In this document: one piece after another, positions 1-64,000 of the stretch
Layout of the letters: each line of letters begins with the position of its first letter
Position numbering within the stretch: the first letter of the stretch is position 1
Source: Desulfovibrio sp. JC010
GTDB lineage: Bacteria > Desulfobacterota > Desulfovibrionia > Desulfovibrionales > Desulfovibrionaceae
DNA: 64,000 bases
Direction: 5' to 3'
NCBI RefSeq assembly: GCF_010470675.1
Contig: NZ_VOIQ01000005.1
Span: 124,001 to 188,000, forward strand
The notes under the pieces: generated by a model
Database searches by the model: none
Seen by the model: the letters and a program-made list of their open reading frames with translations, nothing else
Told to the model about the DNA's origin: nothing
Made by a program: the position numbers and the translations under genes

Positions 1-332
1 GTGTGCGTGTGGTTTCCGAAGGTGCCAATATGCCGACCATGCCTGAAGGTATCGAAATCTTCCTCGATGCCGGAATGCTCTACGGTCCCGGTAAGGCTGC
101 CAACGCTGGCGGCGTGTCCGTTTCCGGACTTGAAATGAGCCAGAACAGCATGCGCCTTAATTGGCCCCGTGAAGAAGTCGATAACCGTCTCAAGCATATC
201 ATGCATAATATTCACAAGTCCTGCATGGATACTGCAGAGCATTACGGAACCCCGTTCAACTACGTGAACGGTGCGAACATCGCAGGTTTCGTCAAGGTCG
301 CACAGGCCATGCTGGATCAGGGTGTTGTATAA
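1..332 (+). CDS. gdhA: NAD(P)-specific glutamate dehydrogenase, C-terminal fragment
   Basis: This is the last 110 or so residues of a hexameric glutamate dehydrogenase, which interconverts 2-oxoglutarate plus ammonia and glutamate. The gene begins upstream of the window. Residues near the left edge read VSEGANMP followed by GPGKAANAGGV, the conserved Rossmann-domain stretch of this family, and the segment ending FVKVAQAMLDQGVV is a typical GdhA C-terminus. The frame is open to the first base. A strong terminator follows at once, so it is the last gene of its transcript. Cofactor preference cannot be read from this fragment. Confidence 0.95.
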   Translation, partial: VRVVSEGANMPTMPEGIEIFLDAGMLYGPGKAANAGGVSVSGLEMSQNSMRLNWPREEVDNRLKHIMHNIHKSCMDTAEHYGTPFNYVNGANIAGFVKVAQAMLDQGVV

Positions 333-373
333 AACAGTTTCATATTATATTGTAATATAAAGAATCTGACCAG

Positions 374-412
374 AAAGGCGGACTGCGATGACTTCGCTGT
401 CCGCCTTTTTTT
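374..412 (+). terminator. Intrinsic terminator after gdhA
   Basis: A 10-bp stem (AAAGGCGGAC at 374-383 pairing with GTCCGCCTTT at 399-408) is followed by a run of T. It separates gdhA from the next gene, which starts only about 15 bases later. Confidence 0.9.
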
Positions 413-427
413 GATTATGGGGTGCGC

Positions 428-3418
428 ATGAGTAATAAAATGACATTTTTGGGCGGGCAGAGCCGCCAGTTCAACCTTTACCATGACCTGATGCAGGTCA
501 AGGTCCGGGATATCCTGCTTATTTCCAGCCCCTATGATGCATGGGTCATGGAAGAGGACAGCCGGATATCGGAGCGGATTGTCAGTGAATACCGTGGTTT
601 GAATCTGAGCCGCCCTCCGCGTTTGACATGGGTTTCCAATATTGATGAAGCCCTTGAACTGCTTGATGTGCGTTTTTTCGATCTGGTTATCCTGATGCCC
701 CATTTGACCAATATGGACTGTAACGACATGGGCCGTCGTATCAAGGAAAAGATACCGGGTATTCCAGTGGCGATGTTGGCCCATAAACAGCTGGCTGTAT
801 CGGAAAAAGAGTTATTCGAGAATACGGACCGCCAGTTTGTCTGGTCCGGTGATGCGGAACTGCTGGTGGCCATGGTCAAGAACCTCGAAGACCTGCTCAA
901 TGTGGAGCATGATACTTCCGAGGTCGGGATCAGGGCGATTATTGTGGTGGAGGATTCACCGCGCTATCTGGCTTCGTTTTTGCCGATACTCTACAAGGAG
1001 CTGGTCCGCCAGACTCAGGCTGTGCTTGAGGAAGGGCTGAACTCCGAACACCGGCTGCTGACCATGCGTGCGCGGCCCAAGATACTTGTGGCTCGTACTT
1101 ATGAAGAGGCCATGGTTCTTTTTGAGAAATACGAAACCTATATTCTGGGTGTTATTTCCGATGTGCGTTTTCCGCGCAAGGGGATTCTGGATGGAAATTC
1201 CGGCATAGAACTGCTTAAAAGCATCAAAGAAAGCCGCGATGACATTCCCCTGCTGCTGACCAGTAATGAACCGGAAAATGAGGAACGTGCAAAGGATATC
1301 CCGGCTTGTTTTGTGGATAAGAATTCCCCGGACCTGATGTCTGAAATACGCAAGTTTGTGATGGAGCAGCTGGGGTTCGGTGATTTTATTTTTCGTGATC
1401 TTGAGGGCAATGAAGTTGCGCGGGCAAGCAGCTTGTATTCGCTGGAAAAATCCCTGCGTACTATTGATCAGGATATCTTTATGCGCCATTGCCAGCTGAA
1501 TGATTTTTCGCGCTGGTTTTATGCCCGCACTGAGATCGCACTTGCAAATACTATCCGTCCGTTGCGCGAAAAAGATTTCCCGGATGTGGAAACCCATCGC
1601 GAACATATGCTGGATTTAATCCGTGAAAGACGCATGCAGCGTCAGCAGGGGGTTATTGTTTCCTTTAACCCCAAGGATTTTGACCCGGATACGGACTTTT
1701 TAAAGATCGGAGCCGGATCGCTGGGCGGTAAGGCTCGCGGGATGGCTTTCATCTGCTCCATGCTGGCCCGTAATCCGTGGCTGCATGATAAGTATTCGGA
1801 TATGGTAATCACCGCACCGCGCACCCTGACCATCGGTACTTCCGGGTTTGATGATTTCATGGAGATGAATGACCTTTCCTATCTGGCGACCACCGATCTC
1901 GATGATGATAAGGTGTCTGAAATTTTCAGCGAGGCTTTTTTTCCGGGCTGGATTGAGGCTCAGCTGTGGGCCTATCTTCAGGAGGTGAAGTATCCGCTCT
2001 CCATCCGTTCATCCAGTCTGCTGGAAGATGCCCAGTATCAGGCTTACGCAGGGCTGTATCAGACTTATATGATTCCCAATGACCACCCGGATATTGAGCA
2101 GCGGCTGAAACAGCTGGTTGACGGTATCAAGCTGGTCTGGGCATCTACTTACTACAAGGCTCCGAAATCCTTTTCGCAGCGGGTGAATCAGCGCACGGAT
2201 GAGGAGAAAATGGCGGTCATCATTCAGGAGGTGGCCGGAGAGCAGTACGGTGATTATTATTTTCCTGCCATGTCCGGGGTGGGGCAGTCCTACAACTACT
2301 ATCCCTTCGGCAAGATGAAGCCGGAACACGGGGTGGCAACCATTGCGCTCGGTATCGGTAAATCCGTGGTGGACGGGGAACAGTGCATTCGCTTTTCACC
2401 CAAATATCCAAAAATATTGCCCCAGTGCCCGACATTGCAGGATTCGCTCAAGAACGCCCAGACTTCATTTTACGGGCTGCGCATGGGTAATGGTGAGGTT
2501 TATGATATCCACGGTGATGCAAACCTTGAAAAGCTGGATATTGCTGATTTTGAAGAATCCCTCCCGGTGCGCAAGCTGGCGTCCACCTTTCTTGCAGAGG
2601 AGGGCAGAATCAGGGATACCGCTGCTATTCCCGGCCCCAAGGTTGTGCTTTTTGCTCCGGTACTCAAACACAAGATCATTCCCCTGCCGTCAGTACTGAC
2701 TGATGTGCTTAAGCTGGCTGAGAAAGGTATGGGCGGTCCGGTGGAAATGGAATTCTGCATCAATCTTTTTGAGGATGGACGCAAGCCGGAATTCAATCTG
2801 CTTCAGCTGCGGCCCATGAGCGCGAGGGCCGACCTGAACCGCATCGAGATTACCGATCAGGAGCTTAAAGAAGCGGTCTGTGTTTCCAGCCATGCCCTCG
2901 GTAATGCTGAAAAGGATGATATTGTAGATCTCCTTATTGTGCGCCCGGACAGCTTTGATGTCTCCAAAACGCGCCAGATTGCCATGGAGATTTCGCGCAT
3001 CAACGGGCAACTGGTTAAGCAGAAACGAAAGTACCTGCTGGCCGGACCCGGACGCTGGGGGTCTGCAGACCATTGGCTGGGTATCCCGGTTGAGTGGCCG
3101 GATATTTCAAATGTCTCAGCGATTATCGAGACTTCCAGTGAATCTCTCAAAGTGGAACCGTCGCAGGGATCGCATTTTTTCCATAATATTACTACGCTGG
3201 GCATCAACTACCTGATGGTGCTTGATAAACCCGGAAACCGTATGGATTGGGAATGGTTTGCCGATCAGCATATGATTGAGAAAGGGGAGTACATCAGTCA
3301 CCTGCGATTGCCGGCACCGGTGATACTCAAGGTTGACGGACGCAGTTCGCAGGGGGTAATTCTTCCGGCAAGGGGCAGTGAAGAATATTGCCTGTTGCGC
3401 GAGTGTGTGGCGGAATAA
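428..3418 (+). CDS. Receiver-domain / PEP-synthase-type ATP-grasp protein
   Basis: Protein of about 996 residues. Residues 28-160 look like a degenerate receiver fold. A second receiver spans about 168-320, with acidic VVEDSP near 176 and a likely phospho-acceptor Asp in ISDVRF near 247. From about 425 to 820 there is a PEP-synthase/pyruvate-phosphate-dikinase nucleotide-binding (ATP-grasp) domain, with KIGAGSLGGKARG and PLSIRSSSLLEDAQYQAYAG as landmarks. The last 180 residues (GPGRWGS, GSHFFHNI) do not look like the phospho-histidine swivelling domain or the PEP/pyruvate barrel of true PpsA/PpdK, so PEP synthesis is doubtful. A kinase-like or signalling role is inference. I chose the ATG at 428; a GTG two codons upstream (422) or the ATG at 440 are alternatives. 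The STAS gene follows closely. Confidence 0.8.
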   Translation: MSNKMTFLGGQSRQFNLYHDLMQVKVRDILLISSPYDAWVMEEDSRISERIVSEYRGLNLSRPPRLTWVSNIDEALELLDVRFFDLVILMPHLTNMDCNDMGRRIKEKIPGIPVAMLAHKQLAVSEKELFENTDRQFVWSGDAELLVAMVKNLEDLLNVEHDTSEVGIRAIIVVEDSPRYLASFLPILYKELVRQTQAVLEEGLNSEHRLLTMRARPKILVARTYEEAMVLFEKYETYILGVISDVRFPRKGILDGNSGIELLKSIKESRDDIPLLLTSNEPENEERAKDIPACFVDKNSPDLMSEIRKFVMEQLGFGDFIFRDLEGNEVARASSLYSLEKSLRTIDQDIFMRHCQLNDFSRWFYARTEIALANTIRPLREKDFPDVETHREHMLDLIRERRMQRQQGVIVSFNPKDFDPDTDFLKIGAGSLGGKARGMAFICSMLARNPWLHDKYSDMVITAPRTLTIGTSGFDDFMEMNDLSYLATTDLDDDKVSEIFSEAFFPGWIEAQLWAYLQEVKYPLSIRSSSLLEDAQYQAYAGLYQTYMIPNDHPDIEQRLKQLVDGIKLVWASTYYKAPKSFSQRVNQRTDEEKMAVIIQEVAGEQYGDYYFPAMSGVGQSYNYYPFGKMKPEHGVATIALGIGKSVVDGEQCIRFSPKYPKILPQCPTLQDSLKNAQTSFYGLRMGNGEVYDIHGDANLEKLDIADFEESLPVRKLASTFLAEEGRIRDTAAIPGPKVVLFAPVLKHKIIPLPSVLTDVLKLAEKGMGGPVEMEFCINLFEDGRKPEFNLLQLRPMSARADLNRIEITDQELKEAVCVSSHALGNAEKDDIVDLLIVRPDSFDVSKTRQIAMEISRINGQLVKQKRKYLLAGPGRWGSADHWLGIPVEWPDISNVSAIIETSSESLKVEPSQGSHFFHNITTLGINYLMVLDKPGNRMDWEWFADQHMIEKGEYISHLRLPAPVILKVDGRSSQGVILPARGSEEYCLLRECVAE

Positions 3419-3476
3419 ATTTCCTTTTCAGGAGTATTTTTCCTGCGCTAGTATGGGAATAAGGAGTTTTGAGGGT

Positions 3477-3836
3477 ATGTCTGAGCACGCCGATATTATT
3501 TTTGATTTTACGGAAGAGGACCGGGAGGAGTGTTTGCTCTTATGTCCTAAAGGGCATTTCAACCATTCTACAGTACCTTTGATTCGTGACCATCTATACG
3601 CGCATTGTTGTGAGAATGGTTGCCGGATAGTCATGTGCATGAAAGACGTTGACATGATCGACAGTGCCGGGCTGGGAGTCATGGTTCATGCCCATAAAGC
3701 CTGCGATAAGTACGGCGGCATGATTGTGTTCAGCGATTTTAATGAGATGATCGCCAAGAATATGAAGATGCTGAGTGTGGATAAATATTTGAATTTTTGT
3801 CCGGATCTTCAATCGGCATTTGAGAAGCTCGGTTGA
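3477..3836 (+). CDS. STAS-domain protein (anti-anti-sigma factor-like)
   Basis: A 119-residue single STAS domain of the SpoIIAA/RsbV type, which normally binds or releases an anti-sigma kinase in the cytoplasm. The diagnostic loop is MIDSAGLGVMV, close to the D-S-S/T-G-L-G signature but with Ala at the second hydroxyl position. The ATG at 3477 has AAGGAG at 3461-3466; in-frame codons upstream lack a comparable site. It lies about 60 bases after the receiver/ATP-grasp gene with no terminator between them, so the two are probably co-transcribed. No partner anti-sigma kinase is visible in the window. Confidence 0.85.
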   Translation: MSEHADIIFDFTEEDREECLLLCPKGHFNHSTVPLIRDHLYAHCCENGCRIVMCMKDVDMIDSAGLGVMVHAHKACDKYGGMIVFSDFNEMIAKNMKMLSVDKYLNFCPDLQSAFEKLG

Positions 3837-3861
3837 GTTTTCACCTGCTGATTGTTTATGT

Positions 3862-3889
3862 GGACCTGTTGATTCAGGTCCTTTTTTTT
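3862..3889 (+). terminator. Intrinsic terminator after first STAS gene
   Basis: GGACCTG / CAGGTCC stem with a six-base loop, followed by eight T. It ends the receiver/ATP-grasp-STAS transcript. Confidence 0.9.
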
Positions 3890-3943
3890 GGGGTATTGCT
3901 GAAATTTATAATTAAACGGGATGTCTATTGGCATTTATGATGC

Positions 3944-4432
3944 ATGGTTTCGGCCATGACTAACATAAAGGATAGTATAGACCGTTTCGGTCTTGGGGCT
4001 AATGCCTTGGGATTGAAGGAAAAGGTGGAGGGGCAAAATTCTGACAGTCTGCAGACTATTGAGTCTGTAGTTGATCAGGCTTTTCAAACCCGGTTCGATT
4101 TTATCGAACGTCAAAAAGGGGAATTCACCATTTTTGCACTCAAAGGACGGGTCAGCAATTCAACTGCAAAGTTCTTTAAGGATAAAATCTATAGTGCCGT
4201 TGCTGAAGACGGCTGTAAAATAATTATTAATCTCAGATATGCCAGCCTGATAGACAGCGTCGGCCTTGGGGTATTAATCAATGCCCATAAAAAGGCGGAG
4301 CAGAATGGCGGTATGGTTGTCTTCACCGATGTTCCGGAAAGGATCATGAAGAATCTGAAAATGCTCTACATGGACCGTTTTCTTCATTTTGCACCGACTA
4401 TGAAGCAGGCTGCAAAGATGATGGACTGGTAA
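3944..4432 (+). CDS. STAS-domain protein, paralogue of the preceding one
   Basis: A 162-residue protein with about 50 extra N-terminal residues and a C-terminal STAS domain. Its core IDSVGLGVLINAHKKA followed by NGGMVVFTD and KNLKMLYMDRFLHF aligns closely with the STAS protein just upstream, so this is a tandem duplication. The second hydroxyl position of the loop is Val. It has its own transcript, because a terminator lies between the two genes. The start could be the ATG at 3944 or the one at 3956; neither has a strong ribosome-binding site. Confidence 0.82.
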   Translation: MVSAMTNIKDSIDRFGLGANALGLKEKVEGQNSDSLQTIESVVDQAFQTRFDFIERQKGEFTIFALKGRVSNSTAKFFKDKIYSAVAEDGCKIIINLRYASLIDSVGLGVLINAHKKAEQNGGMVVFTDVPERIMKNLKMLYMDRFLHFAPTMKQAAKMMDW

Positions 4433-4452
4433 GTCCTGAATCATACGAGCTT

Positions 4453-4490
4453 AAAACCCCGGTCCTGATTAATCAGGACCGGGGTTTTAA
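4453..4490. terminator. Bidirectional terminator (36-base perfect palindrome)
   Basis: 4453-4488 is an exact inverted repeat (AAAACCCCGGTCCTGATT and its complement) with A and T flanks. It can stop transcription of the STAS gene from the left and could act on minus-strand read-through from the efflux operon. Confidence 0.85.
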
Positions 4491-4513
4491 TTTTATTGCA
4501 CATTGCCAAACAA

Positions 4514-4592
4514 AGCGGCGAAGCCAAACTAAAAGGTTTTGAAGAGTCCAGAGAAACTTTTGCAAAAGTTTCTCTGGCCGCCGGAGGCATCT
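4514..4592 (-). repeat. Intergenic palindromic repeat, copy 1
   Basis: On the minus strand this begins GATGCCTCCGGCGGCC, passes through a perfect 30-base palindrome (4548-4577, arms CCAGAGAAACTTTTG), and ends AAAACCTTTTAG then GGCTTCGCCGC. The ends match the six other copies while the central hairpin is a different sequence. It lies 27 bases downstream of the efflux permease stop codon. Confidence 0.85.
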
Positions 4593-4618
4593 CTTTTTAT
4601 CAAAAAGCGCGAAGCGCA

Positions 4619-7600
4619 TCAATTCTTCTTGTCAGGAATGCCGAGCAGTTCTCGCTTGGCCCGGCCGCGTTCGTAGGTCCATTTCTGGTACGAATCCATG
4701 TAGGTATAGAAGACCGGGGTCAGATACAGGGTAACCACCTGCGAGAGGATCAGCCCGCCCACGATGGCAAGGCCCATGGGCTGGCGGGCCTGTGCTCCGG
4801 CACCCAGTCCCAGCGCGATGGGCATGGCCCCGGCGATTGCCGCGATGGTGGTCATCATGATCGGCCGGAACCTTTCCAGAGATCCTTTAATTGCCGCTTC
4901 TGCCGGGGAGAGGTTTTCTTTTTCCTCGGCTTCAAGGGCGAAGTCCACCACCATGATGGCGTTCTTTTTGACAATACCGATCAGCATGATGACGCCGACT
5001 ATGCCGAACAGGTCGAGGTCCTTGCCGAATACGGTCAGGGTTATCAACCCGCCGATGGCCGCGGAAGGCAGACCGGAGATAATGGTGATGGGGTGGATGT
5101 AGCTTTCATATAGAATGCCCAGAATCATAAAGATGACAAAGACCGCAATTCCTAACAGGAAATATACGCTGGCCATGGATTTCTGGAATTCATCCGCCGT
5201 GCCTTCGAAGTTTGAGACTACGGTATCCGGAAGATTGTTCAGGGCCAGTTCATTAATTGATGTCGTGGCATCGCTGAGGGAATAACCGGGGGCGATGTTG
5301 AAGGAGTAAGTTACCGAGGGCAGCATACCGGTATGGTTGACCTGCATGGGGCCGGGTTTTTCTTCAAAGCTGGCAACGGAATCCAGTCTGATCAGGTCAC
5401 CGTTCTTATTGGCGACATGCAGCTTCATCAGGTCGCGGGGATCGCGCTGGTTGTAGGGCAATACCTGCAGGATGACCCAGTACTGGTCGGTGTCGCCGTA
5501 GATGGTCGAGACCTTGCGTTCCGAGTAGGCAGAGTTGAGGGTGTTTTCGATGTCGTGGGCGGTGATTCCGTAGTAGGAAGCCTTGTCGCGGTCGATCTTG
5601 ACCCACAGTTCCGGGTTCTGGTCCAGCAGGTCGGAAGTGAGTCCGGTGAGGTACGGAATCTGGCGCAACTGCATTTCGAATTTCGGAGCCAGTGAGAACA
5701 GCTCCTGCTGATCCGGGGCCTGTACCGTGTATTGGTAGAGGTTCTTGGTGGACTTTGCGGTCAGCCTGATCATGGGCGGGTTCTGAATCCAGCACATGAT
5801 GCCCGGTTCGTTGTTGAGTTTGTACATCAGTTCACGGGCAACTTCATCAGCTGTCATTTCGCGGTCTCCCGGAGGAACCAGCATGGGGAAGACGTAGCCC
5901 TGATTCTGGATGGGTGCCCCGGCTACAGTGATTACGCTGCGGATATTGGGGTCATCCATGAGCAGCGGCTCAAGTTTTTTGATGTGGCTTTTCATGGCAT
6001 TGTAGGAAATTCCCTGTTTGGCCTGCGCGAATCCCTGACAATAGCTCAGGTCGTCCGTGGGCAGGAAACCTTTAGGAATAACCATGAAAAAGTGGATGGT
6101 TGCAAGCAGGATAAGCCCGGCTCCGACCATGGTCCATGCCCGGTGGCGCATGACAAAATGGAGTGACTTGTCATACATGCGCAGCAGGAAATCAAAGAAG
6201 GGGTCGGATTCGGAAAGCTTGCTGCCCGGCTTGAGTATGCGGCTGGCCAGCATGGGGGTCATGGTCAGCGAGACCACGCCCGAAGCAAGGATTGCCACGG
6301 TGATGGTCATGGCGAATTCATGCAGGATACGCCCGATGATCCCGGACATGTACATGAGCGGGATGAAAACCACCGCCAGTGACAGGGTCATGGAAATAAT
6401 AGTGAAGGTGATCTGTTTGGCTCCGTCCAGCGCGGCCTGATACGGCTTCTTGCCCATTTCCAGATGGCGGACAATGTTTTCGATCATGACCACTGCATCA
6501 TCGACCACGAATCCTACGGATAGGGTCAGGGCCAGCAGGGAAAGGGTGTCCAGCGAGTAGCCCAGCACATACATGATGGCAAAGGTAAAGACGATGGACA
6601 CCGGAACCGCAACAGCGGCGATGATGGTTGCAGAAAAGTTTTTCAGGAAAAAGAAGATAACGCAGATGACAAAGAAAATCGCCAGCATCAGGGTTTCCTG
6701 CACATCGTAAACCGCTTCTTCAATAGGAATAGAGCGGTCATAGAGGACCTTCATCTGAATTCCGGCGGGAATCTGGTCCCGGATGGTGGGCAGCATTTCC
6801 TGAATGGTTTTACACACTTCAATAGTGTTGGAACCGGGCTGCTTTTTGATGGCGATGACAATGCCGCGTTTGCCGTCAATCCATGAACCCGATTTATCCG
6901 ACTGCACGGAGTTGATGACCTCACCCACATCGGAAAGACGTACAGTCCTGCCCTCATTGGATTCAAAGATCATGGGCATGAATTCATCGGCATTCTTCAG
7001 CTGTCCGGTGGCTTCAACAGTTACTGATTGCTTTTTGTTGTCCAACGTACCTACCGGTTCCTTGACGTTCTGGGCTGCGATGGCTTCGCGGATGTCATCA
7101 ATATTAATGCCTCGGGCAGCCAGTTTCTCCGGATTGACACGTACCCGCACCGCCAGTTTGGATTCCCCGTAAACCTCTACCTTGGAAACGCCGTTGACCA
7201 TGGAGATGGTGTCGGTGAGGAAAGTGGTGGTGTACTCGTTGACCTTGTACAGGGGCATGGATTCAGACCAGATGGCCATGTAGAGGACCGGGTCGTCGGC
7301 GGGGTTGAATTTTTCATAGTAGGGCTGCTGCGGCAGGTCGGTGGGCAGGTTGCCGCTGGCCCGCGATATGGCCGCCTGTGTGTCCGAGGCCGCGCCGTCA
7401 ATGTCGCGGTCGAGGTCGAACTGCAGGGTGATCAGGGTCTGGCCCTGTGAGTTTACGGAACTCATGGAACGCAACCCCGGAGTGGAAGTGAATTCCTTTT
7501 CCAGCGGGGTTGCCACTGATGAGGCCATTGTTGAGGGGCTGGCTCCGGGCAGGATGGCGGTGACCTGCAGGGTCGGGAATTCAACCGCAGGCAGGTAGCT

Positions 7601-7702
7601 GACCGGGAGACGCAAATAGCCGACAATGCCGAAAAAGACCATGCCGATGACCACCAGCGCGGTCATGACCGGACGTTTGATGAAAAGTTCGGTGATATTC
7701 AT
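4619..7702 (-). CDS. RND efflux transporter permease (HAE1 / AcrB-MdtB type)
   Basis: A 1027-residue inner-membrane drug/proton antiporter of the RND superfamily. It opens with MNITELFIKRPVMTALVVIGM, the standard first membrane helix, then the porter-domain sequence PTLQVTAILPGASP. The helix-4 segment with two adjacent Asp (SVGFVVDDAVVMIENI) carries the proton-relay residues. The C-terminal half repeats the topology (IMLIGIVKKNAIMVVDFA, then GSLERFRPIMMTT). Length is normal. It starts two bases after the adaptor gene stops, forming a two-gene operon. No outer-membrane TolC-like gene is adjacent, so a shared channel is likely. The substrate cannot be predicted. Confidence 0.96.
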   Translation of the reverse strand: MNITELFIKRPVMTALVVIGMVFFGIVGYLRLPVSYLPAVEFPTLQVTAILPGASPSTMASSVATPLEKEFTSTPGLRSMSSVNSQGQTLITLQFDLDRDIDGAASDTQAAISRASGNLPTDLPQQPYYEKFNPADDPVLYMAIWSESMPLYKVNEYTTTFLTDTISMVNGVSKVEVYGESKLAVRVRVNPEKLAARGINIDDIREAIAAQNVKEPVGTLDNKKQSVTVEATGQLKNADEFMPMIFESNEGRTVRLSDVGEVINSVQSDKSGSWIDGKRGIVIAIKKQPGSNTIEVCKTIQEMLPTIRDQIPAGIQMKVLYDRSIPIEEAVYDVQETLMLAIFFVICVIFFFLKNFSATIIAAVAVPVSIVFTFAIMYVLGYSLDTLSLLALTLSVGFVVDDAVVMIENIVRHLEMGKKPYQAALDGAKQITFTIISMTLSLAVVFIPLMYMSGIIGRILHEFAMTITVAILASGVVSLTMTPMLASRILKPGSKLSESDPFFDFLLRMYDKSLHFVMRHRAWTMVGAGLILLATIHFFMVIPKGFLPTDDLSYCQGFAQAKQGISYNAMKSHIKKLEPLLMDDPNIRSVITVAGAPIQNQGYVFPMLVPPGDREMTADEVARELMYKLNNEPGIMCWIQNPPMIRLTAKSTKNLYQYTVQAPDQQELFSLAPKFEMQLRQIPYLTGLTSDLLDQNPELWVKIDRDKASYYGITAHDIENTLNSAYSERKVSTIYGDTDQYWVILQVLPYNQRDPRDLMKLHVANKNGDLIRLDSVASFEEKPGPMQVNHTGMLPSVTYSFNIAPGYSLSDATTSINELALNNLPDTVVSNFEGTADEFQKSMASVYFLLGIAVFVIFMILGILYESYIHPITIISGLPSAAIGGLITLTVFGKDLDLFGIVGVIMLIGIVKKNAIMVVDFALEAEEKENLSPAEAAIKGSLERFRPIMMTTIAAIAGAMPIALGLGAGAQARQPMGLAIVGGLILSQVVTLYLTPVFYTYMDSYQKWTYERGRAKRELLGIPDKKN

Positions 7703-7704
7703 GG

Positions 7705-8880
7705 TTACTCACCGCTCTTTTCTTTGGACGCTTTGGGGGCTGCAGAGGTGTTGTTGCCGGAATTTTTAACGGTGATCGCCGCACCGGGGAAGAGGCGCAG
7801 CTGTCCGTCAGAAACAATGACCTCTTTATCCTTCAGACCTTTGCTGAGAATATCCAGTTTGCCCATCCTGCGTTCAACGCTTACGGGTTGCATATCTACA
7901 GTATTGTTGCTGTGGGCGATCCAGACGAATTTACCTTCCGGCCCGGTGCAGGTGGCTTCCATGGGGATGCGGATTACATCTTCTTCATAAAGCTTGAGCC
8001 GGACTTCCACGTAATTGCCGGGCCAGAGGGCGTTGTTGCTGTTTTCAAAGCGGCCCTGCATCCAGATGGTTCCGGTTTTGGTGTCGACATTGTTATCGAT
8101 GAATACCAGTTCGCCGATTTCGGGTTTGTCGCGGCCCTCGGTGATGGCGAGAACTTCAAGGGTTTTGTTGGCTGAATATTTCTGCACTTCGGCCAGATAC
8201 TTCTGGGGCAGATAGAAATTTACGGCAATGGGGGAGATTTTGTTGATGACTACCAGTTCGTCCTTGTTTTCCTCGATAAGATTGCCTTCTGTGGGATTTA
8301 CATATCCGGCAAGGCCGTCGATGGGAGAACGGATGAAGCAGTATTTAAGATCATTGCGTGCATCTTCCAGTTTAGCCTGAGTGACCGCAATGGCATCGCT
8401 GGCGGTTTTCATGTCCAACCGCTTTTCTTCGAAATTCTCTTCACTGACAACCTTGCGCTCCACAAGGTCGCGATAGCGGTTGTAATCTTTGCGGGCCTGT
8501 TCATACTTGGTTTTGTCTGAAGCCAGTTCCGCCCTGAGCTGCCCGATGGAAGCCTCGTAGGGAGACGGGTCCATGGTGAAAAGCTGCTGGCCTTCTGTTA
8601 CCTCCTGCCCGTCTTTGATGAAGATTCTGCTTAAATATCCGGTCACCCTTGAGCGCACAGTAATTGAATCGATGGCTTTTACCGTACCGATTGCGGTCAG
8701 ATAGTAAGGGGTGTTTTTCAGTTCGGCTTTGGCTGTGGTTACCGGGGCGGGCGGGTAGCCGGTGAGTCCCTGTTTGTCATCCTTGCATGCACTTAGTGGT
8801 AGAAAAGTACAAAGGATAATCAGAATGGTGATGATACGGGCTGGAAGGTATTGAGAAAGGCAATTGCAACTGCGGCACAT
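7705..8880 (-). CDS. RND efflux periplasmic adaptor (membrane-fusion lipoprotein)
   Basis: A 391-residue AcrA/MdtA-type adaptor that would join the RND pump to an outer-membrane channel. The N-terminus has a hydrophobic stretch ending LSACKDD, a lipobox with Cys near residue 32. Then come the biotinyl-lipoyl half (VRSRVTGYLSRIFIKDGQEVTEGQQLF), an alpha-helical hairpin at about 115-180 and the second lipoyl half (CFIRSPIDGLAGYV). It is first in its operon, next to the efflux permease. A perfect inverted repeat lies in the divergent promoter region upstream. Confidence 0.93.
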   Translation of the reverse strand: MCRSCNCLSQYLPARIITILIILCTFLPLSACKDDKQGLTGYPPAPVTTAKAELKNTPYYLTAIGTVKAIDSITVRSRVTGYLSRIFIKDGQEVTEGQQLFTMDPSPYEASIGQLRAELASDKTKYEQARKDYNRYRDLVERKVVSEENFEEKRLDMKTASDAIAVTQAKLEDARNDLKYCFIRSPIDGLAGYVNPTEGNLIEENKDELVVINKISPIAVNFYLPQKYLAEVQKYSANKTLEVLAITEGRDKPEIGELVFIDNNVDTKTGTIWMQGRFENSNNALWPGNYVEVRLKLYEEDVIRIPMEATCTGPEGKFVWIAHSNNTVDMQPVSVERRMGKLDILSKGLKDKEVIVSDGQLRLFPGAAITVKNSGNNTSAAPKASKEKSGE

Positions 8881-9013
8881 GGGCTAAATCTCCTTACTGC
8901 TGGTAATGTATTTATAATGTAGCTTAATTTGTTTATGTTTTAAAGTCGCAAGTGGTTAATTTATGGTTGTTTCAAATAAACGCAAGTGAATTTATTTTTG
9001 TAATAACTTGATC

Positions 9014-9034
9014 TTTGCATATATTGTATGCAAA
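9014..9034. promoter_or_regulatory. Perfect inverted repeat, candidate operator
   Basis: TTTGCATA-N5-TATGCAAA, an 8-bp dyad, lies in the 230-base AT-rich region between the divergent efflux adaptor and the DAK2-DegV gene. Its symmetry and place suggest a dimeric repressor site, possibly for the pump. No regulator gene lies beside it. Confidence 0.45.
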
Positions 9035-9110
9035 TAAAGATTGGTTTTTGTGACGAATGTTACAATGTTTAATGTGCCACCAAGAAAAAAATATTTAGCT
9101 CTTTTTATAT

Positions 9111-10913
9111 ATGACTACAGCAAATACTGTGAAAATTGACTATGTTGACGGTGTCCGCTTCAGGAGGGGAGTTGTGGCCGCCGCTAGCAAACTTATAGCC
9201 AATTCCCCGCATCTTGATGCTATCAATGTCTTTCCGGTTCCCGACGGTGATACCGGGGCCAATATGGCCGGGACCATGCGCAGCATCGTCAGCTCCACCG
9301 GTAAATCCGTGGAGCGATCCATCGAAAAAATGACCGCACTCATCGCGGATTCCGCACTTGACGGAGCCAAAGGCAACTCCGGTGCCATTCTGGCCCAGTT
9401 CCTGTGCGGTTTCGCCGAGGGTGTGAAAGATATGCCCAAGCTTTCTCCCGCAGATTTCGCCAAGGCCGCATCCGTGGCTGCCAAGCGTTCCTGTGAGGCT
9501 ATTTCCGATCCCAAGGACGGCACTATCCTTAGTGTTATCCGTGACTGGGCCGAACATCTGCATGCAAACGGTGAAAGCTACCGCGATTTTCATCATCTGC
9601 TTTCCGATTCTCTTGACTACGCACGCAACTCAGTTAAATGCACCACAGAGAAGATGGCAGTGCTCAAGGCTGCCGGGGTTGTGGATGCCGGGGCGCAGGG
9701 GTTTGTTTACCTGCTGGAAGGCATTGTGGACCTGCTGGAGAACGGAAAGATCGAAAAGAGTTTTCTGCCTGATTCCCGCAACTCCAAATCCTTTGCCAAT
9801 GTGCAGGACAAGGTTGCGGTGGAGTCCCTTGATTTCCGCTTTTGTACTGAATTTCTTATCAAAGGTAAGGATATCGACCGCGCAGCCATCCGCGATTCCA
9901 TCAGTGACATGGGCGACAGCCTGATTGTGGCCGGAACTCCCGGGTCGGTGAAGATCCACATTCACACCAACGATCCCGATGCGGTGGAAGCCATCGTCAG
10001 CGGGTATGGTGAAGTTGTGAAGCGTAAAGTGGACGACATGCTGATTCAGCATAAACGCCTGCTGGCTGATGACCGCAAGGTCGGTATTCTCACTGACAGC
10101 ACCTGCGACCTTCCTGATGAAGTTATTGAAAAGTATGACATCCGCATGGTTCACATGCGTCTTACTCTTGATGAACAGGAATTCATTGACCGGGTAACCC
10201 TTAATTCCGGTGATTTCTATAAGATGCTTCCCGGTACCAGGCGCGCGCTTTCTTCGCAGCCTTATCCCGGTGATATGAAGCGGGCCTACGCCAAGGTCTC
10301 TTCTGATTACGAAGATGTTGTCTCACTTCATGTGGGTAAGGTTCTCAGCGGAACTTTCCAGAATGCACTGACCGTGAGCAACCCTTTTGATAATGTTTCC
10401 GCAATCGACAGTAAGAAGCTTTCCATTGCTCTCGGACTGCCTGTGCTTGAAGCTGCCCGCGCAGCCAAGAACGGTGCTACCGCTGCCGAGGTCCGCAGGG
10501 TTGCCGACCGTGCTGTTGAGAATGTAAAGATTTTCGTAACTATCGACTGTCTTGATTACGCCGTGCGCGGCGGTCGTCTCAGCAAGGGGCAGGGCATGAT
10601 TGCCAAGGCTCTGAACATCAAGCCCATCCTGCAGTTTGCCGGAGAAGGTCAGCCGAAGGTGGTTGCCAAATCTTTTGGTGTTAAGCGTCAGGAAGATGCC
10701 CTGATCAAGCTGGTCAAGGAGAATGCATACGGTCGTGGTAACTTCAGATATGCCATCTCCCATGCTGATACTCCTGAAACTGCAGAAAGATTCAGGAAGA
10801 TCCTCAAGGATGAGTTTGGTGCCGATCCGGAATTTATTGTTGAAGCTTCTCCGGTGCTTGGTATCCACAGCGGGCCGGGAGCCTGTGCGGTGGCATTTAT
10901 CACCGACGAATAG
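9111..10913 (+). CDS. DAK2-DegV fusion protein (FakA-FakB-like fatty-acid kinase)
   Basis: A 600-residue fusion. Residues 1-200 form a DAK2 kinase domain: INVFPVPDGDTGANMAGTM, the nucleotide/metal loop, then DGAKGNSGAILAQFL and GVVDAGAQGF. Residues 240-315 match the FakA C-terminal region (FCTEFLIKG, then HIHTNDP). Residues 322-598 are a DegV/FakB lipid-binding domain starting VGILTDSTCDLP and containing LDYAVRGGRLSKGQG. In Firmicutes FakA and FakB are separate proteins that phosphorylate exogenous fatty acids for phospholipid synthesis; here both parts sit on one chain. Lipid kinase activity is family inference. It is a single-gene unit with its own terminator. Confidence 0.88.
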   Translation: MTTANTVKIDYVDGVRFRRGVVAAASKLIANSPHLDAINVFPVPDGDTGANMAGTMRSIVSSTGKSVERSIEKMTALIADSALDGAKGNSGAILAQFLCGFAEGVKDMPKLSPADFAKAASVAAKRSCEAISDPKDGTILSVIRDWAEHLHANGESYRDFHHLLSDSLDYARNSVKCTTEKMAVLKAAGVVDAGAQGFVYLLEGIVDLLENGKIEKSFLPDSRNSKSFANVQDKVAVESLDFRFCTEFLIKGKDIDRAAIRDSISDMGDSLIVAGTPGSVKIHIHTNDPDAVEAIVSGYGEVVKRKVDDMLIQHKRLLADDRKVGILTDSTCDLPDEVIEKYDIRMVHMRLTLDEQEFIDRVTLNSGDFYKMLPGTRRALSSQPYPGDMKRAYAKVSSDYEDVVSLHVGKVLSGTFQNALTVSNPFDNVSAIDSKKLSIALGLPVLEAARAAKNGATAAEVRRVADRAVENVKIFVTIDCLDYAVRGGRLSKGQGMIAKALNIKPILQFAGEGQPKVVAKSFGVKRQEDALIKLVKENAYGRGNFRYAISHADTPETAERFRKILKDEFGADPEFIVEASPVLGIHSGPGACAVAFITDE

Positions 10914-10939
10914 TTAATTTTAATCATATTGTTTACCCG

Positions 10940-10975
10940 ACGGGAGCAGGTGTTATGCCTGCTCCCGTTTTTTTT
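10940..10975 (+). terminator. Intrinsic terminator after DAK2-DegV gene
   Basis: ACGGGAGCAGG (10940-10950) pairs with CCTGCTCCCGT (10958-10968), followed by eight T. Confidence 0.92.
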
Positions 10976-11526
10976 GTGCCTGAAATCTGTCATGTGCATT
11001 ATTTATTAAAAATCTTGATAGGCAGGGTGTAGATTGTTTGATCAATCAATAGATTTACAACAATGGTAAAGCTTTTCTGTGCAGGAGCGATATTTGCGTT
11101 GAAAATTCGCTTAAAATCGTAAAAAAAATAAAATCAGCAATTCAAGTTGTTTTTTTCGGAAAAATATTTATCTTTTTTGTATATTTATTTCACATGTTCG
11201 ACCAAAAGTGTTATATGCATCCTAAGTCTGAAAAGGGTTGTGTTTGCTTGAATGCAGAGGTTTTGAGGCCGGGGTGAGTACTTGTTGAAAATGTGGTTTT
11301 TTGCATGGGTGGCAAATTGGTTTTTCAATTGTACATAAATGCAAAAACAGGGTTAATTCCTTGACTTTTCTTTGTTTTAGGCTATAAAAGTCTCTCAATC
11401 CTGAATTCCGGGCGATTTTAACGCGAGCTTTAAGAATGGCGGTCGTAATCTCGAATTTACGCGTTTTTTTACCATTGCGGCCGGTTCTGAACTTATAAAC
11501 GGTACGGGTGTTTGGAGTTAAGCATT
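10976..11526 (+). other. Long AT-rich leader/promoter region of the amino-acid ABC operon
   Basis: About 550 bases without a convincing gene. It holds a good sigma-70-type promoter (see 11361-11388) and then a leader of about 130 bases. In the leader AACGCG at 11420-11425 can pair with CGCGTT at 11460-11465, followed directly by T, which is attenuator-like. A 20-codon reading frame (ATG 11436, stop 11496-11498) overlaps this hairpin, but its ribosome-binding site is weak. Nothing else is recognised. Confidence 0.4.
11361..11388 (+). promoter_or_regulatory. Sigma-70-type promoter for the amino-acid ABC operon
   Basis: TTGACT at 11361-11366 and TATAAA at 11383-11388 with a 16-base spacer. It lies about 140 bases before the ATPase gene. 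Confidence 0.6.
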
Positions 11527-12255
11527 ATGGCGATGATTGAAATTAAGAATCTCCACAAGTGGTACGGGGATTTCCATGTTTTAAAAGGTATCAATGACCA
11601 TGTAGACAAAGGTGAAGTACTTGTTATCTGTGGGCCCAGCGGCTCCGGTAAGAGTACTTTCATCCGTTGTATCAACAGGCTTGAAGATTACCAGAAAGGG
11701 ACAATTACTTTTGATGATAAGGACATTCTTGACAAGAGTGTAAATATCAATGAGCTGCGCGCCGAAATCGGCATTGTTTTTCAGCAGTTCAACCTTTATC
11801 CCCACCTGACCGTTCTGGACAACGTAACTCTCGCCCCGCTTAAAGTGCGCAATGTCCCCAAGGCTGAAGCCGAGGAAACAGCACTTTACCTTCTTGAAAG
11901 AGTGGGCATCCACGATCAGGCTCATAAGTATCCCGCAGAACTTTCCGGTGGACAGCAGCAGCGTGTCGCCATTGCAAGGGCTCTGGCCATGAAGCCCAAA
12001 GCCATGCTTTTTGACGAACCCACTTCCGCGCTGGACCCGGAAATGATCAACGAAGTTCTTAATGTTATGAAGGACCTTGCCCGCGAGGGCATGACCATGC
12101 TTTGCGTGACCCACGAAATGGGCTTTGCCCGCGAAGTGGCGGACCGCGTAATTTTCATGGATGGCGGTGAAGTTATTGAACAGGCTCCTCCGGAGGAGTT
12201 CTTCAGCAACCCCAAACATGAAAGAGCCAAGATGTTTTTGAAGGAGATTTTGTAA
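11527..12255 (+). CDS. Polar amino-acid ABC transporter ATP-binding protein (GlnQ family)
   Basis: A 242-residue ATPase that powers amino-acid import. Walker A is GPSGSGKST near residue 36, the Q-loop is [11 protein letters not shown], the signature is LSGGQQQR, Walker B is [12 protein letters not shown] and the H-loop is CVTHEMGFA. The C-terminus ([18 protein letters not shown]) is typical of the GlnQ/HisP group. I place the start at ATG 11527, with GGAG nine bases upstream; a TTG 15 bases earlier is less likely. It is first in an ATPase, binding protein, permease, permease operon. Confidence 0.95.
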
Positions 12256-12314
12256 CTGTCGCCTGTGTCGACGGTGTTTTGGTAGGTAACCTTAAATTTC
12301 TCAGGAGGAACCTG

Positions 12315-13130
12315 ATGAGAAGACTCTCAATTATTGTTGCTATGGTTTTGGCGATGGCCCTTTGCGCATCTGTTGCAATGGCCGACAAACTGCAGGAAGT
12401 TAAAGCCCGCGGTGTTCTGATGTGTGGCGTTAAAGACGCTGTTGTTCCTTTCGGTTACATTGATGAAGACACCAAAAAGCTTGTCGGTCTGGATATCGAC
12501 ATCTGCAAATACATCGCCAAGGAACTGGGTGTGAAGGCTGAGTTCAAGCCCGTAACTTCCGCTACCCGTATCCCCATGGTTGTTCAGGGTTCCATTGACC
12601 TCGCGGCTGCTACCATGACCCACAAAATTGCCCGTGACGACACCATTGACTTCTCCATCACCTACTTCATGGACGGTCAGAAGCTGCTCGTTAAAAAAGG
12701 TTCCGGCATCAACTCCGCTGCTGACCTGAAAGGCAAGAAAGTCGGTACCGCTAAAGGTTCCACCTCCGAGCAGAACATCCAGAATGCACAGCCTGATTGT
12801 AAGGTCCTTTCCTTCGAAGGTTACCCCCAGGCAATGCTTGCTCTGAAACAGGGTAAAGTTAAAGCGGTTACCACCGACTCCACCATCCTTCTCGGTCTCA
12901 AGAATTCCGACCCCAACCCCGAAAAATGGGAAATCGTAGGCGACTACATCTCCCCCGAACCTTACGGCCTCGGTCTTCCTGAAAACGAGTCCAACTTCCG
13001 CGACGCAGTTAACGTTGCTCTGATTAAAATGTGGAAGTCCGGCGACTACAAAAAGACCTACAACAAATGGTTCGGTCCTGACACCAAGTACTACCTGCCC
13101 CTGACCTGGAACATGGAAGTATGGCCCTAA
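12315..13130 (+). CDS. Polar amino-acid ABC transporter substrate-binding protein
   Basis: A 271-residue periplasmic binding protein (SBP_bac_3 family). A signal peptide (MRRLSIIVAMVLAMALCASVAMA) precedes a mature start near ADKLQEVKARG. The fold markers GVKDAVVPFGYID, VGLDIDICKYIAKELG and the domain-2 motif KVGTAKGSTSEQNI are present. AGGAGG lies just ahead of the ATG. Third-position C is favoured more than in neighbouring genes, suggesting high expression. The ligand is probably a polar or acidic amino acid, but this cannot be fixed. Two hairpins follow before the permeases. Confidence 0.93.
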   Translation: MRRLSIIVAMVLAMALCASVAMADKLQEVKARGVLMCGVKDAVVPFGYIDEDTKKLVGLDIDICKYIAKELGVKAEFKPVTSATRIPMVVQGSIDLAAATMTHKIARDDTIDFSITYFMDGQKLLVKKGSGINSAADLKGKKVGTAKGSTSEQNIQNAQPDCKVLSFEGYPQAMLALKQGKVKAVTTDSTILLGLKNSDPNPEKWEIVGDYISPEPYGLGLPENESNFRDAVNVALIKMWKSGDYKKTYNKWFGPDTKYYLPLTWNMEVWP

Positions 13131-13180
13131 GCCGGCTGTCTTTTTAGTCGCGTTGAACAAACCATTATTGGAGAGTTTTT

Positions 13181-13208
13181 CTCAAAATAAATATGCATTT
13201 ATTTTGAG
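13181..13208. promoter_or_regulatory. Intercistronic hairpin 1 (AT-rich)
   Basis: CTCAAAATAAAT pairs perfectly with ATTTATTTTGAG around a four-base loop. It lies between the binding-protein and first permease genes. No T-run follows, so it looks like an mRNA 3' end protector or a protein-binding dyad rather than a terminator. Confidence 0.5.
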
Positions 13209-13240
13209 GCGTGGCACTAGGTTATAGTCCTGTAAGATAA

Positions 13241-13270
13241 CGGGAAGGCCGTGCCTGCACGGCCTTCCCG
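13241..13270. promoter_or_regulatory. Intercistronic hairpin 2 (GC-rich)
   Basis: A perfect 13-bp stem, CGGGAAGGCCGTG with its complement around a CCTG loop, ends 20 bases before the permease start. Without a T-run it probably stabilises the abundant upstream binding-protein mRNA or lowers read-through. It also argues against the GTG at 13251 as the permease start. Confidence 0.6.
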
Positions 13271-13289
13271 AAAACAACGGATAGATGTT

Positions 13290-13991
13290 TTGAATTATCA
13301 GTTTGATTGGAATCTGGTTCTCAGCGGACAATACGGGCAGTGGATTATCGACGGGGTCAAGGTTACCCTGCAGATTTCTGCGGTATCCATCGTATTTACC
13401 ATGCTTCTCGGGACAATTGTCGCGGTTATGCGTATGTCCAAATTCAAGCCCTTTGAATGGTTCAGCTTTGCGTTTGTTGAATTCTTTCGTAACACGCCTT
13501 TGCTGATTCAGATATTTTTCTGGTATTTCGGCTCATACTCCATCCTGCCCGATGCGGTGAACGAATGGCTTTATGATCATGACTTCGAATTTGCGGCCGG
13601 GGTTATTTCCCTGACCGTTTATACTGCCGCGTTTGTGGCCGAGGAAATCAGGGCCGGAATTAACTCCATCCCCAAGAACCAGTTGGAAGCGTCCCGCGCG
13701 ACCGGGCTTTCCTTCCTGCAGGCCTACCGCTACGTCATTTTGCCGCAGGCATTCAGGATCATCATACCTCCGCTTATTTCACAGTCGCTGAACCTTATTA
13801 AAAACTCGTCACTGGTCATGACTATCGGGGTTATGGACCTCACCTACATGGCCCGCCAGATCGAATCCTACACCTTTCACGGGTTCGAGGCTTTTACCGT
13901 GGCGACCGTTATCTACCTGTGTATCTCGCTGATCGTGTCGCTCATGATCAATATGTATAATAAGCATTTCCTGCTGCAAATTAAATACTAG
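13290..13991 (+). CDS. Amino-acid ABC transporter permease (HisM/GlnP family), first
   Basis: A 233-residue inner-membrane permease. Helices alternate with short loops (VTLQISAVSIVFTMLLGTIVAVM and others), and the EAA loop that contacts the ATPase reads EASRATGLSFLQAYRYVILPQAF. The start is uncertain: a TTG at 13290 gives NYQFDWNLV as N-terminus and avoids the strong hairpin just upstream, whereas a GTG at 13251 lies within that hairpin. It pairs with the next gene to form a heterodimeric channel. Confidence 0.92.
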   Translation: MNYQFDWNLVLSGQYGQWIIDGVKVTLQISAVSIVFTMLLGTIVAVMRMSKFKPFEWFSFAFVEFFRNTPLLIQIFFWYFGSYSILPDAVNEWLYDHDFEFAAGVISLTVYTAAFVAEEIRAGINSIPKNQLEASRATGLSFLQAYRYVILPQAFRIIIPPLISQSLNLIKNSSLVMTIGVMDLTYMARQIESYTFHGFEAFTVATVIYLCISLIVSLMINMYNKHFLLQIKY

Positions 13992-14003
13992 GAGTGGCGT
14001 CTC

Positions 14004-14699
14004 GTGCAATGGGATGTAGTTTGGAACAACTTTGATTATTTTCTCTGGGGCGCCTTCCCTGACGGACCCATCGGCGGTCTGGCTGCCAGTATTATTCTGG
14101 CACTGCTCGGTATTTTCGGTGCTTTCTGGATCGGCCTTGCTGCCGGGTTGATGCGTCTTTCCCGCAACAGGGTGGTTAAGTCCATATCTGTTGTCTATAT
14201 TGAGGTCATACGCGGTGTACCGCTTTTGATGCTCATCTTCTGGTTCTATTTTCTGGCGCCGGTTGTGCTGGGGAGATCTCTGCCGGAATTCCACTGTGCC
14301 CTGATTGCCTTCATTGTTTTTACCGGTGCTTATATCGGTGAAATTGTTAAGGCCGGGGTTATCGCCCTGCCGAGGGGACAGATGGAAGCCGCAAGGGGAA
14401 CCGGGCTTTCCCATGTACAGGCCATGCGTTACGTTATCCTGCCGCAGGCTTTGCGGAACATGATCCCCTCTTTTGTTAACCAGTTTGTATCACTGACTAA
14501 GGATACCTCGCTGGCTTACATCATTGGGGTAAATGAGCTGACCCGTACTGCAACACAGGTCAACAACAGAACCCTCTCCGCGCCTACAGAAATCTTTATC
14601 GCCATCGCGATTCTCTACTTTATTGTCTGCTATGTGCTCACATGGGCCAGCCGCCGCATGGAAGCGCATATGGCCAAGTATCAGGCAAGGGACCGTTAA
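14004..14699 (+). CDS. Amino-acid ABC transporter permease, second
   Basis: A 231-residue permease paralogous to the preceding one. It has a GTG start with GGAG upstream, several membrane helices and the EAA loop EAARGTGLSHVQAMRYVILPQA. It is the last gene of the operon, 12 bases after its partner, and a strong terminator follows. The two permeases with the ATPase and binding protein make a complete importer. Confidence 0.93.
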   Translation: MQWDVVWNNFDYFLWGAFPDGPIGGLAASIILALLGIFGAFWIGLAAGLMRLSRNRVVKSISVVYIEVIRGVPLLMLIFWFYFLAPVVLGRSLPEFHCALIAFIVFTGAYIGEIVKAGVIALPRGQMEAARGTGLSHVQAMRYVILPQALRNMIPSFVNQFVSLTKDTSLAYIIGVNELTRTATQVNNRTLSAPTEIFIAIAILYFIVCYVLTWASRRMEAHMAKYQARDR

Positions 14700-14724
14700 G
14701 AGCTCGAATTTGCTTTGACTTTGC

Positions 14725-14758
14725 AGGCCCCGACTTCTATGAAGCCGGGGCCTTTTTT
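14725..14758 (+). terminator. Intrinsic terminator of the amino-acid ABC operon
   Basis: An AGGCCCCG...CGGGGCCT stem, extended inward by CTTC/GAAG, is followed by six T. Confidence 0.92.
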
Positions 14759-14860
14759 CTGCTTTTGTTAAAACCTTCACTATGATATCAAAAATACAAA
14801 TGACACACGGTCACCAGCATTGTCTTTGCAAATACCTGTTTTTTAATAATGGGGTAAGGA

Positions 14861-16789
14861 ATGAAAAGGGTCTTTTTGCTCGTTGCATTGTTTGTTTTGT
14901 CCATTTCATATTGCGATCTGGTTGCTGCTGCCGATTCAGCCCCGCCAAAGCTTTATTTCCAGAACAGGCAATTTGATCCGCTTAAGGAGAGTCTGGATAA
15001 TTCCGCCCAGTCAGCTAAGGTTGCACCTGCCCGCAGAGCACCAGCTCCCGAGATGAATCTGCTCAACCTGGATAAGAAGCAGGTTGAGAAAGAATATCAG
15101 TATTATATTGTGCAGTTCACAGGGCCGATTGATAAAATCTGGAAGGACGAGCTTGGCAAATTAGGAGCAGTATTTTTTGATTATATACCGCAATACGCTT
15201 TTATTGTTAAGTTTTATTCCGATGATCTCGCCACCGTGAGGGCGAAGGATTATGTCCGCTTTGTCGGTGAATATTCACCTGACCTGAAGTTTGCCCAGAA
15301 TGTTTATGACCTCACTCCTGAAGAATATAAAGAGCAGAAGAATAAGTACGAGCTGGTCGTTACCGTGTTTCCGGGGGAAGATTTTTACACAGCAAAGCAG
15401 GCTGTAGAAGATGCCGGAGGGACCATTCTTTCCAGTTCGGAAAACGAGTGGCAGATTTTGTTTGAAATCAGCATTGATCAAAGAAAAATTGAAGGCCTTA
15501 AAGATATCAAGGGTGTTAAATGGATTGAAAGAAAAATCGAGAATAAGTTCTTGAACAATATCGGGACAGGCATAATGCAACTCCGTTCGGAGCAGGAAAA
15601 AACGTGGCCTGCTTCGCACAGCCAGTTCTGGGGGGAGGGGCAGATTGTCGCCATTTGCGACAGCGGTCTTGATAGCGGTGACCCAGATAATATTCATAAA
15701 GATTTCACAGATGGCGAGGGTAACAGCAGGGTTATTGAGATTATTAAATTGAGTGATGGCGTTTCACAAAAAGATTACGATGGACACGGGACGCATGTGG
15801 CCGGATCTGTAGCCGGCAACGGAATGCTGTCCGGTGCTGATCCGGCAAAGAATCTTTTTCCTGATACCTGCTATGCAGGCGTAGCCCCCAAGGCAAAAAT
15901 TTATTTTCAGTCTGTAGCTTCAGGAGTGAAGCCTTACCCCATGGTCGGAATTCCCGCAGATTTGAATGCCTTGTTTAGCCCGGCATATGTGGCCGGTGCT
16001 CGTATTCATCAGAATAGCTGGGGGGCTAATTATGGCTCTGATTATGATGCTGCTTCCAGGCAGGTCGATCAGTTTATGTGGGGCCATAAAGATTTCCTGA
16101 CAATGTTCTCAGCAGGTAATGCCGGAGTGGATAAAGATGTCAACGGGGTTATTGATAAGTATTCTCTGGACTCCCCGGGAACGGCGAAGAATTGTTTAAC
16201 TGTCGGGGCTTCGGAATCCTTCCGCACAGGAGCGAAAGAGGGGAGGTCCAATTCATGGGGAAGCGGGTATGGCGAGCCCATCGAGTCCGACTTCAGGTCG
16301 AATAAACCATCAGGCATGGCTGCTTTTTCCAGCAGGGGACCAACTCTTGACGGACGCTACAAGCCGGAGGTCGTCGCTCCGGGTACAAACATACTATCCA
16401 CACGTTCTTCTTATGCGACAGAGGACGGCTGGGGACCGTTCAATGATGATTATTACTGGATGGGAGGTACCAGCATGGCTACTCCGCTTGTTTCCGGCAC
16501 TGCGGTGATTTTTCGTGAATACCTCCAGAAGGAGGAGGGTTTTGCATACCCCAGCGCGGCACTGCTCAAGACCGGCCTGATTCATGGCACTGTGTCAATG
16601 GTTCCCGGACAATACGGAACAGGGGCCACGCAGGAGATAAAGTCCGCCCCAAGCGATGTACAGGGCTGGGGGAGGGTTAATTTCGCGGCAAGCATTAATT
16701 CGGATAAAAGCTACAAGATTAGTTATAATGATATTGCAACCAACGCTCCGACTGACAGCAGCTATAAAAAAACTTTACCTTTGAAGTGA
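14861..16789 (+). CDS. Subtilisin-family (S8) secreted serine protease, N-terminal part
   Basis: 642 residues: a signal peptide (MKRVFLLVALFVLSISYC, then VAAADS), an N-terminal propeptide-like region to about 240, then a peptidase S8 domain. The catalytic triad is visible: Asp267 in VAICDSGLD, His309 in DGHGTHVAGS and Ser538 in GGTSMATPLVSG, plus oxyanion Asn420 in FSAGNAG. The frame stops abruptly at 16789 just after a run of seven A, and the next frame continues the same protein (TFEVKEDEKPFKATLGWTD). One extra A, or a -1 slip, would join both parts into a protein of about 1085 residues. The protease domain itself is complete here. Confidence 0.88.
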   Translation: MKRVFLLVALFVLSISYCDLVAAADSAPPKLYFQNRQFDPLKESLDNSAQSAKVAPARRAPAPEMNLLNLDKKQVEKEYQYYIVQFTGPIDKIWKDELGKLGAVFFDYIPQYAFIVKFYSDDLATVRAKDYVRFVGEYSPDLKFAQNVYDLTPEEYKEQKNKYELVVTVFPGEDFYTAKQAVEDAGGTILSSSENEWQILFEISIDQRKIEGLKDIKGVKWIERKIENKFLNNIGTGIMQLRSEQEKTWPASHSQFWGEGQIVAICDSGLDSGDPDNIHKDFTDGEGNSRVIEIIKLSDGVSQKDYDGHGTHVAGSVAGNGMLSGADPAKNLFPDTCYAGVAPKAKIYFQSVASGVKPYPMVGIPADLNALFSPAYVAGARIHQNSWGANYGSDYDAASRQVDQFMWGHKDFLTMFSAGNAGVDKDVNGVIDKYSLDSPGTAKNCLTVGASESFRTGAKEGRSNSWGSGYGEPIESDFRSNKPSGMAAFSSRGPTLDGRYKPEVVAPGTNILSTRSSYATEDGWGPFNDDYYWMGGTSMATPLVSGTAVIFREYLQKEEGFAYPSAALLKTGLIHGTVSMVPGQYGTGATQEIKSAPSDVQGWGRVNFAASINSDKSYKISYNDIATNAPTDSSYKKTLPLK

Positions 16790-18126
16790 AAGAGGACGAA
16801 AAGCCTTTCAAAGCTACTCTCGGCTGGACTGATTATCCCGGTTCCGAGGTTTCCGGTGGAGGATTGGTTAATGATCTCGACCTGCGGGTACGCAAGCCGG
16901 ACGGCACATACGTATACCCTGACGGAGCGCGCAATTTAAGTTCGCTTGATAAGATTGATTACTGTAATGATACCAGTGGGAGGTATGATCAAAGTCTGGC
17001 AGGAGTCCGTTTCACTCCTCTCAAGTATCCGGCTACTCTGGATTCGGTATCAATAAACCTTCCTGAGGTTATTATTGATGATACGCTAATTGATTTTATG
17101 TTGGGCTTTAATATAATTGTGTATAAAGTCTCCGGCGGAACGGTGCAGCAGGAAATTTTCTGTAAAAAATATAATTATGCAGATCGTGGTCGTATTACCT
17201 TGCCTGTGGGTGTTTCGGTTACGGAAGATGAATTGCTGGTCTGTATCGAGGGCCTTTCCGAACCATTGTACATTTCATATAGTAGCGGCAACGATTCTCG
17301 TGGCTTTTTCAAAATCGGCGGGACTGACCAGTTCTCAAATAATGTACCGCATATAGCGGCTAATTTCAGGACAGAAGTTCCGGCTACGGATTATGACCGG
17401 GTCAATAATACAGTATCGGTTCAGATCAATAAACCGCAGAGCGGCACCTACACCGCCGAAGTTAGCGCCCACAACATTGCGCACGGTCCCCAGCCTTATG
17501 CCTTGATCATGAGCGGCATGAACGGGGAGGCTCCCACTGTGGGCGAAATAGGATTGAACCCGGATCAGCCCAATGCTCCGGCAGCGACCATGCTTTCGCG
17601 AATTCATCAGTCTCAGACCGCGGAAAGTCTGAACTCTGTTTATGGGACCAAGTTTGAAAACGTTTATAGTGATAAGTCTGAATTCAGCATCCAGACCGAA
17701 GAAGATAGCGTGGTCAGTGTGCGCTACGCCGTGAGCGGGTTGCCGGAAGTTAATGCCGGAGATTTGGATCTTTCCAAACTTTATGAAAATGGAACGCATA
17801 TTGAATTCGAATACAGTTCGCTAGAGGATTATCAGGACGGTAAATGGTGGCTGACCGATGTAACGGGGACTTTTGTCAGCCCGGTGGAAAAGCTCAGCCC
17901 GGATACGACTTACTATCTGGTTTCGGCTGTTAAGGACGGAGGCCCTTACGATGCAAACGAAGATCCCGGAGTTGTGGATGACCCGCAGGTATTGGGCTTA
18001 AGTTCATCAGGAGCAAGCGGGTGCAACATCGGAACTGACGTTGATTGCATACTTTCAGTCATGTTGTTGACAGCTTTGTTTTCTGTCTGGATAAGGTGGT
18101 TGTCGGCAAGACGGAAACAGTTTTAA
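16786..18126 (+). pseudogene. C-terminal part of the S8 protease (beta-domain and sorting tail), out of frame
   Basis: 446 codons continuing the protease upstream in the -1 frame. The first residues KPFKATLGWTDYPG then GGLVNDLDLRVRKPDG are the jelly-roll, P-domain-like module that normally follows S8 domains. No ribosome-binding site suits the GTG at 16786, and reading is open back to a stop at 16765. It ends SSSGASGCNIGTD, a hydrophobic segment (ILSVMLLTALFSVWI) and RWLSARRKQF: a Gly-Cys, membrane helix and Arg cluster tail like GC-type C-terminal protein-sorting signals. Either a one-base deletion has split the gene or slippage at the A run produces the full form. Confidence 0.8.
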
Positions 18127-18133
18127 ATAATAG

Positions 18134-18162
18134 AAAGCCCTTACCGTTGTAGGGGCTTTTTC
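18134..18162 (+). terminator. Intrinsic terminator after the protease
   Basis: AAAGCCCTTAC pairs with GTAGGGGCTTT (one G-T), followed by T. Its presence supports the two protease reading frames being one transcription unit. Confidence 0.88.
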
Positions 18163-18251
18163 ATTCTCTATTTGTAACTTTATTTTGACCGCAATTTCAT
18201 AATCGCTTAATGTCTGTCTAATGGGAAGTATGCACTCGTGTCAGAACGGTT

Positions 18252-18288
18252 GAAGCCAGCCGTATCTGGAGCCGGGCTTGTTTTTTAA
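18252..18288 (+). promoter_or_regulatory. Terminator-like hairpin in the deoC leader (possible attenuator)
   Basis: AAGCC-A-GC at 18253-18260 can pair with GC-CG-GGCTT at 18270-18278, followed by a run of six T, only about 20 bases before deoC. Placed ahead of the coding region, it looks like an attenuator. Upstream text includes GGGAA and GCCAG, which faintly recall B12-element boxes, but the match is too poor to call a riboswitch. Confidence 0.3.
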
Positions 18289-18307
18289 TTTCAGCCGGGA
18301 GGCGGAC

Positions 18308-18961
18308 ATGGACAAAATCGACAAACTTGCATCGTACATTGACCACACTTTATTGAATGTTGCGGCAGTGCCTGCGGATATTGAGCAGCTCTGCCGTGAG
18401 GCTGTAGAGTACGATTTTGCGTCTGTTTGTGTCCATCCCTCACATATCGCCCGTGCAGCGGAACTGCTTGCCGGGGAAAAGTCCATGGTCTGTTCGGTGG
18501 TCGGGTTTCCTTCCGGTTCCACCCTGCCTGAAGTAAAGATGCTGGAAGCCATGCGCGCGGTTGAAAAGGGTGCGCAGGAACTTGATATGGTGGTCAATAT
18601 TGGCGCACTGAAGGCCGGAGACCGCAATGCTTTTCTGCATGATATTTTTCTTACCGTGGAAGGTGCCGGGGGAGTTCCGGTCAAAGCGATCATTGAAACC
18701 GGATTGCTGGATGATGACCAGAAGAAGCTGGCCTGTGAACTGGCGGTGACAGCTGGAGCGTCTTTTGTTAAGACCTGCACCGGGTTTGCTCCCGGATGTG
18801 CCAGCGTTGAAGACATCAAGCTCATGCGTTCAATTGTGGGTGATGCCGCAGGCGTCAAGGCCAGCGGGGGCATCAAAACATACGATCAGGCTAAACAACT
18901 TTTAGAGGCCGGGGCCAGCAGGCTCGGTACTTCGTCATCCCTCGAAATAGTCAGGAGATAA
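18308..18961 (+). CDS. deoC: Deoxyribose-phosphate aldolase
   Basis: A 217-residue class I aldolase that splits 2-deoxyribose-5-phosphate to glyceraldehyde-3-phosphate and acetaldehyde in deoxynucleoside salvage. The N-terminus IDHTLLN, the VCVHPSHI strand, the region VGFPSGSTLPEVKMLE and the Schiff-base lysine in FVKTCTGF are all present, with a second lysine in VKASGGIKT. GGAGG lies ahead of the ATG at 18308. cobH starts four bases after its stop, so the two are co-transcribed. Confidence 0.95.
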   Translation: MDKIDKLASYIDHTLLNVAAVPADIEQLCREAVEYDFASVCVHPSHIARAAELLAGEKSMVCSVVGFPSGSTLPEVKMLEAMRAVEKGAQELDMVVNIGALKAGDRNAFLHDIFLTVEGAGGVPVKAIIETGLLDDDQKKLACELAVTAGASFVKTCTGFAPGCASVEDIKLMRSIVGDAAGVKASGGIKTYDQAKQLLEAGASRLGTSSSLEIVRR

Positions 18962-18964
18962 TTT

Positions 18965-19639
18965 TTGTCCGGGAAAGTAGAACTTATGGCCGTGGCAAAG
19001 CCCGGTGATATTGAAAAAAAATCATTTGAAATTATTGATTCGGAAGTTCCGGAACCCCGTAGGTTCGAAGGTATAGAATGGCAGATCGCAAGACGTATGG
19101 TGCATACCACTGCGGATTTCGATCTGATTGATCTGGTGCGCTTTCATCCTGATGCTGTAGCGTCCGGACTTGAAGCTTTGCGCGCAGGATGTACAATTGC
19201 CACTGATACTGAGATGGCCCGCTGCGGGATTCCCATGCGCAGGATGACTCCTCTGGGTTGTGATGTGCGATGCCTGATGAATGACCCGGATGTTATTGCT
19301 TCGGCCAAGAAAAATTTGACCACAAGGGCTCATGCGGCCATGGAGCTGGCCGCTGACACCATGCGGCCCGAAATTCATGTTATCGGTAATGCACCTACTG
19401 CTTTGATCCGGCTGGTGAATATGGTGGAAGAGGGCAGGATGAAACCTCCGGCACTGGTTGTGGGGATGCCGGTAGGTTTTGTGAATGCTGCTGAATCAAA
19501 GGCCATGCTCATGCATTGCGGATCTATTCCTTATATTGCTATTGAAGGGCGTAAGGGCGGCTCTGCGCTGGCTGCCTGCGTGATAAATGCGTTAGCTGAA
19601 GTTGTTCTGGCCGAGCGGGAGCTTTCTGGTGAAATCTGA
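18965..19639 (+). CDS. cobH: Precorrin-8X / cobalt-precorrin-8 methylmutase
   Basis: A 224-residue enzyme that moves the C-11 methyl group to C-12 to give hydrogenobyrinic (or cobyrinic) acid in cobalamin synthesis. Family signatures include RRMVHTTADFD with the catalytic His, GCTIATDTEMARCGIP and IGNAPTAL. I prefer the TTG start at 18965, which has AGGAG seven bases upstream inside the end of deoC; the ATG at 18986 has no comparable site. No other cob genes are in the window, so this is a detached member of the pathway paired with deoC. Confidence 0.93.
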   Translation: MSGKVELMAVAKPGDIEKKSFEIIDSEVPEPRRFEGIEWQIARRMVHTTADFDLIDLVRFHPDAVASGLEALRAGCTIATDTEMARCGIPMRRMTPLGCDVRCLMNDPDVIASAKKNLTTRAHAAMELAADTMRPEIHVIGNAPTALIRLVNMVEEGRMKPPALVVGMPVGFVNAAESKAMLMHCGSIPYIAIEGRKGGSALAACVINALAEVVLAERELSGEI

Positions 19640-19778
19640 TTCGTCAGCCATGCTGAATTTGTATTTTTGTCCATGAAAGATTATTAATTATAGACTTTGA
19701 AAGCTAATTGTGGAAACAGTATATCAAGTCAATCTATTTGTTTTTCATGTGATAATGGGATTCTTGGTGCAGTAAGGT

Positions 19779-22595
19779 ATGTCTGAAAATAAGGCCGTTT
19801 CAAAAAGATCTTTTTCGATATTTAAAAAGGGTGAGAGGTCCATTTCCCGTGATCTTTCCGCCTGTCTTGTCTTTGCCCTTGCCATTATCATCGCTCTGGT
19901 TACAGCTTATGAGTATTTCGGCCGTTCAAAAATGCTGCGTCAGGAATTTGAGGACAAGGCTGACAACTACATAGAACAGCTTGCCAAGTCTGTTACCTTT
20001 CCCATCTGGAATTTTGATATGGGTTCGCTCAAGCATGTCTGCAGCGCATATACCCAGAACGAACAGTTTTCCAAACTCAAGATTACTGACATGAATGGCG
20101 AAGTGTTGTTCAATTTTGTGCGTCCCGGAGAAGAAGACGATAATCCCATCGTCCGGGAACGTGACCTCTATATCTCCAAAGAAAAGATCGGCACCATCCG
20201 CATGGAGCTGACCAGCCGTATCTATCGCCGCAACCTTGATTGGATTCTTTTTGTTTCCAGCCTGACCTTCCTTACGTCCGTGGCGGTGATTTATATTGTT
20301 ACCGGCTTTTTGATTGATTACTTTATCCGCAACCCCATAGCCCGGCTGCGCAAGGGGATGGATAAAGTCGCCATGGGTGATTTTTCATACCGTTTTGACG
20401 AGTTTCAGTACATTGAGCTGCTGGAGATCGGTTCCCGCTTCAACCGTATGACTGAAGAAATCGCCAGCCGTGAAAGCAGGCTTGAAGAAGTCAACAAGGT
20501 TCTGCAGGGCGAAATCCACATGCGTGAGAAAGCTGCCCACTCATTGGTGAAGAGTGAAAAACGTTACCGAGCGTTGGTAGAGACAACGGCGGAAGGGTTC
20601 TTCATGATTGATGAATCCATGATTCTGCTGGATGTAAACCCGGCTTTTTGCACCATGATCGGTCTGAACCGCGAGGAGATGCTCGGGGTAGAGATCGGTT
20701 CCGTGCTCGGTGAGCTGGCTGCTGAAAGATTTCGCACTGATGACAGCCTTGGACACAGGTTTGAACTCAGCTTTATGAATAGTAACGGACGTGAAGTTGA
20801 TATTTTTATTAATGCCACCAATTTGTTTGAAAGCGAGAACGTGAAGCTGACTTTCGCGTTCGTCACCGATGTCTCCGGCTATAAAATGATGGAAAAGGCT
20901 CTGCGGGCCTCCGAGGAGGAGTACCGGACCATTGCCGAGTATACTTTTGACTGGGAAATGTGGATCGGCCCCACCGGGGCGGTGAAATATGTCAGTCCTT
21001 CATGCGAACGTATTTCCGGGTACCCCAAGGCATATTTCATGGAAGGTCCGGTCCGGGTGGAGCATATACTGCACAAGAATGATCGGGATTTCTGGCAGAA
21101 AGCCCTGCGTGGTAATTTCCCTTCACCGGACGGTACGGATATGCGTCTTTTCCGTCGTGACGGTCTATTGCGCTGGGTATCCCTTACCGGGCATCAGGTT
21201 TTTGCTGATGACGGCACATCGCTCGGTTTGAGGCTTTCCCTGCGTGATATTACCAAACGTAAATTCATGGAAAAACAGCTGCAGTACGAAGCCCTGCACG
21301 ATCCATTAACCGGGCTCGCCAACCGTACCCTCTGCTGCGACCGTATTCTGCAGGCGGTGGAACGTTCACGTCGCCGGGATAATTATTATTTTGCGGTTGT
21401 TTTTATGGACTTGGACCGTTTCAAGATCATCAACGACAGTCTCGGACATAATATAGGTGATAAGCTGCTGGTGGAAGTTTCCAAACGGTTGCTTAAAACC
21501 ATTCGCGAGCTGGATACTGTTTCCCGCTTCGGCGGTGATGAATTTATCGTAGTGCTTGAAGAACTGGCCTCCCCGCGTGAGGGTATCCGTATTGTCCGTC
21601 GCATCAGGGACAGCCTGAATCATCCTGCGGTCATTGAAGGTCATAAGATCAATATTGCCGCCAGTTACGGCGTTCTGCTCAGTCCCACCGAGTATGACAA
21701 GCCTGAAGAGATTATCCAGAATGCCAACGTGGCCATGCATCAGGCCAAAGAGTCCGGCAGAGACAGGATCAAGGTCTTCAACAAAAGAATGCTTGAGGAG
21801 GCGGTGCAGGCCATGCAGCTTGAGAGCGATCTTCGTGCAGCCATGCTTGCCGGGGATGAGCTTTTTCTGGACTACCAGCCCATCTATTCTCTCGGTTCTC
21901 AGAGTGTTGTGGGGTTTGAAGCTCTTATCCGCTGGAATCATCCCCGACGCGGACTGGTCATGCCCGGAGAATTCATTCCCATGGCGGAAGAGTCCGGCCT
22001 TATTTTTGAGCTTGGCAGCTGGGTCATTACCGAAGCCTGCCGCCAGATGAAGAGCTGGCAGGCAACATATGACAATGCGGCTGATATGCTCATGTCCATC
22101 AATATTTCACCGCGTCAGTTCTCCCAGCCCGCTTTGGTGGATAATATCCTCTCCAAGCTGAGTGAATTTGATCTTCCCGCTTCCAACCTCAAGGTGGAGA
22201 TTACCGAGACCGCAATTATGGAGCGGGCCAAGCAGTCCGTGGATATGCTTAACCGTTTGAAAGCCGCCGGCGTGCTGGTTTCAATCGATGATTTCGGTAC
22301 CGGCTATTCTTCCATGAGTAATCTGCAGGAATTTCCGCTGGATCAGCTCAAGATCGACCTCAGTTTTGTACGCAAGATGCATGAATCATCGGAAAATCTT
22401 GAAATTGTAAAGGCTATTATCAACCTTGCCCACAATCTCGGTTTGAACGTTGTTGCCGAGGGTGTGGAAGAGATAGAGCAGCAGGATGTGTTGCGTGATC
22501 TGGGCTGTGAGTTCGGGCAGGGATACCTGTTTTCAAGGCCTATCAGCCGGGCGAAGGTGGAGGCTTATTTCAAGCACGAGGTGGAGTTGAATTAA
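19779..22595 (+). CDS. Membrane PAS-GGDEF-EAL cyclic-di-GMP turnover protein
   Basis: 938 residues. A membrane helix at about 27-50, a periplasmic sensor region, a second helix near 155-180 and a HAMP-like linker are followed by two PAS domains (about 262-370 and 375-490). A GGDEF domain (RFGGDEFIVVLEE) and an EAL domain (VGFEALIRWNHPRRG) follow. Both active-site motifs are intact, as are EAL metal ligands in SINISPRQF, EITETAIM and IDDFGTGYSS. It could both make and degrade cyclic di-GMP; the net direction is unknown. It stands alone with its own terminator. Confidence 0.94.
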   Translation: MSENKAVSKRSFSIFKKGERSISRDLSACLVFALAIIIALVTAYEYFGRSKMLRQEFEDKADNYIEQLAKSVTFPIWNFDMGSLKHVCSAYTQNEQFSKLKITDMNGEVLFNFVRPGEEDDNPIVRERDLYISKEKIGTIRMELTSRIYRRNLDWILFVSSLTFLTSVAVIYIVTGFLIDYFIRNPIARLRKGMDKVAMGDFSYRFDEFQYIELLEIGSRFNRMTEEIASRESRLEEVNKVLQGEIHMREKAAHSLVKSEKRYRALVETTAEGFFMIDESMILLDVNPAFCTMIGLNREEMLGVEIGSVLGELAAERFRTDDSLGHRFELSFMNSNGREVDIFINATNLFESENVKLTFAFVTDVSGYKMMEKALRASEEEYRTIAEYTFDWEMWIGPTGAVKYVSPSCERISGYPKAYFMEGPVRVEHILHKNDRDFWQKALRGNFPSPDGTDMRLFRRDGLLRWVSLTGHQVFADDGTSLGLRLSLRDITKRKFMEKQLQYEALHDPLTGLANRTLCCDRILQAVERSRRRDNYYFAVVFMDLDRFKIINDSLGHNIGDKLLVEVSKRLLKTIRELDTVSRFGGDEFIVVLEELASPREGIRIVRRIRDSLNHPAVIEGHKINIAASYGVLLSPTEYDKPEEIIQNANVAMHQAKESGRDRIKVFNKRMLEEAVQAMQLESDLRAAMLAGDELFLDYQPIYSLGSQSVVGFEALIRWNHPRRGLVMPGEFIPMAEESGLIFELGSWVITEACRQMKSWQATYDNAADMLMSINISPRQFSQPALVDNILSKLSEFDLPASNLKVEITETAIMERAKQSVDMLNRLKAAGVLVSIDDFGTGYSSMSNLQEFPLDQLKIDLSFVRKMHESSENLEIVKAIINLAHNLGLNVVAEGVEEIEQQDVLRDLGCEFGQGYLFSRPISRAKVEAYFKHEVELN

Positions 22596-22703
22596 TAGGC
22601 TGATTTATTTCCATGGAGCGGATATGACTGTTGCATACATGTTTGTAGGTAGTCAGCAGTAAAGGTGAGTCTGCTTCATGTATTTGGATATGACTTTGTA
22701 TGG

Positions 22704-22729
22704 GTCGGCATTTTGCCGACTCTTTTTTT
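22704..22729 (+). terminator. Intrinsic terminator after the GGDEF-EAL gene
   Basis: GTCGGCA / TGCCGAC stem with a TTT loop, then eight T after a TC. Confidence 0.9.
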
Positions 22730-23010
22730 TGATTTAAAATGTGATTGGATAATCAATCAAAAGGAGTCGGGAATATAATTCCCATCATTTCATAAGCTAT
22801 GTGCAAAGCATATTCATGTCAATTAAGTTGTGCTTATTTTATAATATTGTCGTAAAAGTTCCGATTCCTGTTGCATGTGCGGTATTACCATGCTAGGGCC
22901 GAATTTAGGCCCAGTAAAAATAAAAGTTTACGGGGCTGTTGGAGAGGTTGACCCGCTTCAAGGGGATTAGAGGAGCGGGTTTTAGAGTCACCCTCAACCT
23001 GGATCAGGTT
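22730..23010 (+). other. Leader/promoter region of the kor operon
   Basis: AT-rich to about 22860, then a more structured stretch. ACCCGCT at about 22951 can pair with AGCGGGT near 22975, and AACCTG-GAT-CAGGTT just before the korD start forms a 6-bp hairpin over the ribosome-binding region. No riboswitch class is recognised. A reading frame extends upstream of korD to 22939, but its sequence does not resemble the ferredoxin family. Confidence 0.35.
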
Positions 23011-23340
23011 ATGAGTGTCAAACGCAAGGGAAATAGCACGGTTACGATTTTTCCGGACTGGTGTAAGGGATGCGGCATCTGCGCAGCCTTCTGTCCGGCA
23101 AAGGTCATGGAGTTGAACGATCAGGGTAAAGCGGTCGTTGTCAGGGAAGAAGAATGCATCAATTGCGGATTCTGCGAACTGCACTGTCCGGATTTCGCGA
23201 TTATGGTTCGTCCCAAGGTCGATGACGAGATTCCTGCGGTATGCAGGGCTGTCCTTGAAAAGGCCGCCCGCAAAACCGACGGGCCTGCCGCTTCCGGCGA
23301 TGCAGCTAAAAAAGCCGCTTCCGGTAAACAAAAGGGATAA
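23011..23340 (+). CDS. korD: 2-oxoacid:acceptor oxidoreductase delta subunit (2x[4Fe-4S] ferredoxin)
   Basis: A 109-residue ferredoxin-like subunit. Two cluster motifs are visible, CKGCGICAAFCP and CINCGFCELHCP, giving eight Cys for two [4Fe-4S] clusters. The C-terminal 30 residues are rich in Ala, Lys and Gly and probably disordered. It should pass electrons from the catalytic subunits to ferredoxin. I take the ATG at 23011, because MSVKRKGNSTVTIFPDWCKGCG looks like the family N-terminus. It opens a four-gene operon in the order D, A, B, C. Confidence 0.88.
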   Translation: MSVKRKGNSTVTIFPDWCKGCGICAAFCPAKVMELNDQGKAVVVREEECINCGFCELHCPDFAIMVRPKVDDEIPAVCRAVLEKAARKTDGPAASGDAAKKAASGKQKG

Positions 23341-23351
23341 GGTGAACTTCC

Positions 23352-24503
23352 ATGGCCAGACCTAGAAAAAAGAGAAATAAAGAGATTTTCGCTCTGGGCA
23401 ATGAGGCTGTTGTTGAAGGTGCGCTTCTGGCGGGCTGTACCTTTTACGGCGGGTATCCCATCACTCCTTCATCGGAGATTATGGAGATCATGGCTCAGAG
23501 ATTGCCGCTGATTCCCAACGGTTCATTTATCCAGATGGAAGATGAAATCGCCGGGCTCGGTTCTGTTATCGGTGCATCGCTGGCAGGCAGGAAAGCGATG
23601 ACCGCCACTTCCGGTCCCGGATTTTCGCTCATGCAGGAGCATCTCGGGTACGGTTGTATTACTGAAACTCCGCTGGTTATCGTTAACGTCATGCGCGGCG
23701 GACCCAGTACCGGACTGCCCACATCCCCGGCACAGGGAGATGTTCAGCAGGCCCGCTGGGGAACCCACGGCGACCATTCAATCATAGTACTTTCCGCCTC
23801 CAATGTTCAGGAATGTCTTGATAACACTATCGAGGCTTTCAACCTTGCGGAAAAATACCGCACTCCGGTAATCCTTCTTATTGATGAGATTACCGCCCAT
23901 ACCCGTGAAAAGATCATCATCCCCAACCCGGATGAATATGAGGTCTTCAACCGCATTGTTCCGACCATGCCTCCGGAATGGTACAAACCTTATGAAGAAA
24001 CTGTGCGCGGTGTTCCGCCCATGCCGGCCATCGGTTCCGGTTACCGTTTCCATGTCACCGGGCTGACCCATGATACCAACGGTTTCCCAACCTCGCGTCC
24101 TGATGAGGTCCGGGAACTCAACGAGCGTCTTTTCCGCAAGATTGACCAGTTCCTGCACGATGTGCAGCTGGTTGATGAAGTGGATACAGAGGACGCGGAT
24201 GTTGTGGTCATCGCCTACGGCACAGTGGCCCGTTCCGCTGAACTGGCTGTGAAACAGGCCCGCGATCTCGGCGTAAAAGCCGGGCTGCTCAAGCTTTCGA
24301 CCCTGTTTCCTTATCCACGAAAGGCTACGGAGAAAATAATGTCCAAAGCCCATACTCTCGTGGTTCCGGAAATGAATATGGGCCAGATGTCAAGGGAAGT
24401 GAAAAGGGTCAATAACGGTCAGGTAAGCGTGCGGACCATCAATAAGGTGGACGGACAGATCATTACTCCGGCTGAAATCCTCAAAGTCTTAACACGGGTG
24501 TAG
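23352..24503 (+). CDS. korA: 2-oxoglutarate-type ferredoxin oxidoreductase, alpha subunit
   Basis: A 383-residue alpha subunit of a TPP-dependent 2-oxoacid:ferredoxin oxidoreductase. The N-terminal pyrimidine-binding domain has GNEAVVEGALLAGCTFYGGYPITPSSEIME, then TSGPGFSLMQEHLGY and GGPSTGLPT. The C-terminal transketolase-like domain follows (VVIAYGTVARSAELAV). These features match the KorA group best, so the probable reaction is oxidative decarboxylation of 2-oxoglutarate or reductive carboxylation of succinyl-CoA. The substrate is inference; VOR-type enzymes are similar. Confidence 0.92.
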   Translation: MARPRKKRNKEIFALGNEAVVEGALLAGCTFYGGYPITPSSEIMEIMAQRLPLIPNGSFIQMEDEIAGLGSVIGASLAGRKAMTATSGPGFSLMQEHLGYGCITETPLVIVNVMRGGPSTGLPTSPAQGDVQQARWGTHGDHSIIVLSASNVQECLDNTIEAFNLAEKYRTPVILLIDEITAHTREKIIIPNPDEYEVFNRIVPTMPPEWYKPYEETVRGVPPMPAIGSGYRFHVTGLTHDTNGFPTSRPDEVRELNERLFRKIDQFLHDVQLVDEVDTEDADVVVIAYGTVARSAELAVKQARDLGVKAGLLKLSTLFPYPRKATEKIMSKAHTLVVPEMNMGQMSREVKRVNNGQVSVRTINKVDGQIITPAEILKVLTRV

Positions 24504-24505
24504 TC

Positions 24506-25342
24506 ATGGTTGATATGAAAGGTACACAGCTCATTCATGAGTACTTAAGGCATAACAAGAAGTTTCCGCATGTTTTCTGTGCCGGTTGCGGGCACGGCAT
24601 TGTGCTCGGTTCCCTGATCCGTTCCATCCACGGTCTCGGTCTTTCCAAGGACGAGGTCTGTGTGGTGGCCGGTATCGGTTGCTCCGGCAGGCTTGCGGCA
24701 TATGTTGATTTTAACACCGTACACACCACCCATGGCCGTGCGCTGACTTTTGCCACCGGTATTAAGATGGCCAAGCCGAACATGCATGTAATCGTGGTCA
24801 TGGGTGACGGTGATTCCATGGCTATCGGCGGTAACCACCTGATCCATGCCGCGCGCAGGAATATCGGTGTTACCGCGCTGATCCTGAATAATAACATTTA
24901 CGGTATGACCGGCGGGCAATGCTCACCGACCACTCCGGCAGGCTCCTTCTCAATGACCACCCCTCTGGGGCAGATGGAGCAGAGCTTTGATTGTGTGGAA
25001 CTCTGCAGTGCGGCCAAGGCCAATTACGTGGCCCGCGGAACTGTATTTCACGTCAAAAAACTCGATAAGATGATCATGGACGGCATCAGCAACCCCGGTT
25101 TCGGCGTGGTGGAGATTCTCACTCCCTGCCATACCCAGTACGGTCGTAAGAACAAGTACAGAACCCCGGTTGATATGTACAAGATGCTCAAGAAAGATGT
25201 CATTGATATCGATCGTTACGAGAAGCTCAGCGAAGCGGATAAAGCCAAGAAGGTTCCTTCCGGCGTATTCGTGCAGAAAGATGATTCCGGCCTTGAAGAA
25301 AAATTCTATCAGATGGCCGCGAAATGTCAGGGAGGTGCGTAA
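24506..25342 (+). CDS. korB: 2-oxoglutarate-type ferredoxin oxidoreductase, beta subunit
   Basis: A 278-residue TPP-binding beta subunit. It has FCAGCGHGIVLGSLIR, then GIGCSGR, the TPP/magnesium motif GDGDSMAIGGNHLIHAARRN and NNIYGMTGGQCSPTTP. Its start is three bases after korA, and its stop overlaps the korC start by one base (TAATG), so translation is coupled. It lacks its own ferredoxin domain, consistent with the separate korD. Confidence 0.94.
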   Translation: MVDMKGTQLIHEYLRHNKKFPHVFCAGCGHGIVLGSLIRSIHGLGLSKDEVCVVAGIGCSGRLAAYVDFNTVHTTHGRALTFATGIKMAKPNMHVIVVMGDGDSMAIGGNHLIHAARRNIGVTALILNNNIYGMTGGQCSPTTPAGSFSMTTPLGQMEQSFDCVELCSAAKANYVARGTVFHVKKLDKMIMDGISNPGFGVVEILTPCHTQYGRKNKYRTPVDMYKMLKKDVIDIDRYEKLSEADKAKKVPSGVFVQKDDSGLEEKFYQMAAKCQGGA

Positions 25343-25965
25343 TGAAGAATCAACCTCTGGACAGATTTGAAATTCGTCTTTCCGGTCTCGGCGGACAGGG
25401 GATCCTTACTCTTGGTAAGGTCATGGGGTCCGGCCTTGCTCTCGGCCACGGTTACTTTGTAACCCAGACTCAGAGCTACGGCCCGGAAGCTCGCGGCGGT
25501 GCCAGCCGTTCCGATCTGGTAATCAGTTCCGAAGTGATCAGTTATCCCAAGGCTGAATCTCTCGATCTGCTCATCGCGCTCAGTCAGGAAGCATGCAACA
25601 TGTATTACCGCAACCTGAAGCCCGGCGGCCTGCTCATGATCGAAACCGATCTGGTCAAGCAGCCCCCGGTGAACCAGTTCATCGGCCTGCCTTTCACTAA
25701 GCTGGCTAAGGACAAACTGGGATTGCCTCAGGCCATGAACACCATCGTGCTTGGCGCGGCAACTTATCTGCTGCCTTTTGCGCAGCAGCGGACCATGCGT
25801 AAGAATCTTGAGGAAGTGCTCCCCGCAAAGATCAGGGATATCAACGTCAAGGCGTTCAACATGGGATTCCGTGAAGCCAAGAAGAACTTCGGTGATCCCG
25901 AAGAGCTTTGGAAAGCCAATTCAGTAATTGTCTCGGACGAAGATAGTGATTACGATTCCATTTAA
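25342..25965 (+). CDS. korC: 2-oxoglutarate-type ferredoxin oxidoreductase, gamma subunit
   Basis: A 207-residue gamma subunit (pyruvate/ketoisovalerate oxidoreductase catalytic domain). It opens FEIRLSGLGGQGILTLGKVMG and includes QSYGPEARGGASRSDLVIS, both standard for the family. GGAGG lies ahead of the ATG at the end of korB. It completes the DABC operon, and a bidirectional terminator follows. Confidence 0.93.
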   Translation: MKNQPLDRFEIRLSGLGGQGILTLGKVMGSGLALGHGYFVTQTQSYGPEARGGASRSDLVISSEVISYPKAESLDLLIALSQEACNMYYRNLKPGGLLMIETDLVKQPPVNQFIGLPFTKLAKDKLGLPQAMNTIVLGAATYLLPFAQQRTMRKNLEEVLPAKIRDINVKAFNMGFREAKKNFGDPEELWKANSVIVSDEDSDYDSI

Positions 25966-25987
25966 GATTCAAGCACACAGTAATATC

Positions 25988-26020
25988 AAAAAACTCCGGT
26001 CTTAGGGCCGGAGTTTTTTT
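25988..26020. terminator. Bidirectional terminator between korC and a convergent lipoprotein gene
   Basis: AAAAAACTCCGG pairs with CCGGAGTTTTTTT around an eight-base loop. A and T flanks on both sides suit the two converging transcripts. Confidence 0.9.
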
Positions 26021-26573
26021 ATTTATACGTAAACAAAGAATCTGAAGTCCTGTTGAAATTATCCACTTCTTCCTGTTGGTCAGGACTGAGATTGTGCGGA
26101 TCCCACTGCTCGCAGAGTTCCTGCGGTTCACGGGCCCGGTTTCGGACCCTGATTATGGAGAGACTGCGTTTCCCGGTGGGAATGAAGGTGGTGCGAATCA
26201 AATGGCAGTCAATGTGGGCGGTGAAGCAGTTTATGCCCTGTGCGTCGCTTAAGCAGTTGCCGATTGATACTGTGGACCAGTCGCCGACTTCGGGCATGTC
26301 TACCACTGCACTGCGGTTCAGGATCATGCGTACACTGGCGGTACAGTTTTTGTTATCGAAGTAGAAATCCTGATTGATGATGGATTTAAAATTTCGTTCG
26401 TCACTGCCGTCAGGATAGAGCTTTGTGGATACGTAGATAGTTTTGTCGGTGCTGATGTGTTCGGAATCAAAAGGAACGATAAAGGGTTGCTCCGGTGCCT
26501 GTTTCGCACCGGAACACCCCGTAATTATCAATATCAGCAGAACTAAAGCTGCGCAGAGAGCAGAGAGGCGCAT
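26019..26573 (-). CDS. Hypothetical lipoprotein
   Basis: 184 residues with a lipoprotein signal (MRLSALCAALVLLILIITGCSGAK, Cys near residue 20). The mature part has no family I recognise. It carries five or so further Cys, for example in NKNCTAS, GNCLSD, INCFTAHIDCH and ELCEQ, suggesting disulfides in the envelope. The start lies only a few bases after the sigma-54 activator gene, so the two are probably co-transcribed. Confidence 0.75.
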   Translation of the reverse strand: MRLSALCAALVLLILIITGCSGAKQAPEQPFIVPFDSEHISTDKTIYVSTKLYPDGSDERNFKSIINQDFYFDNKNCTASVRMILNRSAVVDMPEVGDWSTVSIGNCLSDAQGINCFTAHIDCHLIRTTFIPTGKRSLSIIRVRNRAREPQELCEQWDPHNLSPDQQEEVDNFNRTSDSLFTYK

Positions 26574-26576
26574 ACT

Positions 26577-28157
26577 CTATTTTTTCTTTTTCGCGCCCGC
26601 GTACTTCTTGACGTCAATATTGTACTTTTTGACCTTGTAGTTGACGATACGGTAGCTGACCCGCAGATCCCTTGCCGCCTGCAGCATGTTGCCGCGAGCC
26701 TTTTTAAGGGAGTCAACCAGCAGTTCCTGCTCGAATTTAGCCACGGCTTCACCGAATGAAAGGGAAGTGTCTGTGGCGGTGGATTCGGCGGTTTGCAGGG
26801 TCGGGGGCAGGTGGTAGGTTCTGATTACCTCTTCCTCGCAGATGAGTACCGCACGTTCGATGCAGTTTTTCAGCTCACGCACGTTCCCCGGCCAGTGATA
26901 CTGGGTGAAAAGATCGATAGCCGGGCTGGAGATACGCTTGATCTCTTTGCCGTATTCCTCGGAGAACATGTCGAGGAATTTTTCGGCCAGCGGGAGGATG
27001 TCCTCGCGTCGTTCACGCAGGTGCGGAATGAAGATGGGGAAGACGTTGATGCGGTAGAAAAGGTCTTCGCGGAATTTGCCTTCCTGAAGCAGCTTTTCCA
27101 ACGGCTGGTGGGTCGCGCAGATGAGGCGGACATCAACAGCGATGGGCTGTTCGGAGCCTACGCGCTGGATTTCCTTTTCCTGAATGGCGCGCAGAACCTT
27201 GGCCTGCGCATCAAGGGAAAGTTCCCCGATTTCATCAAGGAACAGGGTTCCGTTATTGGCGATTTCAAAGAGACCGCGTTTGTTTTGGTAAGCTCCGGTG
27301 AAGGCGCCTTTCTGGTGACCGAAAAGTTCACTTTCCACCAGTTCGGCGGGCAGGGCCGCGCAGTTGAGCTTAACCAGCGGTTTTTCCCGTCTGGGACTGC
27401 AGGCGTGGATGGCTTCGGCGAGCAGTTCCTTACCGGTGCCGGATTCCCCGCGCAGCAGTGCTGTGGCGCGGCTGGGGCCGACCTGGCGGGCCTGACGCAG
27501 CACCTGTTTCATGCTCTTGGAAGTGGCTACAAAGTCCGCAGGCGGCGGTACATCAGATGCACCGGGCATCATTCCCTGCGAAAGCATCTGGGCCTGCAGG
27601 GACATTTCTTCCTGCAAACGGGAGACCTGATTGGAAATAAGGGCGGCTACAACTTCGAGGAACTGCTGGTGTTCCTGCAGGTCGTCCATGGGCAGGATGG
27701 GAGAGTCCACGCTCAGTGCGCCGATTACTTCCTGATTGCCGTCGGAATCGGTCCTGATAACAGGAACGCAGATGAAGGACAGGGTTTTCTGCTCTTCCTC
27801 TGATCTGTTGAACGCCTTGTTCAGCATCTGGCCGTCATCCGACATTCTGGGGATGATGACAGACTCGCCTGTTTCGTAAACTTTGCCCACAACACCTTTA
27901 CCCGGTGCGTAAGTGGCTGTGTAGTCCTTTGCCGGGCTATGGGTGATGGACAGTTTCAGTTTTTCAGATTCCGTGTCCATGATGGCCAGGAATGCACGCG
28001 GGAAGTGGAGGTCTTTGGACAGAACTTCAAGAATCGCATTGAGGCTGGGTTCCAAATCGTGATGGGGAGCTACAGAATCAAGAATTTCACTCAAAGTTGA
28101 AAGATAGATATTGTCCACTCGTTCCGTCAGTCCGTTTCTACTCATTTTTTTACTCAT
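26577..28157 (-). CDS. GAF-domain sigma-54-dependent transcriptional activator (NifA-like)
   Basis: 526 residues: a GAF sensor domain at about 30-180, then an AAA+ domain with Walker A GESGTGKE (237-244), the sigma-54 contact loop GAFTGA (284-289) and the arginine-finger region. A C-terminal Fis-type helix-turn-helix (ARDLRVSYRIVNYKVKKYNI) closes it. It would drive transcription from -24/-12 promoters in response to a small ligand or redox state. It lies between korDABC and iorAB and is divergent from neither, so regulation of those operons is only a guess. The only good -24/-12 site I found is at 36116. The start may instead be the ATG four codons in. Confidence 0.93.
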   Translation of the reverse strand: MSKKMSRNGLTERVDNIYLSTLSEILDSVAPHHDLEPSLNAILEVLSKDLHFPRAFLAIMDTESEKLKLSITHSPAKDYTATYAPGKGVVGKVYETGESVIIPRMSDDGQMLNKAFNRSEEEQKTLSFICVPVIRTDSDGNQEVIGALSVDSPILPMDDLQEHQQFLEVVAALISNQVSRLQEEMSLQAQMLSQGMMPGASDVPPPADFVATSKSMKQVLRQARQVGPSRATALLRGESGTGKELLAEAIHACSPRREKPLVKLNCAALPAELVESELFGHQKGAFTGAYQNKRGLFEIANNGTLFLDEIGELSLDAQAKVLRAIQEKEIQRVGSEQPIAVDVRLICATHQPLEKLLQEGKFREDLFYRINVFPIFIPHLRERREDILPLAEKFLDMFSEEYGKEIKRISSPAIDLFTQYHWPGNVRELKNCIERAVLICEEEVIRTYHLPPTLQTAESTATDTSLSFGEAVAKFEQELLVDSLKKARGNMLQAARDLRVSYRIVNYKVKKYNIDVKKYAGAKKKK

Positions 28158-28275
28158 GCCGTCCAGGCTGTTTTAGATTTCAGCTTTGTCGGAGTTTTGC
28201 TCCGTGGTTCCGGCCTAAAATTTAGTTGGCGCATTCGGGAGTATCCTCCCGATATGGTATACTGTTCTGTAAAGT

Positions 28276-28306
28276 CGACAGCCGCATGAAGATCATGCGG
28301 CTGTCG
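28276..28306. terminator. Strong hairpin downstream of iorB
   Basis: A 14-bp perfect stem CGACAGCCGCATGA / TCATGCGGCTGTCG with an AGA loop, 10 bases beyond the iorB stop on the minus strand. The T-run on that side is weak (ACTTTACAG), so it may act as an mRNA 3' end or a partial terminator. Confidence 0.6.
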
Positions 28307-28315
28307 TTTATTTAC

Positions 28316-28903
28316 TTATGATACTGCTTTGACTCCGAGCTCCAGAGCCTTCAGGTTGATGTCCGCTATTTTCGGTTTCATGACTGATTTTATTGTTTCA
28401 GCCAGCTGTTCCGGTTTCAGCGGGATGCATCCTGTGGCACAGAGTGCTCCGAGCAGGGCGATGTTACCGCTCTGCACGGCTCCGGCTTCGAGGCCTAAGC
28501 TCTGGCAGGGCAGGTAGTATGCTTTTCCGGCGCATCCATCAACCTTTTCCTTGATGGTTTCAAGGGGGGTGTTTTCTGCTTTTCCGGTGCATACGGAAAG
28601 GGGCGGAACATATTCAGTGCTGGAAAGCACTGTGCCGCCGGGCTTCAGGTAGGGCAGGGCGCGCAGGGTTTCCAGCGGCTCAAAGCCGAGGATAACGTCT
28701 GCTTCGCCATGTCCGATTTTAGGGGAGGCCAGCCCGATGAGCAGTGCAGACTCAACAACACCGCCGCGCTGGGCCATTCCGTGAATTTCTCCGGCAGTCA
28801 CATCGATACCGCAGTCAAGAACCGCCTGTGCAAGGAGGTTGGTGGCTGTCAGGGTTCCCTGTCCGCCGACCCCGGTCATGAATATACGCAACCTGTCACT
28901 CAT
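28316..28903 (-). CDS. iorB: Indolepyruvate:ferredoxin oxidoreductase beta subunit
   Basis: A 195-residue gamma-domain-like subunit starting MSDRLRIFMTGVGGQGTLTATNLLAQA, with GEIHGMAQRGGVVESALLIG and GEADVILGFEPLETLRALP. It partners IorA in oxidising aryl pyruvates from amino-acid breakdown to aryl-acetyl-CoA. Its ATG overlaps the iorA stop (TAATG), and the AAGGAG inside the iorA end serves as its ribosome-binding site. Confidence 0.94.
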   Translation of the reverse strand: MSDRLRIFMTGVGGQGTLTATNLLAQAVLDCGIDVTAGEIHGMAQRGGVVESALLIGLASPKIGHGEADVILGFEPLETLRALPYLKPGGTVLSSTEYVPPLSVCTGKAENTPLETIKEKVDGCAGKAYYLPCQSLGLEAGAVQSGNIALLGALCATGCIPLKPEQLAETIKSVMKPKIADINLKALELGVKAVS

Positions 28904-30747
28904 TAGCTGCTCCTTTTCCGGGCTTTAATATCTTTAGTCAGCTGCAGGCAGAGCATGCAACCGGAACAAAGGATTTCATTGATTTCAACGCCTTCCGCAG
29001 TCTTTTCAAATGCGGGACAGGCCAGTTCTTCCATCACCTTGAGCACTTCTGCGGTCTGATTCGCTACGTAAGCAGTCTGTCCGGGAGCCTTTTTAAGGGT
29101 TCTGCGGGCGAAGAGCGGGCAGGGAGCCTTGGCAATAAGGACACGCACGCCGTTCATGGCTTTCAGATCTTCGAGGTCTTTAGTGAGTGCTTTCTGGTTC
29201 AGCGGATTAACGGTACGGATCTCACTTACACCGCAACCCTTGACGATGGACTCAATGTCGACCTGCGCAGGGTTGGAACCCAGTGCGGTGGTCTCAACGC
29301 CGGGGTGAGGCTGATGCCCGGTCATGGCGGTGGTGGAGTTGTCAAGGATGACCAGCAGGATATCATGCTGGTTGAAGACAGCGTTTACCAGGCCGGTAAT
29401 ACCGGAATGGAAGAAAGTGGAGTCACCGATGAAGCCTACCACGGTCTGACCTGCGGCTTTTGCTGCTCCGGAACCTGCAGAGATGGAGGAGCCCATGCAG
29501 AGCAGGAAGTCAGCAGCATTCAGCGGAGGCAGAATACCGAGAGTGTAGCAGCCGATGTCGGAAGAACAGACTGCGTCAGGGCCGAAAACCTTTTTCACTG
29601 CGTAGTATGCGGCACGGTGGGTGCAGCCTGCGCAGAGGTTCGGCGGACGCATGGGCAGTCCTTCTTCCGCAGGACAGCTCTGGGTCTTTTCTGCTTCCAT
29701 ACCCAGAACTTCGCGGATGATGGCGGTGATGTTCAGGGTGGAGTATTCATCGTTCAGCGGCAGCAGAGCGTTGTCTTTGCCGATGATTTCCACTGTGATA
29801 GAATTTTTCTGGGCCAGAACGCGGAGCTCATTTTCAAGGAAAGGCTCAAGTTCTTCCAGAATAACGACTTTTTCCACGGAGGAGATGAAGTCGGTGAGCA
29901 TCTTGGTGGGCAGCGGGTAAGTGAAGCCCAGCTCAAGAACTTTAAATTTATCGGCAAGACCGGTGTCAGCGAGTGCGTCTGCGAGGTATGCTCTACAGAT
30001 ACCGGAGGCTACGATACCGATTTTTCCATTGCCGGAAATTTTGTTGTACTTGGAGGTCTCCGCCATTTCGCGCAGTTTTTCGAGCTTTTCAAGCAGCTCA
30101 ACGTGCATCCTGCGGGCGAAAGCCGGGATGGGTACGAACTGTGCGGGGTTCTTCTGGAATCCGGCAGCAGGAGCAAGTTTGGCCACTTCGCCGTACTCAA
30201 CAGGGCCGCGCAGATGGTTAACACGGGTGGTGGTGCGCAGGATGAACGGAGCGGACATTTCGCGGGACATGTTCAGCGCATCGCGGGTCATGTCTTTTGC
30301 TTCCTGAGCTGTGGATGGCTCAAGGCAGGGCATGCCTGCAAGGCGTGCGTAGTAGCGGTTGTCCTGTTCGTTCTGGCTGGAGTGGCATCCGGGATCGTCT
30401 GCGGAAAGCAGAACCATGCCGCCGGGGGTGCCGGTGTAGGCGAGAGTCATGAGCGGGTCGGCAGCAACGTTTACGCCGACGTGCTTCATGGTGGTCAGGG
30501 TCATTGCGCCTGCCAGAGTGGCACCGCCGCCTACTTCCAGAGCAACCTTTTCGTTGACTGAGTATTCAAAAGTGAAGTCGCCTTCAGGTGAAAGACGGAA
30601 GAAAGTGTCCGGTACTTCGGAGGAGGGGGTGCCGGGGTAACAGGTAACAACCTGAATACCGGCTTCAATCGCGCCTCGGACAATGGCTTCATTGCCGAGA
30701 AGCAGCTTTTTCATGCCCGGACTATCCTTGAGAAGTGGGTGAGCCAT
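28903..30747 (-). CDS. iorA: Indolepyruvate:ferredoxin oxidoreductase alpha subunit
   Basis: 614 residues: a pyrimidine-binding domain (LLLGNEAIVRGAIEAGIQVVTCYPGTPSSEVPD), a middle domain, a TPP-binding domain (LCAGCTHRAAYYAVKKVFG, then GDSTFFHSGITGLVNAVFN) and a short C-terminal ferredoxin-like tail. Most IorA proteins hold two [4Fe-4S] clusters there. This one keeps only four Cys: one in LACPAFEK (577) and three in CSGCMLC (594, 597, 600). By the usual cross-ligation rule these form exactly one cluster, while all four ligands of the other cluster are gone. AAGGAG lies eight bases before the ATG. Confidence 0.94.
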   Translation of the reverse strand: MAHPLLKDSPGMKKLLLGNEAIVRGAIEAGIQVVTCYPGTPSSEVPDTFFRLSPEGDFTFEYSVNEKVALEVGGGATLAGAMTLTTMKHVGVNVAADPLMTLAYTGTPGGMVLLSADDPGCHSSQNEQDNRYYARLAGMPCLEPSTAQEAKDMTRDALNMSREMSAPFILRTTTRVNHLRGPVEYGEVAKLAPAAGFQKNPAQFVPIPAFARRMHVELLEKLEKLREMAETSKYNKISGNGKIGIVASGICRAYLADALADTGLADKFKVLELGFTYPLPTKMLTDFISSVEKVVILEELEPFLENELRVLAQKNSITVEIIGKDNALLPLNDEYSTLNITAIIREVLGMEAEKTQSCPAEEGLPMRPPNLCAGCTHRAAYYAVKKVFGPDAVCSSDIGCYTLGILPPLNAADFLLCMGSSISAGSGAAKAAGQTVVGFIGDSTFFHSGITGLVNAVFNQHDILLVILDNSTTAMTGHQPHPGVETTALGSNPAQVDIESIVKGCGVSEIRTVNPLNQKALTKDLEDLKAMNGVRVLIAKAPCPLFARRTLKKAPGQTAYVANQTAEVLKVMEELACPAFEKTAEGVEINEILCSGCMLCLQLTKDIKARKRSS

Positions 30748-30793
30748 GAATATGCTCCTTAGGTCATGGGGTTAACAGAATGTTCACAAACGC

Positions 30794-30877
30794 ACGACTG
30801 TCGAGGCTCAGCGGGGATCCGGCCCCTATGGTTAATGCCGGAGCCCCGTTCTGCGTCTCATCACATCACGCAGTCGT
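30794..30877 (-). promoter_or_regulatory. Large nested stem structure in the iorA leader
   Basis: The outer arms ACGACTG (30794-30800) and CAGTCGT (30871-30877) enclose a 12-bp inner stem, 30812-30823 with 30837-30848 (one mismatch). It lies between the end of the TPR-like gene and iorA, both minus strand. No T-run follows, so it may be a structured leader, a processing site or a small RNA. I recognise no known class. Confidence 0.4.
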
Positions 30878-30904
30878 ACACTTATGATCAGCCTGTATTA
30901 AATT

Positions 30905-31555
30905 TTAGAGTTTAGCCTTGAGTTCCTTGATTTTGAACTCAAAAAAAGAAGCTTCCTGAGGTACGCTGGTCAGCAGGCCCTGATATGCCTGTACTGCAAG
31001 CTGGATGTTTCCGGCCTGTTCAGCGGCTTCAGCCAGCAGTCTGTCGATGGAAGATGCATACTTTTCGCCGGCACTGTTTTTAAGGCCCTGCAGAAGAGTA
31101 ACTGCTTCGCCTGCTTTCTTTTCAAGCATCAAGCATTTTGCTTCGCCGAGTCCGGCAACAGGAGCCATCTCAGGGGAGGTTTTGCCCACAGCAGCCCATG
31201 CGGTTTTAGCTTCAGCATAGCTGCCTGCATCCATCCATGCTTTGGCCTGCGCCAGCTGGACAGCAGGCATCATGGATGCGGGAGCGTCTTTTGCAAAAGC
31301 AGCCAGTTCGTCGGCCTGTTTTGTGCCGCTGTACTTGATCAGTATAACTCCCAGTTCACTCTGAGCTTTGATCATTTTCTGCTGGTTCATGTACTTGAAG
31401 CCGGAAATTCCGCCTGCAATGAGAATGATCGCTGCCACCCCGGCTACAATCATCTTTCCGTTCTTAATAATGTAGTCAAGAAGAGGATGAAGGGTGTCGG
31501 GGGTGGATTCGTGAACCTGATTCAGAATGTCCTGTGTGTTGTTTTGTTCTTCCAT
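30905..31555 (-). CDS. Membrane-anchored TPR-like protein (YfgM-like)
   Basis: A 216-residue protein with a short cytoplasmic N-terminus, one membrane helix at about residues 37-57 (MIVAGVAAIILIAGGISGF), then helical repeats typical of TPR-like folds (AWMDAGSYAEAKTAWAAVG and AGNIQLAVQAYQGLL). The layout recalls YfgM-type ancillary proteins of the SecYEG translocon. I start at MEEQNNTQD (ATG at 31555), which has GGAGG upstream. No conserved neighbour confirms the role. Confidence 0.78.
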   Translation of the reverse strand: MEEQNNTQDILNQVHESTPDTLHPLLDYIIKNGKMIVAGVAAIILIAGGISGFKYMNQQKMIKAQSELGVILIKYSGTKQADELAAFAKDAPASMMPAVQLAQAKAWMDAGSYAEAKTAWAAVGKTSPEMAPVAGLGEAKCLMLEKKAGEAVTLLQGLKNSAGEKYASSIDRLLAEAAEQAGNIQLAVQAYQGLLTSVPQEASFFEFKIKELKAKL

Positions 31556-31863
31556 TGTAAAGGAAAGCCTCCATGAAATTTTATACAAAGTTGAAGTGCG
31601 CTATATAAAGCAGTCTGACAAAAAGGTCAAAATTGTAAGCTTGGATTAACATACCGTAACTTTTGACTAATTGTGAAAGGGGTTGAAAAAGGTGACAAAA
31701 AAAGAAAAAATAATTTCACATATTTTTCAACAAAAAACGTTTCGGACCGCTTACATTGGTAAATGGTAGTTGACTTTTTTGCAATATCCTTAGTAGCCAA
31801 AAAGAACCAACCGGTGAGAAAAATGATATTTCAGTCAATATAAATGTCTTTGAGGATAAACTT
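31556..31863 (+). other. Divergent AT-rich promoter region
   Basis: About 300 bases between the minus-strand TPR-like gene and proA. Several TTGAC hexamers occur (for example near 31770), but none has a well-spaced -10, so I call no promoter. No gene is seen. Confidence 0.3.
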
Positions 31864-33123
31864 ATGAGCTATTCAGAAGCAATGAAAGCAGTTGCTGCAA
31901 AGGCTAAGGAAGCCTCCCGTAAAATTGCCTGTGCTGACGGCACAGCAAGGAATGCAGCCATTATCGAACTGGCTGCTTTGCTGGAGCAGGAAAAAGAATT
32001 TATTTTTGCAGAGAATAAAAAAGACCTCGATGCTGCAAAACAGCGCGGTCTTGATCAGGCCCGCCTGCAGCGTCTTGAAATTACTCCGTCTGTGCTTGAG
32101 TATATGATTCAGGGCTGCAACGAGGTTGCCGGACAGGCTGATCCCGTGGGTGAAATCGAAAAGATGGAACGTCGCCCCAACGGCATGATGGTCGGTAAGA
32201 TGCGCATCCCGCTGGGCGTTATCATGATGATTTTTGAATCCCGCCCCAACGTCACAGTCGACGCCGCCGTGCTCTGCCTTAAGGCCGGGAACTCGGTCAT
32301 CCTGCGTGGCGGTTCTGAAGCCATCCATTCCAATCTCGCCCTTGCTTCTCTCCTGCAGAAAGCACTCGGCAAAGCAGGTCTGCCCGCTGAAGCAGTGCAG
32401 GTGGTGGAAGTTACCGACCGCGAAGCTGTCAGCGAACTGCTTAAGCTGGATGAATACATTGACGTGGTCATCCCCCGTGGCGGTGAAGGTCTGATCCGTG
32501 CTGTCGTTTCACAGGCGACCATGCCCGTGCTGAAACATTACAAGGGTGTCTGCCATATTTATGTGGATAAGGATTGTCATATTCCTGAAGCCATGGACAT
32601 CATTAAGAATGCCAAGGTCCAGAAGCCTGCGGCCTGCAACTCTCTTGAGTGTCTGCTGGTACACGAGGATATTGCCAAGGAAATTTTACCTTCCCTCGGA
32701 ACACTGCTCGGTGCAGTGGGTGTGACCATGAAAGGCTGCCCCCGGGCCATGCCGCTTCTGGGAGCTAAAGCCATCGCCGCTGACTTCGACGATTGGGGTA
32801 TGGAATATCTTGACCTGATCTTATGTGTAAAAGTGGTTTCTACTCAGGATGAAGCACAGGATCATATTTCCCGCTACGGCTCCAACCATAGTGAAGTCAT
32901 CCTGACCAAAGATCACGACCGGGCCATGCGTTTTGTCCGCGAAGTGGATGCTTCCATGGTCGGGGTTAACGCTTCCACCCGTTTCAACGACGGCGGACAG
33001 CTCGGACTCGGCGCGGAGATCGGGATTTCCACCTCCAAGCTGCATTCCTACGGTCCCATGGGGGCTACTGAGCTTACTTCTACTAAGTTCGTGCTGCTCG
33101 GTAATTGGGATGTAAGAAATTAA
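31864..33123 (+). CDS. proA: Gamma-glutamyl phosphate reductase
   Basis: A 419-residue NADPH-dependent enzyme that reduces gamma-glutamyl phosphate to glutamate-5-semialdehyde, the second step of proline synthesis. Family landmarks are IPLGVIMMIFESRPNVTVDAA, LRGGSEAIHSN and the catalytic Cys in KPAACNSLECLL. The C-terminal DGGQLGLGAEIGISTSKLHSYGPMGATELT is also diagnostic. proB is not in the window. A repeat follows, then nadD, the same proA-nadD order seen in many Proteobacteria. Confidence 0.97.
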   Translation: MSYSEAMKAVAAKAKEASRKIACADGTARNAAIIELAALLEQEKEFIFAENKKDLDAAKQRGLDQARLQRLEITPSVLEYMIQGCNEVAGQADPVGEIEKMERRPNGMMVGKMRIPLGVIMMIFESRPNVTVDAAVLCLKAGNSVILRGGSEAIHSNLALASLLQKALGKAGLPAEAVQVVEVTDREAVSELLKLDEYIDVVIPRGGEGLIRAVVSQATMPVLKHYKGVCHIYVDKDCHIPEAMDIIKNAKVQKPAACNSLECLLVHEDIAKEILPSLGTLLGAVGVTMKGCPRAMPLLGAKAIAADFDDWGMEYLDLILCVKVVSTQDEAQDHISRYGSNHSEVILTKDHDRAMRFVREVDASMVGVNASTRFNDGGQLGLGAEIGISTSKLHSYGPMGATELTSTKFVLLGNWDVRN

Positions 33124-33204
33124 TTTGATGCCCCATCCCCTCTCTTTCAAAGACGTTTTAGTTATGCTTCGCAAAACAGCTTGCTAAGACGTTCTTCGGA
33201 TAAA

Positions 33205-33352
33205 AACGGCGAAGCCTTATTAAAACGTTTTGGGATTCTTAAACCCTTTTGGAAAAGGGTTTAAGGCCCCCGGCAGGACTCGCAGCCGTTAGGCGAGAAG
33301 CTTTGCTTCGAGTCTTACGGATGAGTGATAACAGGGTGTCGCCGAAGGCAAT
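33205..33352 (-). repeat. Intergenic palindromic repeat, copy 2 (with nested module)
   Basis: Canonical orientation is minus. Plus-strand order: GGCGAAGCC, AAAACGTTTTGGGATTC, the TTAAACCCTTTTGG / AAAAGGGTTTAA hairpin and CCCCCGGCAGG, then an inserted module of about 56 bases (33278-33333), then GTCGCCGAAGGCA. The right edge carries GAAGG nine bases before the nadD ATG. Fragments like the left end also occur at 33150-33200. Confidence 0.88.
33278..33333 (+). repeat. Nested module within repeat copy 2
   Basis: A 56-base insert interrupting GGCAGG|GTGTCGCC of the host repeat. Its core reads GTTAGGCGAGAAGCTT then CGAGTCTTACGGATG. It matches the insert of copy 3 (43449-43505) on the opposite strand: AGCC-N-TTAGG-N-GAG, GCTT, CGAGTCTTA-N-GGAT. 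Confidence 0.7.
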
Positions 33353-33357
33353 AGTTT

Positions 33358-34008
33358 ATGAAAACAGGTCTTTTCGGCGGTAGTTTTAATCCAATTCACT
33401 CCACGCACATTGATGTGGCACAAGAAGTGATGAAGCGTTTGCAGCTTGATCAGGTCTTGCTGTTGCCTGCCGGGCATCCGTATCATAAAGAACAGGGCGA
33501 AATGCTGCCTGCTGCGTTGCGTTATGAGCTGGTCGAAAAGGCTGTGCAGGGCTGCGAAGGTTTGGAAGTCAGCGATATTGATATTTCTGTCGAAGGACCG
33601 ACATATACTGTAGATACCCTGCGCGAGGCCGCCCGCAGCTATCCCGGAGATGAACTTTTTTTCATCATGGGGCAGGACTCCTTTGAAAACTTCACCACAT
33701 GGAAAGACTGGCAGGATATCCCCAAGCTGGGCAATGTGGTGGCCGTCAGCCGCGAAGAAGCCGACCATGGTGAAATGGCGCAGGAACTGCAGCGCATCTT
33801 CCCCGCTATTAAAAAGACCGGGCAGAATGTCTGGACAGTTCCTGATGGATACTCAATTTACATAATCGGAGATTTTGATTTTGTGATCAGTTCCACTCTT
33901 GTACGCGAAGAATGGAAAAAGGGCACAGATATTTTGAAATTAGTTCCGAAAGCTGTCGCAGAATGTATGGCCGAACACGCCGATGAGTTAGGCAAATTTT
34001 GGTGTTAA
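33358..34008 (+). CDS. nadD: Nicotinate-nucleotide adenylyltransferase
   Basis: A 216-residue nucleotidyltransferase that joins NaMN and ATP to give deamido-NAD. It has the GGSFNPIH motif (residues 7-14), LLPAGHPYHKEQGEM, the GQDSFENFTTWKDW region and the ISSTLVREE motif near the C-terminus. Its apparent ribosome-binding site, GAAGG at 33344-33348, is supplied by the edge of the upstream repeat. Confidence 0.94.
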   Translation: MKTGLFGGSFNPIHSTHIDVAQEVMKRLQLDQVLLLPAGHPYHKEQGEMLPAALRYELVEKAVQGCEGLEVSDIDISVEGPTYTVDTLREAARSYPGDELFFIMGQDSFENFTTWKDWQDIPKLGNVVAVSREEADHGEMAQELQRIFPAIKKTGQNVWTVPDGYSIYIIGDFDFVISSTLVREEWKKGTDILKLVPKAVAECMAEHADELGKFWC

Positions 34009-34059
34009 TGGCGGTTTTAGAAGTTAACAACAGCGAAGCTTACTAAGCCATTATACAGA

Positions 34060-34080
34060 TCCTCCGGCTAGGCCGGAGGA
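34060..34080. terminator. Hairpin between convergent nadD and maf
   Basis: TCCTCCGGC / GCCGGAGGA with a TAG loop. No T-run follows on either strand. The preceding text (AGCGAAGCTTACTAAG) resembles a decayed end of the intergenic repeat family. Confidence 0.5.
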
Positions 34081-34128
34081 CCCTTGATTCTCCCTCCCCA
34101 TTAGCATAATGGTAGTTGATTTCGGTTT

Positions 34129-34731
34129 CTATCCCTCCCCCGGAACCACCACACCCCACTGAACCAGTGTCTCAATCACCCGCGCAAGGGGCAATCCGAC
34201 TACGTTGGTATATGAACCACTGATCCCTTTGACCAGAAAGGCTCCCTGTCCCTGAATGGCGTAGGCTCCGGCCTTGTCATCCGGCTCTCCGGTTGCGGCG
34301 TAGGCCCGTACTGATGCTTCGTTGAAATCTATGAATTCTACTTCAGTTGATACGGCGTAGCTTGTTTTTTCCCCTTCAGGTGAAATCAGGGCACAGCCGC
34401 TGATAACCTTGTGCTTGCGCCCGCACAGGGATTTGACCATCCGGTAGGCTTCTTCGCGGTCAGCGGGCTTGCCGAGGATGTCCCGGTCACGGACCACGAT
34501 GGTGTCCGAGCCGAGAACGTATGAACCGGGATTTGCTGCGGCAACGTTTTCGGCTTTCAGTTCCGCCATTTTAATGGCGTAATCTTCCGGTCCCTGACCG
34601 GGGAGCGGGGCGGGTTCCTCGCATGTGGCGGGTTTGATTTCAAATGTCAGTCCGGCGGAGTGAAGCAGGTCCTTGCGGCGCGGGGAGCCTGAGCCCAGTA
34701 TCAGCGGTTTTACGGTGCTGTATATACTCAT
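34129..34731 (-). CDS. maf: Maf-family nucleotide pyrophosphatase
   Basis: A 200-residue enzyme that hydrolyses non-canonical or free nucleoside triphosphates; maf is also linked to septum formation. It opens PLILGSGSPRRKDLLHSAGLTFEI with the S-x-S-P-R-R signature, and has GSDTIVVRDRDILGKP, the Asp-bearing substrate loop, and KAGAYAIQGQGAFLVKGISGSYTNVVGLP. Length is normal. It is a single-gene unit on the minus strand. Confidence 0.95.
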   Translation of the reverse strand: MSIYSTVKPLILGSGSPRRKDLLHSAGLTFEIKPATCEEPAPLPGQGPEDYAIKMAELKAENVAAANPGSYVLGSDTIVVRDRDILGKPADREEAYRMVKSLCGRKHKVISGCALISPEGEKTSYAVSTEVEFIDFNEASVRAYAATGEPDDKAGAYAIQGQGAFLVKGISGSYTNVVGLPLARVIETLVQWGVVVPGEG

Positions 34732-34915
34732 GATGATTCTCTTTGTGTTGTCGTTTTGGGGGCCGTTAAATAAATTTCGTTAATTGTGTTTGATAGTTTG
34801 CAATTGGTCAAATGTGAATGCTGATTGAAGCTGTGATGTTATTTTTTGTAGGCTTTGGTTGCCCTTTTCCACTTCTGAATGTAATAATTCATAAAATACA
34901 GAACAGGAGTAATCA

Positions 34916-35872
34916 ATGAAGGTATGCATCTGGGGCGCGCGCGGGTCCCTGTCTGCCACATTTAATGCCGAAAGGGCCAGAGCCAAAGTCAAGGCCGCAC
35001 TTGAGATAGCTGTTGAAAAGGGTATCGATTCAACTACTGATCTTGATGCGTTCATAGACAATGAACTTCCTTTTCCTGTTCGCGGTTCCTACGGGACGAA
35101 CACTCCCTGCATTCAGGTGGAAGGGCAGGGCGATGACTACATAATCTGCGATTGCGGGACCGGGTTGCGTGATCTCGGAAACAAAATCATGGCCGATCGG
35201 CACGGTGCTCCGGGGGCCCATTTCCATATCTTCATGTCCCACCTGCACTGGGATCACATTCAGGGTTTTCCGTTTTTTGTTCCGGCTTACATTCCCGGAA
35301 ATAAGATTTCATTTTACGGCGGTCATCCCGGCATAGAAAAAGTTCTGCGTAATCAGCAGAGCGAACCCTGTTTCCCGGTCCATTTTGATAATCTTGGGGC
35401 CGAGTTTGACTTTACCCGCTTGAAAACCGGGCAGAAGCTTGAGGTTGCCGGAGTCAGTGTCGAGGTCAAAGCCCAGTATCATCCGGGCGGTTCATTCGGG
35501 TACCGATTTGAAAAGGATGGTAAATCAGCCGTCTACTCCACTGATTGCGAGCACAAGAGTGCCACAGCCCTTGCAGATAAAGGGTTTGTGGAATTTTTTA
35601 AAGACGCGGACCTTTTGATCATGGATGCCCAGTACTCATTTGCCGAGGCAAATTCCATCAAGGAAGACTGGGGGCATTCCAACAACATCATCGCGGTGGA
35701 GCTTTCCGGTATGGCCGGGGTCAAGACCCTCTGCCTGTTCCATCAGGAACCTGTTCTGGACGATTTTCAGCTTCAGAAATTTCTGGAAGACACCAAGGAA
35801 TTTTCCCAGCTGGCCGAGTTCAGGCCGGGTAATATCATTATGGCTCAAGACGGGCTGTGCATTGATTTATAG
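34916..35872 (+). CDS. Metallo-beta-lactamase-fold hydrolase
   Basis: 318 residues. It opens MKVCIWGARGSLSA and has SYGTNTPCIQV, then the metal-binding motif HLHWDHIQG, further ligands in YSTDCEHKS and a late His in FHQEPVLDD. This resembles the PhnP/RNase Z-like branch of the fold that acts on phosphodiesters or cyclic nucleotides. About 55 residues (20-75) are inserted between the first strand and the GTNT motif. Substrate unknown. It has a promoter region to itself and a terminator after it. Confidence 0.85.
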   Translation: MKVCIWGARGSLSATFNAERARAKVKAALEIAVEKGIDSTTDLDAFIDNELPFPVRGSYGTNTPCIQVEGQGDDYIICDCGTGLRDLGNKIMADRHGAPGAHFHIFMSHLHWDHIQGFPFFVPAYIPGNKISFYGGHPGIEKVLRNQQSEPCFPVHFDNLGAEFDFTRLKTGQKLEVAGVSVEVKAQYHPGGSFGYRFEKDGKSAVYSTDCEHKSATALADKGFVEFFKDADLLIMDAQYSFAEANSIKEDWGHSNNIIAVELSGMAGVKTLCLFHQEPVLDDFQLQKFLEDTKEFSQLAEFRPGNIIMAQDGLCIDL

Positions 35873-35910
35873 TCAGGCCGTCCATAAAGCACCATCTGCG
35901 TCGTCACTGC

Positions 35911-35966
35911 AAAAAAGTTTGAAACTCACGTATGTGCATATACGTGTCGTTCCAGACTTTTTTTTG
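35911..35966 (+). terminator. Intrinsic terminator after the metallo-hydrolase
   Basis: A long imperfect hairpin whose outer arms AAAAAAGT and ACTTTTTT enclose CACGTAT / ATACGTG, ending in a run of eight T. Confidence 0.8.
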
Positions 35967-36115
35967 TTCCTAGCATCTGGCACTTTCTCACCAGCCTGAC
36001 AGTGCTGTTTTTCGGACTTTCCGTTTATGTCCTTTTTTTGACTTTTTCATTTTTTATCCTTTCCTTAAGTAAAAACATTCTTTCTTAGCCCCCGTAATAT
36101 ACATTGTTTCGGCGA

Positions 36116-36132
36116 TTGGCATTACCCTTGCT
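36116..36132 (+). promoter_or_regulatory. Sigma-54 (-24/-12) promoter of the MotB-MotA-like operon
   Basis: TTGGCAT-TACCC-TTGCT fits the TGGCAC-N5-TTGCW consensus at all but one key base. The GG (36118-36119) and GC (36130-36131) dinucleotides are 12 bases apart, as required. Predicted transcription start is near 36143, leaving a leader of about 48 bases before the ATG at 36191. Confidence 0.72.
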
Positions 36133-36190
36133 TTGTAATCAGCAGAGAACCACGGGCTTAACCCGAACTCACCTGACGATGGAGCATGGT

Positions 36191-36913
36191 ATGAAATTCG
36201 ATGATCTGAAATGTGAACTTGACCTGATGGATTTTAAATCAGGAAATACGGATAGTTCCGGCATGAGCGGCTGGGCGGTTCCGTGGTCCGACCTGATGAT
36301 GGTTATGTTCGTCCTTTTTGTGGTGCTGTTTATCTACAGTCAGTCCAAAGAAAATATCAAAGTTATCTTCGAGGGCAATGCCCAGTCGCAGATGGCTGTG
36401 AATCCTGCTGATGAACTTATTGAAATGATTTCGTTTCATCGCGAGGCCATGTCCAGTTCCGCACGGGTGGTCATGACCCCTGAAGACGTGCTTTACCGCA
36501 GCGATGACGGGGCCGTGAGCATGAAAGAGGAAGACGGCGAGTTGAAGATAGTCATGCGTGGGAATGCCTTTTTCGCACCGGGCAAGAGCAGCTTTGAGTC
36601 AAAGACCCGTCAATATCTTGCCGAAGTGGCCGAGGTGCTCAAGACCAGCAATCATGCCATCCACATAATCGGCCATACTGACGGTAGCGATGCTGCCAGA
36701 ACGGGCAAGGATACAGTTTTCGGGCTTTCCGCCAGCCGTGCCGCGCGGGTGGCAGAATATCTGATCAATCAGAAATCAATCGATCCGGTCCGCATAATTG
36801 TCAGCGGACGCGGCGGCGTTGCCCCTGAACTGCCCGGTGAAATGGGCAAGGTGGAAGGCAACAACCGCAGGGTTGAGATTATAGTTATTAATACTGACGT
36901 TAGTGCCCAGTAA
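36191..36913 (+). CDS. MotB-like OmpA-domain stator protein
   Basis: 240 residues. A short cytoplasmic end is followed by one membrane helix containing PWSDLMMVMFVLFVVLF, with Asp34 at the place of the MotB proton-carrying Asp. A periplasmic OmpA/MotB peptidoglycan-binding domain follows (IHIIGHTDGSDAAR, then GLSASRAARVAEYL and NNRRVEII). With the next gene it should form an ion-driven stator that anchors to peptidoglycan. The ATG at 36191 has GGAG six bases upstream. Gene order is B before A, the reverse of classical motAB. Confidence 0.9.
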   Translation: MKFDDLKCELDLMDFKSGNTDSSGMSGWAVPWSDLMMVMFVLFVVLFIYSQSKENIKVIFEGNAQSQMAVNPADELIEMISFHREAMSSSARVVMTPEDVLYRSDDGAVSMKEEDGELKIVMRGNAFFAPGKSSFESKTRQYLAEVAEVLKTSNHAIHIIGHTDGSDAARTGKDTVFGLSASRAARVAEYLINQKSIDPVRIIVSGRGGVAPELPGEMGKVEGNNRRVEIIVINTDVSAQ

Positions 36914-36924
36914 GGAGGTCTGTA

Positions 36925-37794
36925 ATGAATAAGAAGAATTTAATCGGTGTCATCGTTGCTTCCGCAGTCTTTGCAGGCAGCTTCTGGTTCAGCGGGGGGA
37001 TTGCCCTCTACTGGAACGCGGCGGCCCTTGCCATCGTTCTTTCCGGTCTTGCTGTGGCGGTTATGCTCAGCTATCCGGTGGAGCAGCTGCGTGAAGCCTT
37101 CCGGGTGGTGCAGGACAGTTACTCCACCCGTCTGGCAACCCATGAGGAAATCGTGGAAACCCTGCTCGATCTGAGTGTCCGTTCCAAAATGGACGGTATG
37201 CTCTCCCTTGAAAAAGCGGGCGAGAAGACTACCAGTTCTTTCCTGCGTAATGCGCTCATGCTGCTGGTGGATAATTTTGAAGAAGATGAAATCAAGGATT
37301 GCCTGAAAACTGAAATGTCATTTTTCCATATGCGCCGGAGTGAATCCGAGCGGGTATTTCAGTCCATGGCCCGTTTTGCCCCTGCTTTCGGTGTGGCCGG
37401 ATCAGTCATCGGACTGATAGGTCTGCTCATGGGCATCGACAATCCGGCAATGATCCTTAAACATATCCCGGTGGCCTTTATTTCAACCCTCTACGGGGTG
37501 ATCTTCAGCAACATGATCTTCGCGCCCATGGCTGAAACCGTGGGCTGCCGGACCCGTAATGAGCTTATCAACCAGAAGATGATTCTCGACGGCGTAATCG
37601 CCATCAAAAAGGAACAGAATCCTTATAAGCTGGAAAGAAAGCTGGGTGCTTTCCTTGATGCCGATGACCGCGAAGAAAAGGCTGAGGCTCTTAGAAACAT
37701 TACCCGCAAGTATATCAAGATGCGCAGGGATGAGAAGAAATCCAAGGACAAGATTCTGCATGAAGTCCCTTTAGTGAAGGCTAAGGCTTCCTAA
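36925..37794 (+). CDS. MotA/TolQ/ExbB-family proton channel subunit
   Basis: 289 residues. Two N-terminal membrane helices are followed by a large cytoplasmic loop at about 60-150, then two helices with RFAPAFGVAGSVIGLIGLLMG and HIPVAFISTLYGVIFSNMIFAPMAE, which match the MotA proton-path helices including the conserved Pro. The C-terminus is long and Lys/Arg-rich (RNITRKYIKMRRDEKKS). AAGGAGG precedes the ATG. It lies 11 bases after the MotB-like gene. Whether it drives flagella or another envelope machine is open, as no flagellar gene is nearby. Confidence 0.9.
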   Translation: MNKKNLIGVIVASAVFAGSFWFSGGIALYWNAAALAIVLSGLAVAVMLSYPVEQLREAFRVVQDSYSTRLATHEEIVETLLDLSVRSKMDGMLSLEKAGEKTTSSFLRNALMLLVDNFEEDEIKDCLKTEMSFFHMRRSESERVFQSMARFAPAFGVAGSVIGLIGLLMGIDNPAMILKHIPVAFISTLYGVIFSNMIFAPMAETVGCRTRNELINQKMILDGVIAIKKEQNPYKLERKLGAFLDADDREEKAEALRNITRKYIKMRRDEKKSKDKILHEVPLVKAKAS

Positions 37795-37824
37795 GCACGT
37801 AGACAGATCTCCACGGCATAACTG

Positions 37825-37874
37825 AAAACGGCCCGGTGCGGCGTCCCATGCGGGGCAGTCCGTACCGGGTTTTG
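37825..37874 (+). terminator. Terminator after the MotB-MotA-like operon
   Basis: AAAAC then CCCGGTGCGG (37832-37841) pairs with CCGTACCGGG (37860-37869), followed by TTTTG. The 18-base interior can form its own small hairpin. Confidence 0.75.
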
Positions 37875-38024
37875 TTGCGTCCGTATTCTGACGCCCGCTT
37901 GTGCCGTGAAGTTATATTTATGTGAACACGGGTGCTGTGCATTTATTTATTTTGTTTAATGTATTAGAATTCCGGTCAGTTTGTTTGGAAAAGATAATTG
38001 TAAAAAGAGCAGGGGATTGGAGTA

Positions 38025-38981
38025 ATGGGACTTGTTTTAGCAGTTGATATCGGGGGCACAAACAGCAGGTTTGCCGCATTTGAATCCGGTCCGGCCCATA
38101 GTCTGGTCATGAAGGAAACTGTCTGGCTTTCCAGTGTGCAGGCCCGCAGTTTCGACCATCTTATGGAAATGCTTGCCGAGAGCGAATTTCCTTACGCCCC
38201 TTCGGATTTTGATGTGACGGTTATTGCGGTGGCCGGTCCGGTGGTGGGTGGTGTTTACTGCAATGTTACCAATGTGGATTGGGATGTTGATTTCCGGGAC
38301 GGCTACAAAAAATACGGATTCCGCGCTGCCATGCTGATCAATGATTTCGCAGCGCAGGCTTATGCCTGCCGCACTCCGGCGGTGAAGGGCTGCCGGGTTA
38401 TTCATGAGGCTGAGATTTCGCCCATTGGTACAGTGGGGGTTATCGGGGCCGGGACCGGGCTGGGGCATTGCGCGCTGGTTCCCGTGCCGGTTTCGGAGCT
38501 TGGTTATGTGCCTGTTCCTTCCGAAGCCGGACATATCTCATTTCCCTGCCAGACAGCCGATGAACTGGATTTTTGTAAATTCGTCATGGATAAGCGCAAT
38601 ATTTCCTATTGCTGCGGCGATGAAGTGCTCACCGGGCGCGGGCTGAACATGCTCCATCTCTATCTCACCGGGGAGGATCTTGAGCCCAGTAAGGTTGCCG
38701 AGAAAATGAAGCAGGGCGGCCGGACTCTTGAATGGTATTCCCGATTTACCGCCCGTTGCTGCCGCAACTACGCCATCAGCGTTTGCGCTACCGGAGGGTT
38801 GTATATTGCCGGGGGAATCGTAGCCAAGAATCCCTTTGTGGTTGAGCAGGATGTGTTCATGGAAGAATTTCTTGATTCAAGCTCTATGGGGGATTTGCTG
38901 AAGCAGATTCCGGTTTTTTTAAATGACAATCAGGAAAGCGGGCTTTATGGGGCCGCTTTGCGGGGTGTGCTGCATATTTAA
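38025..38981 (+). CDS. glk: Glucokinase
   Basis: A 318-residue kinase that phosphorylates glucose at C6 with ATP. The N-terminal phosphate loop is AVDIGGTNSRFA, the catalytic Asp lies in LINDFAAQAYA, and GVIGAGTGLGHCAL and SEAGHISFP follow the Glk family order. Length matches the family. The flavoprotein gene starts 11 bases later, so they are probably co-transcribed. A bacterial sugar kinase of other specificity cannot be excluded. Confidence 0.88.
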   Translation: MGLVLAVDIGGTNSRFAAFESGPAHSLVMKETVWLSSVQARSFDHLMEMLAESEFPYAPSDFDVTVIAVAGPVVGGVYCNVTNVDWDVDFRDGYKKYGFRAAMLINDFAAQAYACRTPAVKGCRVIHEAEISPIGTVGVIGAGTGLGHCALVPVPVSELGYVPVPSEAGHISFPCQTADELDFCKFVMDKRNISYCCGDEVLTGRGLNMLHLYLTGEDLEPSKVAEKMKQGGRTLEWYSRFTARCCRNYAISVCATGGLYIAGGIVAKNPFVVEQDVFMEEFLDSSSMGDLLKQIPVFLNDNQESGLYGAALRGVLHI

Positions 38982-38991
38982 GGAGGGCCTC

Positions 38992-40425
38992 ATGAGTGTC
39001 TATGACTATGATCTCGGTGTGATCGGCGGAGGTGCCGCAGGGCTGACCGTTGCGGCCGGGGCTGCGCAACTGGGTGTAAAAGTGCTGCTCATCGATAAAG
39101 AGCACAAGCTGGGCGGGGATTGCCTGCATTACGGCTGTGTGCCCAGCAAGACCCTCATCCGCAGCGCACGGGTGCGTCAGCTCATGGGCCGGGCCGGGGA
39201 TTTCGGTCTGCCCGAAGTTGATCTGCCCCCGGTGGATTTCGCGCAGGTTGCGGCGCGTATCAAAGAAGTCATCGATATCATTCGGGTTCACGATTCCGTG
39301 GAGCGGTTTAATTCTCTGGGGGTCGAGGTCCGTTTCGGTGCCCCCCGGTTTAATGATAAACATTCTGTTTCTCTGCACGGGGATAGAATTTCAGCCCGTT
39401 CATGGGTTATCGCCACAGGTTCCTCGCCTTCCGCACCGCCCGTCAAAGGGCTGGATGAAACTCCTTATCTGACCAATGTTGATGTTTTTTCATTGCAGGA
39501 GCTGCCCAAGTCACTGATTGTGCTTGGCGGAGGACCTATTGCCGTGGAGATGGCCCAGTCATTTCAGCGGCTGGGCAGCGAAGTTACGGTCATCCAGCGC
39601 AGCAACCAGATTTTGAGCCGTGAAGACGAGGACATGGCCCGCTACGTCATGGGCGGTATGATCGAGGACGGGGTTCGTTTTATTCTCGGTTCAAGGATTC
39701 ATGAAGTGTACAGATCCGGTGACGGTGTTGCGGTCCGGCTGGAGTCCGGCGTGAAAAGCATGCTGGTCAAAGGATCACAACTGCTGGTCGCCATGGGCCG
39801 TAGTTCCAATATTTCCGGGCTGGGGCTGAAAGATATCAGTGTGAAGCTTGAACGGGGATCTGTCGCGGTGGATGCTCGTATGCGTACATCGGTGCCGAAT
39901 ATTTATGCAGCCGGGGATGTGACCGGAAAGTACCGCTTTACCCATGCCGCAGGATATGAGGGTGGGATTGTGGTTTCCAATGCTGTGTTCCATCTGCCGC
40001 GCAAGGCGGATTACACGTGGCTGCCGTGGTGCACCTACACCGACCCGGAGCTTGCCAGCGTGGGCATGAATGAGAAAGCCGCCCAACAGGCGGGCATTGA
40101 ATACAAGACCGTAATAGAAGAGTTTTCTTCCAGTGACCGCGCTTTGGCCGAAGGTGAAGCACGGGGGCGTATCAAGCTGTTGTTGAACAAAAAGGGCAAG
40201 CCTATCGGTTGTCAGATCGCTGCCGTACATGCCGGGGAACTGCTTTCCGAATGGGTGGCGGCGGTGAACGGTAAAGTCGGTCTCGCAACCCTTGCCGGGG
40301 CCGTTCATCCTTATCCCACTTTGTCTGAGATGAATAAGAAGGTGGCCGGTAAATTGCTTGGAGAGAAATTGTTTTCCGAGCGGGTGCGTAGTCTTTTGAA
40401 GCTGTTGTTTTCGTACCGGGGATAG
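38992..40425 (+). CDS. Dihydrolipoamide dehydrogenase-like pyridine nucleotide-disulfide oxidoreductase
   Basis: 477 residues. The FAD-binding GGGAAGLTVAAGAAQLG is followed by the redox-active pair in GGDCLHYGCVPSKTLIRSA. The NAD(P)-binding motif LGGGPIAVEMAQSFQRLGSEV, the second FAD strand VPNIYAAGDVTGKY and the C-terminal dimer interface with VHPYPTLSEMNK complete the fold. It falls in the lipoamide-dehydrogenase/mercuric-reductase-like group. No 2-oxoacid dehydrogenase E1/E2 genes lie nearby, so its partner is unknown. AGGAGG precedes the ATG at 38992. Confidence 0.9.
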   Translation: MSVYDYDLGVIGGGAAGLTVAAGAAQLGVKVLLIDKEHKLGGDCLHYGCVPSKTLIRSARVRQLMGRAGDFGLPEVDLPPVDFAQVAARIKEVIDIIRVHDSVERFNSLGVEVRFGAPRFNDKHSVSLHGDRISARSWVIATGSSPSAPPVKGLDETPYLTNVDVFSLQELPKSLIVLGGGPIAVEMAQSFQRLGSEVTVIQRSNQILSREDEDMARYVMGGMIEDGVRFILGSRIHEVYRSGDGVAVRLESGVKSMLVKGSQLLVAMGRSSNISGLGLKDISVKLERGSVAVDARMRTSVPNIYAAGDVTGKYRFTHAAGYEGGIVVSNAVFHLPRKADYTWLPWCTYTDPELASVGMNEKAAQQAGIEYKTVIEEFSSSDRALAEGEARGRIKLLLNKKGKPIGCQIAAVHAGELLSEWVAAVNGKVGLATLAGAVHPYPTLSEMNKKVAGKLLGEKLFSERVRSLLKLLFSYRG

Positions 40426-40486
40426 ATGATTATTAAAAAATTATGAAATTGTTGCCGCTGTTGTTTGATTGAGTTATTGTTCCGGT

Positions 40487-41254
40487 ATGTTTGGCAAATT
40501 TATCAGGCGAAGTATAATTATATTGTTATTGTGTTCATCTGTTCTGCTTGTTTCGAGTATAGGGATGGCGAGAGAGTATACTTTTGTTTCTTTGGAGTAT
40601 TTGCCGTATTCGATATATGAGGACGGAGTTCCTACAGGATCTGATATTGAAATTCTGCAGGAATGTTTCCGGCGTATGGATGTTGATGTAAAAATTCTGC
40701 TGGTGCCATGGAAACGGGCTTTGCAGATGGCCATGCTCGGACAGGTTGATGGAATTTTCGGAGCAGTCAAGACTCCTGAACGTCAGGAAAAATTATATTA
40801 CAGTGATCCGGTGCGTGTGGAGCAGATTTCTCTGTTTGTGCGTAATGATTCAAAATTGCAGTTTGATGGAAACCTGGAAAACCTGCAGGGGCATTCTTTT
40901 GGGGTAATTCGTGATTTCAGTTATGGTCCGCGGATTGATGAATTTCTGGCAAAAGCTTCAGAGAGCGGGCGTGTAGAGCGGGTTGTTGATACGGAAATGA
41001 ACCTTGCCAAGCTCATTAAGGGACGTTTCGATCTTTTGGTCGGTGACCATTTTTCAACATTGCATACCGTCAGTAAAGCGGACCTGGCTGGACAGGTCCG
41101 CAGTCTTGAGCCTCCGGTTGCCGAGAATAATATTTATATTACGTTCTCCAAAAAACGTAAGCTTGTTTCTTTTCGTGAGCATTTCAATGCGGCACTCAGG
41201 TCTATCCGCGAGGATGGAACATGGGAGCGGATTATGCAGAAGTATGTGGAGTGA
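40487..41254 (+). CDS. Solute-binding-protein family 3 protein, tandem copy 1
   Basis: A 255-residue secreted protein with a signal peptide (IILLLCSSVLLVSSIGMA) and a periplasmic-binding-protein type II fold: YTFVSLEYLPYSIYEDG, then GSDIEILQECFRRM and VPWKRALQMAMLGQVDGIFGAVKT. It lacks neighbouring ABC permease or ATPase genes, so it may sense rather than transport. I start at ATG 40487. It stops two bases before the start of its paralogue. The ligand may be a polar amino acid. Confidence 0.85.
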   Translation: MFGKFIRRSIIILLLCSSVLLVSSIGMAREYTFVSLEYLPYSIYEDGVPTGSDIEILQECFRRMDVDVKILLVPWKRALQMAMLGQVDGIFGAVKTPERQEKLYYSDPVRVEQISLFVRNDSKLQFDGNLENLQGHSFGVIRDFSYGPRIDEFLAKASESGRVERVVDTEMNLAKLIKGRFDLLVGDHFSTLHTVSKADLAGQVRSLEPPVAENNIYITFSKKRKLVSFREHFNAALRSIREDGTWERIMQKYVE

Positions 41255-41257
41255 TAA

Positions 41258-42091
41258 ATGAGTAAGTCCATTAAAACATTCCTTGTTTTCTGGATTATCT
41301 GTGCCGCATTTTGGTGCTCATCAATTGCCGCGCGGGCAGATGGTTATTCTTTTGTCTCTTTGGAATATGCACCCTATGCATGTTGTCAGAATGGAACACT
41401 TAAGGGGTGGGACATTGATATTATGCAGGAATGTTTTCGTCGCATGAATGAGAAGCTTGATATGACGCTTGTTCCATGGAAACGTGCATTATACATGGGG
41501 ATGAATGGGCATGCCGACGGCCTTATCGGGATATTGAAGGTCCCGGCTAGAGAACAGAAAATGTATTTCAGCACCCCCATACGCGGCGAGACAATTTCAT
41601 TCTTTGTTCGTCAGGATTCGGATATAGTTTTTGATGGCGATCTGTCTAATATGGGTAAATTAAGATTCGGGGTTGTAAGTGATTACAGCTATGGAAAGGA
41701 AGTTGAGAACTTCCTAAAAACCAAAGTTTCTGCAGATCGGGTTGAAAAAGCGGTTTCCCCGGATATGAATGTAGCCAAGCTTTTTAAAGGGCGTTTTGAT
41801 ATTTTGATTGGTGATACTGCTTCGACAATTCATACGATTCGTACTATGGGGCTAACTGGTCAGGTGCGCAGGCTTTATCCTCCTGTGAGTTTTAATAATG
41901 TATATGCTGCTTTCTCCAAAAAGAGGAAGCTGGGTCATTTGCGTGACCGTTTTAATGTCGCACTGGAGTCCATGCGCAAGGATGGGACTCTGCACCATAT
42001 TATGAAGAAATATATGGATTCTCAGGTGATAGAAAAGGAAAATATAATACATGCAGTGGAAAAAATTACTCAGCAAGCAGAGAATAGGTAA
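41258..42091 (+). CDS. Solute-binding-protein family 3 protein, tandem copy 2
   Basis: 277 residues, clearly paralogous to the preceding protein: YSFVSLEYAPYACCQNG, then GWDIDIMQECFRRMN, VPWKRALYMGMNGHADGLIG and FNNVYAAFSKKRKL. The signal peptide ends near SIAARADG. It has about 20 extra C-terminal residues, because its end runs 41 bases into the dGTPase gene in another frame. No ABC partners are present. The pair suggests recent duplication, with the Cys pair ACCQ unique to this copy. Confidence 0.85.
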   Translation: MSKSIKTFLVFWIICAAFWCSSIAARADGYSFVSLEYAPYACCQNGTLKGWDIDIMQECFRRMNEKLDMTLVPWKRALYMGMNGHADGLIGILKVPAREQKMYFSTPIRGETISFFVRQDSDIVFDGDLSNMGKLRFGVVSDYSYGKEVENFLKTKVSADRVEKAVSPDMNVAKLFKGRFDILIGDTASTIHTIRTMGLTGQVRRLYPPVSFNNVYAAFSKKRKLGHLRDRFNVALESMRKDGTLHHIMKKYMDSQVIEKENIIHAVEKITQQAENR

Positions 42092-43394
42092 AGAAAAATC
42101 AGATTATATTGATCATGACCGCAGTGAATTTCAGCGCGATTTTGACCGCATAATTTTCTCTTCAGCTTTCAGGAGATTGCAGGATAAAACGCAGGTCTTT
42201 CCGCTTTCTAAAAGCGATTACGTGCGTACCCGGCTGACCCACAGCCTTGAGACTTCGTCTGTTGGGCGTTCCTTAGGAAATATGGTCGGAAGCAGGCTGG
42301 TCGCCAAGTACGACGATCTTGATATTATTTCTTCGGAACCGGGAACCGTGGTCGCCACGGCCTGTCTGGCCCATGATATCGGTAATCCGCCTTTCGGGCA
42401 TTCCGGGGAGGATGTAATCCGGGATTGGTTCCAGACTTCTGAAATCGGCATGAAGCTCTGTTCCATGGTTGATGAGAGCCGGCGCAACGATTTTATCTGG
42501 TTTGAAGGCAACGCACAGGGCTTGCGAAATATTCTGGCCCTGCAGCGTCCGTACAGCAGGGGCGGGATGCAGCTTACATGTGCGACGCTGGCTGCTTTTA
42601 CCAAGTATCCTTATGTTTCCGGGCATATCAAAAAGAAAAAGAAGTTCGGAATCTTTGACAGCGAAGCTGAAATTTATGCTGAAGTGGCCGGATATCTGGG
42701 GCTGACTCAACTGGAAGATAAAAAGTGGGCCCGTCATCCTTTTGCCTATCTGGTGGAGGCGGCTGATGATATCTGCTACCACGTTATCGATATTGAAGAC
42801 GGTCACCGTCTGAACCTGATCTCTTTTGAAGAGTTGCGCAGTATTTTTCTGGATATTCTGGACAACAAGCAGGATATTATTGCCCGCGTGGATCGTATAC
42901 CGGGAACCAAGGAGCAGGTGGAATACCTGCGCGCCTGTACCATTAACGCGCTGGTAACCAGTTCCTGTGATGTCTTTTTTGACCACGAAGATAAAATCCT
43001 TGACGGAAAATTTAATTCCAGCCTGACCGAGGGTATCGGCAAGGCCCGGGAATTCAGCAGGCTCAAGGAAATTGCTATCGAAAAAGTCTACAATTCTACC
43101 GAAGTCATTGAGACCGAGGCCGCTGCATATGAAGTTCTCTGGAAGATTCTTGATTTTCTGGGAAGCATTGTGGTTGAGCTGCATACCAAGGGTAAGTTGG
43201 GAGCAAAGTGCAAGAAATCCATGAAGTTGTTGCCGGAACTCTACGCCCCTAAAATTGAGGGTGATGACTTCAGGAATCCGCAGGAAGTATATAAAAATAC
43301 CCAGAAGATAGTGGACTATGTTTCGGGTATGACCGACACTTTTGCAGTACGCACTTTTAATAAGATTTCCGGGATTTCGTTGCTCAGGCGTTAA
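42051..43394 (+). CDS. dgt: Deoxyguanosinetriphosphate triphosphohydrolase (HD-domain dNTPase)
   Basis: A 447-residue HD-domain enzyme that cleaves dGTP (or dNTPs) to nucleoside and tripolyphosphate. Signatures are DRDRIIFSSAFRRLQDKTQVF-like text near residue 30, RLTHSLETSSVGRSLGN and the metal-binding LAHDIGNPPFGHSGE, with a later YLVEAADDICYHVIDIEDGHR. The start at 42051 overlaps the binding-protein gene by 41 bases, implying translational coupling; a later start would remove family N-terminal residues. A repeat begins two bases after the stop. Confidence 0.94.
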   Translation: MQWKKLLSKQRIGKEKSDYIDHDRSEFQRDFDRIIFSSAFRRLQDKTQVFPLSKSDYVRTRLTHSLETSSVGRSLGNMVGSRLVAKYDDLDIISSEPGTVVATACLAHDIGNPPFGHSGEDVIRDWFQTSEIGMKLCSMVDESRRNDFIWFEGNAQGLRNILALQRPYSRGGMQLTCATLAAFTKYPYVSGHIKKKKKFGIFDSEAEIYAEVAGYLGLTQLEDKKWARHPFAYLVEAADDICYHVIDIEDGHRLNLISFEELRSIFLDILDNKQDIIARVDRIPGTKEQVEYLRACTINALVTSSCDVFFDHEDKILDGKFNSSLTEGIGKAREFSRLKEIAIEKVYNSTEVIETEAAAYEVLWKILDFLGSIVVELHTKGKLGAKCKKSMKLLPELYAPKIEGDDFRNPQEVYKNTQKIVDYVSGMTDTFAVRTFNKISGISLLRR

Positions 43395-43396
43395 GA

Positions 43397-43536
43397 GATG
43401 CCTCCGGCGGCCCTGCCGGGGGCCTTAAACCCTTTTGCAAAAGGGTTTGTTCCACTGTCGCTATCCCTAAGACTCGCGGAAGCCGCTCACCTAAGGGCTA
43501 GTGCAAGAATCCCAAAACCTTTTATTAAGCTTCGCT
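43397..43536 (+). repeat. Intergenic palindromic repeat, copy 3 (with nested module)
   Basis: GATGCCTCCGGCGGCCCTG, CCGGGGGCC and TTAAACCCTTTTGC / AAAAGGGTTT are followed by a 55-base module (43449-43505), then AAGAATCCCAAAACC, TTTTATTAAGCTTCGC. It begins two bases after the dgt stop codon. The module is related to the one in copy 2 but sits at a different point of the repeat. Confidence 0.88.
43449..43505 (-). repeat. Nested module within repeat copy 3
   Basis: Read on the minus strand, the core is CTTAGGTGAGCGGCTTCC then GCGAGTCTTAGGGATAG. It interrupts copy 3 between the TTAAACCC hairpin and AAGAATCCC, a different point from the insert in copy 2. Confidence 0.7.
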
Positions 43537-43562
43537 GTGTATTTTATAAATGTTTCGGTGTG

Positions 43563-45488
43563 TTACTGCAGCAGATGTTCATCCAGAAACCGCTCCATGG
43601 CTTCGTAGAAGTCAAAGCGGTTTTCCTGATTGTGGAATCCGTGGCCTTCGTTATCTTTGACCATGTATTTTACAGCAATGCCGCGGTCACGCAGGGCTTT
43701 GACAATCTGGTCCGACTCGGCCTTTTTCACCCGCGGGTCATTGGCACCCTGTGCCACGAAGAGCGGAGCCTTGATCTTATCCGCATGGAAAACCGGGGAT
43801 ACTTTGCGCAGAAGCTTGTAGTCGCGGACCGGATCACCGACCTTGATGTAGAATTCCTGCTTTTCGTTTTCCCAGTACGGAGGTAGGGTTTCCAGCAGGG
43901 TAAACAGGTTGGAGGGACCGACATAATCGATGCCGCAGGCATAAAGGTCCGGGGTGAAGGTCAGTCCGGCAAGGGTGGCGTAGCCGCCGTAGGAGGCTCC
44001 GTAAATGGCTATGCGGTCAGGATCGGCAATGCCCAGATCAATCAACCAGTGTGCTGCATCGGTCAGATCATTCTGCATGTTCAGTCCCCACTGCTTGAAT
44101 CCTTTTTCCCAGAATTCACGTCCGTATCCGGTGGAACCCCGGAAGTTGACCTGCAGGACCGCGATACCCCGGTTGGCCAGAAACTGCACTTCGGGATTGA
44201 ATCCCCAATGGTCGCGCGCCCATGGTCCGCCGTGGGGATTAATGAGCACAGGCAGATTGCCCGGCTTTTTGTTTTTGGGCAGGGTCAGGTAGCCGTGAAT
44301 GGTCAAACCGTCGCGGGAGATAAAGGAAACAGGTTTCATTGCGGCCATTTCAGATTCATCAAGCCACGGGCTGACCTCAGTTATTTTCTGCAGTTTCTTG
44401 CTGTCAATATCGTATATGTACCCGGCACCGAGGCTGCGGTCTGAGTATGTGCGCACGATGCATCTGCTTTCATTCTTGTCGGTTGAAGTCAGGACTACTT
44501 CATAGCCGGGGAGCATCTTTTCGAGTTCGGTCTGAACTTCTTCGCGGGTATCATCAAAAAAAACGTAATGGTGTTTGTCGGTGTAGAATCCGGCCCCGGT
44601 GATGAGTTTGCGTTTCTTGGAATAAAGAAGCTGTTCCACATCAACATCAGGGTGTTCGAAAACAAGCTGTTCCAGTTTTTGGGTTTCCGGGTTGAAAAGG
44701 TAGATGGCTTGCTTGTCGCGGTCCATATTGGTGCTGACGTAGAATTTCTTGTTTTCAAAATCAAAGAGCAGGGGCTCGAATGCAGTGCGGAAATCAAGGG
44801 TCATGACCGGACGGAACAGGGCTTCAGCATTTTCCCGGTAGAGGATGGTGTTCTGTCCCTTGCGCTTGGCAAGGGCAATGCGCACGGTGCCGTTATGGTC
44901 GGTCATCCAGCCGTCGATATCTCCGGGATTGCGGGCTTCAAGCTCAAGCTTACCGCTGACCACATTCAGTTTGTACACATCAAACACTCTGGGATCATCC
45001 CGGTTCATGGTGATCAGGATGTGCTCGTCATCATTTTCAAGATCGTCCAGCAGGTTGGTGCGGGTGTTTTTAAACGGAGTCAGGTCGGTTTCCCCGCTGC
45101 CGTCGGTAGCTGCGGAAAAGGTATGCACATTCTCATCGCCACCGCTATCCTGCCCGAAGACAACTCGTTCGTTACCGACCCAGAAGTAGCCGTAAATGTC
45201 ACGTTTGGCGGCACTGGTCACTCTGGTGGTTTTACCGCTGGCAAGGTCTTTGACAAAAATATTAAGCCGCTCTTTCCATGGTGCCAGCCATGCAATTTTA
45301 TTCCCATCGGGAGAGATGGAAAATCCTTCAGCCGCAGGGTTCTTAAAAAAATCGCGCAGGGGGATTTGTCCGGCTTTGCGCGCGGTGTTCGGTGTGATTT
45401 CTTTTGCGGTATGGGTTGAGCAGGCTGTAGCACCCAGAAAAAGAGCGAGAGTAAATACAACTGCATGGATGGTTCGTATTGTTTTCAT
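43563..45488 (-). CDS. S9 family (prolyl oligopeptidase-like) peptidase, lipoprotein
   Basis: 641 residues: a lipoprotein-like signal (VVFTLALFLGATACSTH, Cys near residue 23), a beta-propeller domain at about 40-380 and a C-terminal alpha/beta-hydrolase. The nucleophile Ser lies in YGASYGGYATLAG, the Asp in AQGANDPRVKK and the His in DNEGHGF, completing the S9 triad. Likely an envelope dipeptidyl- or acylaminoacyl-type peptidase. It starts three bases after the GGDEF gene ends, so the two form an operon. Confidence 0.93.
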   Translation of the reverse strand: MKTIRTIHAVVFTLALFLGATACSTHTAKEITPNTARKAGQIPLRDFFKNPAAEGFSISPDGNKIAWLAPWKERLNIFVKDLASGKTTRVTSAAKRDIYGYFWVGNERVVFGQDSGGDENVHTFSAATDGSGETDLTPFKNTRTNLLDDLENDDEHILITMNRDDPRVFDVYKLNVVSGKLELEARNPGDIDGWMTDHNGTVRIALAKRKGQNTILYRENAEALFRPVMTLDFRTAFEPLLFDFENKKFYVSTNMDRDKQAIYLFNPETQKLEQLVFEHPDVDVEQLLYSKKRKLITGAGFYTDKHHYVFFDDTREEVQTELEKMLPGYEVVLTSTDKNESRCIVRTYSDRSLGAGYIYDIDSKKLQKITEVSPWLDESEMAAMKPVSFISRDGLTIHGYLTLPKNKKPGNLPVLINPHGGPWARDHWGFNPEVQFLANRGIAVLQVNFRGSTGYGREFWEKGFKQWGLNMQNDLTDAAHWLIDLGIADPDRIAIYGASYGGYATLAGLTFTPDLYACGIDYVGPSNLFTLLETLPPYWENEKQEFYIKVGDPVRDYKLLRKVSPVFHADKIKAPLFVAQGANDPRVKKAESDQIVKALRDRGIAVKYMVKDNEGHGFHNQENRFDFYEAMERFLDEHLLQ

Positions 45489-45491
45489 TGG

Positions 45492-46574
45492 TTACTCAGC
45501 GGGTTTTGCGGATTCAGGATGGGTATACACGGTTCCGGCTCCGAATTTTTTTGATTCTTTCAGGGCCAGATCGACTTTCTTCAGCAGGCTTTCGGAATTT
45601 TCCTCTTTTTCGCACATGGCGATTCCGGTGTTTATCAGGAAAGGAACAGCCTTGAGGCTTTTGGTTTGTGTGATCAGCTTATTGATTTTTTCGGTAAGGT
45701 TCTTGGCATTGGTGGCAGTTGTGTGCGGGGCGAGGATGATGAACTTGTCGCCGCCGACCCGGAAGAAACTGTCCGGGCGGCGCAGGTTCTTGCGTACAAC
45801 ACGGGCGAATCCGGCCAGAATTTTGTCTCCGGTTTTCTGGCCGTGTTTCTGGTTGATGGTTTTGAAGTCATGGATGTCCATCTTAATGAGCGCGAGGTCG
45901 GAGTTGTATCTCGTGGCAGTGGATACTGCCCTTTCCGATTCCTCGTAAAATTTCATCCTGCCGGGCAGGTTGGTCAGGGAGTCCCGCTCGGCCAGTTTTT
46001 TGATGGTCGATTTGCTGACTTCTTTTTCGCGGGCGCAGCGGGTCAGCTCTTCGCGCATGGGGGCGTCCACCAAATAGTAATGAAGTATCGCGAGAATACA
46101 GATCATGAAGATTAAACCGTATTCATATTTTACAAGATTAACATGATAGCTGTTCGAAACCTTCTTGATGTCCGAAGAAATCATCCCCACGGAAGAAGCC
46201 AGCCTGCGCATGGTCTTCTTCATCGCTTCCGGTTGGCCGGATTTTGCGGCCCGGAGAAAATTCTCAGCAGCGAAGAACAACCCGGTGTTTTCATTGTGCA
46301 GCAGTTTTGTGAAGCGGTTATCTTCCGGGTAATCCTGTAATTGATTGATGATGATTTTGAAAGTGTGGGTGGAAGACTCTGTGCCCATGCCTTCCGGGCT
46401 GGTCAGAATTTCCCCGGCTGAGACCTGCAATCCATTGAGAAGTTCCTGCGTATCCGTATAATTTTTACGTTCGATGAGCAGGGTGTGAAAAAGATAAAGC
46501 GCAGCCAGCGAGAGCAGGAAGATAATGGGCAGGGTTATTCTGTAGCGAATTCGGGCGGCATCTTGAAATTTCAT
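45492..46574 (-). CDS. Membrane GGDEF-domain protein with altered active site (GGDKF)
   Basis: 360 residues: a membrane helix at about 14-33, a periplasmic helical sensor, a second helix near 152-168, then a GGDEF-fold domain (SLTNLPGRMKFYEESERA). The signature reads FRVGGDKFIILAP, with Lys in place of the catalytic Glu/Asp, so diguanylate cyclase activity is doubtful. The upstream RxxD inhibitory site is not obvious. It may bind GTP or c-di-GMP as a receptor or act by protein contact. Operon with the S9 peptidase. Confidence 0.88.
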   Translation of the reverse strand: MKFQDAARIRYRITLPIIFLLSLAALYLFHTLLIERKNYTDTQELLNGLQVSAGEILTSPEGMGTESSTHTFKIIINQLQDYPEDNRFTKLLHNENTGLFFAAENFLRAAKSGQPEAMKKTMRRLASSVGMISSDIKKVSNSYHVNLVKYEYGLIFMICILAILHYYLVDAPMREELTRCAREKEVSKSTIKKLAERDSLTNLPGRMKFYEESERAVSTATRYNSDLALIKMDIHDFKTINQKHGQKTGDKILAGFARVVRKNLRRPDSFFRVGGDKFIILAPHTTATNAKNLTEKINKLITQTKSLKAVPFLINTGIAMCEKEENSESLLKKVDLALKESKKFGAGTVYTHPESAKPAE

Positions 46575-46882
46575 GAATTCTGACCTTTATTTTGAGTGGT
46601 TCTGTTTTTCTTTCCTATCTCTTTCTTTTAACCTTGGCGTGGTTTTATGTAAAATCAAAAATGGAAATTGTGCGGGGTAGACGGAGGCTGTTTTCTGCTG
46701 CTACAAAGATACGTTGCCGCTTGGGACTGTTGTTTTACGGTAACTGCGCCGCTGTATTTCAGGATGAAAAATCAGCCTGAATTTTCATAAATGTGGAAAT
46801 GCGTTTATTTTTATGTTGCCCTTGTCCATTCCTTGGGCTAGGGAAAACCGCGTGCATGCATGGAAATTAAGGAGAAGATAAA
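46575..46882 (+). other. Region between divergent GGDEF and gpt genes
   Basis: About 308 bases. The central part (46690-46785) is GC-richer and has TAACTGCGCCGCTGTA and a hairpin TCAGG...CCTGA, faintly like a cobalamin element but without a matching overall layout. A hydrophobic 62-codon frame (46592-46780) has no ribosome-binding site and no recognisable family, so I do not call it. Confidence 0.3.
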
Positions 46883-47380
46883 TTGTCCAAGGCAGACAGA
46901 TATAATAAAATGTACCCCATTTCATGGGAACAGCTGCACCGTGATTGCAGGGCGTTATCCTGGCGGTTGCTTGAAAAAGGTCCTTTTGAAGGCATTCTGG
47001 CCATTACCCGCGGCGGACTTGTTCCTGCCGCAATTCTGGCTCGTGAGCTTGATATAAGACTTATCGACACCGTCTGCATTTCCACATATGATTGGAAAGT
47101 TCAGGAAAAGAAAGCCACTGTGCTTAAAGATTTCAAAGGCGACGGTGAAGGCTGGCTGCTGGTGGATGATCTGGTCGATACCGGAGGTACAGCCAGGCTG
47201 GTCCGCGAAATGGTGCCCAAGGCTCATTTTGCCACCATTTATGCCAAGCCCGAAGGGCGTCCTTTGGTGGACACCTATATCACTGAAGTAAGTCAGGATA
47301 CCTGGATTCTTTTTCCGTGGGACAGCGCGACTCAGTTCGCCGAGCCCATTGCGAAAGTTTCTCAGGAAAATAATAGTTAA
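46883..47380 (+). CDS. gpt: Xanthine (guanine) phosphoribosyltransferase
   Basis: A 165-residue purine salvage enzyme that attaches phosphoribose from PRPP to xanthine or guanine. The PRPP-binding loop is [17 protein letters not shown], preceded by [19 protein letters not shown] and followed by [14 protein letters not shown]. Length fits Gpt. The start is a TTG at 46883, with AAGGAG eight bases upstream; no better ATG is in frame. A BMP-type nucleoside transporter operon follows, giving a purine salvage theme. Confidence 0.92.
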
Positions 47381-47424
47381 GACCAAGTCTTAACACGGTT
47401 TAGGGTTTTTAGACATTTGCATTG

Positions 47425-47475
47425 CCAGCTGCCGGACGCAGGGAGTCCGGGGGCTGGTTGTGTATTTGTTTTTTT
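47425..47475 (+). terminator. Putative terminator between gpt and bmpA
   Basis: CCAGC-TG-CCGGAC pairs with GTCCGG-GG-GCTGG around a seven-base loop, followed by TTGTGTATTTG then seven T. The T-run is displaced, so read-through is possible. Confidence 0.55.
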
Positions 47476-47514
47476 GTTTCAAAATAAGGGTTTTAAACAA
47501 TTCTCAAGGAGTGG

Positions 47515-48594
47515 ATGATGCGTAAAGTTCTGCTGATGGCTGTTGTTGCGGCCATGTCCGTGATGCTGGCTTCTGTAGCGTTTGCCGGTGCCAAGAAGGA
47601 TAAGGTTAAAGTCGGTTTTGTTTACATTTCCCCCGTGGGTGACGAAGGTTACTCCTATGCACAGGATCAGGGCCGCAAGGCTATCGATGCCCTTCCCTGG
47701 GTAGAGACCTCTTATGTAGAATCCGTTGCTGAAGGCCCGGACTCTGAGCGCGTTGTGCTCAACTTCGCCCGTAAAGGCTATGACATGGTTATCGGTACCA
47801 GCTTCGGTTACATGGACCCCATGGTTAAAGTTTCCAAGAAGTTCCCCAAGACCGCATTCATGCATTGCTCCGGTTTTAAAACCACCCCGAACATGAGCAA
47901 CTACTTCGGCCGTATGTATCAGGCTCGTTACCTGACCGGTATGGTTGCCGGTATGATGACCAAGTCTAACGTCATCGGCTACGTTGCAGCTTTCCCCATC
48001 CCTGAAGTTATCCGCGGCATCAACGCTTTCACCCTTGGTGTGCGTTCCGTTAACCCCGAAGCAACCGTACGCGTTGTCTGGACCAAAACCTGGTACGATC
48101 CCGCACTGGAAAAAGACGCAGCCATCTCCCTGCTGGACATGAAAGCTGACGTTATCACCCAGCATCAGGATTCCCCCGGCCCGCAGGAAGCAGCACAGGA
48201 GCGCGGCAAGTACTCCATCGCTTACAACTCTGATATGTCCAAAATGGCTCCCAAGGCTCATCTGACCGCCGCTGTCTGGAACTGGGCACCGCTCTTCAAG
48301 AACGCTGTTGAGCAGCTGCGCGACGGTGTCTGGCAGGGTAACGAATCTCTGTGGTGGGGCATGGATCAGGGCGTAGTTGATATCGCTCCTTTCGGTCCCA
48401 TGGTTCCCCAGAATGTTCAGGATAAAGTTCTGGCCGCCAAGAAAGAGATCATCGAAGGTAACAACGCTGTTTTCGTAGGTCCCATCAAAGACCAGAACGG
48501 TAAAGAAATGGTTCCCGCCGGAAAATCCATGACCGATCCTGAAATGCTCGGTATGATGTGGTTTGTTGAAGGCGTAATCGGGAATACCAAGTAA
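47515..48594 (+). CDS. BMP-family ABC transporter substrate-binding protein (nucleoside type)
   Basis: A 359-residue periplasmic binding protein of the Bmp/PnrA (TmpC) family, which carries purine nucleosides or related bases. The signal peptide MRKVLLMAVVAAMSVMLASVAFA has no lipobox. Family text includes VGFVYISPVGDEGYSYAQDQGRKA, GFKTTPNMSNYFGRMYQARYLTG and TQHQDSPGPQEAA. AAGGAG precedes the ATG. It leads a binding protein, permease, permease, ATPase operon. Confidence 0.94.
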   Translation: MMRKVLLMAVVAAMSVMLASVAFAGAKKDKVKVGFVYISPVGDEGYSYAQDQGRKAIDALPWVETSYVESVAEGPDSERVVLNFARKGYDMVIGTSFGYMDPMVKVSKKFPKTAFMHCSGFKTTPNMSNYFGRMYQARYLTGMVAGMMTKSNVIGYVAAFPIPEVIRGINAFTLGVRSVNPEATVRVVWTKTWYDPALEKDAAISLLDMKADVITQHQDSPGPQEAAQERGKYSIAYNSDMSKMAPKAHLTAAVWNWAPLFKNAVEQLRDGVWQGNESLWWGMDQGVVDIAPFGPMVPQNVQDKVLAAKKEIIEGNNAVFVGPIKDQNGKEMVPAGKSMTDPEMLGMMWFVEGVIGNTK

Positions 48595-48600
48595 TAATTT

Positions 48601-49659
48601 ATGTTGGGTTATCGCTTACAAAAGCGTGATGAACCCTGGAACTGGGGCGTCCCGATTATTATCGTGGGCGCTCTGGTTCTATCTTTCGGGATCAGCGCGC
48701 TCCTGCTTGAATTGCAGGGAAAATCTGCTGTACAAGGACTCCTCGTGCTCTGGCAGGGGTCTTTTGGTGCGTCATGGGCTTTGGAAGATGCCCTTTTAAA
48801 ATCTATTCCCATTTTTCTCTGTGCACTGGGTGTTGCCACCGCCTTCAGGATGCAGGTCTGGAACATCGGGGCTGAAGGTCAGTTTGCGCTGGGCGCAATC
48901 GGGGCTACTTGGGCTGCGATCACTTTTCCTGACCTGCCCGGTATTGTGCTCATGCCGCTTATGTTCATCTGTGCCGCTCTTTTCGGTGCTTTTTGGGCAT
49001 ATATTCCGGCAGTTTTGCGGTTGAAGTTGCAGGTTAATGAAATTATCTCCACCCTGATGCTCAACTATATCGCCATCCTGCTGCTCGAACTGCTCGTGTT
49101 CGGCGCATGGAAGGACCCGGCCAGTTTCGGGTTTCCGGTGACACCGGAGTTCTCTCCCGCAGCCATTATCGGCCAGATCGGGGATACCCGTCTGCACTGG
49201 GGCTTTGCGGTCTGTGTCGGTTCCGGTATCGCCATGTGGGCATTCATGCGTTTCACCCGTCTCGGCTTTGAAATCAAGGTTGCGGGCGAGGGTGAGCGTA
49301 TCGCCATGTATTCACGGCTGCCTTACGGAATGCTGACTATTCTGGTTATGGCTATTTCCGGCGCGCTAGCCGGATGGGCCGGGTGCATTGAAGCTTCCGC
49401 CACCATCAACAGGTTGCAGCCTTCCATCATGGTCGGTTACGGCTATACCGCCATTGTTGTGGCGTGGCTGGCGCGGCTGCATCCGCTCTACATCGGCATT
49501 TCCGCTTACCTGCTGGCTGCTCTGCGTGTAGGCGTTGAGAACATGCAGCTGGAATTGCAGACTCCGGCGTCTTTCGGCTCCATCATGGAAGGTCTGATCC
49601 TCATGTCCGTGCTCGCAGGCCAGATGTTTGTTACTTATAAGATTGTTAAGAAAAATTAG
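48601..49659 (+). CDS. Nucleoside ABC transporter permease, first
   Basis: A 352-residue permease of the BPD_transp_2 (YufP-like) family, with many membrane helices. It has the motif VWNIGAEGQFALGAIGATWAA, diagnostic of this group, and VNEIISTLMLNYIAILLLELL. It starts six bases after the binding-protein gene. It partners the next permease. Confidence 0.93.
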   Translation: MLGYRLQKRDEPWNWGVPIIIVGALVLSFGISALLLELQGKSAVQGLLVLWQGSFGASWALEDALLKSIPIFLCALGVATAFRMQVWNIGAEGQFALGAIGATWAAITFPDLPGIVLMPLMFICAALFGAFWAYIPAVLRLKLQVNEIISTLMLNYIAILLLELLVFGAWKDPASFGFPVTPEFSPAAIIGQIGDTRLHWGFAVCVGSGIAMWAFMRFTRLGFEIKVAGEGERIAMYSRLPYGMLTILVMAISGALAGWAGCIEASATINRLQPSIMVGYGYTAIVVAWLARLHPLYIGISAYLLAALRVGVENMQLELQTPASFGSIMEGLILMSVLAGQMFVTYKIVKKN

Positions 49660-49673
49660 ATACGGGTGATCTA

Positions 49674-50594
49674 ATGCTGGAAAGTTTTATTGTCCCCTTG
49701 CTGGCTGCGACAGTGCAGTCCGGTACACCGATCCTCTACGCGACCCTTGGTGAGATTCTCACTGAGAAGGGCGGGGTGCTCAACCTCGGCGTGGAAGGCA
49801 TGATGAGCATGGCGGCTTTTGCGGCTTTTTTTGTGACCCTGACCACAGGCAATCCGTGGCTGGGCTTCATTGCCGGAGGTGTTGCCGGAACATTCATGGC
49901 CGCGCTGCACGGCATCGTCTGTATCAGCTGCCTCGGTAATCAGGTTGTCTCCGGTCTGGCACTGACTATTCTCGGCGTGGGGCTGTGCAACTTCCTCGGT
50001 ACCCCGTATATCGGGACTGCAACTGACGGCTTTGATAAATTCGCCTTTCCGGTGCTTTCGGCCATTCCGTACCTTGGGGACATCTTCTTCAGGCAGGACG
50101 CCCTTGTTTATGTTTCCTATATTATCCCGGTGCTGTTCATGCTTTTTATCAACCGCACCAGCCTCGGTCTGGCAATTACCGCTGTGGGCGAGAAGCCTGC
50201 AGCTGCGGCTGCCGTGGGGCTGAAGGCTATCCGTCTGCGCTGGATCGCGCTGCTGGGCGGCGGATTCCTGATTGGCCTTGGCGGATCGTATCTTTCCCTC
50301 GCTTATACCCATCTCTGGGCCAACGGACTTTCCGGCGGACGCGGCTGGATCGCGGTGGCCTTGGTTATCTTCGCTTTCTGGAGACCGGGACGCGCTGTTT
50401 TCGGTGCTTATCTTTTCGGTGGGGTTATGGCTTTTCAGCTCCGTTTGCAGGCCGTGGGAACGCATATTCCGTCTTCATTGCTGCTGATGCTGCCGTACGC
50501 CCTGACCATTCTGGTGCTGATCTTCTCCGCCGTGCGGGGACGCAGCGGTAACGCTCCCGCGCATCTGGGAATCAACATCGAGCCTGAAGGGTAG
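49674..50594 (+). CDS. Nucleoside ABC transporter permease, second
   Basis: A 306-residue permease of the YufQ-like group. It opens with VPLLAATVQSGTPILYATLGEILTEKGGVLNLGVEGMMSMAA, typical of the second subunit, and ends in a basic tail after the last helix. The ATPase gene follows almost at once, with the ATG ten bases after the stop. Confidence 0.93.
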   Translation: MLESFIVPLLAATVQSGTPILYATLGEILTEKGGVLNLGVEGMMSMAAFAAFFVTLTTGNPWLGFIAGGVAGTFMAALHGIVCISCLGNQVVSGLALTILGVGLCNFLGTPYIGTATDGFDKFAFPVLSAIPYLGDIFFRQDALVYVSYIIPVLFMLFINRTSLGLAITAVGEKPAAAAAVGLKAIRLRWIALLGGGFLIGLGGSYLSLAYTHLWANGLSGGRGWIAVALVIFAFWRPGRAVFGAYLFGGVMAFQLRLQAVGTHIPSSLLLMLPYALTILVLIFSAVRGRSGNAPAHLGINIEPEG

Positions 50595-50603
50595 GTGCTA
50601 GCG

Positions 50604-52142
50604 ATGAGTCAACAGGATTTCACCCGTCCCGAGTGCCAGAAGGCCACCGGATTTGAAGGCTGCGCACCGCTGATTTCGCTGAAAGGGATCACCAAGCGTT
50701 TCGGCAAGGTTGTCGCCAACAATAATATTTCACTGGACCTCTATCCCGGGCGTATCAAGGCCCTGCTTGGTGAGAACGGAGCAGGCAAGAGTACGCTCAT
50801 GTCCATGCTTGCCGGGCGTTTTCGCCCTGACGAAGGCTACATTGAAGTAGACGGTCAGCGTGTGGATTTCTCCAACTCCAAGGACGCCATCAAGGCCGGG
50901 GTGGGCATGGTTTACCAGCACTTTATGCTGGTGGATACCATGACCGTAGCCCAGAATGTGTTGCTCGGTCAGGAGGGCGGATTTTTCGTCAATCCCAAGG
51001 AGATGGAAGAGCGGGTCCGCAAGCTGGCCGAAGACTATGAGCTTGAGATCGACCCTTCCGCCAAGGTTTCGACCCTGTCCATGGGCGAGAAGCAGCGGGT
51101 GGAAATCCTGAAGCTGCTTTACCGTGAAAGCAGGGTGCTTATTTTTGATGAACCCACAGCGGTTCTGACTCCCCGTGAAGCTTTCCGTCTTTTCGAAGCC
51201 CTCTGGGCCATGACCCGTCAGGGTAAATCTGTTGTTTTCATCAGTCATAAGCTTGAAGAAGTTATGGCTATTGCAGACGAAGTAGCCATCCTGCGCCGGG
51301 GTGTTGTGGACGGTGAAGTTCCCCGCGACAAGATTACTTCCAAGGCTGATCTGGCCTGCCGCATGGTCGGTAAGGAAGTTCTTCTTGAAGTGAATAAGGA
51401 AGAGGTTGAGCCCGGCGAGAAGGTTCTGGAAGTAAAGAACATGACCGGAATCGGGCTGCGCGATATCAATCTTGATGTGCGCAAGGGCGAAGTCGTCGCC
51501 ATTGTCGGTGTGGCTGGTAACGGTCAGCAGGAGCTTGTGGAAGGTGTATGCGGTATGCGCAAGCCTCCTAAGGATACAATTTTCATCATGGGCAAACCGT
51601 GGCGCAAGTTTTTTGCGGAGATGAGCTGGAACAATTCCATGTCCTACATCCCGGAAGACCGTCTTGATCTTGCCACTGCCCGCAATCTTGACTTGGTGGA
51701 CAACCTGTTGCTCAGTACCCGTCAGGGGTTCAGCGCAGGCCCGATTCTGCAGCACGATAAAGCCGCCAAAGTGGCAGAAGAGCTGGTAGAAGAATATGAT
51801 GTGCGTCCCGGACGCATCCGTGCCCTTGCATGGCAGCTTTCCGGCGGAAACCTGCAGAAAATGGTGCTGGCCCGTGAACTTTACCGTCAGCCGCATCTTA
51901 TCGTAGCTGAGCAGCCCACACAGGGGCTGGATATTTCCGCTACCGAGGAAGTCTGGAACAGGCTGCTCAAGGCCCGCGAAATGGCCGGAGTGTTGCTTGT
52001 AACCGGTGACCTCGGCGAAGCCCTGCAACTGGCTGACCGCGTGGCAGTTATGTATTGCGGCCAGATCATGGACGAATTTTCAGTCAACGACAAAGCAAAG
52101 GTGGACAGCATCGGTCTGCTCATGGCTGGTGTGCGGGAGTAA
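50604..52142 (+). CDS. Nucleoside ABC transporter ATP-binding protein (duplicated ATPase)
   Basis: A 512-residue protein with two ABC modules, as in sugar and nucleoside importers (YufO type). The first module has GENGAGKSTLMSMLAGRF, LSMGEKQRVEILKLLYR and LIFDEPTAVLTP. The second has VGVAGNGQQELVEGVCG, a degenerate Walker A, with LSGGNLQKMVLARELYR and VAEQPTQGLDISA. I use the ATG at 50604; a GTG at 50595 directly after the previous stop is possible. It completes the operon and a terminator follows. Confidence 0.95.
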   Translation: MSQQDFTRPECQKATGFEGCAPLISLKGITKRFGKVVANNNISLDLYPGRIKALLGENGAGKSTLMSMLAGRFRPDEGYIEVDGQRVDFSNSKDAIKAGVGMVYQHFMLVDTMTVAQNVLLGQEGGFFVNPKEMEERVRKLAEDYELEIDPSAKVSTLSMGEKQRVEILKLLYRESRVLIFDEPTAVLTPREAFRLFEALWAMTRQGKSVVFISHKLEEVMAIADEVAILRRGVVDGEVPRDKITSKADLACRMVGKEVLLEVNKEEVEPGEKVLEVKNMTGIGLRDINLDVRKGEVVAIVGVAGNGQQELVEGVCGMRKPPKDTIFIMGKPWRKFFAEMSWNNSMSYIPEDRLDLATARNLDLVDNLLLSTRQGFSAGPILQHDKAAKVAEELVEEYDVRPGRIRALAWQLSGGNLQKMVLARELYRQPHLIVAEQPTQGLDISATEEVWNRLLKAREMAGVLLVTGDLGEALQLADRVAVMYCGQIMDEFSVNDKAKVDSIGLLMAGVRE

Positions 52143-52185
52143 TCCTTTCGACCTTATTTATCCGCTTTAAAGATTACACTTTTGT

Positions 52186-52220
52186 AGGCCCCATTCTGTA
52201 TACAGAGTGGGGCCTTTTAT
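52186..52220 (+). terminator. Intrinsic terminator of the nucleoside ABC operon
   Basis: AGGCCCCATTCTG pairs with CAGAGTGGGGCCT (one G-T) around TATA, followed by TTTTATTG. Confidence 0.9.
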
Positions 52221-52650
52221 TGTTTTGAATATAAAACGGGGTATTAATTCCCGTCTGTGAATGTCCGTTATTTAGGACAGGAGAGGCAAATGTGTCATTA
52301 TAGAAAAAATGTGAAGTTTTTTTTGTTTCTTGTTCTACGTAAGTAGCTGTTGATTTGACTGCTGGTGTTTATGCTCTGGTGTAAAAAATCTCAAATTCAG
52401 CTCTAGTGAATATAACTTTTAATTGTTGAGCGGTGCTTAAGTCTGTTGATCGGTGAAGCAATAGTTGGTTTTGCGTTTATGGGTGTTGTTTTACATAAAA
52501 CGAATTTGTGTGAAAATTTTCTCAATGTATTTTCTGTAGTCCGTAAATTCGCTGTTTTCAGGCGTTGCAGAGTATATACATCTACGTATTTTTATTGAAA
52601 TAATCCCTGAATTTGAGTAGGTAGTTACGACTTTCATGAGGAGGATTAGA
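52221..52650 (+). other. AT-rich region upstream of the cytochrome gene
   Basis: About 430 bases without a supported gene, repeat or recognisable structured RNA. Presumably it holds the cytochrome promoter, but no clear -35/-10 or -24/-12 pair stands out. GAGGAGG at 52638-52644 is the cytochrome ribosome-binding site. Confidence 0.35.
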
Positions 52651-53148
52651 ATGAAGACGAATTTTCTGTATGTTGGAGCGGCTGTGGTCTTTGCCGTTCT
52701 TGTTATTGTTTACTCTACCGCGACCAGCAATCTCAGTGAGGAGATTGCAAGCATCTCCGGCGATAAAAATGTTGAAATCGTTACCGAAGAGCTGGTTGTA
52801 AGGTTTCCCGTAAATCTCGAATTCAAGCGTCCTGAAGTGCTTAACAAGACCCGTTTCGCACTGGTCAAGTTCTCTCACTTTGACCATCAGGATGTTAACT
52901 GTGGTAAGTGTCACCACACCTGGGACGGCAAATCCCAGATCAAGAGCTGTGCTGCTGCCGGTTGTCATGACAACCTGAAACAGAAAGCTGCACCTCACTC
53001 CTACTTCAAGGCTTTCCATACCCTGAAGAGTGACATCAGCTGTCGTGGCTGCCATGTGAAGCTGAACAAGGAAGGCAAGACTGATCTCGCCGTTGCTCCT
53101 TGCGCAAACAACGCATGTCACCCCAAGCAGAAAAAAGCACACAACTAG
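52651..53148 (+). CDS. Tetraheme class III cytochrome c (cytochrome c3 family)
   Basis: A 165-residue periplasmic electron carrier with four heme-attachment motifs: CGKCH (84-88), CAAAGCH (100-106), CRGCH (131-135) and CANNACH (151-157). Two CxxCH and two CxxxxCH motifs in this order, with His76, His79, His89, His116 and His123 as candidate axial ligands, fit bis-His c3. The N-terminal hydrophobic stretch (FLYVGAAVVFAVLVIVYS) could be a signal peptide or an uncleaved anchor, and a 50-residue extension precedes the first heme. Likely exchanges electrons with hydrogenase, formate dehydrogenase or a membrane complex. Confidence 0.93.
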   Translation: MKTNFLYVGAAVVFAVLVIVYSTATSNLSEEIASISGDKNVEIVTEELVVRFPVNLEFKRPEVLNKTRFALVKFSHFDHQDVNCGKCHHTWDGKSQIKSCAAAGCHDNLKQKAAPHSYFKAFHTLKSDISCRGCHVKLNKEGKTDLAVAPCANNACHPKQKKAHN

Positions 53149-53181
53149 AAAGTATTTCATAACTTTTTGAAGTTGTACGAT

Positions 53182-53220
53182 AGAGCCGTCTGTGGTTGCC
53201 CCGCAGACGGCTCTTTCTTT
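53182..53220 (+). terminator. Intrinsic terminator after the cytochrome
   Basis: AGAGCCGTCTG pairs with CAGACGGCTCT, extended by GG/CC across one mismatch, followed by TTTCTTTTTG. Confidence 0.9.
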
Positions 53221-53232
53221 TTGGTGAGTGTG

Positions 53233-53259
53233 TTGACTTTGTTTTATGTATTGTATAAT
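53233..53259 (+). promoter_or_regulatory. Promoter of the tetR operon
   Basis: TTGACT (53233-53238) and a consensus TATAAT (53254-53259), with a short 15-base spacer. The operator palindrome begins six bases downstream, at the expected transcription start. Confidence 0.65.
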
Positions 53260-53264
53260 TTAAG

Positions 53265-53280
53265 CATACCGTACGGTATG
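53265..53280. promoter_or_regulatory. TetR-type operator palindrome
   Basis: CATACCGTACGGTATG is a perfect 16-base dyad overlapping the predicted transcription start, 21 bases before the TetR-family gene. This is the classical arrangement for autorepression. Confidence 0.75.
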
Positions 53281-53301
53281 GTATGGATTTGAGGGGGGTA
53301 A

Positions 53302-53871
53302 ATGGCAAATAAAAAGGAGCGGCATGAAGGGCGGCATTGTGCGGATGATCTTCTCGATGCCGGGTTGAAACTGCTGGAAACGGAAAGTGTGCACCAGCTT
53401 ACAATTGACGCCTTATGTCGAAATCTAAAAGTGACCAAGGGCTCTTTCTATCATCACTTCAGTAGCCGGGCAGATTATCTTGAGCGTATGCTTGAACATT
53501 GGGTGGAGGGTTGGACGTTATCCAGTATTGAAGCTGCGGACAAAGGGGCTGACGCAATTGAGCGATTCAATTTGATAGTCGAGAATTCACATAAGCTGCC
53601 CTCAGGAACAGAGACCAGTATCAGGGCGTGGGCTTTACGGGATTCGTTTGCGCACAAGTATATTGAGCGTGTCGATAATATGCGGATTGAGTATTTGCGT
53701 TCCATCTTTGAAGAAGTCAGTGGTGATCCTGCTCGGGCGGCTTTGCTTTGCAAAATCAGTTATTCCATGTTCCTTGGGGTGCGGATGATGGGGGCAAATA
53801 TATCTGAAAAAGAGCATGGCGATATTCTTAAATTATTGAAGCAGGAGTTGTACGGAATTTCTGCAGAATAA
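53302..53871 (+). CDS. TetR-family transcriptional regulator
   Basis: 189 residues. The N-terminal helix-turn-helix reads LTIDALCRNLKVTKGSFYHHFSSRADYLE, typical of TetR repressors, and the C-terminal ligand/dimer domain is divergent. GAGGGGGG lies ahead of the ATG. It leads a three-gene cluster with a flavin-nucleotide-binding protein and a DUF2867-like protein. A perfect palindrome at its promoter suggests it represses its own operon; the inducer is unknown. Confidence 0.93.
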   Translation: MANKKERHEGRHCADDLLDAGLKLLETESVHQLTIDALCRNLKVTKGSFYHHFSSRADYLERMLEHWVEGWTLSSIEAADKGADAIERFNLIVENSHKLPSGTETSIRAWALRDSFAHKYIERVDNMRIEYLRSIFEEVSGDPARAALLCKISYSMFLGVRMMGANISEKEHGDILKLLKQELYGISAE

Positions 53872-53883
53872 AGGAGCGTTATC

Positions 53884-54351
53884 ATGCAGTCTGATATTTC
53901 ATGGAATGAGGTCGAAAATCTTTTCAGCAGGGTGCAGTACGTGTCGCTCGGCACAGTGGACAGGGATGGTTATCCCCGCATTTCACCTATAGGTTCTGTG
54001 TCCTTTACCGGACCGGGCAGGGGATACTATTTTGAAAAATTCCCGAAAACAATGCGCGAAAATATTGAACGCGATCCGCGAATGATCCTGATGGCCGCAG
54101 AGTCGGGTGCGGGATTCTGGATTAAGTCTCTGTGGAAAGGGCGGTTCCCATCGCAACCTGCGCTCCGTCTCGTTTGCCGGACAGGGGAAAGACGAAAAGC
54201 CACTCAGTCTGAGATTGATGATTTTCTCGGCAAGGTCAGCATGTACCGCTTTTTCAAAGGGCATGATTTGCTCTGGAAAGACATGAATATGGTCCGTGAA
54301 TTTGAAGTGTTGCGTATCGAAGGTCTTGAGGCCGGGAGAATGAACCCATGA
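53884..54351 (+). CDS. Pyridoxamine 5'-phosphate oxidase-like FMN-binding protein
   Basis: 155 residues of the split-barrel flavin family. The N-terminal half has VQYVSLGTVDRDGYPRISPIGSVSF and YYFEKFPKTMRENIERDPRMILMAAES, the usual FMN phosphate- and ring-contacting strands. It is likely a small FMN- or F420-type reductase or a flavin store. It starts 12 bases after tetR and overlaps the next gene by four bases (ATGA), so all three are co-expressed. Confidence 0.82.
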   Translation: MQSDISWNEVENLFSRVQYVSLGTVDRDGYPRISPIGSVSFTGPGRGYYFEKFPKTMRENIERDPRMILMAAESGAGFWIKSLWKGRFPSQPALRLVCRTGERRKATQSEIDDFLGKVSMYRFFKGHDLLWKDMNMVREFEVLRIEGLEAGRMNP

Positions 54352-54851
54352 ATGAGTCAAAGGCAATCTTAAATTCAATTCCCCAGATACATAAAATCAG
54401 CACCAGTGCTGATCACGTATACAGCCACGTCTTTGACAGTCGTCGCGATATGGATGATTTTTTGGTCCGTTTGATGAGTTACAAGCCGGGTTGGTTGGTA
54501 TTTCTGTACAAAGTCAGAGGTGTGCTGGCCAGAATAATGAGGCTGAAGCATGATGAGTTTGTAAATCACGGTCTTGAAGTTTCTGATTATGATTTCAATC
54601 CCGGCGGGCAGGTGGATTTTTTTAATTCAGTTGATTTTGAAGCGGAGAGATTTTGGATCGGCGAGGCCGAGGATAAGCATCTTATCGGATATATCGGAGT
54701 GGTTTCTGAAATTGCTGAAAATGGCTTGTATAATTACCATGTCTTTACGATTGTCCGTTACAGGCATTGGACTGGGCCTATTTATTTTAATCTGATTAGG
54801 CCGTTTAGTCATTTAGTGGTCTATTTCATGGGTAAATACGCGGCTAATTAA
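54348..54851 (+). CDS. DUF2867-like protein of unknown function
   Basis: 167 residues. The C-terminal text YHVFTIVRYRHWTGPIYFNLIRPFSHLVVYFMGKY resembles DUF2867 family ends, in which a Trp-Thr-Gly motif leads into a short hydrophobic helix. The N-terminal part (DHVYSHVFDSRRDMDDFLVRLM) also fits. Function unknown; it may bind a small lipophilic ligand, which is inference. It is the last gene of the TetR-controlled cluster. Confidence 0.7.
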   Translation: MNESKAILNSIPQIHKISTSADHVYSHVFDSRRDMDDFLVRLMSYKPGWLVFLYKVRGVLARIMRLKHDEFVNHGLEVSDYDFNPGGQVDFFNSVDFEAERFWIGEAEDKHLIGYIGVVSEIAENGLYNYHVFTIVRYRHWTGPIYFNLIRPFSHLVVYFMGKYAAN

Positions 54852-54857
54852 AGTAAG

Positions 54858-54891
54858 AAAAGCGCGTGAAAAATATTTTTCACGCGCTTTT
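54858..54891. terminator. Bidirectional terminator
   Basis: AAAAGCGCGTGAAAAA and its complement with a two-base loop form a 16-bp stem with A and T flanks. It lies between the TetR cluster and the convergent amidohydrolase gene. Confidence 0.92.
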
Positions 54892-54895
54892 ATAT

Positions 54896-55681
54896 TTATT
54901 CGAACAATGCGTCCGCAGCACTCATGTGAATTTCCATTTCGCTGTCTTTCAGCTTCAGCGTATGCTGCAACTCTTTCAGCGATTCTTCGGGGTCGAAGAG
55001 CGGGTAGTCGCTGCCGAAAAGGATCCGTTCCCTCGGATGTTTGTTCATGATGTCCAGCAGGACCTGTTTATCCATAAAAGGAATGGCACTGGAAGTATCC
55101 ATGTAAACATCATATCCGGCCAGTTCTTCCGAGGCCCATTTCCAGTGGCAGTAGCCGCCCATGTGCGCGGCAATGCAGGTCAGTTTCGGGAAATTGTCCA
55201 GAATTTTGCGCAGCTTGATGGGGCATGACGGGTTTTTCTCAGGTGGCAGTTTGTCGCCCACATGGAACATAACCGCAAATCTGCCCTGTACCATTTCCAG
55301 CAGACGGTAGAATTTAGGTTCATCCATGAAAAATCCTTGAAAGTCCGGGTGAAATTTCAGGCCCTTGATGCCGTGTCTTTCCAGTTTGGCAAATTCTTTT
55401 TCCGGGTCGTCATAGTCCGGGTGCATGGTCCCGAAAGTGATAAATCTTTCATCCGACTTTGCCAGATCAATGGACCAGTTGTTGGCCGGAATGACCTGAT
55501 CGGGCGCAGTGGCCGCCGTATGGACCACCACCCGGTCCAGTCCGGCTTTTGTCGCCCGTTCCAGCAGGTCTTCCGGATGGCCGGTTCCTTTTGCTGTTAT
55601 GCCGTAATGGTCATGAAGCTGTTCAAGGACTTTATCAGCAATTTTTGGATGGAATGCATGAGTATGAACGTCGTAGTACAT
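54896..55681 (-). CDS. Amidohydrolase-family metal-dependent hydrolase
   Basis: A 261-residue TIM-barrel hydrolase (amidohydrolase 2 group). The metal-binding YYDVHTHAFHPK lies at the N-terminus, with His ligands in KGLKFHPDFQG and IAAHMGGYCHW, and the catalytic Asp in RILFGSDYPLFDP. Possible reactions are decarboxylation or hydrolysis of a small cyclic substrate; the substrate is unknown. Its start codon abuts repeat copy 4, whose edge provides GGAGG four bases before the ATG. Confidence 0.87.
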   Translation of the reverse strand: MYYDVHTHAFHPKIADKVLEQLHDHYGITAKGTGHPEDLLERATKAGLDRVVVHTAATAPDQVIPANNWSIDLAKSDERFITFGTMHPDYDDPEKEFAKLERHGIKGLKFHPDFQGFFMDEPKFYRLLEMVQGRFAVMFHVGDKLPPEKNPSCPIKLRKILDNFPKLTCIAAHMGGYCHWKWASEELAGYDVYMDTSSAIPFMDKQVLLDIMNKHPRERILFGSDYPLFDPEESLKELQHTLKLKDSEMEIHMSAADALFE

Positions 55682-55770
55682 GAAGCCTCCGGCGGCCCTG
55701 CCGGGGGCCTTAAACCCTTTTTGTAAAAAGGGTTTAAGAATCCCAAAAACTTTTAGTAGGGCTTCGCCGT
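55682..55770 (+). repeat. Intergenic palindromic repeat, copy 4
   Basis: GAAGCCTCCGGCGGCCCTG, CCGGGGGCC, TTAAACCCTTTTTG / AAAAAGGGTTTAA, GAATCCCAAAAAC and GGGCTTCGCCG. It begins immediately next to the start codon of the minus-strand amidohydrolase gene. Confidence 0.9.
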
Positions 55771-55801
55771 GTTGATTGGTTGGGCGGAGGGGAATTGCAA
55801 A

Positions 55802-56212
55802 TTAGAATATTTCGCGCAGCCATTCAGGTACGCGTACGGGGCGTCCGTCTTTGTTAACGCAGGCGTGTTCGGTGAATCCTGATGCGATTAGTTTTGAACG
55901 GTCATCTTTGTAGATGTCGTAGATGAACTTGATGGAAGCGCGCTTCCATTCGCTGATGCCGACCTGAATGCTGAGCTGGTCATCGTACTGCGCCGGGATG
56001 CGGTAACGGCAGTTGGCCTCGCGCACGGGCAGGTAGATGCCCCGGTCTTCAACCTCGGCATAGCTCATGCCCCGTTCGCGGATGAAAAGCGAACGGGACC
56101 GCTCAAAAAAGTGCAGGTATTCTGCGTAATAAACCACACCCATGGCGTCTGTTTCTCCGTAGGAAACGGAGTGGGAGAGCCATGAATGCGGGCTTGGGAA
56201 TTCGCTAGTCAT
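55802..56212 (-). CDS. YbgC-like acyl-CoA thioesterase (hotdog fold)
   Basis: A 136-residue hotdog-fold protein. The active-site text HSVSYGETDAMGVVYYAEYLHFFERSR, with its Asp in TDAMGVVYY, is the 4-hydroxybenzoyl-CoA thioesterase/YbgC signature. It probably hydrolyses short or aromatic acyl-CoAs. It starts three bases after the phosphoglycerate mutase stop on the same strand, so it is co-transcribed. No tol-pal genes are adjacent, unlike classical ybgC. Confidence 0.9.
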   Translation of the reverse strand: MTSEFPSPHSWLSHSVSYGETDAMGVVYYAEYLHFFERSRSLFIRERGMSYAEVEDRGIYLPVREANCRYRIPAQYDDQLSIQVGISEWKRASIKFIYDIYKDDRSKLIASGFTEHACVNKDGRPVRVPEWLREIF

Positions 56213-56214
56213 GA

Positions 56215-57396
56215 TTATTTGGTTTTATTCAATACCCATTGCATGAAATCGTGTCCGTCCGGGATGATGATTCCGGCGCGGTCGGCGGTTTCCTCGGTGA
56301 ATGAAGTCTCACCCGAAGGAATCAGGCGGGGAGAGGTCATGATGAAGGGAACCGGGGTTTCATCGTGGGTTCTGGTTTCGATGGGAGTGTAGTGGTCGCA
56401 GGTGATCACGTAGTTGGCCTTATCCAGCGGATATTTTTCCAGCAGCGGGGCTACAATGCGGGAATCAAAACGTTCGATGGATTTGATCTTGTCTTCAACG
56501 CTGCCCATGTGGCCGGACTCGTCCGGTCCTTCAAGGTGTACGTAGACGAAATCACCGTGCTCGAGGAATTTCAGAGTAGCTTCGACTTTGCCCTCGTAGT
56601 TGGTATCCACCAGTCCGGTTGCTCCTTCCACGTTGATTACTTCCATGCCGGAAGCGTGGCCGAGACCTTTGATCAGGTCCACAGCGGAAATAACCGCGCC
56701 CTTCATGCCGAATTTTTCTTCAAACGGCGGCAGGATCAGCGGGCGTCCCTGCCCCCAAGGCCAGATGGATACGGCTTTGCTGCCGTTGCCTTCGAGCACT
56801 TTGGCGGCATCACGGACCAGTTTGTCCAGACGCTGGCTTTTGGCGTATTCGCGGATATCCTCGTCAATGGGCTTGTCGGTCAGGTCATGAGGCGGGCGGA
56901 TATTCAGTCCTGCTTCCATTTCCCTGGCGCCGCCCTTCTGGACCAGAAGATGGCGGTACTGGATGCCGGGGTAGAAGGTAAATTCATCATTACCCAGTTC
57001 GGCCTGCAGCTTTTCCACCAGCGGCACGGACTCATCGCTGCCGATATGTCCGGCGGAGTAGTCGTACATGGTGCCGTCTTCGGTCAGTTCGGAAAGATTG
57101 ACCAGATTCATGCGCCAGACCAGATCATCTGGATCAAGCTGTAAACCCTGTGCTGCGGCCTCAATGGGCCCACGTCCGGTATGGTATTTGGCGGGGTCGA
57201 AGCCCAGCAGGGACATGTTGGCTACGTCGGAACCGGGAGCCATGCCCTTGGGCACGGTACGGCAGGTACCGATGAGGCCTTTTCCGGCCAGTGCGTCCAT
57301 ATTCGGGGTCTTTGCGGCAGCAAGGGTGGTCTTGTTTCCGAGTTCTTCAATGGGCCAGCCGCCCATTCCGTCAGCTATTAAAAAAAGTAATTTCAT
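56215..57396 (-). CDS. apgM: 2,3-bisphosphoglycerate-independent phosphoglycerate mutase, archaeal type
   Basis: A 393-residue member of the alkaline-phosphatase superfamily that interconverts 3- and 2-phosphoglycerate. It opens MKLLFLIADGMGGWP (metal-binding Asp) and continues KTPNMDALAGKGLIGTCRTVPKGMAPGSDVANMSLLGFDP, a hallmark of the archaeal-type aPGAM rather than GpmI. Late metal ligands lie in VHLEGPDESGHMG and ITCDHYTPIETRTHDETPVP. A repeat lies about 20 bases upstream of its start. Confidence 0.93.
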   Translation of the reverse strand: MKLLFLIADGMGGWPIEELGNKTTLAAAKTPNMDALAGKGLIGTCRTVPKGMAPGSDVANMSLLGFDPAKYHTGRGPIEAAAQGLQLDPDDLVWRMNLVNLSELTEDGTMYDYSAGHIGSDESVPLVEKLQAELGNDEFTFYPGIQYRHLLVQKGGAREMEAGLNIRPPHDLTDKPIDEDIREYAKSQRLDKLVRDAAKVLEGNGSKAVSIWPWGQGRPLILPPFEEKFGMKGAVISAVDLIKGLGHASGMEVINVEGATGLVDTNYEGKVEATLKFLEHGDFVYVHLEGPDESGHMGSVEDKIKSIERFDSRIVAPLLEKYPLDKANYVITCDHYTPIETRTHDETPVPFIMTSPRLIPSGETSFTEETADRAGIIIPDGHDFMQWVLNKTK

Positions 57397-57414
57397 AATT
57401 AAGTGTGCCTATTC

Positions 57415-57503
57415 AATGCCTTCGGCGACCCTGCCGGGGGCCTTAAACCCTTTTCCAAAAGGGTTTAAGAATCCCAAAACGTTTTAGTAGTTTTCCGCCG
57501 TCT
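57415..57503 (+). repeat. Intergenic palindromic repeat, copy 5
   Basis: AATGCCTTCGGCGACCCTG, CCGGGGGCC, TTAAACCCTTTTCC / AAAAGGGTTTAA, GAATCCCAAAACG and TTTTAGTAG. This copy has the CCTTCGGCGACC variant of the left end, like copies 2 and 7. It faces copy 6 across about 50 bases. Confidence 0.9.
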
Positions 57504-57557
57504 TGTATGGTTATGCCTGTTAAAAATCTAAGTAAAATTTATCCAAAACAACAATTA

Positions 57558-57638
57558 GGGATTCCAAAGGGGCTTAGTCCCTTTGGCCCCGCTGAAGGCG
57601 GCTCCCGGCAGGGTCCCCGAAGGGCCGCCGGAGGCATC
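57558..57638 (-). repeat. Intergenic palindromic repeat, copy 6 (divergent centre)
   Basis: On the minus strand it starts GATGCCTCCGGCGGCCC, then GGACCCTGCCGGGAGCC, with a different central hairpin (CCAAAGGG...CCCTTTGG) and GAATCCC. It touches the hom stop codon exactly. It is in inverted orientation to copy 5. Confidence 0.82.
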
Positions 57639-58928
57639 TTAGCCTTTCAAAATCCTCATAGACATGGTCGGTTTGGTGATGAAAGGCATTTTGTCGATCT
57701 CGGCAATGGCCGCATTCACGTCCTTGGTGGAGGACTTGTGGGTGGTGAAGACCACCGGGATCTCCTTGTCTTCTGGGCTGCCTTTCTGCACTGCCTGCGC
57801 AATGGAAATGTTGTGCTCTGCAAGACACTTGGAAAGCGCGGCCATAACCCCGGCCTTATCCTGCACGGTGAAGCGGAAATAGTATTCCGAGGTGGCCAGT
57901 TCCGGGGGCAGGATGTCTGCTTTTTCGATGGGAGCGTTGCAGAATCCGGTATTGTCCGGCTTATCGGTCTTGGCAAGGGCCATGATGTCGGCCAGCACTG
58001 CGCTTCCGGTGGGCAGCGAACCTGCTCCCTGACCGTGGAAAAATGCGGGACCTACTGCGTTGCCTTCAACGCGCACGGCATTGTAGTTGCCGCCTACGCG
58101 GGCCAGCAGCATGGTGTAGCGGACCAGTGCCGGGAAAACTCCGGCCTCAAGCTTGCCGCCCACATCGCGCACCTGACCGATGAGCTTGACCCGGTAACCG
58201 AATTCGCGGGCAAAGCGGATATCCTGTCCTTCGATTTTGGTGATGCCTTCGATGGGCAGGTCGGCAAGAGGATAGTCCTTGCCGTAGGCGATGCGGGCCA
58301 GCACACAAACCTTGTGCGCGGCGTCGATGCCTTCGATATCAAAGGTGGGATCTGCTTCGGCGTAGCCCAGTTCGGTGGCCTGCTCCAGCGCGGTGTCGAA
58401 CTCCAGTCCGCTGGTGGACATTTCGGAAAGAATGTAGTTGGCAGTGCCGTTGAGGATGCCGACTATGGATTTAATGCGGTTTCCGGCCAGTGATTCCTTG
58501 ATGGACTGGATGATGGGAATCCCCCCGGCAACGCTGGATTCGTAATAGAGGCCGACTTTGTTTTTAGCGGCTATTTCGAAAAGTTCGATACCGTGTTCGG
58601 CCAGCAGATGCTTGTTGGCGGTGACTACGTGCTTGCCTGCCTCAAGGGCTTTGATAACGATTTCTCTGGCCACGGTGGTGCCGCCCATAAGTTCTACAAC
58701 AATGTCCACATCCGGGCTGGATGTGAATTCATCAGGGTCGGCGGTAAATTTTACTCCGGGTCCGGGCAGGAAATCCCTTTTCTTGTTCACGTCACGGACC
58801 AGAACGGATGCAAGCTCAAATTTTTTGCCGCAACGGGCGAGGATCACATCTTCGTTTTCTTCCAAAATCCGGGCGAGTCCGGTTCCGACAGTGCCGAATC
58901 CGGCGATGGCAAGCTTAACAGTCTGCAT
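57639..58928 (-). CDS. hom: Homoserine dehydrogenase
   Basis: A 429-residue enzyme that reduces aspartate semialdehyde to homoserine on the way to threonine, methionine and isoleucine. The NAD(P) loop GFGTVGTGLARIL is near the N-terminus. The central catalytic text is VTANKHLLAEHG, VAGGIPIIQSIKESLAGN and GTANYILSEM. A C-terminal ACT domain (YYFRFTVQDKAGVMAALSKCLAEHNISIAQAVQKG) suggests feedback control by an amino acid. It lies downstream of the aminotransferase but is separated from it by a terminator. Confidence 0.97.
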   Translation of the reverse strand: MQTVKLAIAGFGTVGTGLARILEENEDVILARCGKKFELASVLVRDVNKKRDFLPGPGVKFTADPDEFTSSPDVDIVVELMGGTTVAREIVIKALEAGKHVVTANKHLLAEHGIELFEIAAKNKVGLYYESSVAGGIPIIQSIKESLAGNRIKSIVGILNGTANYILSEMSTSGLEFDTALEQATELGYAEADPTFDIEGIDAAHKVCVLARIAYGKDYPLADLPIEGITKIEGQDIRFAREFGYRVKLIGQVRDVGGKLEAGVFPALVRYTMLLARVGGNYNAVRVEGNAVGPAFFHGQGAGSLPTGSAVLADIMALAKTDKPDNTGFCNAPIEKADILPPELATSEYYFRFTVQDKAGVMAALSKCLAEHNISIAQAVQKGSPEDKEIPVVFTTHKSSTKDVNAAIAEIDKMPFITKPTMSMRILKG

Positions 58929-58972
58929 TAAAACCTCATTAATTCATTTCTCAAATTCATTTCTCATGTTTC

Positions 58973-59012
58973 AAAAAAAACTGGCAGGCTGCTTTATACC
59001 GCAACCTGCCAG
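58973..59012 (-). terminator. Intrinsic terminator after the aminotransferase
   Basis: Read on the minus strand, CTGGCAGGTTGC pairs with GCAGCCTGCCAG, followed by eight T. Confidence 0.9.
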
Positions 59013-59031
59013 AAATTTGAATAGTTATCTT

Positions 59032-60207
59032 TTACCCTTTTGCGAAAAGATCTTTCATGCCGCGCACGGCCTGATTGATTCTCTGCCTGTTTTCAACAAG
59101 GGCCATGCGTACATGGTCGTCCCCGTAGTGCCCGAAACCGAGTCCGGGGGCTACGGCAACCTTGCATTCGCGCAGCAGCAGCTTGGAGAATTCCACCGAG
59201 CCGAGATCCTTGAATTGTTCGGGGATCGGTGCCCAGACAAACTGGGTGGCTTTGGGTGGGGTTACATCCCAGCCGATGCGCTGCAAACCTTCGCAAAGGG
59301 CGTCGCGGCGGTCCTGATATACGTCCATGATTTCGCGAACGCAGTCCTGAGGGCCGGAAAGGGCATGGCAGGCCGCGATCTGGATGGGCTGAAACAGTCC
59401 GTAGTCCAGATAACTCTTGATGCGGGTCAGGGCCTGCACCATCTCCTGATTACCGCAGCAGAATCCCACACGCCAGCCGGGCATGGAGTAGCTTTTGGAC
59501 AGGGAGAAGAATTCAACTCCCACGTCTTTTGCGCCGCGAGCCTGCAGGAAGCTGGGAGCTTCGTAGCCGTCAAAAGTAAAGTCGGCATAAGCGAGGTCGT
59601 GGATGACCAGCAGATCGTTTTCTTTGGCGAAATCAACGATTCTTTCAAAAAACGGAATATCCGCGGTTACCCCGGTGGGGTTGTGCGGGTAGTTGATGAT
59701 CAGAAGTTTCGGTTTGGGCCATGTCTGGCGCATCGCCAGTTCGAGATCTTCGAAGAAATCCCTGTCCGCGCCGATGGGAATACGGCGAACATCCGCTCCG
59801 GCAATAATACTTGCATACGGGTGGATGGGATAAGACGGGTCCGGTGCGAAAACAACATCACCGGGTGAAAGCATAACCAACGCCAGGTGCGCCAGCCCCT
59901 CTTTGGCGCCCATGGTAACGACCACTTCCTGATCATAATCCAGTTCAACGCCATATCTTCTCTTATACCAAAGCGCCATTTCTCTGCGCAGACCTTTGAT
60001 TCCCCTTGACGCGCTGTAGCGGTGGTTGGCGGGCTTGTTTGCCGCTTCCACCAGCTTGTCTACAATGTGCTGAGGGGTGGGGAGGTCCGGGTTCCCCATG
60101 CCGAGATCGATGATATCCTCACCGTCGTGGCGCATCTGCATTTTCAATTCGTTCACCTTGGCAAACACGTAGGGGGGCAGCCGGTGAACTCTTGGAAACT
60201 TGTCCAT
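59032..60207 (-). CDS. alaC: Alanine-type PLP aminotransferase (AlaC-like)
   Basis: A 391-residue fold-type I aminotransferase. It opens [19 protein letters not shown], with [13 protein letters not shown] and NYPHNPTG. The PLP lysine lies in [21 protein letters not shown] and the carboxylate Arg in [12 protein letters not shown]. This combination is typical of AlaC, which makes alanine from pyruvate and glutamate, and of related aspartate-family transaminases. Monocistronic, with a terminator before hom. Confidence 0.92.
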
Positions 60208-60533
60208 GGTCGTTACTCCTAAATAAAAATATAAACTTAAAGGACATATGTAACCATGGCGCGGGTCGCTGTCAAAACTTTTGTGCGATTGGCCGTGTTT
60301 ATTAAGAATAAAAGTTTGAGAATTTAGAAAAATCAGAATTTAATTCGAAAATTAATATTTTTATGCATGTTATCACAGGGTGAAAAACATTTTTCCTTGA
60401 ATAATGGGCAGGTGACGTTTGCATGTATTTTTTCAGCTTATGTTGACATTAAAAAAAAATAACGATTAATTATTAACAGAAAATTTTTTATCACTGTCGT
60501 CTTTTGAAATTTTAAACCCATCAGGAGGACCCG
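60208..60533 (+). other. AT-rich divergent promoter region
   Basis: About 325 bases between alaC (minus) and the CBM48 gene (plus). TTGACA at 60443-60448, with a weak TTAATT 17 bases on, is a possible plus-strand promoter. No gene or repeat is seen. Confidence 0.35.
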
Positions 60534-60842
60534 GTGGCTCTTTCCAAGAAATTTCTGAAAAGCAAACCTGTGTGCAAGGTTAAGTTTGAAGTGGAAAAGG
60601 ATCAGGTTGAAAATGGCGAAGCTATTTATCTGGTCGGTGATTTTAACGAATGGAGTGAGGATTCCACTCCCATGAAAAAGTTGAAAAGCGGTAAATATAC
60701 CGTGACCGTGGATCTTGAAACCGGTCGTGATTACCAGTTCCGTTATCTGGCGGGTGGTAATATCTGGTTCAACGATACCGATCCGGACCGCACTGAGATG
60801 ACTCCCTACGGAGACTCGGAAAACTCAGTGGTCAGCGTTTAG
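60534..60842 (+). CDS. Stand-alone CBM48 / isoamylase N-terminal-like glycogen-binding domain protein
   Basis: A 102-residue single-domain protein with a GTG start and AGGAGG five bases upstream. IYLVGDFNEWSEDSTPMKKLKSG, then YQFRYLAGGNIWFNDTDPDRTEMTPYG, is the AMPK-beta/isoamylase-early-set carbohydrate-binding signature, with conserved Trp residues. No catalytic domain is attached. It probably binds glycogen or a similar glucan and may guide another enzyme. No glycogen genes lie nearby. Monocistronic as far as can be seen. Confidence 0.88.
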   Translation: MALSKKFLKSKPVCKVKFEVEKDQVENGEAIYLVGDFNEWSEDSTPMKKLKSGKYTVTVDLETGRDYQFRYLAGGNIWFNDTDPDRTEMTPYGDSENSVVSV

Positions 60843-61073
60843 AATCAACCAGTGATGATTTGAATATACGGGCGGGGGCTGATCCGGTTTCCGTCCGCTT
60901 ATGTTCTTCTGTTTCTTTTTTATTATTTCCTGAGCCTGATCTTCCCGTTCCTTCTTGACCTTAGACCCTCTTTTTTTTAGCTTCATTCATTCTGTTGTTC
61001 AGCGTTGATATCAAGCGGGGCTTCCATACGGCCTGCGCTGACTATATTTATAGAAGAAAATTAGGGGGACATA

Positions 61074-61997
61074 ATGGTTCAAAAAGCAGAAAAAATCTGG
61101 TTTGACGGTGAATTGGTTAACTGGGACGATGCACAGGTTCATGTGCTGACCCACACCCTGCACTACGGTGCCGGGGTATTCGAAGGCATCCGCGCGTACG
61201 CCACTGTAGACGGTAAATCCGCTGTTTTCAGGCTGCGTGAGCACGTGGTTCGTCTTTTCGATTCCGCGAAAATTCTCGGAATGACCATTCCTTTCACTGT
61301 TGAAGAAATTCACGATGCGATTCTCGAAACCCTCAAGGTCAACGGCCTGAAAGAAGGTTACATCCGTCCGCTGGTGTTCATCGGTGACGGTGCCATGGGC
61401 GTTCATCCCGGTAAAAACCCCATCCGTGTGTGCATCGCAACATGGCCTTGGGGCGCATACCTCGGTGAAGAAGCTCTTGAAAAGGGTATCCGCGTTAAGA
61501 CTTCTTCCTTCAACCGCCACCACGTTAACGTAATGATGACCAAGTCCAAGGCTTGCGGTAACTACGTTAACTCCATCCTCGCCAAGGTTGAGGCTGTGCA
61601 GGACGGTTACGACGAAGCTCTCATGCTCGATACCGCAGGTTACGTATCCGAAGCTACCGGTGAGAATATCTTTATTGTTAAAGATAACGTCATCAAGACC
61701 ACCCCGCTTACTTCCGTACTGCCCGGCATCACCCGTGCCAGCCTGATGAAGGTTGCCCGTGATCTCGGCTACGAAGTGGTAGAGCAGCTTTTCACCCGTG
61801 ACGAACTCTACATTGCTGATGAAGCTTTCTTCTGCGGCACCGCTGCTGAAGTTACCCCCATCTGCGAAGTGGATAACCGCACCATCGGCGAAGGCAAGCG
61901 CGGTCCCATCGGTACCATCCTCCAGAAAGAGTACTTCAACGCTGTTAAAGGCGGTAACGATGAGTACAAAAACTGGCTGGATTACTACGAGATTTAA
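61074..61997 (+). CDS. ilvE: Branched-chain amino acid aminotransferase
   Basis: A 307-residue fold-type IV PLP aminotransferase that makes valine, leucine and isoleucine from their 2-oxoacids. Typical text is [36 protein letters not shown], the PLP lysine region [15 protein letters not shown], and [19 protein letters not shown]. Codon usage is strongly C-ending, as expected for a highly expressed gene. Upstream AGGGGG precedes the ATG. Confidence 0.96.
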
Positions 61998-62007
61998 TAT
62001 CTTTTAA

Positions 62008-62038
62008 AACCGGGGAATCTGTAACAGATTCCTCGGTT
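62008..62038 (+). terminator. Intrinsic terminator-like hairpin after ilvE
   Basis: AACCGGGGAATCTG pairs with CAGATTCCTCGGTT (one G-T) around TAA. The following T tract is broken (AGTTTACTTTCTTT). Confidence 0.75.
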
Positions 62039-62060
62039 AGTTTACTTTCTTTAGTTAACA

Positions 62061-62144
62061 GACGCGAAGCTAATTAAAACGTTTTGGGATTCTTAAACCC
62101 TTTGGAAAAGGGTTTAAGGCCCCCGGCAGGGTCGCCGAAGGCAT
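62061..62144 (-). repeat. Intergenic palindromic repeat, copy 7
   Basis: Canonical orientation is minus: AATGCCTTCGGCGACCCTG, CCGGGGGCC, TTAAACCCTTTTCC / AAAGGGTTTAA, GAATCCCAAAACG, TTTTAATTAGCTTCGCG. Its right edge holds GAAGG 11 bases before the dnaX ATG, the only visible ribosome-binding site there. Confidence 0.9.
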
Positions 62145-62152
62145 TTTCATAT

Positions 62153-64000
62153 ATGAGTACATCAAATCTGACAGCAAAATACCGTCCGCAGACTTTTGCT
62201 GAAGTCGCCGGACAGAACGCAGTCAAAACAATTTTATCCCGTGCTGCTGAACAGGATAAAATAGCTCCCGCATATCTTTTCAGTGGAACACGCGGGGTAG
62301 GCAAGACCACCATTGCCAGAATTTTCGCCAAGGCACTCAACTGCAAAAACGCACCCACTGCTGAACCCTGCAACGAATGTGATAACTGCCGTCAGATCAC
62401 CGCAGGCGTGGGTGTGGATGTGGTGGAGATTGACGCCGCATCGCACGGTAAAGTTGATGATGCCCGCAGGCTCAAGGAAGATATCGGCTACGCGCCTATT
62501 GAATTCCGTTACAAGGTTTTTATCATCGATGAAGCGCATATGCTTACCGTGCAGGCTTTCAACGCCCTGCTGAAAACCCTTGAAGAACCGCCGCCGCACG
62601 CCACCTTCATTATGGCGACCACGGAAACTCATAAATTTCCGGCCACCATCATCAGCCGTTGTCAGCATTATGCTTTCAAGATGCTGACCAATGACGAGCT
62701 GATCGCCCATCTTTCCAATATCCTGAACATGGAACAGATTGAGTTTGAGCAGGGGGCCATCGACCTCATCGCCAAGCGCGGCGCGGGCAGTGTGCGTGAT
62801 TCCATGTCCCTGCTGGGACAGGTGCTGGCACTGGGCAGTGAAAAGCTTCTTGAAGATGATGTGCGTTCCATTCTCGGCCTTGCCGGGCGTGATGTTTTTT
62901 TCTCACTTATGCAGGCCATTCACGGACGTGATCTGGTTTCCGTGGGTGATATCGTGCAGCAGGTTCTCGGACGCGGACTTGATCTTGGATTTTTCATCCG
63001 TGAACTGGGCAACTGCTGGCGGAATATGTTCTTGCTCAATCAGTCCGGTGAGCGGGCAATACCGCTGCTCGGCCTTTCTTCCGAGGAAGCTGCTGAGTTC
63101 ATGAAATGGGCCCAGACTTTCGACCGTTCCTTTATCCATGCCTGCTGGCAGATGACCGTGGACGGGCAGCGCAAGGTCATGACCAGTCTTGAGCCGGCCA
63201 TGGCCCTTGAACTTTTGCTGCTGAATATGGCCAGCCTGACCGATCTTATTTCCATGGAGCGGGCCGGGGCATTGGCTTCAGCCGCACCCGCACCGCAACA
63301 ACCGCCGCAGGCAGCTCCTGCGGCTCCCGCAAATCAGGCACCACCGCAGAGTGCGCCGCCAAGTCAGCAGCCTATGGGACAGCCCGCAGGCGGACAACCG
63401 GGCGGTCAGACTCCGCCGTGGCAGGGGGGACAGCAGGGAATGCAGCAGCCTCCGGCACAGCAGCAGGTTCCTCCGCAAAATCAGGGAATGGCTCCGCAGA
63501 GCATGGGCGCAAACGGTCGTCCCATGGGCCGTACCGAGTCCGGTTCTCCCGCAGGTAACCGTTCCACCAATGATATGGGAGCTGATGATTCCTCCCTTCC
63601 TGACGCGGCGGGGTCGCAGACCGGCAGTGACTTAAATCCCCCTGTTCCTGAATCGGAGAACCCGGCAGCGGAATCAATGCCGCCGCTGGAGCGTGTTCCC
63701 GAACCTGCTCCGGTCAAGCCGTCATTTCCGGCAACTGTCAGCGGCCCGCGCGATTTTCAGGGCTTTCTGCAATATGCAGGCGACAGCGGTAGTTGTTCCA
63801 TTTCCGGTCTGAACAAATGTAAGGGTGAATTGATTGACGGTAAGCTGGTTTTGACTTGCGCTAATTCTTTTCACAAAGGGCAGGTCTGCGGACGTGATTC
63901 CCGCGGTGTTGTGGAGCGGTTGGTCTCAGAATATTTCGGCCCGGAAACTGAGCTGGAAATCCAGATTACCCAGAAGGGCAAGCGTAAGAGCAGGCAGGAA
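62153..64000 (+). CDS. dnaX: DNA polymerase III subunit gamma/tau, 5' part
   Basis: 616 codons, open to the window edge. The clamp-loader ATPase has KYRPQTFAEVAGQ, Walker A GTRGVGKTT, the zinc-binding Cys set CNECDNC with an upstream Cys, Walker B FIIDEAHML, and sensor 1 region MATTETHKFP. Domain III follows to about residue 370, then a long Pro/Gln/Ala-rich linker (63280-63500) and the start of the tau C-terminal region (FQGFLQYAGDSGSC). It loads the sliding clamp at the replication fork. No dnaX frameshift heptamer is obvious in the visible part. The start follows repeat copy 7. Confidence 0.95.
   Translation, partial: MSTSNLTAKYRPQTFAEVAGQNAVKTILSRAAEQDKIAPAYLFSGTRGVGKTTIARIFAKALNCKNAPTAEPCNECDNCRQITAGVGVDVVEIDAASHGKVDDARRLKEDIGYAPIEFRYKVFIIDEAHMLTVQAFNALLKTLEEPPPHATFIMATTETHKFPATIISRCQHYAFKMLTNDELIAHLSNILNMEQIEFEQGAIDLIAKRGAGSVRDSMSLLGQVLALGSEKLLEDDVRSILGLAGRDVFFSLMQAIHGRDLVSVGDIVQQVLGRGLDLGFFIRELGNCWRNMFLLNQSGERAIPLLGLSSEEAAEFMKWAQTFDRSFIHACWQMTVDGQRKVMTSLEPAMALELLLLNMASLTDLISMERAGALASAAPAPQQPPQAAPAAPANQAPPQSAPPSQQPMGQPAGGQPGGQTPPWQGGQQGMQQPPAQQQVPPQNQGMAPQSMGANGRPMGRTESGSPAGNRSTNDMGADDSSLPDAAGSQTGSDLNPPVPESENPAAESMPPLERVPEPAPVKPSFPATVSGPRDFQGFLQYAGDSGSCSISGLNKCKGELIDGKLVLTCANSFHKGQVCGRDSRGVVERLVSEYFGPETELEIQITQKGKRKSRQE

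Follow-up and report, generated by a model that had tools for sequence, protein, structure and literature searches.

How does an indolepyruvate ferredoxin oxidoreductase pass on its electrons when half of the cysteines that would hold the two clusters of its ferredoxin domain are missing? The question is raised by the iorA gene of Desulfovibrio sp. JC010, located in the stretch of 64,000 nucleotides that was analysed here (the window). The gene (28903..30747, minus strand) encodes a 614-aa alpha subunit with the Pfam domains POR_N and TPP_enzyme_C, which scores 734 bits against TIGR03336, above the curated cut-off of 650.9, and is predicted to oxidize aromatic 2-oxoacids (arylpyruvate) with ferredoxin. 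The iorB partner (28316..28903, minus strand, 195 aa) was confirmed to adjoin it as an overlapping reading frame, the iorA stop and the iorB start having one base in common in a TAATG at 28903; IorB matches Pfam POR with 118 bits, over the cut-off, and its best NCBIfam model is TIGR03334 (IOR_beta), at 163.3 bits and under the cut-off of 205.8. The genome holds one IorA of this kind and two further matches, both weak, one of which (at about 23.4 kb of the window) is the KorA-like subunit of a neighbouring 2-oxoacid oxidoreductase. The KorABC-like alpha, beta and gamma genes of this 2-oxoacid:acceptor oxidoreductase occupy 23352-25965 of the plus strand and are separated from the end of iorB by 2.4 kb. 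Antisense reading frames over iorA (29305-30561 and others) were taken as shadow frames.

The gene order on the minus strand is TPR_21 protein, iorA, iorB and sigma-54 activator, and the linkage of both flanking genes, the TPR_21 gene upstream of iorA (PF09976; 30905..31588, minus strand) and the activator gene downstream of iorB (GAF, AAA and Fis-type HTH domains; 26577..28157, minus strand), is kept in the order. In a neighbour-gene comparison drawn from L004-L083 and covering the first 36 loci among the matches listed, the upstream TPR gene and the downstream regulator flank IorA in several named relatives, including L009 and L010, which have eight-cysteine tails; beside L008, also with an eight-cysteine tail, the regulator was found and the TPR gene was not. 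A regulon study puts DVU1949, the D. vulgaris activator, into one group with DVU1952, to which iorAB also belongs in four genomes (PMC4641369). Between iorB and the regulator gene lies a 14-pair hairpin followed by a T-rich stretch (28276-28306). No match to a sigma-54 consensus pattern occurs at 30748-30904 upstream of iorA; the pattern has 53 matches in the window, a number that 99 of 100 shuffles reach, and it was not used.

The C-terminal ferredoxin-fold domain comprises residues 557-614 (28906..29079, minus strand), and the span 28903-29050 that first drew attention starts at IorA residue 566 and ends with the stop codon. Within the last 65 residues, cysteines occur only at 577, 594, 597 and 600, so that four of the eight cysteines of a two-motif dicluster domain are present: C577, the fourth position (C4) and last of motif 1 (29017..29019), and C594-x2-C597-x2-C600 in motif 2 (C5, C6 and C7; 28948..28968). 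The positions of C1, C2 and C3 are taken by T565, V568 and V571 (29035..29055) and that of C8 by T604 (28936..28938), all on the minus strand, giving the pattern TVVCCCCT. In two-cluster ferredoxins, cluster I is held by the first three cysteines of motif 1 and the last of motif 2, and cluster II by the last cysteine of motif 1 and the first three of motif 2. It follows from this cross-ligation rule that the window tail keeps exactly the cluster II set, and C577, C594, C597 and C600 are thus the predicted four ligands of one [4Fe-4S] cluster; that the tail binds this cluster we infer from its sequence. Any four of eight ligands would make up the exact set of one cluster in only 2 of 70 ways. 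PMC12920312, in which C47 is stated to coordinate the second cluster, is in line with the rule. The preliminary description was right that the tail keeps only these four cysteines, that they form the ligand set of a single cluster, and that three cysteines of motif 1 and the last of motif 2 are absent. Alignment with relatives, the check it had proposed, revealed the same four-cysteine tail in other genomes. A sequence error or frameshift was ruled out, because the same tail is found in 10 of the 17 genomes of the genus, the frame runs on to the overlapping stop, and purifying selection acts on codons 576-614, with a pN/pS of 0.101 in a comparison of 15 genus members.

Structure prediction, also proposed at the outset, is consistent with a retained ferredoxin fold. 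AF2 models reach a pLDDT of 88.3 for the full-length chain and of 90.8 for the isolated tail; in the tail, strands at 557-561, 580-583, 586-589 and 607-611 and a helix at 566-575 are predicted (pLDDT about 77-95). The tail model superimposes on 1fdn over 51 residues (rmsd 1.8 A, Z 6.3) and on the POR delta chain 9bt4_G over 58 residues (2.2 A, Z 6.3), modest similarities given a Z below 8, and the Foldseek E-values of the tail are weak (best, 0.047). None of the Pfam Fer4 models reaches its cut-off on the window tail (best E, 0.38), which is in line with partial cluster loss. Fer4_13 and Fer4_15, families of single-cluster ferredoxins, have no match in this tail; they are the best-scoring models of another Desulfovibrio tail (L012), at 20.7 and 21.2 bits and below the cut-offs of 24.5 and 22.4. 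ETF-ubiquinone oxidoreductase and FixX, flavoenzymes of another pathway, have a ferredoxin-like domain whose one cluster is held by a cysteine, a spacer and CxxCxxC, a possible likeness to the ligand set of the window tail. Ferredoxins of Fer4_13 and Fer4_15 likewise carry one [4Fe-4S] cluster in a ferredoxin fold, as proposed here, but they keep an N-terminal CxxCxxC and a late cysteine (PMC6237146), whereas the window tail has an early cysteine and a C-terminal CxxCxxC.

The title of the preliminary description credited this IorA with only one iron-sulfur cluster and thereby overlooked the cluster next to TPP. When a profile of the C-terminal half of IorA was aligned with the beta subunit of a Sulfolobus OFOR (StOFOR1 beta, 5b48_B), the motif C372-x-G-C375 (29623..29634) fell on CPGC, C400 (29548..29550) on IGC and C543 (29119..29121) on PCP, all on the minus strand and all cysteine in 267 of 267 IorAs; we take the cysteines of IGC and PCP to be proximal-cluster ligands in the Sulfolobus protein. 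Its CxGC motif holds the proximal cluster, according to PMC5020499. The window IorA therefore has the CxGC motif and the two further cysteines typical of the 2-oxoacid:ferredoxin oxidoreductase superfamily, and since these four match the TPP-proximal ligands and are invariant, two clusters per IorA are expected. In overall fold (Z 32.8 over 518 residues), TPP and proximal cluster the protein resembles D. africanus PFOR (1b0p). The two PFORs of the same genome keep eight cysteines in domain V, while the window IorA carries its ferredoxin domain at the C-terminus and in halved form. It shares a shortened intramolecular wire and the proximal CxGC with the 2-oxoacid:ferredoxin oxidoreductase of Sulfolobus tokodaii (5b48, 5b46), but that enzyme is without a ferredoxin domain and the window IorA keeps one, with one cluster.

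To place this tail among its relatives, 297 IorA loci were collected and reduced to 267 distinct full-length proteins, of which 261 have a tail, leaving out 3 loci without a match (L002, L003 and L265), 17 duplicates, and 10 that were cut, fragmentary or stop-bearing (L016, L028, L031, L035, L068, L129, L130, L226, L264 and L281). In L264 (G169:C53) the IorA frame continues, in a 1105-aa open frame, into sequence that by eye resembles a GltD-like NAD(P)H oxidoreductase, a possible fusion of IOR to a reductase. The genomes were drawn from larger groups (order search, 150; phylum search, 297), one locus set being the best 80 of 578; the phylum search contributed 30 automatic loci and 39 regions chosen for family spread and to include IorAs without the domain. 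Ligands were called at fixed spacing, so that an insertion may hide a real C1 in L160, L190, L191 and L198, and only C or D was accepted at C6; the six proteins that failed were all IorAs without a ferredoxin domain.

Across the 261 tails, the two ligand sets have fared very differently. The cluster II positions C4, C5, C6 and C7 are cysteine in 261, 261, 257 and 261, the four exceptions at C6 being low-identity relatives (35-36% identity) with Asp, while the cluster I positions C1, C2, C3 and C8 are non-cysteine in 105, 185, 29 and 82. Four cluster I cysteines are left in 56 tails, three in 104, two in 20, one in 67 and none in 14, and loss of C8 is always accompanied by loss of C1 (82/82). 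All 81 tails with at most one cluster I cysteine belong to the order of the window, and the 101 with at most two all fall in families of that order; the 118 tails outside those families (35 of them without a family label) include none with two or fewer. Canonical members of TIGR03336 with a 2[4Fe-4S] tail, such as L008-L010 of Desulfonatronum and Desulfonauticus, share the family, the cassette and the proximal and cluster II ligands with the window IorA, which differs from them in lacking C1, C2, C3 and C8. One genome (G097) has two IorAs with five (L174) and eight (L221) tail cysteines, the second being 40% identical to the query, which makes them a pair for comparison within a single genome. 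In four IorA-like relatives (L223, L224, L225 and L227), motif 1 reads CxxAxxC or CxxIxxC and motif 2 reads CxxDxxC; both tail clusters are altered, possibly to [3Fe-4S].

With the tail columns left out of the tree and the root placed at the midpoint, loss-only parsimony, which takes cysteine as ancestral, required 11, 10, 11 and 11 events for C1, C2, C3 and C8 (43 in total for cluster I), against 0, 0, 1 and 0 for C4-C7 (1 in total for cluster II). Over 16 bootstrap trees, the state with at most one cluster I cysteine arose by 10-13 loss-only or 9-13 unordered changes, and the state with none by 4-7 and 4-5, respectively. The loss is therefore graded, and the preliminary description went too far in calling it clean: the order shows tails with 4, 3, 2, 1 and 0 cluster I cysteines, and within the genus 10 of 17 genomes have the strict four-cysteine tail (one as a split gene) and 7 still keep C571, so that the strict pattern marks the end of a more gradual erosion. 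Among the intermediates, C-x2-H-x2-C (pattern CHCCCCCC, 77/261) is the most frequent in the phylum sample. Single-cluster ferredoxins of the CxxHxxC type that were examined bind [3Fe-4S], according to PMC6237146, and our analysis suggests that this form may be the first step of cluster I loss. In most lineages, the second cysteine of motif 1 would have gone first (to CxxHxxC or CxxRxxC, likely with a [3Fe-4S] form), then the first of motif 1, the last of motif 2 and the remaining one of motif 1, although the exact order of steps is our reconstruction.

Our data make it probable that in the window IorA the two-cluster tail domain has been reduced to a single [4Fe-4S] cluster, which relays electrons arriving at the proximal cluster to an external ferredoxin, and as part of this best explanation the protein would be a working IorA of the Desulfovibrionales type. 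The TPP-bound hydroxyalkyl radical would give its electrons to the proximal cluster (C372, C375, C400 and C543), from where they would reach the one remaining tail cluster (C577, C594, C597 and C600) and finally an external ferredoxin, presumed to be the acceptor. It is probable that the distal, outermost cluster is the one that was lost. The kept cluster would then be the medial one, a reading that draws on the 13-residue tether linking C543 to the first strand, at 557, and on the cluster naming of DaPFOR, by which cluster II would be medial; a medial or distal assignment with cysteine numbers was not found in the openly available literature text.

Why cluster I was given up is a separate matter. 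The preliminary description argued for selection and against random decay, and half of this argument stands: because 257 of 261 tails retain one complete set and the other has disappeared again and again, the domain as a whole is not decaying at random. A positive preference for a one-cluster path is less secure, since the former ligand stretch (residues 562-571) evolves faster (pN/pS 0.326) than the kept part (0.101 for residues 576-614), which fits relaxed constraint equally. With residues 1-543 at 0.130 among the same 15 genus members, constraint is as strong on the kept half of the tail as on the catalytic body and is relaxed on the lost half. A general failing of the ferredoxin domains encoded in this genome was ruled out, as both of its own PFORs have intact eight-cysteine double motifs; the cluster loss is not common to them and is no genome-wide trend. 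Removal of the distal cluster may have been adaptive, if Desulfovibrionales gained from a shortened wire, from a different potential or from another acceptor; about 9-13 recurrences in one order and never so far in the other 118 sampled tails point this way, as does the strong conservation in the genus of the remaining ligand set and a C-terminal KARKR stretch. We nevertheless consider it unlikely, because the order of loss and the faster change at the former ligand stretch resemble relaxed constraint and because the eight-cysteine orthologs L008, L009 and L010 persist in the same iorA-iorB-regulator cassette. The loss is most simply attributed to a relaxed need for the distal cluster.

The role of the kept cluster could also be questioned. 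Sulfolobus OFORs function with the proximal cluster alone, and docking placed ferredoxin cluster I, not cluster II, 14 A from the proximal cluster (PMC5020499); if the IorA domain sat in the same way, the kept cluster would be the more distant of the two and the wire would have a gap, so that the docking speaks against its medial identity. Six IorAs from five families of the phylum (L258-L263; 6 of 267 in a chosen sample, which gives no population estimate) have no ferredoxin domain at all: they end just after the proximal PC motif, keep the four proximal cysteines and are directly followed by iorB, and no split ferredoxin gene was found in the 491-509 bases downstream, where the next frame is, by eye, IorB-like. 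These proteins are putative proximal-only IORs, and they indicate that the family can do with a shorter wire. Both the docking and the domainless relatives would suit a kept tail cluster that is structural or off the path, external ferredoxin then drawing its electrons directly from the proximal cluster in the manner of the Sulfolobus OFORs. We regard this as improbable, as a purely structural role would not readily require that the set be kept in 257 of 261 tails beside a decaying neighbour. Still harder to sustain is the notion that the four cysteines no longer bind an iron-sulfur cluster but Zn, or form disulfides, in a relic domain: the window tail does lack a significant Fer4 match, but the cysteines are exact at four places in the genus, their codons exchanging TGT and TGC synonymously, and the fold is predicted at high confidence. 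That cluster I is still bound through non-cysteine ligands or with the help of IorB, as the CxxHxxC forms elsewhere in the phylum that could hold [3Fe-4S] might suggest (77/261; PMC6237146), is hardly credible, given T, V, V and T at the four places of the window tail, the absence of a common replacement ligand in the fourteen tails with no cluster I cysteine and, by eye, of CxxCxxC in IorB.

The probable reduction to one electron-passing tail cluster is also a warning. Not all IorA tails can be annotated as 2[4Fe-4S], which would be an error for much of the family of the window, in which 66 of 93 distinct proteins have at most one cluster I cysteine. No published description of a one-cluster IorA tail was found in a search that most subscription journals lay outside, which makes this weak evidence of novelty. 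We tentatively propose, as a possibility that may well prove too broad, that the IorAs of Desulfovibrionales form a graded series, from four distal ligands to none and with no domain in some other families, in which about 10 independent losses have struck the outermost cluster and the inner tail cluster is untouchable, so that these enzymes could dispense with the distal cluster and ferredoxin would take its electrons from the medial one, the true exit. The design of such enzymes, with three clusters in a row although one suffices in some of them, poses an open question. Cassette orthologs that differ in the number of cluster I ligands offer ready material for comparing rates, potentials and the choice of partner, and a stepwise loss that always spares the same cluster is a natural test of the minimum length of an electron wire.
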